35,528 bases of DNA from a virus, in the IMG/VR virus record IMGVR_UViG_3300023442_000011, positions 1-35,528 of that record. One strand, 5' to 3'. The notes below the pieces were generated by a model. The model did no database searches. It was not told the origin of the DNA and was given only the letters and a program-made list of their open reading frames with translations. Position 1 is the stretch's first letter; each line of letters begins with the position of its first letter. Positions 1 to 35,528 of the stretch are shown here, one piece after another. The translations under genes and the position numbers were made by a program.

Positions 1-145
1 ATCTAGTTTTACTATCTGATAGCTTTGCGGCTACCACGCTTGCGATGATGATCAGGTCTGATAGGCGGACGGTCATGGTTCGACCAAGACTAATCAAGTT
101 TTCGCCCTCGGTACAATCAGTAATGTGTAGTTCGTTTACTTGCAT
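1..145 (-). CDS. Small hypothetical protein spanning the contig joint (5' part)
   Basis: The ATG is at 145 and is preceded by a strong GGAGGT ribosome binding site. The site lies inside the last codons of the 77-residue gene upstream, so the two are translationally coupled. Read through the terminal repeat, the frame continues to a TGA at 35365-35367 and gives 59 residues beginning MQVNELHITD. The middle is hydrophobic (LSDLIIIASVVAAKLSD), and the end is cysteine- and arginine-rich (FCRCFGRGEA). I do not recognise the family. The hydrophobic stretch is short for a membrane segment and could be an amphipathic helix. It belongs to the leftward operon that starts at 752. Confidence 0.65.
   Translation of the reverse strand, partial: MQVNELHITDCTEGENLISLGRTMTVRLSDLIIIASVVAAKLSDSKTR
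4..129. repeat. Terminal direct repeat marking circular closure
   Basis: These 126 bases are identical to 35403-35528. The match stops at once on the left, because bases 1-3 (atc) differ from 35400-35402 (gag). A repeat of this size at contig ends is what de Bruijn assemblers leave when a molecule is circular, circularly permuted or concatemeric. A true short terminal repeat cannot be ruled out, but a gene reads through the joint, which favours an assembly overlap. Confidence 0.9.
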
Positions 146-146
146 T

Positions 147-380
147 TTATTTACCTCCGAGGGCGATGCGCTGAAGCTCTGAAATTGTATATTCGCCATC
201 CTCGTCAATTTGGATATATGATGCGTCGGAAGGGATCTGCTCAATATAACATCTTGCTGCAATGCGATGGTCCCATCCATCGAAATCCGGGAGTGGGTTG
301 TGCGTTGACAGCTCGACTCCTTCCTCATCGGAAACGTGAAACACTGTGTTGGCGTCGTTGAATCTTATTCGATATTTCAT
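147..380 (-). CDS. Hypothetical small acidic protein (77 aa)
   Basis: I choose the ATG at 380 because it follows TCCGTAGGAGGT at a normal distance. A longer frame back to 440 has no such site and would begin in a GC-rich spacer. The product begins MKYRIRFND and is rich in Asp and Glu. It contains a short phrase around DFDGWDHRIAARCYIEQ that looks like a folded beta-alpha core, but I recognise no family. It is the second gene of the leftward operon. Its stop lies two bases before the next ATG at 145. Confidence 0.7.
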   Translation of the reverse strand: MKYRIRFNDANTVFHVSDEEGVELSTHNPLPDFDGWDHRIAARCYIEQIPSDASYIQIDEDGEYTISELQRIALGGK

Positions 381-387
381 TTTATAC

Positions 388-401
388 CTCCTACGGAATA
401 G
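388..401 (-). promoter_or_regulatory. Shared extended leader, copy 1
   Basis: On the minus strand TATTCCGTAGGAGG followed by T. The same run occurs before the genes at 752 and, without the first bases, 26063. It holds the ribosome binding site of the 77-residue gene. Confidence 0.6.
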
Positions 402-452
402 AGCGCAGCGCGCCCTCGCATACCCGCTCTGACCGGGCATGGTGAGGATGAG

Positions 453-752
453 CTAGAAGTTAGTTAAATCAGCATCCAGCGCAAAGCGCCTGTCACCGAA
501 ATCGATCACAGACAAGGCGCGGCGTGTATCACCTTTGGAGACCTGAATCTTTGACCACGCAATGAAGGGGAATCCTGCAATCTCGCCACGGCCTGACCAT
601 GCGCGCTCGCTATAGTTTTTTGCTGAATCCTCAAAATCAGCAAGTGTTTCATGTGTTTCAACAGCCTCAACCATCCAGTCATATTCTGGGTCATGAAGCT
701 CTTCTGAGGTCGCTTCATCAAACGCTGCAAGCTTTTTTTCAAATGTTTTCAT
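453..752 (-). CDS. Hypothetical acidic protein, first gene of leftward operon (99 aa)
   Basis: The ATG at 752 follows TCCGTAGGAGGTAATT, a near-perfect ribosome binding site, and a consensus promoter lies about 25 bp further upstream. The product is strongly acidic in its first half (EATSEELHDPEYDWMVEAVE) and more mixed at the end. It shows no signal peptide, membrane segment or zinc motif. As the promoter-proximal gene it is probably made first. Early phage genes in this position often bind host proteins, but that is only positional inference here. Confidence 0.75.
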   Translation of the reverse strand: MKTFEKKLAAFDEATSEELHDPEYDWMVEAVETHETLADFEDSAKNYSERAWSGRGEIAGFPFIAWSKIQVSKGDTRRALSVIDFGDRRFALDADLTNF

Positions 753-766
753 AATTACCTCCTACG

Positions 767-772
767 GAATAA
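767..772 (-). promoter_or_regulatory. Shared extended leader, copy 2 (core)
   Basis: TATTCCGTAGGAGGTAATT precedes the first gene of the operon. With copies at 388-401 and near 26068-26079 it forms a three-member family sharing TCCGTAGGAGGT. Confidence 0.55.
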
Positions 773-776
773 GGTG

Positions 777-805
777 AGTATGCGCGCGTTGGCGTACAAT
801 GTCAA
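777..805 (-). promoter_or_regulatory. Sigma-70 promoter for leftward operon
   Basis: On the minus strand TTGACA (805-800) is followed by a 17-bp spacer and CATACT (782-777). The -35 box is perfect and the -10 matches 4 of 6. The leader is about 20 bases and ends in the AGGAGG site of the gene at 752. It should drive the genes from 752 across the joint to 34452. Confidence 0.75.
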
Positions 806-810
806 GCCGC

Positions 811-843
811 ATATAGTAGGGGTGCATGCTTGACCCCCTATAT
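811..843. promoter_or_regulatory. Operator-like inverted repeat upstream of leftward promoter
   Basis: The arms TAGGGGT (817-823) and ACCCCCTA (833-840) flank a centre that contains the palindrome GCATGC (824-829). Outer bases ATATAG and CTATAT extend the symmetry imperfectly. The right arm can also pair with GGGG at 847-850, so two exclusive hairpins are possible. It sits just upstream of the promoter at 777-805, where an activator or repressor could bind. No protein can be assigned. Confidence 0.4.
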
Positions 844-873
844 GTTGGGGTTTTGAAAATATATTTTCTACAG

Positions 874-903
874 TTGACATTTTTATTGTGTTATTGCAAT
901 AAT
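874..903 (+). promoter_or_regulatory. Possible rightward promoter into the gene-free region
   Basis: TTGACA (874-879) is followed 18 bp later by AATAAT (898-903). It points towards the packaging genes but has about 560 bp of non-coding sequence before the first of them. It could start the late transcript or a separate RNA ending at the terminator at 1384-1420. Confidence 0.4.
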
Positions 904-1085
904 TGGCGATGGTTTTCGAGTGCTGTTTGCCATAAAGACAGAGCAACGGTTTTTTGTGTTACCGGATAAAAAACAATATGGTGATATTGACGTATAATGG
1001 TTTAGTTACAATCATGGCGGCAGGACATTGCCGTTTCAGCCTGTGGAGTGGATGCAATAGCAGCCACGATGAAGCAGGAACCAGC

Positions 1086-1128
1086 ATTAGCATCATGCTA
1101 ATCGAATCCCCTGAATTTATTCATGGGG
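1086..1128 (+). other. Two adjacent hairpins in the gene-free region
   Basis: ATTAGCAT (1086-1093) and ATGCTAAT (1095-1102) are a perfect 8-bp inverted repeat around one base. Six bases later CCCCTGAAT (1108-1116) pairs with ATTCA and GGGG (1119-1128) with one bulged T. A third hairpin, CGGCA/TGCCG, lies at 1018-1033. Such close stacking of stems without a reading frame suggests structured RNA or a protein-binding array. Confidence 0.5.
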
Positions 1129-1383
1129 AGGATGTCAACAGTCAATTTTGCTAAGTGCGAGCCAGTGCGCCTTTCACCTTTCTGCACACCGCGACCTAAA
1201 TTGGGATTTCAGCAATGAATTTCACGCTGCGTAACCTTGCCCCCTGGTAGACCATCAAGGGATAAGAGAAAGGGAAGCTATCGTTTTTGAAACAATACCA
1301 CAGGAACATAGGTGTGATTAAAGGTTGCATTCCACCGCAGTATAGGTGTAGTATACCTGAATGTTGGCTCGCACTGACATCAT

Positions 1384-1420
1384 GCGCCCTTGGTCTAACC
1401 ATCCGGGGCGCTTTATTTTT
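1384..1420 (+). terminator. Rho-independent terminator before packaging genes
   Basis: GCGCCC (1384-1389) pairs with GGGCGC (1406-1411), and an inner TGGT/ACCA stem (1391-1394 with 1398-1401) can extend it. The stem is followed by TTTATTTTT. It would stop rightward transcripts arriving from the promoter at 874. Late genes must therefore start downstream of it, read through it, or be antiterminated. Confidence 0.65.
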
Positions 1421-1468
1421 CCTAAAGCTGTGCTACAGTAGCCGCATGGATAGCACCGGTTGCTCAGC

Positions 1469-1720
1469 ATGACTGATCCTCAATTGGCATGTGCATCATG
1501 GCGCAGGCTGAGGCTGCTTACATTACATAAGCAGCCGGTATGCCGGTGTGGGAGAGCGGCGACTGAAGTCGACCACATCATCCCACGGTCACTCGGTGGA
1601 ACAAACGATGAGGACAACCTGCAAGCAATGTGCCATTCGTGCCATACACGCAAAACATTCTCAGAGCAGGGGCGGGCGCGGAAGCAGGCGAACGGCTGGC
1701 CAAAAGGGGTAGGGGTATGA
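1469..1720 (+). CDS. HNH endonuclease of the packaging machine
   Basis: Small HNH nuclease of 83 residues from the ATG at 1469; a TTG nine bases upstream is in frame. The order is CRCG, the HNH core EVDHIIPRSLGG, then NDEDNLQAMCHSCHTRK, which gives the beta-beta-alpha metal fold with zinc-binding cysteines. In HK97-like cos phages an HNH protein encoded beside the terminase stimulates cleavage at cos (established for phages of this gene order). Here it is first in the late block, directly before TerS, which fits that role rather than homing. No clear ribosome binding site is seen. A free-standing homing nuclease is the alternative, but small size and position argue against it. Confidence 0.9.
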   Translation: MTDPQLACASWRRLRLLTLHKQPVCRCGRAATEVDHIIPRSLGGTNDEDNLQAMCHSCHTRKTFSEQGRARKQANGWPKGVGV

Positions 1721-1791
1721 AATTCCTTCAGGACTGGCTGTGGAAAACCGAACAGGTAATACATATTTTTCGCATGCGAGTTTTCGGCTAA
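1717..1791 (+). CDS. 24-residue peptide bridging HNH and TerS
   Basis: The ATG overlaps the HNH stop as ATGA, and the stop TAA touches the ATG of TerS directly. AGGGGT serves as a possible ribosome binding site. The peptide begins MKFLQDWLWKTEQ and is amphipathic. It may be a real microprotein, or only a coupling device that carries ribosomes to the terminase start, which has no ribosome binding site of its own. The exact fit between two genes is the only evidence. Confidence 0.4.
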   Translation: MKFLQDWLWKTEQVIHIFRMRVFG

Positions 1792-2220
1792 ATGGGACTA
1801 AGAGGTCCCCCCAAGAAACCGACGGCTTTGAAAGTTGTCCAAGGCACCGCATCCACAAAAGCAAATTCAAAACATCCGCAACCGAAGAGCGCAGGCGTTA
1901 GCTGTCCAAACTGGATCGGCATCCATGGCAAACAGCTTTGGTCGAGCGTCTATCCTCAGTTGAAACAACTTGGCCTTATAAAAAAACTTGACCGTGAGGC
2001 TCTTGCCATAGCCTGCCACGCATTTCATGAATACCGCATTGCGACCGCAGCGTTTGATCCAACGGAGGACACAACGGACATGCGCCGCATTGGGCAGAAT
2101 GCAAATGAAGCATTCCACCGCTGGGAACGGATGATGAAACAGTTTGGAATGACACCTGCATCGAGAGAGGGGTTATCCGCACCCGCACCGCCAGATGAAG
2201 CGGCAGAATTCTGCCCATGA
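1792..2220 (+). CDS. terS: Terminase small subunit, P27 family
   Basis: 142 residues, normal for the P27 family. The N-terminal signature GLRGPPKKPTALKVVQG is typical. A helical central region around LDREALAIACHAFHEY and a C-terminal stretch with RWERMMKQFGMTPASRE match the usual plan: DNA-binding helices first, oligomerisation next, and a tail that contacts the large subunit. It recognises the packaging site and loads TerL. It overlaps TerL by four bases (ATGA). P27 TerS together with Terminase_1 TerL and an upstream HNH gene is generally found in cos-type phages. Confidence 0.92.
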   Translation: MGLRGPPKKPTALKVVQGTASTKANSKHPQPKSAGVSCPNWIGIHGKQLWSSVYPQLKQLGLIKKLDREALAIACHAFHEYRIATAAFDPTEDTTDMRRIGQNANEAFHRWERMMKQFGMTPASREGLSAPAPPDEAAEFCP

Positions 2221-3833
2221 AAACGCTGATCAAATACGCCCAGGAATCTACCGGCTGCGAAAAACAACAGGCAGCATGCCATCGGTTCATGGCTGATTTT
2301 GATGACGGTAGATTGTTTTTTGATGAGGAAGCATTTCACCGCGTATGTCGTTTTTTTGAGGTATTGCGTTTTACCAAGGGCGAATGGCGTGGGGTGTCAT
2401 TTGAATTGCAACCTTGGCAACGTTTCATCATCGGTAATCTGTTTGGATGGAAGTTGAAGGCCACGGGCCTGCGCAGATTTAGAACTGCGTTTATCATGAT
2501 TCCACGGAAAAATGGTAAAAGCGAATTGGGGGCAGGCATTGGTTTATATCTTGCCTTTGGCGATAAAGAGCCCGGTGCTGAAGTTTACAGCGCAGCGACA
2601 AAACGCGACCAGGCCAAAATAGTGTTCGACCAAGCATCACAGATGATACGACTTTCGGCTATGAAATCGTATGTCGGAATTCATCAAGGGAATTTACATC
2701 AATTACAATCCGGCAGTAAATTTGAGCCGCTATCATCTGACAGTAAAACAATGGACGGCTTGAATGTGCATGGCGCAATCATTGATGAGGTTCACGCCCA
2801 CAAGACGCGCGAGGTTATTGATCTGCTTGACACTGCAACCGGCGCGCGACGACAGCCTATGCTTGTTCAGCTCACAACGGCGGGTGTTCGTGGCGAGAGC
2901 ATTGGCCGCGAGCAATATGACTATTCAGCACAAGTTCTTGATCAGACTTTAGATGATGATACCTTTTTCGCTTTTATCACGGAGGTTGAGGACGGTGATG
3001 ACTGGCGCGATGAAGATGTATGGTGGAAGGCAAATCCTAACCTGGGTGTATCGGTGAAACTTGAAGATATGCGCAGAAAAGCAATCAAGGCGAAAGCTGT
3101 TCCTGCTGCGCAGAATGCGTTTAGGCGCATGCATCTAAACGAGTGGACTGAGCAAGCGAATCGCTGGCTTGACTTACCAACATGGGATGCATGTAAGCGA
3201 CATCCATTCCCGAATCTTGATGGACTGCGTTGTGTTGGCGCGCTTGATTTATCGTCAACATTAGATTTATCAGCACTCATATTGCTGTTTGAGAATGGGA
3301 TGATATTGCCCAGATTCTGGTGTCCCGAACAACGGATAGATCAGCGCAGCCATGATGATCAGGTTCCATACCGCGCATGGGTTGAGGCTGGGCTACTCAC
3401 AGCAACCGAAGGGCGCACCGTTAATTATGATTTTATCCGTGCCGACATCAACAACATGCGAGAAATATATCAGATGGATCAGATGGCAATTGATAGATGG
3501 AACGCAACGCAACTCACGCAGCAATTGAGAGATGACGGCCTTGATGTAGTGCCATTTGGACAGGGGTTTGTTAGTATGGCATCGCCAACTAAGGAGCTTG
3601 AGAGGATGATTGTCGCCAGAGAATTACAACATGATGGCAACCCTGTAATGCGCTGGATGATCAGCAATGTGGCTGTAGCGATTGACCCGGCAGGAAACAT
3701 GAAGCCTGCAAAAGACAAAAGCCGGGAGAAAATTGACGGCGTGGTCGCGTTGATAATGGCCATCGGTCTCCATTTGCAACATCATGATACAGGCTCAGTA
3801 TATGATAACTGTGCAGAGTTGATGGTTGTATGA
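2217..3833 (+). CDS. terL: Terminase large subunit, HK97-like (Terminase_1)
   Basis: 538 residues. This is the ATPase that pumps DNA into the prohead and the nuclease that cuts the concatemer. Walker A is PRKNGKS near residues 96-102 and Walker B with catalytic acid is GAIIDEVHAH near 187-196. The coupling region TTAGVRGES follows near 220. The C-terminal RNase H-like nuclease shows acidic positions in GALDLSSTLDLSAL near 345, and a late DRW motif. It starts inside the TerS stop. Length and motif order are complete, so the enzyme looks functional. Confidence 0.95.
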   Translation: MKTLIKYAQESTGCEKQQAACHRFMADFDDGRLFFDEEAFHRVCRFFEVLRFTKGEWRGVSFELQPWQRFIIGNLFGWKLKATGLRRFRTAFIMIPRKNGKSELGAGIGLYLAFGDKEPGAEVYSAATKRDQAKIVFDQASQMIRLSAMKSYVGIHQGNLHQLQSGSKFEPLSSDSKTMDGLNVHGAIIDEVHAHKTREVIDLLDTATGARRQPMLVQLTTAGVRGESIGREQYDYSAQVLDQTLDDDTFFAFITEVEDGDDWRDEDVWWKANPNLGVSVKLEDMRRKAIKAKAVPAAQNAFRRMHLNEWTEQANRWLDLPTWDACKRHPFPNLDGLRCVGALDLSSTLDLSALILLFENGMILPRFWCPEQRIDQRSHDDQVPYRAWVEAGLLTATEGRTVNYDFIRADINNMREIYQMDQMAIDRWNATQLTQQLRDDGLDVVPFGQGFVSMASPTKELERMIVARELQHDGNPVMRWMISNVAVAIDPAGNMKPAKDKSREKIDGVVALIMAIGLHLQHHDTGSVYDNCAELMVV

Positions 3834-3964
3834 TCTGGGATGCGGCAATAATTTTCGGTTTGGGCTGTATCACAGCAGGGGCATGGATGTGGTCACCTGT
3901 TGCTGGACTTATAATCGCGGGGCTTAGTCTTGTCTTGCTGGGGGTGATGAATGATAGGAGCTAA
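3830..3964 (+). CDS. Small two-segment membrane protein between terminase and portal (44 aa)
   Basis: ATG overlaps the TerL stop (ATGA), and the stop lies inside the portal start region. The 44 residues begin MIWDAAIIFGLGCITAGAW and then run VAGLIIAGLSLVLLGVM, which gives two hydrophobic segments split by a WSP turn, with a charged NDRS end. Small membrane proteins at this place are frequent in phages with P27 terminases, but I know of no proven function. Confidence 0.7.
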   Translation: MIWDAAIIFGLGCITAGAWMWSPVAGLIIAGLSLVLLGVMNDRS

Positions 3965-5360
3965 TTTCAGGAGTATGTTTGCTGCAAGCAAAACAGCGCC
4001 TGCTCCGTTGCGGGACCCGTCACTTGTTAACCTGTTTGGATTGAGGCCGACAGCAAGCGGCCAAAACGTTACTCCAGATACAGCCATGCGGGTAACAGCG
4101 GTCATGGCGGCGGTCAGGGCGATAAGCGAATCAATAGCAAGTTTGCCTCTGTTTCTTTATCAGCGAGGACGGAAGGGAGGCAAGTTCCGCGCGTTCAATG
4201 AACCGCTATACAAGATTCTACACGATCAACCTAATCAATGGCAAACCAGTTATGAATTTCGCGAAATGATGATGGGGCATGTGTTGCTTCGTGGTAATGC
4301 TTATGCGCAAATTATTCCCGGTAGGTCAACGCCTGTTGCGGAGTTGGTGCCATTGCACCCGGACAAGGTACTCCCATTTAAGTCGCCTGATGGAAGTGTT
4401 GCATACGTATATCAAAAACCGAGTGGAAAGCAACGTATTCTTTTAGGCCGTGAGGTACATCATCTTAGAGGTTTTAGTAGCAACGGTTTGGTTGGCCTTA
4501 ATCCAATTGAGTTTGCCCGTGAGACAATCGGCGTGGCTCTTGGTGCGGAGGAGTACGGCGCACGATTTTTTGCAAATGATGCAACGCCTAGAATTGTGAT
4601 TGAACATCCTGGGCATTTCAAGGACAAGGAATCCCGCATTGCCTTTCGTAATGCATGGCAGGCAGCGCAGGCAGGCGATAACCGGCATAAAACTGCCGTG
4701 CTTGAGGATGGCTTATCCATCAAGGAACTCGGCCTGAGCAATAAAGATTCCCAATTTCTAGAAACGCGCCAATTCAGTTTGAACGATATCGCACGCATTT
4801 TCCGTATTCAGCCTCATCGCATCGGAGACCTGAGCCGAAGCACGAACAACAATATCGAACAGCAAAGCCTGGAATATGTGATTTATACGCTTAGGCCGTG
4901 GCTGGTAAACTGGGAGCAGTCTTTGACAAGGGACTTGCTTTTGACACCTCGGACGAAACAGTCGTTTTTCATCCAGTTTCTTGTTGATGCTTTATTGCGG
5001 GGAGATACAAGTAGCCGGTTTGAAGCTTATGCAAAGGCCCGGCAATGGGGGTGGATGTCGGTTAATGATATTCGGCGACTTGAGAATCAGAACACAATAG
5101 GTGCATCCGGGGACACATATCTTACACCGTTAAATATGCAGCAGGTTGGCCAGCGGCAGATCGCGCTTGAACGGGTAGCTGCCGAGCGAGTTGTGCGGCG
5201 CGAGGAAGCAAATTCTCAGATTGATATTGAAAAACACGCAGCATGGATTAAGCAAATATTACTTGTTGACGATGATAAATCTATGGCAATAGCAAAGGGT
5301 CACGGGCAGCCGGATCGGGTAGAAAACATTTTGAATATATTACAAGGAGACATTTTATGA
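3951..5360 (+). CDS. Portal protein, HK97 family
   Basis: 469 residues, close to the usual length. It forms the dodecameric ring at the unique capsid vertex through which DNA passes and to which connectors bind. Recognisable family stretches are VTAVMAAVRAISESIASLPL near residue 50, the EFREMMMGHVLLRGNAYA block near 105, and LEYVIYTLRPWLVNWEQ near 305. The C-terminal tail is charged. The ATG at 3951 has GGGGGTGA upstream; an ATG at 3975 with CAGGAG is too close to its site. It ends in an ATGA overlap with the protease gene. Confidence 0.95.
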   Translation: MIGANFRSMFAASKTAPAPLRDPSLVNLFGLRPTASGQNVTPDTAMRVTAVMAAVRAISESIASLPLFLYQRGRKGGKFRAFNEPLYKILHDQPNQWQTSYEFREMMMGHVLLRGNAYAQIIPGRSTPVAELVPLHPDKVLPFKSPDGSVAYVYQKPSGKQRILLGREVHHLRGFSSNGLVGLNPIEFARETIGVALGAEEYGARFFANDATPRIVIEHPGHFKDKESRIAFRNAWQAAQAGDNRHKTAVLEDGLSIKELGLSNKDSQFLETRQFSLNDIARIFRIQPHRIGDLSRSTNNNIEQQSLEYVIYTLRPWLVNWEQSLTRDLLLTPRTKQSFFIQFLVDALLRGDTSSRFEAYAKARQWGWMSVNDIRRLENQNTIGASGDTYLTPLNMQQVGQRQIALERVAAERVVRREEANSQIDIEKHAAWIKQILLVDDDKSMAIAKGHGQPDRVENILNILQGDIL

Positions 5361-6022
5361 AAGGCATGCGATTTGAAGCGAAAGACAAAAAAGGAACCGT
5401 GCTTATATATGATAGTATCGGGCCATATTATGAAGGGGTGAGCGCCAAAGGCTTCGCCCATGAACTTGGCAACCTTGGTGAGCTGGATCAGCTTGATGTA
5501 CACATCAACAGCCCAGGGGGAAGTGTGTTTGATGGGTTGGCGATTTATAACACGCTCAGACAACATCCAGCGCAGATCAATACCATCATTGACGGTGCGG
5601 CATTATCTATTGCCTCTGTGATTGCACAGGCTGGCAAAACGGTAACGATGAAACGGGGAAGCATGATGATGATACACGATCCATGGACTGTTGTTCTTGG
5701 CAATGCTCAGGATTTAATCAAAGAGGCAGCCGCACTGGACAAAGCAAAAGTCGGGATGCTTGCAGCTTACGGTGAGCACAGCGCTTTATCTCTTGATCAA
5801 TTATCGCAAGCAATGGGTGATGAGACATGGTATACCGCCGATGAGGCAGTAACTGCCGGGCTGGCAACAGCAGCAGAAGATACCTCAGCCGTTGCATTAT
5901 GGTTTGATCCGGAAGCGATGGGATTTCATAATATTCCGAAGGACAGCGCTCCTGCAATTGATGATGAGCCATGGCGCGTGCGACTGATGCGTCGTCGCCT
6001 TGATCTTTTATCGTTAACTTGA
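5357..6022 (+). CDS. Head maturation protease, ClpP-like (S14)
   Basis: 221 residues with the ClpP fold. INSPGGSVFDG (50-60) forms the oxyanion-hole loop. GAALSIAS puts the catalytic Ser at 84, MIHDPW puts His at 107, and GDETWYTADEA gives the likely Asp at 155. It should remove the delta domain of the capsid protein after prohead assembly, taking the place of the S78-type protease of HK97 itself. A good AAGGAG site precedes the ATG. The C-terminal 35 residues are basic and variable. No separate scaffold gene is seen. Confidence 0.93.
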   Translation: MKGMRFEAKDKKGTVLIYDSIGPYYEGVSAKGFAHELGNLGELDQLDVHINSPGGSVFDGLAIYNTLRQHPAQINTIIDGAALSIASVIAQAGKTVTMKRGSMMMIHDPWTVVLGNAQDLIKEAAALDKAKVGMLAAYGEHSALSLDQLSQAMGDETWYTADEAVTAGLATAAEDTSAVALWFDPEAMGFHNIPKDSAPAIDDEPWRVRLMRRRLDLLSLT

Positions 6023-6168
6023 TGGTTTACTTTTTTGAAAATTTGAACTATTCTGTGCTCGTTTACAGTTGCCCAATGGCAGCCTTTGACAATCATCGGC
6101 CTCCCAATGGTGGCGCAGGATTGGATCGAGCATTAAAACGCGCGAGACATACCTTGCGCATACTATAA
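6022..6168 (+). CDS. Possible 48-residue protein between protease and capsid genes
   Basis: The ATG shares its A with the protease stop (TGATG). The frame stays open for 48 codons and stops 11 bases before the capsid ATG, filling an otherwise empty spacer. It begins MVYFFENLNYSVLVYSCPMA and ends in a basic stretch ALKRARHTLRIL. There is no ribosome binding site, so translation would depend on re-initiation. A random open frame of this length is not improbable; I rate this low. The same interval may simply be the capsid gene leader. Confidence 0.3.
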   Translation: MVYFFENLNYSVLVYSCPMAAFDNHRPPNGGAGLDRALKRARHTLRIL

Positions 6169-6179
6169 GGAGATTAACA

Positions 6180-7376
6180 ATGCTAAATAAATTACGAGAG
6201 GAACGCGGTAAAGCTATTGCTGCCGCACGCGGTATCCTCGATCAGGCAGAGGGCGCAGGCCGGGAACTGACTGATGAGGAATTAGGGAAACATGACGAGC
6301 TTATTGCGCGTCAGGATGATCTGCGCAAGCAGATTGCCAGTATCGAAAAACAGGATGATTTGGAGCGCGAAGCGCTGGCAAGCATTTCCCCTGAAATTGA
6401 AAGTCAGGCCAACGCTGAAGAAGGCGACCCCATTGTCGCATTGCAGCATTATCTAATGAATGGGTTCGTTCCGAACAGCCGAGATGGTGAAATGTTGGCG
6501 GCACTGCAATCAGATGTTGATCAGGCCGGTGGTTTTTTGGTTCCGGAACAGACACTGAATCAATTGATCAAAGCCGTTGATGATGTAACCTTCGTTCGAA
6601 GTCTAGCAACTGTGATCCCGGTGCAGGGAGCCGACTCGCTTGGCGTGCCGACGCTGGACGCTGATCCGGCGGATGCCGATTGGACAAGTGAACTATTGAC
6701 CGGCAATGAAGACAGTACTATGGCATTCGGTTCAAGGAGCCTTTCCCCACATCCACTTGCTAAACGTATCAAAGTCAGTCAGACCTTGCTGCGCCGATCT
6801 TCACAGCCGATTGAGGCATTGGTAGCCGCTCGTTTGGGTTACAAATTCGGGATCACTTTGGAGAAGGCCTTTTTGACCGGGTCTGGTAGTCAGCAGCCAC
6901 TGGGAGTTTTTACAGCTAGCTCTCAGGGGATCAGCACTGGCCGCGATGTTGCGGCAGCTTCAGCTACTGCGTTGGCTGGCGATGATCTGATCAAAACGAA
7001 GTATGCCCTTAAGTCCCAGTATCAGGCCACTGCCCAGTGGTTACTGCATCGTGATGTTTTGTCATTGGTCGCCCGAATCAAGGATACGGCCAATAACTAC
7101 ATCTGGCGTGCCGGGCTTTCTGGAAATGATCCTGATACGCTTTTGAATCGTCCTATCAATATGTCTGAATATGCGCCGAACACGGTGACCACGGGACAAT
7201 ATGTTGCGATGTTTGGCGATTTCAAACAGTATTGGATAGCCGAAGATAGCCAGTTTCAGTTGCAGCGGTTAAGCGAGCTTTACGCTGAGACGAATCAGGT
7301 TGGATTCATCGGACGGCAGCATGCCGATGGTATGCCTGTTCTTGAAGAGGCGTTTGCACGTCTCAAAATGGCATAA
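6180..7376 (+). CDS. Major capsid protein, HK97 fold
   Basis: 398 residues. Residues 1-90 are charged and helical (LREERGKAIAAARGILDQAEG; ELTDEELGKHDELIARQDDLRKQIASIEK), the coiled-coil delta domain that acts as internal scaffold and is cut by the upstream protease. The fold proper begins around residue 105 with DQAGGFLVPEQTLNQLIKAV. Family landmarks follow: RSLATVIPV, SLSPHPLAKRIKVSQTLLRRS, the GITLEKAFLTGSGSQQPLGVF block, and a C-terminal GRQHADGMPVLEEAFARLKMA. A TAAGGAGAT site lies upstream. Mature size would be about 300 residues. Confidence 0.95.
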   Translation: MLNKLREERGKAIAAARGILDQAEGAGRELTDEELGKHDELIARQDDLRKQIASIEKQDDLEREALASISPEIESQANAEEGDPIVALQHYLMNGFVPNSRDGEMLAALQSDVDQAGGFLVPEQTLNQLIKAVDDVTFVRSLATVIPVQGADSLGVPTLDADPADADWTSELLTGNEDSTMAFGSRSLSPHPLAKRIKVSQTLLRRSSQPIEALVAARLGYKFGITLEKAFLTGSGSQQPLGVFTASSQGISTGRDVAAASATALAGDDLIKTKYALKSQYQATAQWLLHRDVLSLVARIKDTANNYIWRAGLSGNDPDTLLNRPINMSEYAPNTVTTGQYVAMFGDFKQYWIAEDSQFQLQRLSELYAETNQVGFIGRQHADGMPVLEEAFARLKMA

Positions 7377-7387
7377 GGAGAAATGAC

Positions 7388-7759
7388 ATGAAATCATTCA
7401 AGCAAGAAGCTGATGTTTCTCAAAGCATCAAACCGGCTGCATATACAGCCACTGTGACCGGCAGCTCTGTCGACGCTGCAAATTATGATGAGGCCATGGT
7501 TGTTATTGACCCAGGCACCATCACTGACGGTACGCATACGCCGAAGCTGCAAGAATCTGCTGACAATAGCACATTCACAGACGTTGCAGCGGCTGATCTG
7601 GACGGTGCTTTTGCCGCAATTGCAACAGCAACTGTCCAGAAGGTGGGCTATATCGGCAGGCTGCGATATTTGCGGGTAGTGAGCACGGTTGCAAGTGCGA
7701 CTACAGGCGGTGTTTATTCGGCTACCCTGGTATTGGGTGGGCTGAGGAAGCGTCCGTAA
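7388..7759 (+). CDS. Putative capsid decoration/head protein
   Basis: 123 residues directly after the capsid gene with a TAAGGAGAAATGAC leader. It begins with a short charged part and then reads as beta-rich, low in Cys, Lys and Trp, with phrases such as DPGTITDGTHTPKLQESADNS and a terminal LRVVSTVASATTGGVYSATLVL. The fold looks like a small beta-sandwich of a type often found in this position in siphophages. Decoration of the capsid surface is the most likely job, from position and composition. I do not know a characterised homologue. Confidence 0.6.
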   Translation: MKSFKQEADVSQSIKPAAYTATVTGSSVDAANYDEAMVVIDPGTITDGTHTPKLQESADNSTFTDVAAADLDGAFAAIATATVQKVGYIGRLRYLRVVSTVASATTGGVYSATLVLGGLRKRP

Positions 7760-7772
7760 ATGTAATCAGATG

Positions 7773-7802
7773 GCGGGGGTGGATATTCATCCCCGCTGTT
7801 TT
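7773..7802 (+). terminator. Hairpin after the capsid and decoration genes
   Basis: GCGGGGGTG (7773-7781) pairs with CATCCCCGC (7788-7796), nine pairs including one G-U, around a six-base loop. It is followed by TGTTTT. The short T-run suggests a partial terminator or a processing block that keeps capsid mRNA more abundant than the downstream connector mRNA. Confidence 0.6.
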
Positions 7803-7821
7803 ACTGTTAAAAGGAGACGAA

Positions 7822-7968
7822 ATGAAAGTGAAATTGAAAACACGTTATTGTTCGCCAACGAAACAAGCTGATCCTGGATCTGTGATTGATGTATCCAAAA
7901 CCGAGGCTGATCAGCTGATCGAGCATGGATGTGCTACAAAAGTGGCAGAGGCATTCAAGAAAAAATAA
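7822..7968 (+). CDS. Small hypothetical head protein (48 aa)
   Basis: An excellent AAGGAGACGAA site precedes the ATG. The product is basic at both ends and has the phrase SPTKQADPGSVIDVSKTEADQLIEHGCATKV. This pattern (a short beta part followed by 'V..V..(E/D)A..L...G.A') is common in small phage proteins encoded between capsid and connector genes, whose role is not established. The stop overlaps the next start as TAATG. Confidence 0.75.
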   Translation: MKVKLKTRYCSPTKQADPGSVIDVSKTEADQLIEHGCATKVAEAFKKK

Positions 7969-8513
7969 TGTCGCTAATCCTTGTAGCCGACCTGAGCAGT
8001 GAGCCAATCACGACGGCTGATATGAAACTATTTCTGCGGGTTGATATTGCTGATGATGACGCATTGATTGGTAAATTGATCACATCTGCAAGGAGATATG
8101 TGGAAGATCATACATGGAGATCACTTGGTGTCGAGACTTGGAGGCAGGAACTTGATTCATTTCCATCTTGCATCAACTTATATCGCGGGAAAATTGGAAG
8201 TATTACGTCATTGAAATATATTGATACAGATGGTGTGTTGCAGACGTTGACAGGGTTCCGGGAAGATTTGAACAGCGAACCAGCACGCCTTTTCCCGGCA
8301 TATGGTAATGTTTGGCCGTCTACCCGATCTGACCCGGCTGCGGTGCAGATTACATATGCGACCACCGGAGATACTGACGAACAATTATTACATGCCGTGA
8401 AGCTACTTGTTGCGCATTGGTATGAGCACCGCGAGGCTGTAACTGGAATGAAATTGACAGAAATGCCGATTGCGGTAAATAGCCTTCTTTTGCCAAGGAT
8501 GATCACCGGATGA
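7968..8513 (+). CDS. Head-tail connector, HK97 gp6-like
   Basis: I start at 7968 because TAATG couples it to the gene before; an in-frame ATG at 7929 would overlap that gene by 40 bases. The 181 residues begin MSLILVADLSSEPITTADMKLFLRVD. This is followed by the diagnostic ADDDALIGKLITSARRYVEDHTWRSLGVETW, the helical core of the gp6-like adaptor that docks below the portal. A C-terminal helix ends in LPRMITG. It opens the head-completion cluster of four small genes. Confidence 0.88.
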   Translation: MSLILVADLSSEPITTADMKLFLRVDIADDDALIGKLITSARRYVEDHTWRSLGVETWRQELDSFPSCINLYRGKIGSITSLKYIDTDGVLQTLTGFREDLNSEPARLFPAYGNVWPSTRSDPAAVQITYATTGDTDEQLLHAVKLLVAHWYEHREAVTGMKLTEMPIAVNSLLLPRMITG

Positions 8514-8821
8514 TCGGTGCAATGCGAACACGCATCGTGATCGAACAGCCTGCAACAACGCAGAATGCATATGGCGAAATTGTCAATGCGTGGTCTACGT
8601 TTGCAACACGGTGGGCAAAGAAGACAATCAAGGGCGGAAAAGAGGGTGAACTTGCTGGCGCAATTAGACAGCAGGCATCTGCTGAATATACACTCCGGAA
8701 GCTGGTAGGAGTGACCACACAGATGCGGATTACTGATGGCGGCACAGTATACAACATACTGGATGCTGAGTCAGATCAATATGGTAAGACCACACGCCTG
8801 CTGGCACGGGAGGTAACATGA
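8510..8821 (+). CDS. Head-tail joining protein (head closure, SPP1 gp16-like family)
   Basis: 103 residues in ATGA overlap with both neighbours. The sequence MRTRIVIEQPATTQNAYGEIVNAWST is the typical start of the Phage_H_T_join family. A beta-barrel follows with ASAEYTLRKLVGVTTQMRI and a terminal LLAREVT. It closes the connector channel after packaging so that the tail can attach. Length and order after the gp6-like gene agree with this. An alternative ATG at 8522 would trim four residues. Confidence 0.88.
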   Translation: MIGAMRTRIVIEQPATTQNAYGEIVNAWSTFATRWAKKTIKGGKEGELAGAIRQQASAEYTLRKLVGVTTQMRITDGGTVYNILDAESDQYGKTTRLLAREVT

Positions 8822-9216
8822 GTGTTGAGTTCCGCGTTATCGGAGAAGCCGAATTACAAAAAGAGCTTGGCGGTTTACCAGAACGAATACGCAGAAATGT
8901 GGTAACGACAGCCTTACGAAAAGGGGGCCGTGTTATTGTCAAGGAGGCGCGGGTGCGAGCGCCAAGGGGGAAGACTGGTCGCTTGCGCAAATCGATTGGA
9001 ACAAAATTGATTCGAGAAGGAAAGGAACGCTCTTTGCAGGTCGGAGTGCGCCGCAGTTCAGGCGTGTTTTATGGGCACCTTGTTGAGTTTGGCCACGGCG
9101 GGGCAAAGGCGGCTTCGCCGCACCCGTTTTTAGAGCCGGCAGTACAATCAACTAAAAGCGCAGTGCTTGCTGCAATACGCACTGAGATTGAAGCCTTTCT
9201 TAAAGTGTTGCGATGA
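8818..9216 (+). CDS. Neck/tail completion protein, HK97 gp10-like
   Basis: 132 residues. RRNVVTTALRKGGRVIVKEARVRAPRGKTGRLRKSI is the hallmark of the HK97-gp10 family, followed by the GHLVEFGHGG motif and PHPFLEPAV near the end. It is strongly basic in the first half. It is placed between head and tail and is needed to complete the tail or its joining surface. Starts and ends in ATGA overlaps, which agrees with equal expression with its neighbours. Confidence 0.9.
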   Translation: MSVEFRVIGEAELQKELGGLPERIRRNVVTTALRKGGRVIVKEARVRAPRGKTGRLRKSIGTKLIREGKERSLQVGVRRSSGVFYGHLVEFGHGGAKAASPHPFLEPAVQSTKSAVLAAIRTEIEAFLKVLR

Positions 9217-9584
9217 GTGTTGAGACTGATCTCTACACGATGATTACCAGTGATGCCGGGGTTGCTGCTCTGGTTGGAACTCGCGTATTCCCGCTAGTAG
9301 CAGGAACTAATGCAGCGTTGCCGCTGGTTGTATATCGCCGGACGGGGGACGCGCAGGTGAGGGGTATGGGTGCCGACGCAATGACCCAGTCTATATTCAG
9401 ACTGGACTGTTGGGCTGTTACATTCTCGGCTGTAAAACAGTTATCAGATGCAGTAGTAGCTGCGGTAGACCGTCAGTCTGCTGGCAGCATTAAAGCAATT
9501 TTGAAAAATGATGAAACACCGATCAGGGATGACGTGACCGGCGACTATCGAATATCCATAGGAGTGGAGGTCTCTCATGCCTGA
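9213..9584 (+). CDS. Tail completion protein, DUF3168 family
   Basis: 123 residues. The opening LYTMITSDAGVAALVGTRVFPLVA and the block ALPLVVYRRTGDAQVRGMG are typical of DUF3168, the group related to tail-terminator proteins such as lambda gpU. It should cap the tail tube and join it to the neck. The product ends with a GDYRISIGVEVSH beta-strand. It overlaps the tail-tube gene by eight bases. Confidence 0.85.
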   Translation: MSVETDLYTMITSDAGVAALVGTRVFPLVAGTNAALPLVVYRRTGDAQVRGMGADAMTQSIFRLDCWAVTFSAVKQLSDAVVAAVDRQSAGSIKAILKNDETPIRDDVTGDYRISIGVEVSHA

Positions 9585-10287
9585 TGTTTTGACAAACGCA
9601 AAAATATATATAGGTGGCCTTGACGTTTCCGGGCAGGCAAACAGCGTGGCGCTTAACCATGTTGTTGATGCCAAGGAAGTGACGACTTTTGGAAATGATA
9701 CCCAGATAAATACTGGTGGCTTGAGACAACTATCAATGCAGGTTGAGGGCTTTTGGCAAAGCATAGACGATGCATTGTTGTTTCCCGGAATCGGCGGTCG
9801 CCAAGTTGTTACGCTGATGCCTGATGCAGCGACGGTCGGTAATAGAGCATTTACGGCGGCTGCAATTCAGTCTGAATATACCCCTGGGGCCGGGGTTGGC
9901 GATCCGTTGGCATACAGCATTTCTTTTGATGGAGCCGGTAATCTTGGCCGTGGACAACTGAATATCGTTGGCACTAAAACGGCAACAGGAAATGGCGCGG
10001 CACAACAATTGGGTGCATTGTCATCGACACAAAAGATGATAGCCGCATTGCACGTGTTGGCTGTTTCTGGCACAGCCCCGAAACTAAATGTTACAATTGA
10101 AAGCGATAGCACATCAGGATTCGCATCGCCAACAACTGTTGGAACATTTGCGCAAATAACGGCAGCCGGTGGCTATGATCTTGTCATTGACGGTCCGATC
10201 ACTGACACCTATTTTAGGCTGGTGTTTACTATCAGTGGCACCAGTCCTAGCTTTACCCTGGCCGGAGCGCTAGGCATTACGGTATAA
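9577..10287 (+). CDS. Tail tube protein A with extra C-terminal domain
   Basis: 236 residues after a GGAGG site. Residues 1-125 form a tube-like domain with AKEVTTFGNDTQINTGGLRQ, LFPGIGGRQVVTLMPDAATVG and GDPLAYSISF. Residues 130-236 are a second beta-rich domain (KLNVTIESDSTSGFASPTT; FRLVFTISGTSPSFTLAGA), probably displayed on the tail surface. The first domain is clearly homologous to the next gene product. Whether this one, the next or both build the tube is open. The larger one could be the main tube subunit with a decorated surface. Confidence 0.75.
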   Translation: MPDVLTNAKIYIGGLDVSGQANSVALNHVVDAKEVTTFGNDTQINTGGLRQLSMQVEGFWQSIDDALLFPGIGGRQVVTLMPDAATVGNRAFTAAAIQSEYTPGAGVGDPLAYSISFDGAGNLGRGQLNIVGTKTATGNGAAQQLGALSSTQKMIAALHVLAVSGTAPKLNVTIESDSTSGFASPTTVGTFAQITAAGGYDLVIDGPITDTYFRLVFTISGTSPSFTLAGALGITV

Positions 10288-10298
10288 GGAGCAGTAAA

Positions 10299-10706
10299 AT
10301 GGCACAGACAGTATTCACAAACGGGTTTTGCAGCGTGGCTGCAAACGATATATCATCCAGCGTCCGAGCAATGACCTTAAATTATTCGGCTGATACGCAG
10401 GAAGTTACCGCAATGGGTGACGACACGCAGATAAATTTGGGAGGGTTGAAAAACTGGAGTCTTGAAGTTGAACTGAATCAGGACTTCGCATCGTCTGCGC
10501 TTGATAGTATTCTTTTCCCTCTACTCGGAACCAGCGTGGCAATTGAGATCAGGCCTGATGCCGGTGCTGTTAGCACGAGCAACCCGAAATTCACAGGCTC
10601 CGGCATCATTACTGATTACCCGCCATTAGGCGGGAGTGTCGGCGATGCTGAGACGACAAAAATAACTATCGTATCTGCCGCATCGCTTGTAAGGGCGACG
10701 GCATGA
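10299..10706 (+). CDS. Tail tube protein B, paralogue of the preceding gene
   Basis: 135 residues, only the tube domain: QEVTAMGDDTQINLGGLKNWSLEVEL, then ILFPLLGTSVAIEIRPDAGAV and GDAETTKITI. These blocks align in order with those of the preceding gene, so the pair arose by duplication. A TAAGGAG site lies upstream. It could be the main tube protein, with the larger paralogue at the tip or neck, or the reverse. It overlaps the chaperone gene as ATGA. Confidence 0.75.
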   Translation: MAQTVFTNGFCSVAANDISSSVRAMTLNYSADTQEVTAMGDDTQINLGGLKNWSLEVELNQDFASSALDSILFPLLGTSVAIEIRPDAGAVSTSNPKFTGSGIITDYPPLGGSVGDAETTKITIVSAASLVRATA

Positions 10707-11026
10707 GCCTTGACAGGGCAGCCATTCTTGCCGCTGATGATCGTGTGTCGGTCGAGGTTGATGTGCCGGAATGGGGCGGCACGATTTATCTTCGGGGATT
10801 AAGCGTCGGAAGGCGTGATCGTTTGATTGAATCGCTCAAGGATGCAAAACTTGATGATATCCGCATTGCGTTATTTATTGAGTCAATCTGCGATGAATAT
10901 GGCAAGCCTATATTTAAGCAATCAGATGCAAAAAAGCTGAAAGATAAGTCTGCCAGTGTGATTGACCGTTTGACCGAGCATCTTGAGAGGATGAATGCGG
11001 ACACGGAGGATGAGCGGGAAAAATAA
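10703..11026 (+). CDS. Tail assembly chaperone gpG-like
   Basis: 107 residues in ATGA overlap with the tube gene. Position between tube and tape-measure genes, small size, acidic helical C-terminus (LTEHLERMNADTEDEREK) and a second frame opening at its end are the standard signs of the G protein. It coats the tape measure and recruits tube subunits. The stop TAA lies directly after GGAAAAA, where ribosomes can slip to make the longer GT form. Confidence 0.8.
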   Translation: MSLDRAAILAADDRVSVEVDVPEWGGTIYLRGLSVGRRDRLIESLKDAKLDDIRIALFIESICDEYGKPIFKQSDAKKLKDKSASVIDRLTEHLERMNADTEDEREK

Positions 11027-11217
11027 TAAGCCGCCTGAATGCAGGTCGCGTGTTTATTTTTCAACTGGCACTACACCTGCATAAAACGGCGGCTGAGATT
11101 GAGTCGTTGTCGCAATATGAGTTGGTCGAATGGCAAGAATTTTTTGCGCTTGAATCGGAGAAAAAGGAGGCACAGGAGTTGGAAATGCGCGCAGTATCAA
11201 GGGTGAAACATGGCTAG
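11014..11217 (+). CDS. Tail assembly chaperone extension gpT-like, reached by -1 frameshift
   Basis: This frame opens at 11014, just two codons before the slippery stretch 11017-11023, and lacks its own ribosome binding site. A -1 slip on GGAAAAA before TAA would join gpG to about 65 residues: KIISRLNAGRVFIFQLALHL, then AAEIESLSQYELVEWQEFFALE. The 'LS.YEL.EW..F' phrase is typical of T domains, which hold the tail tube protein. The frame ends at a TAG overlapping the tape-measure start. A GTG at 11049 is a weaker alternative start. Confidence 0.75.
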   Translation, partial: AGKIISRLNAGRVFIFQLALHLHKTAAEIESLSQYELVEWQEFFALESEKKEAQELEMRAVSRVKHG

Positions 11218-12940
11218 TATAGGGTCTCTCTTCGTTCGCCTTGGCCTGGATGTGCCCGGATTTCAGCGGGATACAAAACGAGCACAGCGACTGACAAAAC
11301 AGTTCAAAGGCAAATGGCAGCGTGATTTTTCATCCATGAAGAAATCTGTTTTTTCATTGCGTGGTGCGCTACTTGGCTTGGGTGCAGGCGTGGTCTTCAA
11401 GTCGATACTTGATAACACCATTGAACAGGAAGCCGCATTCAGGCAGGTGCAGCAGGCTATCGTTTCAACAGGCGGTGCCGCTGGGCTCTCAGCTAAAGAG
11501 ATTGAAAAGATGGCCGCTGGATTCCAGGATGTCACCACATTTGGCGATGAAGCAATTCTTCGTGTTCAATCGAAGATTCTCACATTTACCGGGATCACGA
11601 AGAAAAATTTCGGTGCCACGACAGAAGCGGTGCTTGATCTTGCTACCCGCATGCAGGGTGACTTGAACGGGGCAGTTGTACAGTTGGGCAAGGTGCTAAA
11701 TGATCCGGTTGCAAATTTAAGCGCACTTTCGCGTGTTGGTATTCAGTTTACAGAAAGTCAGAAGTCCATGATTCTTTCATTGGCTCAATCAGGTGATCTA
11801 CTCGGGGCGCAGTCAATTATTCTTAAGGAATTAAGCAAAGAGTTTGGCGGCTCCGCCAGAGCGGCAAGAGACACTTTCGGAGGCGCATTGAAATCGCTGG
11901 GGAATGCCTTCGGAGACTTGTTGGAGGGTAAAACAGGGTTGAAACAGGCGCAGAAAGAATTGGAAGGCGTGACTAAACTTTTGCAAGACCCGAAAATGCA
12001 ACGAGCGGCAGACAATCTGACAAGCGCGCTGATCGCAGGATTCTCAAACTTGATTGCATTATTGGTTCCTGTTTCTCGTGGAATTGACGGAATACGACTA
12101 TTTATTGATGGGCTTGCCTTGTCCGTCTTGAATGCTTTTGACACGATTGTATTGGGAGCACAGAAAGTTGAAGAAGTCATGGGTAAATTACCGGGGAGCT
12201 TTGGCGCGCCATACAGAAAGGCTGCCAAAGACATAGGCGCATTCCGGTCCGAAATTGATTTATTGCGGAATGGTATTTCGGCTACAGGGGCAAAAGACTT
12301 ATCGGCTGTTCTGGGTGATCCCGTAAAATTTTCTGCTGTTGGTATTGAGCATAAGAAAAATGCACAGGCAATAGGGGAGGAGGTTAAAGCTACCATTAGC
12401 CTCGCCTCTGCTACAAATAAAGCAACGGATGCTGTTTCTAAATTACCAAAAGAGACAAAGAAAGCCAGCGCCGCAGCGCAAGAATTGGGTATCACCTTCT
12501 CCAGTGCGTTCGAGGATGCAATCATCAGCGGCAATAAATTCAGCGATGTACTGAAAGGGTTACTCCAGGACATCCTCCGGATCATAGCCAGAAAAACAGT
12601 TACAGAACCGCTCGCAAATGCTGCATCAAGCCTATTCTCAGGATTCAGTTTCGGTAGCTTGCTTGGCTTTGCAGATGGTGGCCAGCCGCCGGTTGGCGTC
12701 CCTTCGATTGTCGGTGAGCGAGGGCCGGAAGTGTTCGTTCCCCGCACAGCCGGAACTATTATCCCGAACGGCGGAGGTGGTGATGTAACAATCAATCAGT
12801 CAATTACTGTAAATGGGAATGGTGACGCTGCCCTTGCGCATGCTGTTGAGATTGCAGCGAATCGTGGCGCACAACAGGGATATGCAATGGTAAATAATGA
12901 CCTCAGACGCAACGGGCCACTTCGGTCGGCACTGGCATGA
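11210..12940 (+). CDS. Tail tape-measure protein
   Basis: 576 residues. The N-terminus MASIGSLFVRLGLDVPGFQRD is typical. A hydrophobic stretch ALLGLGAGVVFKSIL lies near residue 55 and longer hydrophobic segments fall between 265 and 315. The C-terminus has the GFADGGQPPVG...VGERGPEVFVPR pattern followed by a glycine- and asparagine-rich tail. It sets tail length and is expelled on infection. At the roughly 0.15 nm per residue known for lambda-like tails, the tail would be near 85 nm, which is short to medium. It overlaps the T frame by eight bases. Confidence 0.93.
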   Translation: MASIGSLFVRLGLDVPGFQRDTKRAQRLTKQFKGKWQRDFSSMKKSVFSLRGALLGLGAGVVFKSILDNTIEQEAAFRQVQQAIVSTGGAAGLSAKEIEKMAAGFQDVTTFGDEAILRVQSKILTFTGITKKNFGATTEAVLDLATRMQGDLNGAVVQLGKVLNDPVANLSALSRVGIQFTESQKSMILSLAQSGDLLGAQSIILKELSKEFGGSARAARDTFGGALKSLGNAFGDLLEGKTGLKQAQKELEGVTKLLQDPKMQRAADNLTSALIAGFSNLIALLVPVSRGIDGIRLFIDGLALSVLNAFDTIVLGAQKVEEVMGKLPGSFGAPYRKAAKDIGAFRSEIDLLRNGISATGAKDLSAVLGDPVKFSAVGIEHKKNAQAIGEEVKATISLASATNKATDAVSKLPKETKKASAAAQELGITFSSAFEDAIISGNKFSDVLKGLLQDILRIIARKTVTEPLANAASSLFSGFSFGSLLGFADGGQPPVGVPSIVGERGPEVFVPRTAGTIIPNGGGGDVTINQSITVNGNGDAALAHAVEIAANRGAQQGYAMVNNDLRRNGPLRSALA

Positions 12941-13533
12941 GCGCATTCCCTTCAATCATCCCATCATCGGTGGAGTGGTCGCTTATATCTAACACGCAGT
13001 CATTCCGTTCACCCATGGACGGATCGGTGCAGACGCTTGAGAATGCCGGTTCCCGATGGCGCGCGCTGTTACGGTTCAAAAATCTTTCAGATTCTGATGG
13101 CAGGACGCTGCTTGCATTCATGGTTGCTCTTCGCGGGGAGGCAGGGCGCTTTACTTTATACGATCACTCTCACCCGAACCCCGCCGGTATCGCAACGGGT
13201 TCTCCGCTTGTCAATGGCGCATCCCAGACCGGCGGCACACTGATAACTGACGGATGGACAAACAGCGTAACCGGAATACTCAAAGCCGGTGATTATATCG
13301 GCGTGAATGGTGAGTTGAAAATGGTCACGTCTGACGTTGATTCAGATGTTACAGGAAAGGTAACGCTGACTATCGAGCCTCCATTGAGATCGTCCCCTGC
13401 TGACAATGCGGTTATCACAACGGTGAAGCCAACCACTAATTTCAGGCTTGTTGATGATAATCAGGCCAAGAGCTCTATAACAGCACCGTTCATACATCAA
13501 GTCTCAATCGCTTGCATTGAGTCTTTCACATGA
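12937..13533 (+). CDS. Distal tail / minor tail protein
   Basis: 198 residues after the tape-measure gene. The first part (SVEWSLISNTQSFRSPMDGSVQ; GSRWRALLRFKNLSDSDGRTLLAF) reads like a tail-tip ring protein. Residues 110-165 hold an inserted beta-domain, LKAGDYIGVNGELKMVTSDV with IEPPLRSSPADNAVI, often seen in such proteins. It probably forms the first ring of the tip complex below the tube. ATGA overlaps lie on both sides. The assignment rests on order and on these blocks, not on a proven homologue. Confidence 0.65.
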   Translation: MSAFPSIIPSSVEWSLISNTQSFRSPMDGSVQTLENAGSRWRALLRFKNLSDSDGRTLLAFMVALRGEAGRFTLYDHSHPNPAGIATGSPLVNGASQTGGTLITDGWTNSVTGILKAGDYIGVNGELKMVTSDVDSDVTGKVTLTIEPPLRSSPADNAVITTVKPTTNFRLVDDNQAKSSITAPFIHQVSIACIESFT

Positions 13534-14087
13534 GCCGTACACTAACTGCAGCCGCCAAGGCAGCTTCACAAGATGAAGTTGTACGTCCTGTTTCTCTGGT
13601 CGAGTTGGATTTCTCGTCAGGGTTTGTCCGGGCAAATTCCGCGCCGATTGATATTGTTGCTTTTTCCAATACATTCCTTGGCGTTGGGAATCTGGGAGCG
13701 ATCACTTCATCCGGAGAGGGGGCCGACCTGCAAGCGCGGGGAATTTCACTTCAGCTATCAGGGATCCCAACAGCCCTTGTATCCATTGCACTGGGCGAGC
13801 ATTATCAGGGCCGGTCATGTAAAGTGTGGATGGGGCTTCTGGATTCCAGCCATGTTCTAATTGCCGATCCTGTGCTGATGTTCGATGGACGCATGGATAC
13901 GATGGACATCAACATGGGCGAGACGGCAGTCATAAACGTTACAGCTGAATCACGGCTGTCAGACTGGGAGCGGCCACGGATACGCCGGTACACGAATGAG
14001 GATCAACAGAATCAGTATCCAAATGACAAGGGCTTTGAATTCGTGCCCCAAATGGCAGACAAGCAATTGATATGGGGGCGGACATGA
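13530..14087 (+). CDS. Minor tail protein, tail-tip hub component (DUF2163/gpL-like)
   Basis: 185 residues. PVSLVELDFSSGFVRANSAP, ADLQARGISLQLSGIPTALVS and CKVWMGLLDSSHVLIADPVLMFDGRMDT are stretches shared by tip proteins that sit between the distal ring and the host-specificity protein. The end GFEFVPQMADKQLIWGR matches the usual C-terminus. It lies between the distal tail gene and the DUF6950 gene, as in many lambda-like tips. Assignment by order and pattern. Confidence 0.7.
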   Translation: MSRTLTAAAKAASQDEVVRPVSLVELDFSSGFVRANSAPIDIVAFSNTFLGVGNLGAITSSGEGADLQARGISLQLSGIPTALVSIALGEHYQGRSCKVWMGLLDSSHVLIADPVLMFDGRMDTMDINMGETAVINVTAESRLSDWERPRIRRYTNEDQQNQYPNDKGFEFVPQMADKQLIWGRT

Positions 14088-14482
14088 GGGTTGATGGATG
14101 GCCGGAGATTCTTCATGCGGAGATTGAGTCTGCGCGTGATAAGCCGTTCGTCTGGGGTAAATGTGATTGCTGCTTGTTTGCAGCAAACGTGGTCATGGCG
14201 ATGACTGGCAATGATTACGCCTCAGAGTTCAGAGGCAAATACAACACGGCCAAGGGCTCGGCTAAGGCGCTAATTAAATATGGGCACAAAACACTCTCTT
14301 CCACGATGAATGAGAAATTGCCGTCAGTCCGGTTCCCGAAACGTGGTGATGTTGTTATGGCTATCGTCTCAGGTGAAGAGGCTCTGGGAATTTGCATTGG
14401 CGCGATGTGTGTATTCAAGGCTCCTGACGGCGTGGTGCAGATGCCAGTTTGTGACATTGCTGCCGCATGGGAGGTGAGCTAA
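14084..14482 (+). CDS. DUF6950-like tail protein, NlpC/P60 relative
   Basis: 132 residues if the ATG at 14084 (ATGA overlap, GGGGGCG upstream) is used; 14072 is an in-frame alternative. FVWGKCDCCLFAANVVMAMTG carries the Cys that aligns with the NlpC/P60 nucleophile. PKRGDVVMAIVSGEEALGICIG is where the catalytic His would be expected, but no His is present there. It may be an inactive or differently built peptidase. In lambda the related K protein acts in tip assembly and wall penetration. It sits directly before the J-like gene. Confidence 0.75.
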   Translation: MRVDGWPEILHAEIESARDKPFVWGKCDCCLFAANVVMAMTGNDYASEFRGKYNTAKGSAKALIKYGHKTLSSTMNEKLPSVRFPKRGDVVMAIVSGEEALGICIGAMCVFKAPDGVVQMPVCDIAAAWEVS

Positions 14483-17301
14483 TGCCTCCGGTAATACTTG
14501 GCCTCGGGGCATCCATAGCGTTATCCGGAGGGGCAACCGCAGCGTTTACGCTCGGTGCTATTTCACTTACCGCACTGTCAACAGCATTCAGTATTTCAGT
14601 TGGTCTGGTTTTAGCTTCTGCTGGAAACTTTCTTATCGGCAAAATATTCAAACCGAAAATGCCATCCGGACCAACGTTTACAACCGAGGCACGCGACAGA
14701 GTGCAAATGTTCCGGTCACCCATTGCTACGCGCCGAATAATTTATGGAGAAGTGAAAGTTTCCGGGCCACTTATATTTGCATCCAGCACCGGAACAACAA
14801 ATGAATTTCTGCACATGATTATTCCATTGGCCGGGCATGAGGTGGACAGTATTGGCGATATATACCTTGGGGATACGCTTTCCACTGATTCACGATTTAC
14901 CGGATTTATCAGAATCACAAAACATACAGGATCAGCGATACAGGCAGCCGATGCAAACACCGTAGCTGATGTTACTGAATGGACAAACAAGCACACGCTG
15001 TCAGGTGTTGCATATCTGGCTGTCAGACTGAAATGGGATCAGAATGTATGGGTATCGGGTATCCCGAACATTTCTGCAATTGTGCGTGGCAAGAAAGTGT
15101 TCGATCCAAGAAATTCCACAACTGTATGGAGTGACAATCCGGCTTTGTGCATCAGGGACTATCTGGCGTCCGCCGATGGCTTTGGTCTGACCGCTGCTGA
15201 GGTGGATGATCCGTCAATCATCACCGCTGCAAATATCTGTGATGAACTGGTAGCCGATGGTGCCGGGGGAACACAAAAGAGATACACTCTCAATGGCACT
15301 GTTGATCTTGGTGATACTCCCGGAACTATAATGGCTAGCATGCTCACAAGCATGGCCGGTGCTTTGACATTCTCGCAGGGGCTTTACCGTACATTCTCAG
15401 GGGCATACGTCACGCCGACTGTCACGCTCACTGAATCAGACTTGCGCGGTGAAATTAAAGTCAGTCCACACCTGTCAAGAAAAGACCTGTTTAATGGTGT
15501 GCGTGGTGTCTATGTTGATCCGTCTAAAAACTGGCAGCCGGGCGACTTTCCACCGGTAACTAATTCGACTTATGAAACGCAGGACGGTGGCCAACAGATC
15601 ATGCGTGATATTCAATTGCCTTACACAACTGACAATATCATGGCCCAGCGAATTGCCAAAATACATTTGGAGAAGTCACGGCAGGGAGTGACATGCACGT
15701 TCCCAGCAAAACTTACCGCATTGGAATTATCTGTCATGGACACGGTATCAGTCACAATCGCACGTTTCGGCTGGGCTGCAAAAGTGTTCCGCATTTTGCA
15801 ATGGTCCCCAGCTCAGGATGGTGGAATTGACTTGGTAATGCAGGAAGAGGCTTCCGGTGTTTACGCATGGGCGAATGGTGATCCGACAATAATAGACTTG
15901 GCCCCCAACACGAACCTTCCTGATCCATTTACACTTGCGCCACCCGGAAACTTAACGGCGGTTGAATCGCTGTATCAAACGTCAGGAAGTGCCGGAGTAA
16001 AAGCAAAGGTTTCGCTTTCATGGAATGGATCGGCTGCCCAAGTACAGCATTATGAGGTTGAATATAAATTGAGTTCTGATACGACATGGCTCACAGCAGG
16101 AATGACATCCGGGACAGACATTGAGATTCTGGATATTGCCGCTGGTATATTCGACTTCCGTGTGCGAGGCGTGAGCTATATCGGCGTTACGTCACTTTGG
16201 ACAACTTTGACGCAATCAATTTCAGGGCTGGCCGCTGCACCGTCAGATATTACAGGGCTGTCCACACGGGTGTCAGGATCATCAATGGCGTTGTCATGGG
16301 ACAGACCGACCGACCTTGATGTATTGATCGGTGGCTTTGTCCGTGTACGTCATACGCCGAAAACTTCCGGGGCTTTATGGCAAGATGGAATTGAAATTGC
16401 CAAGATTCCAGTGACAATGACAACTGTTCTTCTGCCGCTTCTGCCCGGAACATACATGGCGAAGCTTGTTGATAGTTCCGGTATTGAATCGGTCAACCCT
16501 GTTTCAATTACCGACGGGGCGCAGGCACTGAATGTTTTAAATGTCGTGGCAACTGTTACTGAATCTCCCGGATTTGCAGGGGTAATGACAAATGCGGTAA
16601 ATGATGCCGGGACACTGAAACTTGTCGGGAGAACAATGTGGGATTCCGTACCGGGTAACATTGATGATTGGATCGATATTGATTCTCTTGGCGGCGTAGC
16701 CACAAGCGGTGAATATGCTTTTGCTTCCACCTTTGACCTTGGCGCTGTTTATACTAGCAGACTTACAATTGCAGTTGACGCAACATCAGGGATAACCTCT
16801 AACTCGGTGGACACTTGGGGCTTGATTGATTCCCGCGTGGACATTGATGGGATTGTTGGATCGATTCTTGCTGATGCCGAATTGCAGATTGCAACAACCA
16901 GCGATGACCCTGCTGGTGCCCCGGCATGGAGCGCATGGCAAAAGCTCACATTTGGAGATTTCACAGCACGCGCATTCAAATTCCGCATTTTACTGACATC
17001 CTCCGATATAAACGTGAATATATTTGTGACCGGCATCACGGTGAATATTGACATGCCCGACCGTGTTGAAGCTGCGGATGCCGTGGCTATCGCATCGGGC
17101 GGTATTGCTATATCGTTTGCAAATGCGTTCCGGGTAACGCCAGCGATAGGGATCACCGTGCAGGGAGCGACTGCCGGGGACACTCCGAAAGTTACCGGTC
17201 AGTCTAACACTGGCTTTACTGTGCAGGTATTGGATGCGGCTGGAGTTGGCGTTGCGAGAAATATAGACTGGATTGCAAAAGGATATGGCCGTGCGGCATA
17301 A
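14482..17301 (+). CDS. Tail-tip host-specificity protein, gpJ-like
   Basis: 939 residues from the ATG at 14482, chosen for the GGAGGTGA site and TAATG overlap. Residues 1-60 are hydrophobic and glycine-rich, like the tail of lambda gpI, so an I-like part may be fused here. Residues 70-470 form the hub region (FRSPIATRRIIYGEVKVSGP). Two fibronectin type III-like domains follow, near 490-590 and 600-690. Near 700-860 comes a beta-rich part, and the last 65 residues (FANAFRVTPAIGITVQGA; GFTVQVLDAAG) look like an H-type lectin fold. It contacts the host receptor or forms the tip spike. Confidence 0.88.
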   Translation: MPPVILGLGASIALSGGATAAFTLGAISLTALSTAFSISVGLVLASAGNFLIGKIFKPKMPSGPTFTTEARDRVQMFRSPIATRRIIYGEVKVSGPLIFASSTGTTNEFLHMIIPLAGHEVDSIGDIYLGDTLSTDSRFTGFIRITKHTGSAIQAADANTVADVTEWTNKHTLSGVAYLAVRLKWDQNVWVSGIPNISAIVRGKKVFDPRNSTTVWSDNPALCIRDYLASADGFGLTAAEVDDPSIITAANICDELVADGAGGTQKRYTLNGTVDLGDTPGTIMASMLTSMAGALTFSQGLYRTFSGAYVTPTVTLTESDLRGEIKVSPHLSRKDLFNGVRGVYVDPSKNWQPGDFPPVTNSTYETQDGGQQIMRDIQLPYTTDNIMAQRIAKIHLEKSRQGVTCTFPAKLTALELSVMDTVSVTIARFGWAAKVFRILQWSPAQDGGIDLVMQEEASGVYAWANGDPTIIDLAPNTNLPDPFTLAPPGNLTAVESLYQTSGSAGVKAKVSLSWNGSAAQVQHYEVEYKLSSDTTWLTAGMTSGTDIEILDIAAGIFDFRVRGVSYIGVTSLWTTLTQSISGLAAAPSDITGLSTRVSGSSMALSWDRPTDLDVLIGGFVRVRHTPKTSGALWQDGIEIAKIPVTMTTVLLPLLPGTYMAKLVDSSGIESVNPVSITDGAQALNVLNVVATVTESPGFAGVMTNAVNDAGTLKLVGRTMWDSVPGNIDDWIDIDSLGGVATSGEYAFASTFDLGAVYTSRLTIAVDATSGITSNSVDTWGLIDSRVDIDGIVGSILADAELQIATTSDDPAGAPAWSAWQKLTFGDFTARAFKFRILLTSSDINVNIFVTGITVNIDMPDRVEAADAVAIASGGIAISFANAFRVTPAIGITVQGATAGDTPKVTGQSNTGFTVQVLDAAGVGVARNIDWIAKGYGRAA

Positions 17302-17310
17302 GGAGAACAC

Positions 17311-18414
17311 ATGAGTCAAAGTGACTATAATTTACTGAATCAGTTGGGAGCAAACTTCCGCGCCGAACTGAATACGATATTGCAATCATCGCAAGAAAAG
17401 AACAGTGCGCTGACCGAACCGGCCACAAGGTTTGCGTATCAGTGGTGGGCAGATACAACAACCGGACTTCTGAAAATGCGCAATTCAGCGAATACAGGTT
17501 GGATTACAGTGATGAGTCTTACCGATGCTGTAAACGCTTCGCAGGTCGTGAATGCGCCTGCCGGGAATATAGTCGCTACCACATTACAGGATGCCATTGC
17601 CGAACTTGATGCCGAAAAAGCGGGCCTTGCTCTCGCCAACAACTTCACCGCCCGCCAGACTTGGAAATTCGGCGCAGTTATATCCCCAGCCGCAGGAATC
17701 TTAACACTGGGCACTGACGGTAACGCTTTCCACATTGGTGGCACAGCCCAGAATATCACTGACATAACCCACATAACTGGCAGCGGCCCATTCTTTGGTG
17801 TTGCGGATGTTGCACACACTTGGAAGCATGCGGCAGGAGTTCTTGAAACTAATACCGGCGCTGATATTTTAATGGCAGCCGGTGACCGTTTCCGCATGGA
17901 CCAAGACAGCGATAACACTACTTGGCTGATTACGCAGGAAGGGGCGGCTTCTGGCGGTGGCACACCAGAAGTCATCCATGTGCAAGACCAAAAGACAAAT
18001 GGAACAAATGGCGGCTCATCTGTTGTTGGCCAGCAAACACGCACACTCAATACTGTGGTGACTAATACTATTACAGGGGCATCTTTAGCATCTAATCAGA
18101 TTACACTTCCTGCGGGTACATACGAAATAAGCGGTGGCGCACCAGCATTCAACGCGGATGCACATAAGATCAGACTATATAATGTGACGGATACAGCAGT
18201 AGCTCTTGTTGGTTCAAATGCGTATTCTCGTAGTGTTTCTTCTGTACAAAACAGGTCTGTTTTCAATAATCACAGGTTTGTTCTGGCGGCAACAAAAGCT
18301 TTAAGGATTGAACATTATTGTGCAACCGCAAACGCAACTTCGGGGCTTGGTGTAGCTGTAACAAGTGGTGATATTGAAGTATACACTGACATACGAATAG
18401 AGAAGGTAGCATAA
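17311..18414 (+). CDS. Tail fibre / receptor-binding protein
   Basis: 367 residues after AAGGAGAACAC. The first 70 residues (RAELNTILQSSQEKNSAL; RFAYQWWADTTTGLLKMRN) are a common attachment module of phage fibres. A repetitive middle follows, with a short helical part (LQDAIAELDAEKAGLALANN) suited to trimerisation. Residues 240-367 form a beta-rich head with LPAGTYEISGGAPAF and YTDIRIEKVA, resembling C1q/TNF-type jelly rolls. The head should bind the host surface. No peptidase or lyase motif is visible. Confidence 0.78.
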   Translation: MSQSDYNLLNQLGANFRAELNTILQSSQEKNSALTEPATRFAYQWWADTTTGLLKMRNSANTGWITVMSLTDAVNASQVVNAPAGNIVATTLQDAIAELDAEKAGLALANNFTARQTWKFGAVISPAAGILTLGTDGNAFHIGGTAQNITDITHITGSGPFFGVADVAHTWKHAAGVLETNTGADILMAAGDRFRMDQDSDNTTWLITQEGAASGGGTPEVIHVQDQKTNGTNGGSSVVGQQTRTLNTVVTNTITGASLASNQITLPAGTYEISGGAPAFNADAHKIRLYNVTDTAVALVGSNAYSRSVSSVQNRSVFNNHRFVLAATKALRIEHYCATANATSGLGVAVTSGDIEVYTDIRIEKVA

Positions 18415-18415
18415 G

Positions 18416-18919
18416 ATGAAAGTAATCAAAGCTATCCTCTGGTATATGGCAGGATTCTTCATCGTCCCTTTCCTTGACCTTGTAACACCGAAGGATGAGA
18501 CGAAACATTGGCGGTATCTTGATAGGTATTTTGGCAACCCTTCCAGTGATGGCATAGCAGGTGATGCTGATTACAGGAAACGTGTCAAACGCTTCCGCAG
18601 GATACGCTGGTATCTTCGCAATCCCATAAACGCATACCTCCGCTCACTAGGACCAAATGGATTAGTGCAGCGCATCAAAGTCTCACATGGCTACTTCATC
18701 ACGAAGGTAGTGGCATGGATTGATAACGAGCGCTATTGGATGTGGGATATTAAACTCTGGGAGAAAGGGCACCTATGGCTGGGGTATAAATTGCTCGATG
18801 ACTGGCGACCGGAGTTCAATTCCCGGCTTCGCGTGCTGCACCACTTTGAGAATCAGATGATAATCTTCCCACTAAAAAACAAACCAGCATTCCAAGTATT
18901 GCCACGGAGTACAGTATGA
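18416..18919 (+). CDS. Hypothetical phage protein with N-terminal hydrophobic segment
   Basis: 167 residues. MKVIKAILWYMAGFFIVPFLDL is a likely membrane or interfacial segment. The rest is basic and rich in aromatic residues (RRIRWYLRNPINAYLRSLG; NERYWMWDIKLWEKGHLWLGYKLL). Proteins with this pattern occur near the fibre and lysis genes of other phages, but I know of no proven role. Placement suggests a lysis-associated or tail-associated membrane protein. It overlaps the next gene as ATGA. Confidence 0.65.
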   Translation: MKVIKAILWYMAGFFIVPFLDLVTPKDETKHWRYLDRYFGNPSSDGIAGDADYRKRVKRFRRIRWYLRNPINAYLRSLGPNGLVQRIKVSHGYFITKVVAWIDNERYWMWDIKLWEKGHLWLGYKLLDDWRPEFNSRLRVLHHFENQMIIFPLKNKPAFQVLPRSTV

Positions 18920-19248
18920 CCGCGCGCAAACCCGCCTCACAGGCCGATATAGGAGAGGCAATCGGGAAACATGTTGATGCAATGCACACCGACTTCAACC
19001 AGAAATTGAAGTCTCTCGAATCCAGCGTTGAATCCCTCTCTCAGGATATAAATGCCACCAGCAAATGCGTTGTCGAAAATGGGAAGCAAGTTGCTGACAT
19101 GGCTTCGACCATGCAACAATTTATTGACGCGAAAAATGGCATCGGACTAATAGGTGACGGGATAATTTATGTTGGGAGGATCGTGCTGGCCATATCTGTG
19201 ATTGGTGCTGCAATCTGGGGCGCACTACATTTCGGGGGACAGAAGTAA
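18916..19248 (+). CDS. Coiled-coil protein with C-terminal membrane segment, lysis cassette
   Basis: 110 residues. A helical coiled-coil region (FNQKLKSLESSVESLSQDINATSK) covers residues 25-70. One membrane segment, IIYVGRIVLAISVIGAAIWGALHF, lies near residues 84-107. There is no signal peptide, so the bulk is probably cytoplasmic. It precedes the lysozyme with a TAATG overlap. It could be a holin-like or antiholin-like protein. The stronger holin candidate is the gene at 20099. Confidence 0.65.
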   Translation: MTARKPASQADIGEAIGKHVDAMHTDFNQKLKSLESSVESLSQDINATSKCVVENGKQVADMASTMQQFIDAKNGIGLIGDGIIYVGRIVLAISVIGAAIWGALHFGGQK

Positions 19249-19658
19249 TGAGGGACATTGCAGTAAGTATGATTAAGCGCCATGAAGGCCTTAGGTTGAA
19301 AGTATATACTGACACGGTTGGAAAGCCAACCATTGGATGGGGGCGCAATCTGGAGGACAAGGGGATAACTAGAGAGGAAGCCTCTGTGTTGTTAAATAAT
19401 GATATTGCTGAGACCGCTGCATGGCTTAATACTCTACCGTGGTTCGATGCCTTGAATATTGCACGGCAGGCAGTCATCATGGACATGGCATTCAACCTTG
19501 GTAGACACGGACTGCTCGGGTTCCCGAAGATGATTGCAGCGCTGGCCGAGCAGAACTACCTCCATGCAGCGAGTGAGATTTTGGACAGTGATGCCGGGAG
19601 GATGTTGCCCACACGCTATGGCGAACTTGCAGAAATTATGAGGGCGGGTACTATATAA
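19248..19658 (+). CDS. Endolysin, GH24 lysozyme
   Basis: 136 residues, T4 lysozyme type. The catalytic triad fits the T4 spacing: Glu13 (KRHEG), Asp22 (YTDTVG) and Thr28 (KPTIGWG). The C-terminal lobe has ARQAVIMDMAFNLG and FPKMIAALAEQ, as usual. It cleaves the glycan strands of peptidoglycan. No signal sequence or SAR segment is seen at the N-terminus, so release depends on a holin. Shorter than T4 lysozyme by about 28 residues, similar to other compact phage forms. Confidence 0.93.
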   Translation: MRDIAVSMIKRHEGLRLKVYTDTVGKPTIGWGRNLEDKGITREEASVLLNNDIAETAAWLNTLPWFDALNIARQAVIMDMAFNLGRHGLLGFPKMIAALAEQNYLHAASEILDSDAGRMLPTRYGELAEIMRAGTI

Positions 19659-19753
19659 TCCGGTGGCCGTAGTCCCTCAAATCGGCGGAGCTAGACCTAG
19701 GTAATGCTGGCAGCGTGGACTTACTGCCCCACTGGTTAATAAAGGAGAATGAT

Positions 19754-19894
19754 ATGGAATTTATCTATGGTTTGATACTCGGTTTAATCTCCGGTGGCGG
19801 GGTGATGTATTTCGTTGGCCGGAAGCATGGCGGCTTGTATGACCGCGTCAAGAATGTCGCCAAAAAGATTGACGAGGATATTCACGGCGTATGA
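19754..19894 (+). CDS. Small membrane protein of the lysis region (46 aa)
   Basis: AAAGGAGAATGAT precedes the ATG. The product begins with a membrane segment, MEFIYGLILGLISGGGVMYFVG, and then has a basic and acidic tail (DRVKNVAKKIDEDIHGV). The stop overlaps the next start (ATGA). The 95 bp between the lysozyme stop and this gene hold only short imperfect dyads. A role in lysis timing is possible by position only. Confidence 0.7.
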   Translation: MEFIYGLILGLISGGGVMYFVGRKHGGLYDRVKNVAKKIDEDIHGV

Positions 19895-20097
19895 TGCCAT
19901 TCGCTGCCATTCTAGCAGCCCTGAAAGGCCAGCGGGAGCGGGTGACGTGGGTGATACTCGGAATGGTGGCAGCTTATTACCTGCTGACGTATGGGATGGA
20001 GATTGGCGAGCTGAAGTCTGACAACAAGTGGGCGACCGCTACGATTCAGCAGCTTACGGAGACGGTATCAAAACTGGAAGACAAGTGCGGAGGGTGA
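19891..20097 (+). CDS. Membrane protein with external coiled coil, possible spanin-like
   Basis: 68 residues. One membrane segment (VTWVILGMVAAYYLLTYGM) lies near residues 18-37 and is followed by a helical stretch (NKWATATIQQLTETVSKLEDK). A type II inner-membrane protein with a periplasmic coil between lysozyme and holin genes fits an inner spanin, though it is short for one. I found no nested lipobox protein that would be its outer-membrane partner, so this stays tentative. Confidence 0.6.
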   Translation: MMPFAAILAALKGQRERVTWVILGMVAAYYLLTYGMEIGELKSDNKWATATIQQLTETVSKLEDKCGG

Positions 20098-20098
20098 T

Positions 20099-20623
20099 AT
20101 GGCGTTCAACTGGAAAGGAATAGTCTCAACAATAGCCCCGATGATTGGTACCGCTATCGGCGGCCCCGTCGGAGGCATGGCAGCAAATGCAGCATTGACA
20201 GCTTTAGGGATTACTCCAGAGGCAGGAAATGAGGAAGCGCAGTTGCAGCAGGCTATGGTAACCGCAACGCCGTCTGATCTGCTTAAACTCAAAGAAGCCG
20301 ATCATGCTTTCGAGAAGGATATGAAGGCACTCGATGTTGACCGGGAGAAGATTGCCGCCGGAGATCGGTCTGGGGCGCGGCAGAGGGAAATTGCAACTGG
20401 TGACAACGCCCCTAAGATACTTGCTACAGTCGTTGTGACGGGCTTTTTCGCCACATTATACACCATCGCATTTGTGAGCATTCCAGCGAGCGCACAGCAA
20501 CCGATTAACATATTGCTTGGAGCCTTGACGGCATTACTGATTCAAGTCGGAAACTACTATTTTGGGTCAAGCGCAGGAAGCGCAAGGAAAACTGATTACC
20601 TTGCCAACAGTATTCCGAAATGA
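20099..20623 (+). CDS. Holin, GTA_holin_3TM-like
   Basis: 174 residues. The N-terminus has a glycine-rich hydrophobic segment (IVSTIAPMIGTAIGGPVGGMAANAAL). The middle is charged (LKLKEADHAFEKDMKALDVDR). Two more membrane segments follow: ILATVVVTGFFATLYTIAFV and INILLGALTALLIQVGNYYFG. The ending GSSAGSARKTD is characteristic of this holin family. It forms the hole that lets the lysozyme out at the end of infection. ATGA overlap couples it to the last gene of the late block. Confidence 0.82.
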   Translation: MAFNWKGIVSTIAPMIGTAIGGPVGGMAANAALTALGITPEAGNEEAQLQQAMVTATPSDLLKLKEADHAFEKDMKALDVDREKIAAGDRSGARQREIATGDNAPKILATVVVTGFFATLYTIAFVSIPASAQQPINILLGALTALLIQVGNYYFGSSAGSARKTDYLANSIPK

Positions 20624-20715
20624 ACGCACTCCCACGCTGGCTTGCTCCCGTACTCGTTCCGGTGATATTTGTTATCCTGGTATTCAGGATGCCTAGGAAG
20701 TTTGGGAAGTCCTGA
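20620..20715 (+). CDS. 31-residue membrane peptide after the holin
   Basis: ATGA overlap with the holin stop. The peptide has one hydrophobic segment (WLAPVLVPVIFVILVF) flanked by Arg and a basic end RMPRKFGKS. Size and position suit a lysis regulator such as an antiholin or a holin partner. It closes the rightward late block. The 89 bp between it and the convergent block contain no clear terminator. Confidence 0.5.
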   Translation: MNALPRWLAPVLVPVIFVILVFRMPRKFGKS

Positions 20716-20804
20716 TTCTCCTTAAATCAATCGAACCCTCTTTCTGGGGCCTAACTACCTAATCAGCTCAAACACGCAGAATATCGCTTCACTTCGTACG
20801 GGAA

Positions 20805-21032
20805 TCATGACTTAGACCATACATCCTTCATGCGTTCTTGCTGCTCTTCCGTTAATGCCTTCCGCCATATCCCTTTCTCGTTCGTGGATAGTCCAACCAG
20901 TTCCGGATAAACGCATTCGCCATCTTTTCGGTGCTTGTCGAAATTGGCGGGTGTAGAGAACACCCGCGAGGAGGTAGGACACTGCGCCACGGGACTCCCC
21001 CAGTTGATGCCATCAAGCGTCGTCTTTTCCAT
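20805..21032 (-). CDS. FDXHR-type putative zinc-binding protein
   Basis: The ATG at 21032 comes just after the SSB stop; a TTG six bases upstream is in frame. In the 75 residues, QCPTSSRVFSTPANFDKHRKDGEC has the Cys, FDxHR and Cys arrangement of small phage zinc-finger-like proteins named after that motif. Function is not established for the family. It is the last gene of the leftward recombination block and is coupled to SSB. Confidence 0.8.
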   Translation of the reverse strand: MEKTTLDGINWGSPVAQCPTSSRVFSTPANFDKHRKDGECVYPELVGLSTNEKGIWRKALTEEQQERMKDVWSKS

Positions 21033-21034
21033 AT

Positions 21035-21451
21035 TCAAAACCCCACATCATCGTCTGCGCCCGCAAAAGGATCGGTTGTGTCGGGCTTGCTATATTCCTT
21101 CGGCTCCGGCGCACGGCGTTCCGTAGACCCCTTCTTCCCTCCGATCAGTGCAATATCACTCACGTTCAGATCCAGCGATGATTTTTCAGCGCCTTCCTTA
21201 TCCGTATACTGATTCAGTTTGATTTCGCCTGTGACGGATACCTGCTGGCCTTTGACGAGATACTGCACCAACCCGCCTTCTGCCCGTTTGCCGAAAATTG
21301 TACACCGCACCCAGGATGTTACCTTGTTATCGCCATAGCCTGATTCGATGGCTACCGGGAACGACGCTACGGCTGTGCCTGATTGTGTGTGACGGACTTC
21401 GCAATCGCGGCCAATGTTCGCGATGAAATTACATTGATTCTTTGCGCTCAT
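21035..21451 (-). CDS. ssb: Single-stranded DNA-binding protein
   Basis: 138 residues from the ATG at 21451, chosen for the AAAGGAG site; the frame runs further back without one. The OB-fold core is complete: FIANIGRDCEVRHTQSGTAVASFPVAI, SWVRCTIFGKRAEGGLVQYLVKGQQVSVTGEI and YTDKEGAEKSSLDLNV. The end DPFAGADDDVGF is the acidic tip with final Phe that recruits replication and repair proteins. It protects single strands during replication and recombination. It lies in the same operon as the annealing protein and exonuclease. Confidence 0.95.
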   Translation of the reverse strand: MSAKNQCNFIANIGRDCEVRHTQSGTAVASFPVAIESGYGDNKVTSWVRCTIFGKRAEGGLVQYLVKGQQVSVTGEIKLNQYTDKEGAEKSSLDLNVSDIALIGGKKGSTERRAPEPKEYSKPDTTDPFAGADDDVGF

Positions 21452-21452
21452 T

Positions 21453-21668
21453 TCATTTCTCCTTTCCCAACTCAGGTGCATACTCCCGGATGAATATCTC
21501 CATATCATTGTGCGAAATTGACAGCGTTGCAATTCGAGTGTGTCCACCCCACAATTTTGGCCCCGCGATCCTGTATCCGCAAGAATCGCCTTCTCTTGAT
21601 AATATTGCTGTCACATGCCCCTCTCCATTTTTTACTATTTCAAGTGTGAAACCATTATTTTTTCCCAT
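21453..21668 (-). CDS. Hypothetical protein (71 aa) upstream of SSB
   Basis: AGAAGGATAATTAAA precedes the ATG at 21668. The product looks like a small beta-rich domain (FTLEIVKNGEGHVTAILSREG; YRIAGPKLWGGHTRIATLSI) with a helical, acidic end (EIFIREYAPELGKEK). No motif is recognised. Its stop overlaps the SSB leader, so it is translated together with SSB. Confidence 0.7.
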   Translation of the reverse strand: MGKNNGFTLEIVKNGEGHVTAILSREGDSCGYRIAGPKLWGGHTRIATLSISHNDMEIFIREYAPELGKEK

Positions 21669-21669
21669 T

Positions 21670-22296
21670 TTAATTATCCTTCTCTATATCTCTTTCAATC
21701 CGCATTGGCATTAAAATCATTTTAATACCATCACAATCCGGTGAATCAAATGTTATTTCGATAGGGTCACGGTTAGATTTCATCCTGAGTTTCGATGTTG
21801 AGCAGGACGGGTCTAACCTTTTTGCGGTTGTCGCAACATAAGACGAGTTAAATTCGATATATTTTACCCCAACGTCATCTTCTGAGAATTTTGGCATAAC
21901 TTTATCAATATCATAGAAGGTGGCATCAATTATGGATGCTTGCAGCAACGTGTTCGGCAGTTTATTCCTAATCACATCCAGATCAGAACACTGAATTATC
22001 ACGTCAGTTTCTTTATCCGGAGTTGTATAAAGTTTGATCTCAACATTGCATTTCCGAGATTGGCGCACAGATAATGGTTTAGTTTTTAGAATAAATGCCT
22101 TTCCCTTGAATGGCTCGACAACATTATCACAAGTGACAAGGTAATGGCCATTGGTTCCTGTCACCCTGCCTGACGGCTCAATGAGAACTCCGGAGATATA
22201 AGGCCGCTTCTTATCATCACTTTGAGCCAACTGGCACGCGCTGAATGCCAGAGGGTTAGTCACAACTATTGTTTCCATCGTTATTGATGTCTTCAT
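21670..22296 (-). CDS. Sliding-clamp (DnaN)-like protein, short form
   Basis: 208 residues after AAAGGAGAAGGAAT. RPYISGVLIEPSGRVTGTNGHYLV (residues 31-54) closely follows the bacterial beta-clamp phrase 'R.YL.GV.LE....L.A.ATDGHRL'. The ending IKMILMPMRI matches the clamp end 'Y.VMPMRL'. Bacterial clamps have about 366 residues and three repeats; this has room for about two. It could form a ring of more subunits or bind clamp partners without circling DNA. There is no phage polymerase, so it may act on host Pol III or the recombination enzymes. Confidence 0.6.
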   Translation of the reverse strand: MKTSITMETIVVTNPLAFSACQLAQSDDKKRPYISGVLIEPSGRVTGTNGHYLVTCDNVVEPFKGKAFILKTKPLSVRQSRKCNVEIKLYTTPDKETDVIIQCSDLDVIRNKLPNTLLQASIIDATFYDIDKVMPKFSEDDVGVKYIEFNSSYVATTAKRLDPSCSTSKLRMKSNRDPIEITFDSPDCDGIKMILMPMRIERDIEKDN

Positions 22297-22362
22297 ATTC
22301 CTTCTCCTTTATTTAGTGCCAGTCGCAAATCCTTACGACCTGCTATCGACGCTGGCTCGCCG

Positions 22363-22398
22363 TGCGTGGAGTTGTAGGAGGAGAGAGGACTCCACGCA
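22363..22398. promoter_or_regulatory. 10-bp hairpin upstream of the clamp-like gene
   Basis: TGCGTGGAGT (22363-22372) and ACTCCACGCA (22389-22398) are perfect complements around a 16-base loop. In the leftward mRNA the loop reads as a run of C and U that can pair with AGGAGA of the ribosome binding site of the clamp-like gene. There is no U-run, so it is more likely a regulatory or processing hairpin than a terminator. Confidence 0.5.
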
Positions 22399-22404
22399 AA
22401 ACTG

Positions 22405-23169
22405 TTACTGCATTGCCCAAGAAGGAAGCCCTATCACATGGGATACTTCCTCTCCTGTGTATCCAGGCCAATCATCAAAGTCCCGGCACAAGCGATACTT
22501 GTCCAGTGCCTCATCAATCTGGACGCGGCCTAGATCAATGCTCGCTTCATCCAACTGATAGCACTCCACGACATACGGCAGCGTTTTTTCCACCGCGATA
22601 AAATGAAACCGCTCTTTCTCGACCCCGCGCATGTAGTGGGCAGCTTGCCAGTGGTAACGAAAATCTGCGCATGACTTTGAGAACGCGCCAGGGCTGGCGC
22701 ACCGTGTTGTTTTCAGATCGGCGATATAATCATCACCAACATAATCGGCCTTTGCCTTCATCGGCTCACCCGTTCGCTCATCCTCCCAGAAAGCCGCCAT
22801 TTCAGCCTTACCACCGGATAACAATTCCGAAGCCATAGAATGTCCGTAAACGGCCTTTTGGATATTCATGGCCGTGTCGTATAGTTCAGCCTTCAACTCC
22901 TCCTTTCCGTCGGCAGCATCCATCAGCGCGGCGTATTCCTCTTTGCCTGCCTTGGTGCGCTTGTCGATCTTCGGGAATACGACATATCGCTTGTCGAACT
23001 CGTCTGGCTCGAGAACAGCGCAATGAATCACCGTACCCTCAAACATTGCCGGGGACTCCGGATATGGCGTATGAACTTTTGCGGGGCAAGACATTCGTGC
23101 AAGAAGACTCTTGCTGATTGCCGGGTCGGCGAAGTAGTCAGCGTCAGACATTTTGATAATTTTAGGCAT
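22405..23169 (-). CDS. PDDEXK exonuclease, RecE/exodeoxyribonuclease VIII-like
   Basis: 254 residues from the ATG at 23169 (GAGG upstream, overlap with the gene before); an in-frame start at 23208 is less likely. Motifs in order: MFEGTVIHCAVLEP (conserved His about 49), KAEMAAFWEDE (Glu about 123), KAKADYVGDDYIADLKTT (Asp 142, Asp151-x-Lys153) and YHWQAAHYM. These are the lambda-exonuclease-type PDDEXK residues seen in phage RecE-like nucleases. It should degrade 5' ends of duplex DNA to supply 3' strands for the Rad52-like partner encoded two genes upstream. Confidence 0.88.
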   Translation of the reverse strand: MPKIIKMSDADYFADPAISKSLLARMSCPAKVHTPYPESPAMFEGTVIHCAVLEPDEFDKRYVVFPKIDKRTKAGKEEYAALMDAADGKEELKAELYDTAMNIQKAVYGHSMASELLSGGKAEMAAFWEDERTGEPMKAKADYVGDDYIADLKTTRCASPGAFSKSCADFRYHWQAAHYMRGVEKERFHFIAVEKTLPYVVECYQLDEASIDLGRVQIDEALDKYRLCRDFDDWPGYTGEEVSHVIGLPSWAMQ

Positions 23170-23500
23170 CCCTAGCCTCCATAACATCCTCAAACACGCG
23201 CCGCACAAAAGCGTCCCGCACTTCCGGCCATGGCATTTTTACGCTAGATAATCGTGAAAGTCCGGCTATATCCTCGCAGAAATTTCGACCTGAAGGTGTG
23301 AGCAGTTTTTCATCCGTCATGTATGCAACTTGCATTTCGCCTGAGCTTTTTCCCCATCTCGCGTTATCAAACTCATCGAATAGCCTGCCGCACTCATTAA
23401 GAAAACGCGCTTGCTCTTCGGCATCCATATTAGCAAATGCACCAGCAAGCTGCTCCGGTGATGCATCAACTTCAACATTCACAACAGCTTTAATAGTCAT
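23162..23500 (-). CDS. Hypothetical protein between annealing protein and exonuclease
   Basis: 112 residues with GGGGGAAGGC upstream of the ATG. It begins with a beta-like stretch (IKAVVNVEVDASPEQLAGAFANM), then is helical and acidic (EEQARFLNECGRLFDEFDNARW). It shows no metal site or membrane segment. It overlaps both recombination genes, so its job is probably linked to them or to single-strand DNA handling; that is inference from position. Confidence 0.75.
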   Translation of the reverse strand: MTIKAVVNVEVDASPEQLAGAFANMDAEEQARFLNECGRLFDEFDNARWGKSSGEMQVAYMTDEKLLTPSGRNFCEDIAGLSRLSSVKMPWPEVRDAFVRRVFEDVMEARDA

Positions 23501-24087
23501 GCCTTCCCCCTCTGTATATCAACCTTTCTAGCTGAAATTATCTTGCTGTAAGTCGTTCTCCCGCCGGGAGCGGTTTTGTAAATACGCTCCAGTTCCTTAA
23601 CCGTTTTGGCAGCTTTTATTTCAGCTAGCACCCCAACGTCCACGTCAGGCTCCCAAACATGATCCCACCGTTTGTCATACAGGCCATTCCCGAATTGGTC
23701 GCCAAACGTCCTTGCGGCCCTTTTCAAGCCGTCGGTAACGGCCTGCTTCCCGGCTGACTCATTAGCAGCCGGGATCTTGCGTGCTATTCCCTCACCGTAA
23801 CCAACATCTTCCCTCCACGATCCCAAAGCAAACATCTTAACGATTGCTTGAGCAGACACCACTTTATTCCCTTTTTCATTGTCTGGACATGGTGTAAGGA
23901 TGAGGCTGGTTACCTCATAACTCCATCCATCGAAATTGAAAATGCGGTTAGCGTTTCTGATAACGTTATGCCCTTCAATGTAATCAACATTATTCCCTGA
24001 AACAGATCTCGACATTACCTGATCTTTAGACAGCGGCTCCCCAAGCTTGCCGCTGTCTAATATGGCCTTTATTGTTGCATCATTCAT
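23497..24087 (-). CDS. Rad52/Rad22-like single-strand annealing protein
   Basis: 196 residues from the ATG at 24087, which has AGGAGAAGAGG upstream; the open frame further back overlaps a membrane peptide. HNVIRNANRIFNFDGWSYEVTSL (40-62) is the family signature. VGYGEGIAR (96-103) and ESAGKQAVTDGLKRAARTFGDQFGNGLYD (110-138) complete the Rad52 core. It anneals complementary strands produced by the exonuclease. Together with SSB it forms a full phage recombination module, used for concatemer formation and repair. Confidence 0.92.
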   Translation of the reverse strand: MNDATIKAILDSGKLGEPLSKDQVMSRSVSGNNVDYIEGHNVIRNANRIFNFDGWSYEVTSLILTPCPDNEKGNKVVSAQAIVKMFALGSWREDVGYGEGIARKIPAANESAGKQAVTDGLKRAARTFGDQFGNGLYDKRWDHVWEPDVDVGVLAEIKAAKTVKELERIYKTAPGGRTTYSKIISARKVDIQRGKA

Positions 24088-24182
24088 CCTCTTCTCCTTT
24101 TCCTGTCGCACGCCAGAACCACCAGCCCTACAATGATGATGGCCAGGCATAGGGATATGATGATTGCTTGCCAGCCATTCAC
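24084..24182 (-). CDS. 32-residue membrane peptide (GTG start)
   Basis: Starts with GTG at 24182 in a GTGA overlap with the gene before and ends in an overlap with the Rad52-like start. GAGGATGA lies upstream as ribosome binding site. After NGWQA there is one long hydrophobic segment, IIISLCLAIIIVGLVVLAC, then DRKRRRG. A clear single-pass peptide with its basic end inside. Function unknown. It is encoded between genes of cytoplasmic DNA-binding proteins. Confidence 0.6.
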   Translation of the reverse strand: MNGWQAIIISLCLAIIIVGLVVLACDRKRRRG

Positions 24183-24400
24183 GTTAATTCATCCTCAGCC
24201 AGATCATCATCCGACGCGGCTATAAGTAGCTGTAATGCAAAAACTTCAGCGTGCCTTCTGCATAGGGTCTTTCCATTAAACATTATCCTTGCCTTGCAGC
24301 GACATTTCATGACTGCCTTTTCCGGATCGTTGGTATAAGGGCTTGCACAGACAGCCTCGCAGCGTGGCAAGTCGTGTACTTTATTTATCATGTGTATCAT
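24179..24400 (-). CDS. Small cysteine-rich, possible zinc-binding protein
   Basis: 73 residues; ATGA overlap with the upstream gene. Cysteines occur in CEAVC near residue 14 and in MKCRCKARIMFNGKTLCRRHAEV near 31-52. The 'C.C.AR....GK.LCRRHA' pattern looks like a treble-clef-like zinc site. The C-terminal part is acidic (ASDDDLAEDELT). No family name can be given. It could bind nucleic acid or a host factor. Confidence 0.7.
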   Translation of the reverse strand: MIHMINKVHDLPRCEAVCASPYTNDPEKAVMKCRCKARIMFNGKTLCRRHAEVFALQLLIAASDDDLAEDELT

Positions 24401-24585
24401 TTCAATTCCTCCTTAAGCCGCTCAATAAATCCATGATCAGCCTCGGCCAGTCTTGCCGCCGCTTTCTCCACGCCAGCGAATCCCGTGGCTGCTATCCTGT
24501 CAGCGGAGAATAACGCGGTGACTTCATCAATAATGCGGCAGTTGTAGTCCTGCATTCTGCGTTCGAGTTCAAGGTCAACTTTCAT
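24397..24585 (-). CDS. Hypothetical helical protein (62 aa)
   Basis: GGGAGG precedes the ATG, which lies inside the end of the gene before. The product is wholly helical by composition (MKVDLELERRMQDYNCRII; FAGVEKAAARLAEADHGFIERLKEELK), charged, and probably dimeric. No motif is recognised. Overlaps on both sides show it belongs to the leftward operon. Confidence 0.7.
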   Translation of the reverse strand: MKVDLELERRMQDYNCRIIDEVTALFSADRIAATGFAGVEKAAARLAEADHGFIERLKEELK

Positions 24586-24754
24586 TATCTATTGCCTCCC
24601 GCTTAATCAATTCAATCCATGAGTCAGGAATTGCCCCACCTTCTCTCACAAATGAAGCCTTATTCCATGCCTCAAATGTCACAATAACAATTGTTCCTTT
24701 ATCATCAATATATGCTATGGGATTTTCCATCATCGTCTCCATATTCTGTTTCAT
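24575..24754 (-). CDS. Hypothetical protein (59 aa)
   Basis: The ATG at 24754 is in ATGA overlap with the gene before and has GGGTGGA upstream; a GTG at 24763 is a less likely start. The sequence begins with a methionine-rich part (MKQNMETMMENP) and has a small beta region (IAYIDDKGTIVIVTFEAWNK) and a helical end. It is unlike any family I know. Confidence 0.65.
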   Translation of the reverse strand: MKQNMETMMENPIAYIDDKGTIVIVTFEAWNKASFVREGGAIPDSWIELIKREAIDNES

Positions 24755-25005
24755 ATTTTCCACCCTGTTTTCCCTCTCACCATTTCTTTTAGCATTTCCT
24801 CTGCGGCGGAAAGTGCGGCGGAAAGTGCGGCAGTCCTGATAGATTCATCGCCTGTTTTCAGCCACCTAACAATAAGATTGTAGTCCGCATCAGTACAGTA
24901 TGCTTTGATTTTAGCGATGCTGATGAGCGCTTGCCTGCGAGCAAATTCGAGTAAAAGATTATCTGCATTTAAATGATGCGATATATCGCCGCATTGATGC
25001 TGCAT
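24751..25005 (-). CDS. Hypothetical protein with short internal repeat (84 aa)
   Basis: The frame from the ATG at 25005 overlaps the DUF7666-like gene by 47 bases and lacks a ribosome binding site, so the true start is uncertain. The body is helical (LLLEFARRQALISIAKIKAYC; DADYNLIVRWLKTGDESIRTAAL), then shows the duplicated ALSAALSAAEEM coded by a 12-bp tandem repeat. No family is recognised. It ends in ATGA with the next gene. Confidence 0.55.
   Translation of the reverse strand: MQHQCGDISHHLNADNLLLEFARRQALISIAKIKAYCTDADYNLIVRWLKTGDESIRTAALSAALSAAEEMLKEMVRGKTGWKI
24803..24831. repeat. 12-bp tandem repeat inside a coding region
   Basis: The unit GCGGCGGAAAGT occurs twice in full (24803-24814, 24815-24826) and continues as GCGGC. 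It keeps the frame and codes for the repeated Ala-Leu-Ser-Ala of the 84-residue protein. Copy number may vary between phage strains. Confidence 0.8.
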
Positions 25006-25267
25006 GCTTGTCAACAGGACTGCCGTGAGCCACAACATCGCCTGAAAGCTCTACTCTATAAAGAATTGAGCCTGCTGCATATCCTAATGCGTCAATCAGG
25101 CTGACACTTGCATGCAGGCCATTCGTGCAGGGGATGATTCTCCCTGAGACTTTATGCGTTCTGCCTCCCCGAATAACACGATTATCTCCGTGCGCCAATC
25201 TACGGTTATTCGGGGAGAAGTAAAATCCTTTAACTTTCATTTGTATGATAGGTTTGTAGTATTTCAC
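24959..25267 (-). CDS. DUF7666-like phage protein
   Basis: 102 residues from a GTG at 25267 with AAGGAGA about ten bases upstream. An ATG at 25240 lies in the end of the gene before and has no such site. The stretch RLAHGDNRVIRGGRTHKV, then IIPCTNGLHASVSLIDALGYAAGSILYRVELSGDVV is the pattern of this family: a 'G.R.V..G', one Cys, 'GLHAS', 'DAL.YA'. It is widespread in phage early regions but uncharacterised. The end (DKHAASMRRYIASFKC) is basic. Confidence 0.75.
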   Translation of the reverse strand: MKYYKPIIQMKVKGFYFSPNNRRLAHGDNRVIRGGRTHKVSGRIIPCTNGLHASVSLIDALGYAAGSILYRVELSGDVVAHGSPVDKHAASMRRYIASFKCR

Positions 25268-25493
25268 TGGAAATTATCTCCTTTTCAATCCGCCTCACCG
25301 CCGCCCTATATCCAGCCTCAAACGCTACGTCTATTCTATGGCTTCCATGGCTAGACAATCCACGCCATTCCCTTAAGGCATCTGACACATCACCATTTGT
25401 ATGCATATCCACACATTCTTGGTAATGCATGATACGATTTGAAAGTTCCATTTGATTTTCAAATTCAAGATCAGTTTCCATTTGTTTCTCCAT
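25230..25493 (-). CDS. Hypothetical acidic protein (87 aa)
   Basis: I choose the ATG at 25493 because of GAGGAAG six bases upstream. It begins MEKQMETDLEFENQMELSNRI, a helical acidic stretch, continues with DALREWRGLSSHGSHRIDVAFEAGYRAAVRRIEKEI and ends in a polar tail. It looks helical throughout and without metal sites. Both ends overlap neighbours in the operon. Confidence 0.7.
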   Translation of the reverse strand: MEKQMETDLEFENQMELSNRIMHYQECVDMHTNGDVSDALREWRGLSSHGSHRIDVAFEAGYRAAVRRIEKEIISSEILQTYHTNES

Positions 25494-25587
25494 ATTCTTC
25501 CTCGTATGGGTCATCAATATGCGCTCCCCAGTTGAACAGGTACACCACTGCAAGGGCGAAGAGGAATGAGATTATTGCGGCAGTCAT
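25471..25587 (-). CDS. 38-residue membrane peptide
   Basis: ATGA overlap with the gene before. One hydrophobic segment (AAIISFLFALAVVYLFNW) is followed by an acidic tail (AHIDDPYEEEYGETNGN). It overlaps the start of the next gene by 23 bases in another frame. It is one of several single-pass peptides in this phage. No function can be inferred beyond membrane location. Confidence 0.6.
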   Translation of the reverse strand: MTAAIISFLFALAVVYLFNWGAHIDDPYEEEYGETNGN

Positions 25588-25739
25588 TTTTTATTCCTTT
25601 CAGACAGCACAGCCAGTCTGCATTCTGTGTTCGTGGATATTGCACATGCGGCTTCAAGCGGCGTTGCCCCGGCCTTGATTGCCTCTATTAACTCATACGC
25701 CATGGCTGTCAGCACTATATTTTTCCAGTGTGTTTTCAT
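25584..25739 (-). CDS. Hypothetical protein (51 aa)
   Basis: The ATG at 25739 overlaps the stop of the gene before (ATGA) and has GGGGGATGAA upstream. The product MKTHWKNIVLTAMAYELIE... continues with AIKAGATPLEAACAISTNTECRLAVLSERNKK and is helical. It shares no recognisable motif. Start at 25766 is possible but lacks a ribosome binding site. Confidence 0.65.
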   Translation of the reverse strand: MKTHWKNIVLTAMAYELIEAIKAGATPLEAACAISTNTECRLAVLSERNKK

Positions 25740-25903
25740 TTCATCCCCCTCTGACTTTTCTGCCATTCTACCAAATCTTCAATCTTCTTCCGTGTTGGAA
25801 AGTTCGGGCCGAATACAAGTCTGTCTAAAAGCCCTTTGATGCTGGCTATCTCATAGACCCCGTCCGGCGACGTTGTTTCAATAACGATCGGCTCAACCTT
25901 CAT
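25736..25903 (-). CDS. Hypothetical protein (55 aa)
   Basis: The open frame reaches back to 26059, but that part lies over the Lar-like gene. The ATG at 25903 with GAGG eight bases upstream is the likely start; 25912 is an alternative. The sequence begins MKVEPIVIETTSPDGVYEIA, then GLLDRLVFGPNFPTRKKIEDLV and a basic end. It may fold as one beta-hairpin and two helices. Not recognised. Confidence 0.6.
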   Translation of the reverse strand: MKVEPIVIETTSPDGVYEIASIKGLLDRLVFGPNFPTRKKIEDLVEWQKSQRGMK

Positions 25904-26063
25904 TCCAGTCATCCTCTGCACGCGCCTCTTCCCACCGCCGGTCTTCCTCGGCACTGCCACAATCAACACAGACCCAGCGCGTTCCGTTCTGACTTGATAT
26001 GCGCATTGCGTTAACCATTGGCTCATGGCATACAGGGCACAGTTCAATTTCGTCATCAATCAT
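25893..26063 (-). CDS. Lar-like zinc-ribbon protein (restriction alleviation family)
   Basis: 56 residues, first gene of the leftward recombination block. AGGAGGTGATT before the ATG is nearly a perfect anti-16S match. ELCPVCHEPM near residue 7 and WVCVDCGSAEE near 30 form two zinc knuckles. The end RRWEEARAEDDWNEG has the closing 'EA....WN' of Lar-family proteins. Lar of Rac prophage eases type I restriction by acting on the host enzyme, and many phages carry such proteins early. A plain zinc ribbon of other use is possible. Confidence 0.72.
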   Translation of the reverse strand: MIDDEIELCPVCHEPMVNAMRISSQNGTRWVCVDCGSAEEDRRWEEARAEDDWNEG

Positions 26064-26086
26064 AATCACCTCCTACGGATGCCCGA

Positions 26087-26115
26087 ATAATTGCATAATA
26101 ATTGACCCCTGTCAA
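26087..26115 (-). promoter_or_regulatory. Leftward early promoter
   Basis: On the minus strand TTGACA (26115-26110), a 17-bp spacer, then AATTAT (26092-26087), followed by a short leader with the AGGAGGTGAT site of the Lar-like gene. The -35 is perfect and the -10 matches 4 of 6. Confidence 0.65.
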
Positions 26116-26137
26116 GTGACCGTGTTGACTATTGTCA

Positions 26138-26165
26138 TTGACATAAAGGAAACTATCTGTATATT
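26138..26165 (+). promoter_or_regulatory. Rightward early promoter giving a leaderless mRNA
   Basis: TTGACA (26138-26143), 16-bp spacer, TATATT (26160-26165). The start ATG of the HTH gene is at 26172, only six bases after the -10 box. Transcription would start on or next to that A, and no ribosome binding site exists between. Confidence 0.7.
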
Positions 26166-26171
26166 GGCGGC

Positions 26172-26366
26172 ATGTATATCAAAAACCTAAGAAGCATTAT
26201 TGATCAATTATTGGCTACCGGCCTGACCCAGCGCGCCATTGCAGAAGCCGCCAAATGCGAGGAAGCTGTTGTTCACCGGCTCCGCACTGGCAAGCAGGCC
26301 AATATATATTATTCGACCGGGAAGCGGATTGAGAAAATGGCGCGAGATCATGGGATAAAGATATAG
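26172..26366 (+). CDS. Small HTH regulator, Cro/CI-type
   Basis: 64 residues. GLTQRAIAEAAKCEEAVVHRLRTGK (about 17-41) is a complete helix-turn-helix of the XRE type, and the rest is a basic tail (YSTGKRIEKMARDHGIKI) that may form the dimer contact. It lacks the C-terminal domain of large repressors, so it is Cro-sized. It probably controls both early promoters at 26064-26171. Translation from a leaderless mRNA would keep its level low. Not enough by itself to claim lysogeny. Confidence 0.85.
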   Translation: MYIKNLRSIIDQLLATGLTQRAIAEAAKCEEAVVHRLRTGKQANIYYSTGKRIEKMARDHGIKI

Positions 26367-26463
26367 GCCAGCCGCTATCAGCCCACAGCCGGGCTTAGTA
26401 AGAGCTGCGGAGTTGCTAGTCCCGATAGGTTTCAACTGGTATAAATTTAATTGGAGGTAACAA

Positions 26464-26688
26464 ATGACTTTACGGTTCGGAGACGAAGTTTCAAATATTT
26501 GCGCAGACGCTGAAAATCCGATGTGGCATTGTTATTTTGTCCGCCATCTAAACAAAATGATTGAATGCACCGATAAAAAGGGCTCATTCTTTGTAATTGG
26601 GCGGGATTCGATTTACCCTGGGCACTTGCCCATTAGCGAATGTGGAAAGCTTTTTAAGACAGTGTGGAAAAAAAGGTTTCGAGCATGA
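26464..26688 (+). CDS. Hypothetical protein (74 aa)
   Basis: TTGGAGGTAAC lies before the ATG. The sequence has an acidic first part (MTLRFGDEVSNICADAEN), then mixed beta segments (PMWHCYFVRHLNKMIECTDKK) and a basic end (LFKTVWKKRFRA). It has three cysteines without a CxxC pair. Not recognised. ATGA overlap follows. The 97 bp before it hold only a weak AGCCC/GGGCT dyad near 26380. Confidence 0.7.
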   Translation: MTLRFGDEVSNICADAENPMWHCYFVRHLNKMIECTDKKGSFFVIGRDSIYPGHLPISECGKLFKTVWKKRFRA

Positions 26689-26822
26689 CCGATACCGGCA
26701 AAGTCCGCCAAGCACTCCTCCGCGCTGCATTCGCACAAACAAAATCACTATCGCTTATCCGTGAGTTGAAGCGGATTTATGAAACGAGGGAATACGCGCC
26801 GCCGCTTGCATTGAAAGGGTGA
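26685..26822 (+). CDS. Hypothetical basic helical protein (45 aa)
   Basis: ATGA overlap with the gene before. MTDTGKVRQALLRAAFAQTK, then SLSLIRELKRIYETREY form one long basic amphipathic helix, with a proline-containing end. It could bind nucleic acid or a partner protein. It is short and in the replication block. No homologue comes to mind. Confidence 0.6.
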   Translation: MTDTGKVRQALLRAAFAQTKSLSLIRELKRIYETREYAPPLALKG

Positions 26823-26923
26823 GCGGGTTACAGTTGCGTTTGGTGCCCTAATCAGGCTAAGTGTGAAATCTTGGACTAACTCCTCCAAGAAGAACAGCCA
26901 AACGTATTCAAAAGGAGTTTCTA

Positions 26924-27115
26924 TTGGCAAAGCTTATCTATTCCGGTAAAGACGATCTACCTCGGACAATAATTCATGTACATTCTGGCGAACAGTTTTT
27001 TGCTGCAATCAAGGCATTAAAATATCCGTGTGGCGGTAAGAAAACCGTCCTTAAAAACTTTGAGCAACTTATCAACAGAGATCGTAAATCAGCATACGGT
27101 TGGAAGATTGCGTAA
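26924..27115 (+). CDS. Hypothetical protein with TTG start (63 aa)
   Basis: TTG at 26924 follows AAAAGGAG at eight bases; no ATG is available in the frame before the conserved-looking part. The product (first residue read as Met) continues AKLIYSGKDDLPRTIIHVHS and ends in a basic part (KKTVLKNFEQLINRDRKSAYGW). The stop overlaps the initiator start as TAATG, so it is coupled to replication. The rare start codon may limit its level. Function unknown. Confidence 0.6.
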   Translation: MAKLIYSGKDDLPRTIIHVHSGEQFFAAIKALKYPCGGKKTVLKNFEQLINRDRKSAYGWKIA

Positions 27116-27849
27116 TGGCTCACCGTGGATATATTAAACTCTACAGAAGATTACAGAACAACCCGTTATGGCTTTCCGAACCATTCACTAGGGGGCAAGC
27201 ATGGATAGACCTAATTATGTTGGCTAATCACACTGACGGCTACATCCGAAAGAGAGGTATCCGCATTGAGATTAAGCGGGGACAGATAGGGCATTCAGAG
27301 CTGTCATTGGCAGAGCGTTGGAAATGGTCGCGTGGAAAAGTGCGGAGATTTCTCTCTGAATTATCGCAAAAAACGGTACAACAGATAGTACAACAGAAAA
27401 CAAAGCTAACCTCTGTAATTACAATAGTTAATTACGATATGTATCAAAGCGACAGTACAACAGACGGGACAACAAGCAGTACAACAGACGGACAACAGAC
27501 GGACATCAAACGGTACCGGAACAAGAATGATAAGAATGATAAGAATGATAAGAAACAAACAAAAACAAGTACCGCGCTATCGCGCTTTGATGAGTTCTGG
27601 AAAGCGTACCCAAAAAAGAAAAATAAAGGCACAGCAGAAAAAGCTTGGAAGAAACTATCTCTTGGCAACGGTTTGTTTGACAAAGTCATAGCTGGAGTAG
27701 AAAGGGCAAAGGGTACGCCTGACTGGCAGAAGGAGAACGGGACATTTATTCCACACCCTGCATCATGGCTTAACGCTAGAGGATGGGAGGATGAGATATT
27801 GAAACCTGACATCCCACAACCTACACCACTGCCACCACAGGAGTTTTGA
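27115..27849 (+). CDS. Replication initiator, DnaD/phage O-like
   Basis: 244 residues from the ATG at 27115 (TAATG). Residues 1-90 are a winged-helix DNA-binding domain (HRGYIKLYRRLQNNPLWLSE; IGHSELSLAERWKWSRGKVRRFLSEL). Residues 95-150 are a polar linker, rich in Gln, Thr, Asn, Asp and Lys. The C-terminal SRFDEFWKAYPKKKNKGTAEKAW and GTFIPHPASWLNARGWEDEI are the helicase-contact part typical of phage O-like proteins. It should bind the origin and load the DnaB helicase encoded next. Repeats that code for the linker look like the origin itself. Confidence 0.82.
   Translation: MAHRGYIKLYRRLQNNPLWLSEPFTRGQAWIDLIMLANHTDGYIRKRGIRIEIKRGQIGHSELSLAERWKWSRGKVRRFLSELSQKTVQQIVQQKTKLTSVITIVNYDMYQSDSTTDGTTSSTTDGQQTDIKRYRNKNDKNDKNDKKQTKTSTALSRFDEFWKAYPKKKNKGTAEKAWKKLSLGNGLFDKVIAGVERAKGTPDWQKENGTFIPHPASWLNARGWEDEILKPDIPQPTPLPPQEF
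27376..27560. other. Probable replication origin inside the initiator gene
   Basis: GTACAACAGA occurs four times exactly (27376, 27388, 27455, 27479) and as near copies GGACAACAAG (27467) and GGACAACAGA (27490). Directly after comes an A-rich stretch with AAGAATGAT three times (27523-27549). Iterons followed by an A-rich unwinding region within the initiator gene is the plan of the lambda origin. The repeats code for the polar linker of the protein. Confidence 0.65.
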
Positions 27850-27850
27850 A

Positions 27851-29065
27851 ATGGTAAAAGTAGAATACGCTTATGTGGGAGCATGTTTATTGAAGCATGA
27901 ATTGATCGGACTTCTACCAATCAAGTCCTGTTATTTTTCCGATGCTGATTGCCGCAAGGCATGGGAATCAATTATATCCGGTAATGATGACATTGTTTCA
28001 GTTTATCACAGCGTCGGATCGGAAGACGTTGTTGCAGAAATGATGCACGCTGCTGACGTCAAGGACGCTGAGAGGCAGGGGCTTAAAATAATTGATGCCT
28101 ACAAAAAGGCAGCATTCAAAGGTGCCCTTGTTGCCGCACACAGGAAAATTGAGACTGGAACATCCATTGATGATGTTGTTACTGAAATTGTATGTGCCGC
28201 CGATAAAGGGAACGAATCAGACTACAAGGACGCGATTGATGTGATGATTGAAGTGCATCAGGACATCGAAGAAAGACACAGCGGTAAAGAGACTTCACGG
28301 TTTATCAAATCAGGATTCCCTGATCTTGACGCTTTGACCGGAGGTATGGAAAGAGGGAGTCTGGTTGTAATTGCTGCACGGCCCAGCCATGGAAAGTCCG
28401 CTCTTGCTTTAGGGATATGCCAGAATGTTGGGCGCACGCATAAAGTTGCATTTTCATCTATCGAGATGGATTCCCTATCCCTTGGGTACAGGCTCTTATC
28501 GTCTCAGTCAGGGCTTGATCTGAAATTACTCAGAACGGCCACCAGATTTCCGAATGAGAGTTGGAGAAAAGCTGTAAGTGGAATTGAGGGAATAAAATCC
28601 ATCAACATGGTTATTGATGATAACCCAAACATGACAGCGGCGGCAGTGGCGTCACAGGCAAGACGACAGAAGACAAAAGCTGATCTTGATCTTCTGGTAG
28701 TTGATTATATCGGGTTGCTCTGCACGGAAGGGAAAAACAAACCACGCCATATTGAGATTGGAGAAATGACACGCATATTTAAGGGGCTGGCAAAGCAATT
28801 GGATATCTGCGTTGTAATCCTATGTCAGTTAAACCGGGATGCTGAGAATAAAAAGCCAACTCTTGCGATGCTTAGGGAATCAGGATCAGTCGAACAGGAT
28901 GCTGACATTGTTATATTTCCATACCAATATATTGATGAAAAGGGAGATGCAGCTGCAAGATTGATTGTTGCAAAAAACAGGAATGGCCCGACAGGAATCG
29001 CACCTATTTCATGGGTGAAAAGCATAGCCAGTTTCAAGACATTGGCAAAAGGAGATTTTGTATGA
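27851..29065 (+). CDS. dnaB: DnaB-like replicative helicase
   Basis: 404 residues, somewhat shorter than bacterial DnaB, mostly because of a small N-terminal domain. Walker A is ARPSHGKSA (about 176-184), Walker B LDLLVVDYIGLL (about 279-290), followed by ILCQLNRDAENKKPTLAMLRESGSVEQDADIVIF, the DnaB family phrase, and VAKNRNGPTG near the end. It unwinds the fork as a hexamer. It begins one base after the initiator stop, which should act as its loader. Confidence 0.93.
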   Translation: MVKVEYAYVGACLLKHELIGLLPIKSCYFSDADCRKAWESIISGNDDIVSVYHSVGSEDVVAEMMHAADVKDAERQGLKIIDAYKKAAFKGALVAAHRKIETGTSIDDVVTEIVCAADKGNESDYKDAIDVMIEVHQDIEERHSGKETSRFIKSGFPDLDALTGGMERGSLVVIAARPSHGKSALALGICQNVGRTHKVAFSSIEMDSLSLGYRLLSSQSGLDLKLLRTATRFPNESWRKAVSGIEGIKSINMVIDDNPNMTAAAVASQARRQKTKADLDLLVVDYIGLLCTEGKNKPRHIEIGEMTRIFKGLAKQLDICVVILCQLNRDAENKKPTLAMLRESGSVEQDADIVIFPYQYIDEKGDAAARLIVAKNRNGPTGIAPISWVKSIASFKTLAKGDFV

Positions 29066-29259
29066 AAGGTGTTTATATTGACGAAGGCTTCATTGTGTTT
29101 CGGTGTGGTGGATATGACTATAATATACCAATGGAAAAACTCGATACTCCGGAACGAATCCTTGCGTGGACAGTTTTCCTTGCGCAAAACCACTGGACGA
29201 CGAAAGAAGCCATTGCTGAATTTGTTGTGTTGGCGCTTGGGAAATATCCGACAATATGA
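29062..29259 (+). CDS. Hypothetical protein (65 aa) after DnaB
   Basis: ATGA overlap with DnaB at 29062; earlier in-frame starts lie inside DnaB. The product reads GVYIDEGFIVFRCGGYDYNIPMEKL, then TPERILAWTVFLAQNHWTTKEAIAEFV. The 'VFRCGGYDY.IP' phrase recurs in small phage proteins encoded near replication genes. Structure is probably a beta-hairpin and two helices; function not known. Confidence 0.72.
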   Translation: MKGVYIDEGFIVFRCGGYDYNIPMEKLDTPERILAWTVFLAQNHWTTKEAIAEFVVLALGKYPTI

Positions 29260-29357
29260 TAACGCCATAAGTAAACCTGATACAACCCACGCCACACATA
29301 AGAAATCCTGAATTGTTTTCCGGCGGCGAGGCGATAAATTTGAGCGAGGAGGTAAAC

Positions 29358-29603
29358 ATGGAATTGGAAGAAGTCAAATACAGAAATTGCAAGAATTGCG
29401 GCAAGCCATACCCCAGGTGCGATTTTGTACCATCGGTCGAGTGGCCGGTAGCTGGTGAGCCGATTCAAGGCACGTACCGCGTACACCGTAGATCAGAATG
29501 CAACCCCTGTCTCCGCCGGGAGATGGAAAGGTTGAAGAGGGATGGGTCGCAGAAAGCGAAGCGGCGTTACTGTCAGATTGAAAAGTCACTGGTGGTAAGA
29601 TGA
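29358..29603 (+). CDS. Small zinc-ribbon-like protein (81 aa)
   Basis: The ATG at 29358 has GAGGAGGT upstream. YRNCKNCGKPYPRCDF near residue 8 and SECNPCLRREMERLKRDG near 50 give two CxxC pairs, a likely zinc ribbon, with a basic tail. Such small proteins often bind DNA or RNA or help recombination enzymes. It lies right before the SNF2-like helicase gene. The 98 bp upstream contain only the leader. Confidence 0.7.
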   Translation: MELEEVKYRNCKNCGKPYPRCDFVPSVEWPVAGEPIQGTYRVHRRSECNPCLRREMERLKRDGSQKAKRRYCQIEKSLVVR

Positions 29604-29604
29604 A

Positions 29605-30990
29605 ATGGAGAATAAAAAGAAAATAGATTATAACACGTTTATTTCAAACAAAAAACATTTGTCCGGGGACTTTGGTTTTGATTATTTGTTTTCACCCGAT
29701 TGCGCGTTTGATTTTCAACGGGAAATAATCCGTAGTGCAATAAAAAAGGGAAGGATGGGTATATTTGCAGACACAGGGTTGGGTAAAACATTAATAGAAT
29801 TGTCAATCGCGCAAAATATAGTCGAGAAAACTAACGGGCGTGTTTTGATTCTAACGCCGCTAGCTGTTGCCTTCCAATTTCTCGATGAGGCTGAAAAAAT
29901 CGGAGTGCATGATGTTTACCACTCTAAAGACGGCAGACTAGGAGGGAAAATTGTAGTGATGAACTACGAACGACTCCATATGCTCAATTCGTCAGATTTT
30001 GAATGCGTGATACTGGACGAATCAAGTATTCTGAAAAATTTCAATGGTAAAATTAAGAACGCAATAATATCATTTATCAAAAAAGTCCCATATCGTTTTT
30101 TGGCATCCGCCACACCTTCACCTAATGATTTTACTGAATTGGGTAACAGTTCCGAGGCTCTAGGATATTTGGGATACATGGATATGCTTGGCAGGTTTTT
30201 CAAAAACAATCAAAATAGTGTCGATTCAAACAATCGCAATATCGGTGAGAAGTTTTATCTTATGCCGCATGCAGAGCGTGACTTTTTCATATGGGTTAAC
30301 GATTGGTCAATAATGGTCAAGCGTCCATCTGACATCGGCTTTTCAGATGATTTATACGAATTACCAGAACTTATTACAAACAATACAATAGTAAAAACAG
30401 AGGATAAGTGGCTTTCCGGCGATCAAGGCGCTTTATGGGCCGTTCCTGCGAAGTCCATGACAGAGATTCGCAATGAACAAAAGGCAACGGTCAAAGAAAG
30501 ATGCCATAAAGCTGTTGAACTGGCATCCGGCAAAACGTCAGTATATTGGTGCAACCGAAATGATGAAAGCGAATTGTTAAATAGCTTGGATTCTGATGCT
30601 GTTGAAATTACCGGCGGAATGACAATAGATAAAAAAGAATCAATTTTGCTCGCATTCGCTCATGGTGATATTCCGAGAATTATTACAAAGGCTAGGATGA
30701 CATCAATGGGACTGAATTGGCAGCACTGTAATCATACTGTGTTTTTCCCTACATGGTCGTATGAGCAGTATTATCAGGCGATACGCAGATTCTGGCGGTT
30801 CGGTCAGACTAAGTCTGTCGTTTGCGATATTGTTATATCTGAGGGACAGTGTCGTGTAGTTACTGCGATGGAGCAGAAAAAGCAGAAGTCGATCGACTTG
30901 TATGAAAACCTTGTACGAAATGTTAATAGAAAATACAACTATGAAGTGAAAGCGTTTGACAAAAAGTTAGACGCCCCTCAATGGGTATGA
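29605..30990 (+). CDS. SNF2/DEAD-type helicase
   Basis: 461 residues. Motif I FADTGLGKT (54-62), Ia LILTPLAVAFQF, II VILDESS (135-141) and III LASATPSPND (166-175) lie in the first RecA fold. TKARMTSMGLNWQHCNHTVFF and QAIRRFWRFGQTKSVV (391-406) are motifs V and VI in the second. The spacing and 'RR..R.GQ' are of the SNF2 group. It would move along duplex DNA rather than separate strands. It has no nuclease or target domain of its own. It is paired with the methyltransferase gene downstream. Confidence 0.9.
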   Translation: MENKKKIDYNTFISNKKHLSGDFGFDYLFSPDCAFDFQREIIRSAIKKGRMGIFADTGLGKTLIELSIAQNIVEKTNGRVLILTPLAVAFQFLDEAEKIGVHDVYHSKDGRLGGKIVVMNYERLHMLNSSDFECVILDESSILKNFNGKIKNAIISFIKKVPYRFLASATPSPNDFTELGNSSEALGYLGYMDMLGRFFKNNQNSVDSNNRNIGEKFYLMPHAERDFFIWVNDWSIMVKRPSDIGFSDDLYELPELITNNTIVKTEDKWLSGDQGALWAVPAKSMTEIRNEQKATVKERCHKAVELASGKTSVYWCNRNDESELLNSLDSDAVEITGGMTIDKKESILLAFAHGDIPRIITKARMTSMGLNWQHCNHTVFFPTWSYEQYYQAIRRFWRFGQTKSVVCDIVISEGQCRVVTAMEQKKQKSIDLYENLVRNVNRKYNYEVKAFDKKLDAPQWV

Positions 30991-31012
30991 TGCAAACAAG
31001 GAGTATATAGAA

Positions 31013-32038
31013 ATGACGTGCAAAGAACAGGTTAAAGAAAATAATTATTGGATAGTTAACAGCGATTGCATGGAAGTATTATCGGAACTGGCAGAGGAGT
31101 CCATAGATTTATCGGTGTATTCGCCACCTTTCTGTGGATTATATCAGTACAGTAGTTCATATCGTGATTTCTCGAACTGCGAAACGCGCGAACAGTTTTT
31201 GCAGCAGTATGAGTTTTTAATTTCGGATATATCTAGGGTAACAAAACCGGGTAGAATAAGCGCGGTGCATTGTACTGACGTGTTCGACAATTCCTGCCAC
31301 CTTTGGGATTTCCCTCATGAAATCATTAACCTCCATGAGAAATACGGATTTCAATATCGCAACAGAATCACAATATGGAAAGAGCCTCTGAAAGTCCGCA
31401 TGCGCACTATGGTCAAAAGCTTGATGCATAAATTGATTGTTGAGGATTCAACACAATGTTTCACGGCCATGCCTGATTACATGCTAATTTTTACAAAACG
31501 CGGAGAAAACCATGTGCCAGTTACTCATGATAGTGGCCTGACTCGATATTTCGGTGAAACTCCAATTCTGCCGAACATGTTGAGGGCATGGAATAATGCG
31601 AACGAATCACATTTGACAGCAGAGGAGCTATGGAAGCATCTAAACAATAAATTTTCTGATCACAAAGACCCAAAAACATGTAAGTTATCACATTATATTT
31701 GGCAAAGGTATGCCTCCAGCGTGTGGGATGATATTCGCATTGACAATGTTTTGCCTTTTCGTGATTCTCGCGAGGATGATGATGAAAAACATGTACACCC
31801 GTTGCAATTAGATGTAATTGACCGGATTGTTGAATTATATTCTAATGATGGCGAAGTCGTTCTAACTCCATTTATGGGCGTAGGATCAGAAGTTTATAGT
31901 GCTGTTTCACTGGGTCGGAAGGCAATAGGGGTAGAATTAAAAGATTCATATTTTAAGCAAGCGAAAATCAACTTATCATTAGCAGGCAAAAGATTCGATA
32001 GCCTTTATGAGGAAAGTAAACAGGAAACCCTGATATGA
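31013..32038 (+). CDS. DNA methyltransferase, N4-C/N6-A beta-class
   Basis: 341 residues after AAGGAG. The catalytic motif IV is SPPF (37-40) in LSVYSPPFCGLYQY and the cofactor motif I is TPFMGVGSEVYSA (285-297); this order is that of beta-class enzymes. SPPF/SPPY favours N4-cytosine but N6-adenine is possible. The target-recognition part would be residues 160-260. No restriction nuclease is beside it. It could protect phage DNA from host restriction. The tight link with the SNF2-like gene recalls methylase-helicase pairs in several anti-phage and phage systems. Confidence 0.9.
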   Translation: MTCKEQVKENNYWIVNSDCMEVLSELAEESIDLSVYSPPFCGLYQYSSSYRDFSNCETREQFLQQYEFLISDISRVTKPGRISAVHCTDVFDNSCHLWDFPHEIINLHEKYGFQYRNRITIWKEPLKVRMRTMVKSLMHKLIVEDSTQCFTAMPDYMLIFTKRGENHVPVTHDSGLTRYFGETPILPNMLRAWNNANESHLTAEELWKHLNNKFSDHKDPKTCKLSHYIWQRYASSVWDDIRIDNVLPFRDSREDDDEKHVHPLQLDVIDRIVELYSNDGEVVLTPFMGVGSEVYSAVSLGRKAIGVELKDSYFKQAKINLSLAGKRFDSLYEESKQETLI

Positions 32039-32181
32039 CCCGGACGCAATACCTGCCCTCCCTTCTAATAGCAATCAACATTGCGAGCGCCGCGATATAT
32101 ATGGCGGACGGTGACTGGCGGATGACAGGGTATTGGGTGTGTGCGGCAGGAATAACTTATTGCGCATGCTTCAATCTGTGA
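32035..32181 (+). CDS. Small membrane protein (48 aa)
   Basis: ATGA overlap with the methyltransferase. Two hydrophobic parts, YLPSLLIAINIASAAIYM and GYWVCAAGITYCACF, are joined by a charged ADGDWRM turn. Proteins with the 'GDWR...YW..A' turn are common in phages and have no known role. It lies one base ahead of the homing-type gene. Confidence 0.72.
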   Translation: MTRTQYLPSLLIAINIASAAIYMADGDWRMTGYWVCAAGITYCACFNL

Positions 32182-32182
32182 T

Positions 32183-33097
32183 ATGATTTATGCACATCCA
32201 GTAGATGAGGGCGTGTTTAGCGGCACGCCCGAACTGGATGAAAACTACCTACTGGATTTTATAATGCGTATAACACAAGATGTTTTTCTAAAAAGAAGTA
32301 GATTATTCCATGGCGACAGATATAGCTATGAGAAATCAGTCTACGAATCCACTCTGAAAGAAGTTATTATAATATGCCATATTCATGGTGAGTTTAAACA
32401 AAAACCAGAAGTTCACTGGCGAAGCGGATGCCCTAAATGTGGAAATGGCCAAGCACGGAAAAAGAAAACTACGGATTCATTCATAATCCAAGCAATATTG
32501 GTACATGGTCATAAATATGATTACTCAAGTGTTGTGTATACAGGGAACCATAACAAAGTAGATATAAAATGCCCTATGCATGGCGTATTTAAACAGGAAC
32601 CGGTTAGCCATTTGTCAGGGTGCGGATGCAGACGATGTATAGTCGCTTGGAATAAAGGGGTGAAAGGCTCAAGCCCTTGGAATAAGGGTGTTTCAAGGTT
32701 CAAATCACAAGAAGAATACAGGAAGCATCAAAATGAGTTACGGAAATTAAGGCGTAAGAACGAAACAAACAGGGAAAGAATAGCTGACAGAATAAGAACA
32801 TTGATACGAAACCAGCTCAAGATTTACTCAAAACAGCCAAAAAAAGGCACAAAGACTGAAGTGTTACTAGGATGTAACATCGAAGTATTTAGAAAACATC
32901 TTGAAAATAATTTTTCAAAAGGAATGTTATGGGATAATTATGGCAACGGAAAAGGGAGATGGAACATTGACCATATAAAACCAGTATCCTTGTTTAATTT
33001 GGATTGTATTGAACAACAAAAAGAGGCATTTAATTATAAGAATTGCCAGCCAATGTGGGCAATAGATAATATCAAAAAGGGGGCAAAATGGAATTGA
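32183..33097 (+). CDS. HNH homing-type endonuclease with zinc modules
   Basis: 304 residues from 32183; the family-like part starts near the Met at residue 28 (32264). Two zinc modules follow each other: CHIHGEFKQKP...CPKC (65-86) and CPMHGVFKQEP...CRRC (130-152). Two WNKG repeats (156-169) resemble a NUMOD-type DNA-binding motif. The nuclease is GRWNIDHIKPVSLF (258-271) with Asn near 284 and 296. The gene is clearly richer in A+T than its neighbours and interrupts the block, signs of recent entry. It probably cuts related phages that lack it. Confidence 0.85.
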   Translation: MIYAHPVDEGVFSGTPELDENYLLDFIMRITQDVFLKRSRLFHGDRYSYEKSVYESTLKEVIIICHIHGEFKQKPEVHWRSGCPKCGNGQARKKKTTDSFIIQAILVHGHKYDYSSVVYTGNHNKVDIKCPMHGVFKQEPVSHLSGCGCRRCIVAWNKGVKGSSPWNKGVSRFKSQEEYRKHQNELRKLRRKNETNRERIADRIRTLIRNQLKIYSKQPKKGTKTEVLLGCNIEVFRKHLENNFSKGMLWDNYGNGKGRWNIDHIKPVSLFNLDCIEQQKEAFNYKNCQPMWAIDNIKKGAKWN

Positions 33098-33141
33098 TTA
33101 TGTTTGCTGCTGGTCTAACGTTTTGCGTTGTGTTCAAATGA
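33088..33141 (+). CDS. 17-residue hydrophobic peptide, possible gene remnant
   Basis: AAAGGGGGC lies before the ATG and the stop overlaps the next start (ATGA). The peptide is MELIMFAAGLTFCVVFK, a single hydrophobic segment. It may be a real membrane microprotein, the 3' remnant of a small membrane gene split by the homing-type gene, or only a coupling frame. Confidence 0.4.
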   Translation: MELIMFAAGLTFCVVFK

Positions 33142-33383
33142 AAGCATGGCGAGTTGACGATGGTGACGAATGGTGCGTACTTGTTTTTGAGCCCACACGT
33201 AGCCGTGCAAAGTCTGCGTTCAAGGAGAATGGACCGGCATTATACAACATGGACTACGAATGGGTAGGCATCCGCGCCATCAGACACCCGGCACTGGATG
33301 GGATGATTGACCACGAGGCGCTGTTTGATTCTCCCGACGGCCTACCGGAAGGGGTAACTTTTTGGCCGGATGAAGCGGTATGA
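33138..33383 (+). CDS. Hypothetical protein (81 aa)
   Basis: Starts at 33138 in an ATGA overlap. It begins MKAWRVDDGDEWCVLVFEPTRSRAKSAF and has DYEWVGIRAIRHPALDG and an acidic end. Small beta-alpha proteins of this pattern ('...W...A.....A.....W...R..R.P..D') are frequent in phage nin-like regions; no function known. ATGA overlap with NinB follows. Confidence 0.72.
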   Translation: MKAWRVDDGDEWCVLVFEPTRSRAKSAFKENGPALYNMDYEWVGIRAIRHPALDGMIDHEALFDSPDGLPEGVTFWPDEAV

Positions 33384-33829
33384 GGTATATTATCCGCTCC
33401 CACGACATAGCAGCCCGAGCCGCATGCGCCGTGAATGACTTGCCTGTGAACCCAGAACACCCGTATGTCGTATCCATCGGTGAGGAGACGCGATCATCGG
33501 CACAGAACAGAAAAGTCCATGCTGTGATCGGTGATATTGCGCGCAGTTGTGAGTTTATGGACGAAGCACGGACGATGGAGCAATGGAAAATACTATTAGT
33601 TTCGGCACATTATATTGCAACTGGAAATGATGCTAATGTTATGCCGGGTCTGGAGGGTGAATTCGTCACTCTACGCGAAAGCACTGCGAGGATGACCAAG
33701 GGCCGGATGATCAGTCTGATCGAATACTGTTACGCATGGGGCAGTCAGCACGGCGCTGATTGGTCGGATGATGCGATTGAAGTGTTTGATGAATTTGGTG
33801 TAGGACATTTGGCGACAAAGGAGAAATAA
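33380..33829 (+). CDS. ninB: NinB-like recombination protein (lambda Orf family)
   Basis: 149 residues. The phrase EETRSSAQNRKVHAVIGDIARSCEF, the GEFVTLRESTARMTKGRMISLIEYCYAWGSQHG block and a C-terminal helix are typical of NinB. The lambda homologue binds single-stranded DNA and SSB and can replace RecFOR in Red recombination. It lies at the end of the rightward replication block, as in lambda. It may work with the Rad52-like and SSB proteins from the leftward block. Confidence 0.92.
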   Translation: MRYIIRSHDIAARAACAVNDLPVNPEHPYVVSIGEETRSSAQNRKVHAVIGDIARSCEFMDEARTMEQWKILLVSAHYIATGNDANVMPGLEGEFVTLRESTARMTKGRMISLIEYCYAWGSQHGADWSDDAIEVFDEFGVGHLATKEK

Positions 33830-34110
33830 TGCAGAGCAAGAATAAGAAAGCCCCAACAGCAAGCGAGCGCCGCCATATCGAGCGTGTAAAGTCGCTGCCA
33901 TGTTCTGTCTGTGATGCTTTTCCACCCAGCGAGTGCCATGAACCGAATCAAGGTCAATGGTATACATCAATTGCTTTATGCCCGACCTGCCACAGGGATC
34001 CAGTTATGGGGCTCCATGGGCAAAAACGCGCATGGTTGATACGGAAGTTTGATATTCTGGATGCGCTGGGTGTAACGATACTTCGGTTGATGGATATGAA
34101 TGAGAAATGA
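33829..34110 (+). CDS. HNH-type recombination nuclease, Ref/Rap-like
   Basis: 93 residues, TAATG overlap with NinB. LPCSVCDAFPPSECHE (22-37) and ALCPTCHRDPVMGLHGQKRAWLIRK (49-73) form a compact His-Me finger nuclease with two zinc pairs. Position after NinB is where lambdoid phages carry NinG (Rap) or similar junction-cutting enzymes. RecA-dependent Ref and DUF968-type proteins have the same motif. Which substrate it cuts cannot be told from sequence. Confidence 0.75.
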   Translation: MQSKNKKAPTASERRHIERVKSLPCSVCDAFPPSECHEPNQGQWYTSIALCPTCHRDPVMGLHGQKRAWLIRKFDILDALGVTILRLMDMNEK

Positions 34111-34472
34111 GTGAACATGCGCATCAGTCAGCGTTGTTTTCATGGGCGGCAACGCGCGATGATTTGCGCCTGATGTACGCGATTCCCAACGCCGCAAAAC
34201 GCTCGCCAAGGCTGGCGGCATATATGAAATCTGAAGGGCTCAAAAAAGGATGCCCTGATATTTGCTTACCAGTCGCCCGCCACGGCTACCATGGCCTGTA
34301 CATCGAATTAAAGCGCCCGAAGTCGCCGGGGAAGGCGGCGGGAAGGGTTACGCCTGAACAGGCTGATTATCTTGCTGCCCTCAGGGCTGAGGGATATGCA
34401 GCGCATGTTTGTTATGGTTGGGATGAGGCGCGTTCTGTAATTGAACAATATTTATCTGTGGCCATGAGATGA
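34107..34472 (+). CDS. VRR-NUC domain nuclease
   Basis: 121 residues, full single-domain VRR-NUC: AIPNAAKRS near residue 25, KSEGLKKGCPDICLP (41-55) with the catalytic PD, LYIELKRPK (64-72) with E-x-K, and VTPEQADYLAALRAEGYAAHVCYGWDEA. The fold is PDDEXK. Stand-alone phage members act on branched or junction DNA. It is last in the rightward block and its end overlaps the convergent HTH gene by 21 bp, with no terminator visible between. Confidence 0.9.
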   Translation: MSEHAHQSALFSWAATRDDLRLMYAIPNAAKRSPRLAAYMKSEGLKKGCPDICLPVARHGYHGLYIELKRPKSPGKAAGRVTPEQADYLAALRAEGYAAHVCYGWDEARSVIEQYLSVAMR

Positions 34473-34667
34473 TTCGAGAAGCGCTTTGATGCGCGGTTCA
34501 TCGGCCAGCACATCATCGTAGAGTGCTTCAATAATGCGTGCCGGGATACGGCGGGAACCGCTCTCATAACACTGGAATGTGCGCTGCGCCACGCCATACC
34601 TTTTGGCGGCCTCTTTTGTTGAGATGCCGAGTAGCCTGCGATAGGCGATTAGCAGGATTGGTTTCAT
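34452..34667 (-). CDS. HTH protein at the end of the leftward operon
   Basis: 71 residues from the ATG at 34667 (ATGA overlap, GGGGGAACC upstream). LLGISTKEAAKRYGVAQRTFQCYESGSRRIP is a helix-turn-helix of the XRE/YdiL-like type, followed by a helical tail (ARIIEALYDDVLADEPRIKALLE). It could regulate late or early transcription or act against a host regulator. Its 3' end overlaps the convergent VRR-NUC gene, so the two transcripts run into each other. Confidence 0.75.
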   Translation of the reverse strand: MKPILLIAYRRLLGISTKEAAKRYGVAQRTFQCYESGSRRIPARIIEALYDDVLADEPRIKALLESSHGHR

Positions 34668-35260
34668 AGGTTCCCCCATTGGGATGCCATTGCATCGGCA
34701 ATTCCTTGGAACGTTCTTGAACGAACCCTTGCGCACTCTTTTGCTGGTAAGCATTTTGCATCAGAATACCATTTAGGCATGATTCTGCCGCTCGCATATA
34801 TTATTTTTTCGCCGCGATCTACAACATTCGTTTCAGTTAATAGCGGTAAATTTTTAAGCCACAATCCTGTTTTTTTGGAAAAAGGATCACCAAATTGCCA
34901 CGGCTGGATATATTGATCGGGCTTCCGCCACACAGTTGACATAATCCCTACCGGGTTCTCAATACATAAACGCGGTATGTCAGCATTGGCTAGAGCCATA
35001 AAGAAATCAATGCCCTGCTGCTGTCTCCCATCGGCAATTTTAGTGGGGAAGTGCCGTGCGCCACTGACGCACAGATGGGTGCATGGTGGGTGCGCTATCA
35101 TGAGATCGAACCCATCATTGACAATATCCATCACATCACACTGATAATGAGGGCCGATGCTATCCGTTGGCAGAATATCGCATGAAATAGCGTTATGGCC
35201 ACGGGTTAAAAATGCGTCACGGACAACGCCGGAAAATTCGCATGCGATGAGTACATTCAT
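34664..35260 (-). CDS. C5-cytosine methyltransferase-like protein
   Basis: 198 residues from the ATG at 35260 with GGGGGAAC upstream. The Rossmann start MNVLIACEFSGVVRDAFLTRGH (motif I), SCDILPTD, and LMIAHPPCTHLCVSGARHF with the catalytic Cys in PPC (58-60) are as in phage 'DNA cytosine methylase' proteins. ENPVGIMS corresponds to the ENV motif. It is too short to hold a usual target-recognition domain, so specificity and even activity are uncertain. It lies in the leftward operon, apart from the other methyltransferase. Confidence 0.8.
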   Translation of the reverse strand: MNVLIACEFSGVVRDAFLTRGHNAISCDILPTDSIGPHYQCDVMDIVNDGFDLMIAHPPCTHLCVSGARHFPTKIADGRQQQGIDFFMALANADIPRLCIENPVGIMSTVWRKPDQYIQPWQFGDPFSKKTGLWLKNLPLLTETNVVDRGEKIIYASGRIMPKWYSDAKCLPAKECARVRSRTFQGIADAMASQWGNL

Positions 35261-35355
35261 AGTTCCCCCTGCCCAGCCAGGTATGCAAACCACAGCACCG
35301 ACCAGAATATGATTCCGGATGCGAAAACGAGCAAATCTTCTTGCCATTGTTTCAT
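35257..35355 (-). CDS. 32-residue membrane peptide upstream of methyltransferase-like gene
   Basis: GAGGGTTGAAC lies before the ATG at 35355, and the stop overlaps the next start. The peptide begins MKQWQEDLLVFASG, has the segment IIFWSVLWFAYLAG and ends QGEL. One-pass membrane peptide of unknown role. Its presence shows that the methyltransferase frame should not be extended back to 35368. Confidence 0.6.
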   Translation of the reverse strand: MKQWQEDLLVFASGIIFWSVLWFAYLAGQGEL

Positions 35356-35364
35356 GTTCAACCC

Positions 35365-35528
35365 TCAAGCCTCACCCCTGCCAAAGCAACGGCAGAAGTG
35401 AGTAGTTTTACTATCTGATAGCTTTGCGGCTACCACGCTTGCGATGATGATCAGGTCTGATAGGCGGACGGTCATGGTTCGACCAAGACTAATCAAGTTT
35501 TCGCCCTCGGTACAATCAGTAATGTGTA
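35365..35528 (-). CDS. Small hypothetical protein spanning the contig joint (3' part)
   Basis: Continuation of the 59-residue gene that starts at 145 on the other side of the joint. It ends with TGA ten bases before the ATG of the 32-residue membrane peptide at 35355. The unbroken frame across the joint is independent support for closure of the genome. Confidence 0.65.
   Translation of the reverse strand, partial: HITDCTEGENLISLGRTMTVRLSDLIIIASVVAAKLSDSKTTHFCRCFGRGEA
35403..35528. repeat. Terminal direct repeat, right copy
   Basis: Exact copy of 4-129. Joining the two copies gives a closed unit of about 35,399 bp and restores a continuous leftward reading frame starting at 145. Confidence 0.9.

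Follow-up and report, generated by a model that had tools for sequence, protein, structure and literature searches.

The window analysed here is a virus record of 35,528 bases, and in the leader before its HNH and small terminase (terS) genes it very probably carries a piece of an IS200/IS605 element that retains its right end plus the scaffold of a TnpB guide RNA and little more. Judged from sequence and covariation, positions ~1006-1138 are predicted to be a complete omega-RNA (reRNA) scaffold with the right end of an element of the TTAC/TCAA (IS608-like) type. It appears as an orphan guide RNA or a decayed mini-element under a phage promoter, and most likely is a recent captured fragment that is still structurally competent.

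Phage genome and architecture of the leader

An exact repeat of 126 bases was found at both ends of the window (4-129 and 35403-35528). Since such an overlap is the trace of a k=127 assembler on a circle, the phage genome is probably complete and circular. Tail genes are located 3' of the packaging and capsid block, and the leftward block after them contains exonuclease VIII-like and RusA-like genes. Rightward replication genes encode a DnaD-like loader and a DnaB-like helicase, and genes for a DNA helicase, a methyltransferase and NinB are also present. The blastn search of positions 500-1700 against phages gave no match, and the relatives found by terminase, capsid or neighbouring genes were all without the omega-RNA.

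The stretch of interest is bounded by a leftward gene (453-752) and the HNH gene. The initial annotation had described it as free of convincing genes and framed by a promoter and a terminator, which agrees with our results: no open reading frame in 753-1459 exceeds 68 aa or attains a Pfam cut-off, the promoter motif at 874-903 has 11 of 12 consensus bases and an extended TG, and the terminator hairpin at 1384-1420 (-16.6 kcal/mol) was equalled in stability by only 1 of 200 shuffles. This terminator was overlooked by the automated scan, which allows loops of 3-8 only, because of this loop limit and the interrupted hairpin. The order of genes that had been implied downstream (HNH at 1460, TerS, TerL, portal) was found as well. 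An imperfect palindrome, CATATAGTAGGGGTGCATGCTTGACCCCCTATATG, is located at 809-843 between divergent promoters and could be an operator; the leftward promoter-like site is TTGACA-17-CATACT at 805-777. Positions 375-423 and 747-797, upstream of two leftward genes, resemble each other around TTCCGTAGGAGGT (75% over 52 bases).

The three stems that had been pointed out at 1018-1033, 1086-1102 and 1108-1128 are all present and predicted in both the MFE and the centroid structure. Folded as one RNA of 521 nt, the region exceeds its shuffles in stability by a small margin (z -1.75), so that folding alone could not settle the matter. The signal lies rather in the k-turn hairpin, in the covariation among homologues and in the long-range inverted repeat of 11 bp (1154-1164/1365-1375). 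All features of the leader are listed in Table 1.

Table 1. Predicted features of the leader and the gene that follows it; G087 and G159 are bacterial genomes with related copies
Feature	Position	Strand	Basis
Sigma-70-like promoter TTGACA-N18-AATAAT, extended -10	874..903	+	11/12 consensus; predicted
Possible decayed left end: TTAC, then ...TATGGTGATATTGACG	957..990	+	Weak; autonomous elements have TATGGGGATATAAGCG
Orphan omega-RNA (reRNA) scaffold and IS200/IS605 right end	1006..1138	+	R1 match, 97% identity to G087
tnpB remnant, 31 C-terminal codons plus stop, LQSWRQDIAVSACGVDAIAATMKQEPALASC*	1006..1101	+	tblastn and reading beside G087 copies
Stem 1 CGGCA/TGCCG, loop GGACAT	1018..1033	+	Two-sided changes at 5/5 pairs, 19 homologues
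Pseudoknot GACA (1024-1027) / TGTC (1133-1136)	1024..1136	+	98.7% of cells paired, 19 homologues
K-turn stem, RAGATH-18-like core CCUGUGGAGUG...CACGAUGAAGCAGGAA	1040..1080	+	Two-sided changes at 4/9 pairs
Stem 3-like hairpin ATTAGCATCATGCTAAT	1086..1102	+	MFE and centroid; also in G087 and G159 copies
Right-end hairpin GAAT-CCCCTGAA-TTTA-TTCA-T-GGGG-AGGATG-TCAA	1104..1138	+	Identical in G087 and G159; aligned with 10 others
Predicted guide CAGTCAATTTTGCTAA, 16 nt	1139..1154	+	Placed by homology
Long-range stem AGTGCGAGCCA (1154-1164) / TGGCTCGCACT (1365-1375)	1154..1375	+	Repeat search
Intrinsic terminator GCGCCCTTGGTCTAACCATCCGGGGCGC-TTTATTTTT, T-rich tail	1384..1420	+	-16.6 kcal/mol hairpin
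HNH gene (position of HNH), followed by TerS, TerL, portal, protease, capsid	1460-1720		

Identification of the TnpB omega-RNA

At the gathering threshold, no Rfam family was detected in the window. A permissive search of positions 700-1500 gave the way in, a match to RAGATH-18 (RF03064) at 1040-1080 (32.3 bits, E=4e-4), which is below the gathering score of 44.9 bits. RAGATH-18 is the conserved k-turn portion of IS607 TnpB guide RNAs (PMC11061315), and the structure of this k-turn has been described (PMC8191799). The same permissive search reported HgcC at 1046-1151 (E=0.029), which was regarded as a chance match, because it overlaps the k-turn and its score is far under the HgcC cut-off.

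When the core pattern was used to scan viral contigs, most of the loci obtained shared one order, namely the end of tnpB, the k-turn core, GAATCCCC..TTTA..GGGGAGGATGTCAA and a variable flank. The order in the window matches that of these loci, with CGGCA-GGACAT-TGCCG, the k-turn stem and the hairpin followed by GAATCCCCTGAATTTATTCATGGGGAGGATGTCAA. Exact right-end and stem-1 variants were not found in the viral contigs. Matching DNA in plasmid records bears the annotation 'RNA-guided endonuclease TnpB family protein', and in one of them the match adjoins a tnpA of the ISAs26 family of IS200/IS605.

An independent test was made with the covariance model R1, which was built from nine omega-RNAs with the window left out and found a single match in the window, at 1005-1138 (70.7 bits, E=6e-18). 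For 18 named pairs, those of the pseudoknot among them, an alignment of 19 homologues has standard pairing in 95.9% of cells. Two-sided changes occur at 9 of these 18 pairs. Values as high were given by none of 500 shuffles, and the slid controls did not come close; the alignment includes related sequences and the shuffle counts are therefore not probabilities. The covariation that had been suggested as a check was seen for stems of the omega-RNA in these homologues. All 18 pairs are standard in the window itself. The pseudoknot helix shows one-sided changes only, at 3 of its 4 pairs, and the k-turn hairpin of 41 nt is clearly more stable than its shuffles (z -4.1). The feet of the right-end hairpin are GAAT (G_R) and TCAA (C_R). 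Stem 1, the pseudoknot and the k-turn stem are all intact, as are the UUUA-looped hairpin of the right end and the terminal ...GATGTCAA.

Of the earlier proposal of a structured non-coding RNA of the GOLLD or ROOL type, the first part holds, since the stems pointed out are parts of an RNA with covarying stems in its homologues, and the second is not supported. Neither family is among the Rfam matches up to E=10 for positions 700-1500, and the three stems are predicted to be parts of one known RNA type that is neither GOLLD nor ROOL. The location upstream of terS and the hairpins in the region would suit either an RNA of this large type or a cos site; with no Rfam match and the hairpins accounted for by the omega-RNA, this reading is highly improbable.

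Loci of the IS200/IS605 type are reported by RF03064 below the cut-off or are missed by it; L041, L069 and L070 were not listed, in a search that was also run on L053. The IS200/IS605 branch of omega-RNAs is therefore missed by Rfam annotation.

Missing enzyme and extent of the piece

No match to PF07282 or PF01385 was found in the window, and tblastn with one related TnpA detected no TnpA there. Homology to TnpB is confined to its C-terminus (1030-1098), where residues 380-402 of the G159 protein match at 78%; the remainder of the tnpB remnant was read off the sequence. A stop codon at 1003-1005 directly precedes this remnant. Instead of the 3' end of a full tnpB gene, the scaffold overlaps the last 31 codons only, and these codons are kept because the scaffold overlaps them. 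On this reading the element was classified as an orphan scaffold and not as a complete system.

The similarity to the G087 copies ends at 1006. Because the G087 contigs themselves end 5-8 bases further on, the actual edge of the piece could lie anywhere from about 1001 to 1010. TTAC is present at 1006-1009 and again at 957-960, and the piece may be either a right-end fragment of 133 nt or a decayed mini-element of 178 nt. The resemblance to a left end at 974-989 comprises 12 of 16 bases; it is weak, was picked after the fact and was equalled by 9 of 1000 shuffles of 905-1005. The intact left ends of the relatives gave no blastn match in the window.

Origin and bacterial relatives

For identification of relatives, 398 genomes were sampled from the phylum to which the alphaproteobacterial MAG G001 belongs. 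Among these, G087 (Pseudomonadota) carries right ends which are 97% identical to 1006-1138. The search of its genus revealed five G087 right ends with five different right flanks, and three TnpB matches in this genome are above the Pfam cut-off. We had considered the G087 copies as tnpB-less and frameshifted, but this was rejected, as the extra bases are 9 nt in frame, reading NILESWRQDIAVSACGVDAIATTMKQEPALASC*, and the contigs simply stop about 141 nt inside a repeat. In G159, a copy of 86-89% identity is located behind an intact TnpB of 402 aa, with a Y1 TnpA in front.

In independent insertions, the left ends of the autonomous relatives follow TTAC, which is likewise the target of IS608 (PMC8612924). 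The TAM of this TnpB family is therefore most likely TTAC. The link between the phage and G087 as its putative host is made by this one segment; the first 20 kb of the phage show no other DNA match in the G087 genus. The omega-RNA piece was most likely captured recently from a bacterial transposon.

Predicted guide and possible functions

The guide directly follows the right end in elements of this kind (PMC8612924). Transcription from the promoter at 874-903, or from a weaker one near 992, would run through the scaffold and the adjoining phage DNA to the terminator. The resulting RNA could be bound by a host TnpB of the same family, which would use CAGTCAATTTTGCTAA as its guide next to a TTAC TAM. 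Any effect would thus be exerted in trans, via the host TnpB. The long-range inverted repeat of 11 bp begins where the 16-nt guide would end; an equal repeat was obtained in 4 of 500 shuffles of 1139-1425, and in 25 of 500 when the entire region was shuffled.

A guide of this kind naturally targets the insertion site in its empty state. No target above chance was detected in the window, in the viral contigs or in the 74 genomes examined from the family. The genomes gave 9 matches at ≤3 mismatches, and the reversed-pattern control gave about as many. An 18-mer match occurs in three viral contigs that represent one locus, where it is preceded by GCATAG and not by TTAC. A sibling phage with an empty site was not found.

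On plasmids, TnpB promotes the spread of complete elements in the manner of a gene drive (PMC11870625). By analogy, a host TnpB loaded with the phage RNA might cut TTAC-CAGTCAATTTTGCTAA, the predicted empty site of siblings that lack the insert, with a gain for the phage like that of a gene drive. The intact scaffold, the tnpB genes in the putative host lineage and the TTAC directly before the segment, with a second one at 957-960, are in line with this. However, no sibling phage with an empty site was found, the TTAC at 1006-1009 may be a single-base variant of the element's TTAG, and the literature examined contains no demonstration of use in trans in a phage. We regard this function as unlikely. 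Its strictest form, in which a nuclease-less guide RNA gene borrows the TnpB of the host, destroys sibling or competing phages with an empty site as an RNA-only homing drive and has its 3' end trimmed by the long-range stem after the 16-nt guide, is less probable still. Because neither an empty site nor a target above chance was found, the gene-drive role stays a hypothesis.

The missing target would also suit a decoy, that is, an RNA whose harmless guide occupies TnpB of the host, or a defence based on TnpB, and thereby shields the phage. The complete scaffold and the strong promoter would serve this purpose, but there is no evidence for an anti-phage action of this TnpB family, and such a sponge seems very improbable.

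An inert relic appears somewhat favoured. Here, the segment would be what is left of a decayed insertion sequence or MITE without effect on the phage, and its fresh look would reflect recent capture. Only the right end is recognisable, positions 957-990 may be what remains of a left end, the guide is without a found target, and a divergence of 3% from the G087 copies leaves selection no time to show. Right ends that are truncated or orphaned are known as well from bacteria of the group (L091/L099, L072/L111) and from further viral records. On the other hand, the retained part is the whole functional scaffold and little else, and it sits between a strong promoter and a terminator in a compact phage with few bases to spare. 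Nevertheless, an inert relic is more likely than an orphan guide that acts as a gene drive.

The insertion may also be incidental to a leader of the late operon with regulated termination in the style of lambda PR'-tR'. A promoter, a leader of ~500 nt and a terminator are located just upstream of HNH-terS, and the orphan omega-RNA of the viral locus L037 likewise lies behind an STnc100-like leader and a terminator. An antiterminator gene was not identified, however, and this leaves the omega-RNA itself unexplained; we consider it a serious possibility, somewhat short of an even chance. It is compatible with an orphan scaffold as the main explanation: for the remaining transcript, a regulated late leader is possible without conflict with the omega-RNA identity. 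Positions 1155-1383 of the leader have no known relatives, and their features are the long-range stem alone.

Comparison with known systems and other orphan loci

The structure of ISDra2 comprises stem 1, a pseudoknot to the 3' end, a UUUA loop, a functional scaffold of 116 nt and a guide of 16 nt (PMC10097598). With the IS608/ISDra2-like omega-RNAs (PMC8612924, PMC10097598) the window shares the scaffold, the pseudoknot from the loop of stem 1, the UUUA loop, the TCAA end and the position of the guide, and TTAC precedes the left ends of its relatives as in IS608. In contrast to these omega-RNAs, there is no adjoining tnpB, and the copy is located in the leader of a phage, which provides a promoter and a terminator of its own. 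The intermediate hairpin is shorter than in most relatives. The k-turn core CCUGUGGAGUG...CACGAUGAAGCAGGAA is common to the window and the RAGATH-18-derived RNA of IS607 (RF03064, PMC11061315), although the window is below the Rfam cut-off and its relatives are IS200/IS605 elements with a Y1 TnpA. The TldR guide RNA of flagellin-remodelling prophages (PMC13418256) is likewise a TnpB-derived guide RNA on a phage; these phages encode the protein, whereas the record analysed here has no TnpB-like protein.

Omega-RNA sequence without tnpB is also retained in the MITE-like IS200/IS605 loci L072/L111 (genome G175) and in the viral record L037. Unlike the window, these have kept a recognisable left-end hairpin, and the right part of L072 is broken. 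Further orphans without full TnpB are, among the viral records, L033/L053 with two copies that face each other and L024/L039, which retains 50 aa of TnpB, and L091/L099 besides L072 among the bacteria of the group. L037 is prophage-like and contains, at 4276-4690, an STnc100-like leader (RF02076, 66.8 bits, above the cut-off), a terminator, a left-end-like hairpin and the orphan omega-RNA. By eye, this omega-RNA precedes an apparent methylation gene of a restriction-modification system or restriction-modification-like genes, and a similar leader sequence is found again at about 8180-8440. In the L033/L053 record (96,186 bases), about 300 bases separate the two facing omega-RNA-like sequences, TnpB is absent, and a third match, a weak one, is located at a different place in the record. 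In the genome G111 (contig 67, ~3595; L104/L089), a diverged omega-RNA directly follows the repeats GTTCACTGCCGCACAGGCAGCTTAGAA of a type I-F CRISPR-like array.

In a limited look at the open-licence literature, we found no account of phage leaders that contain a TnpB guide RNA without tnpB. Such loci are overlooked by gene-based annotation, as they contain no protein gene and no Rfam family at threshold, and a model such as R1 can detect further examples. If the RNA is used, it would represent an RNA-guided system in which the enzyme comes from the host and the share of the phage is about 150 nt. Even as a relic, it would indicate that TnpB guide RNAs enter phage leaders without the gene for their enzyme.
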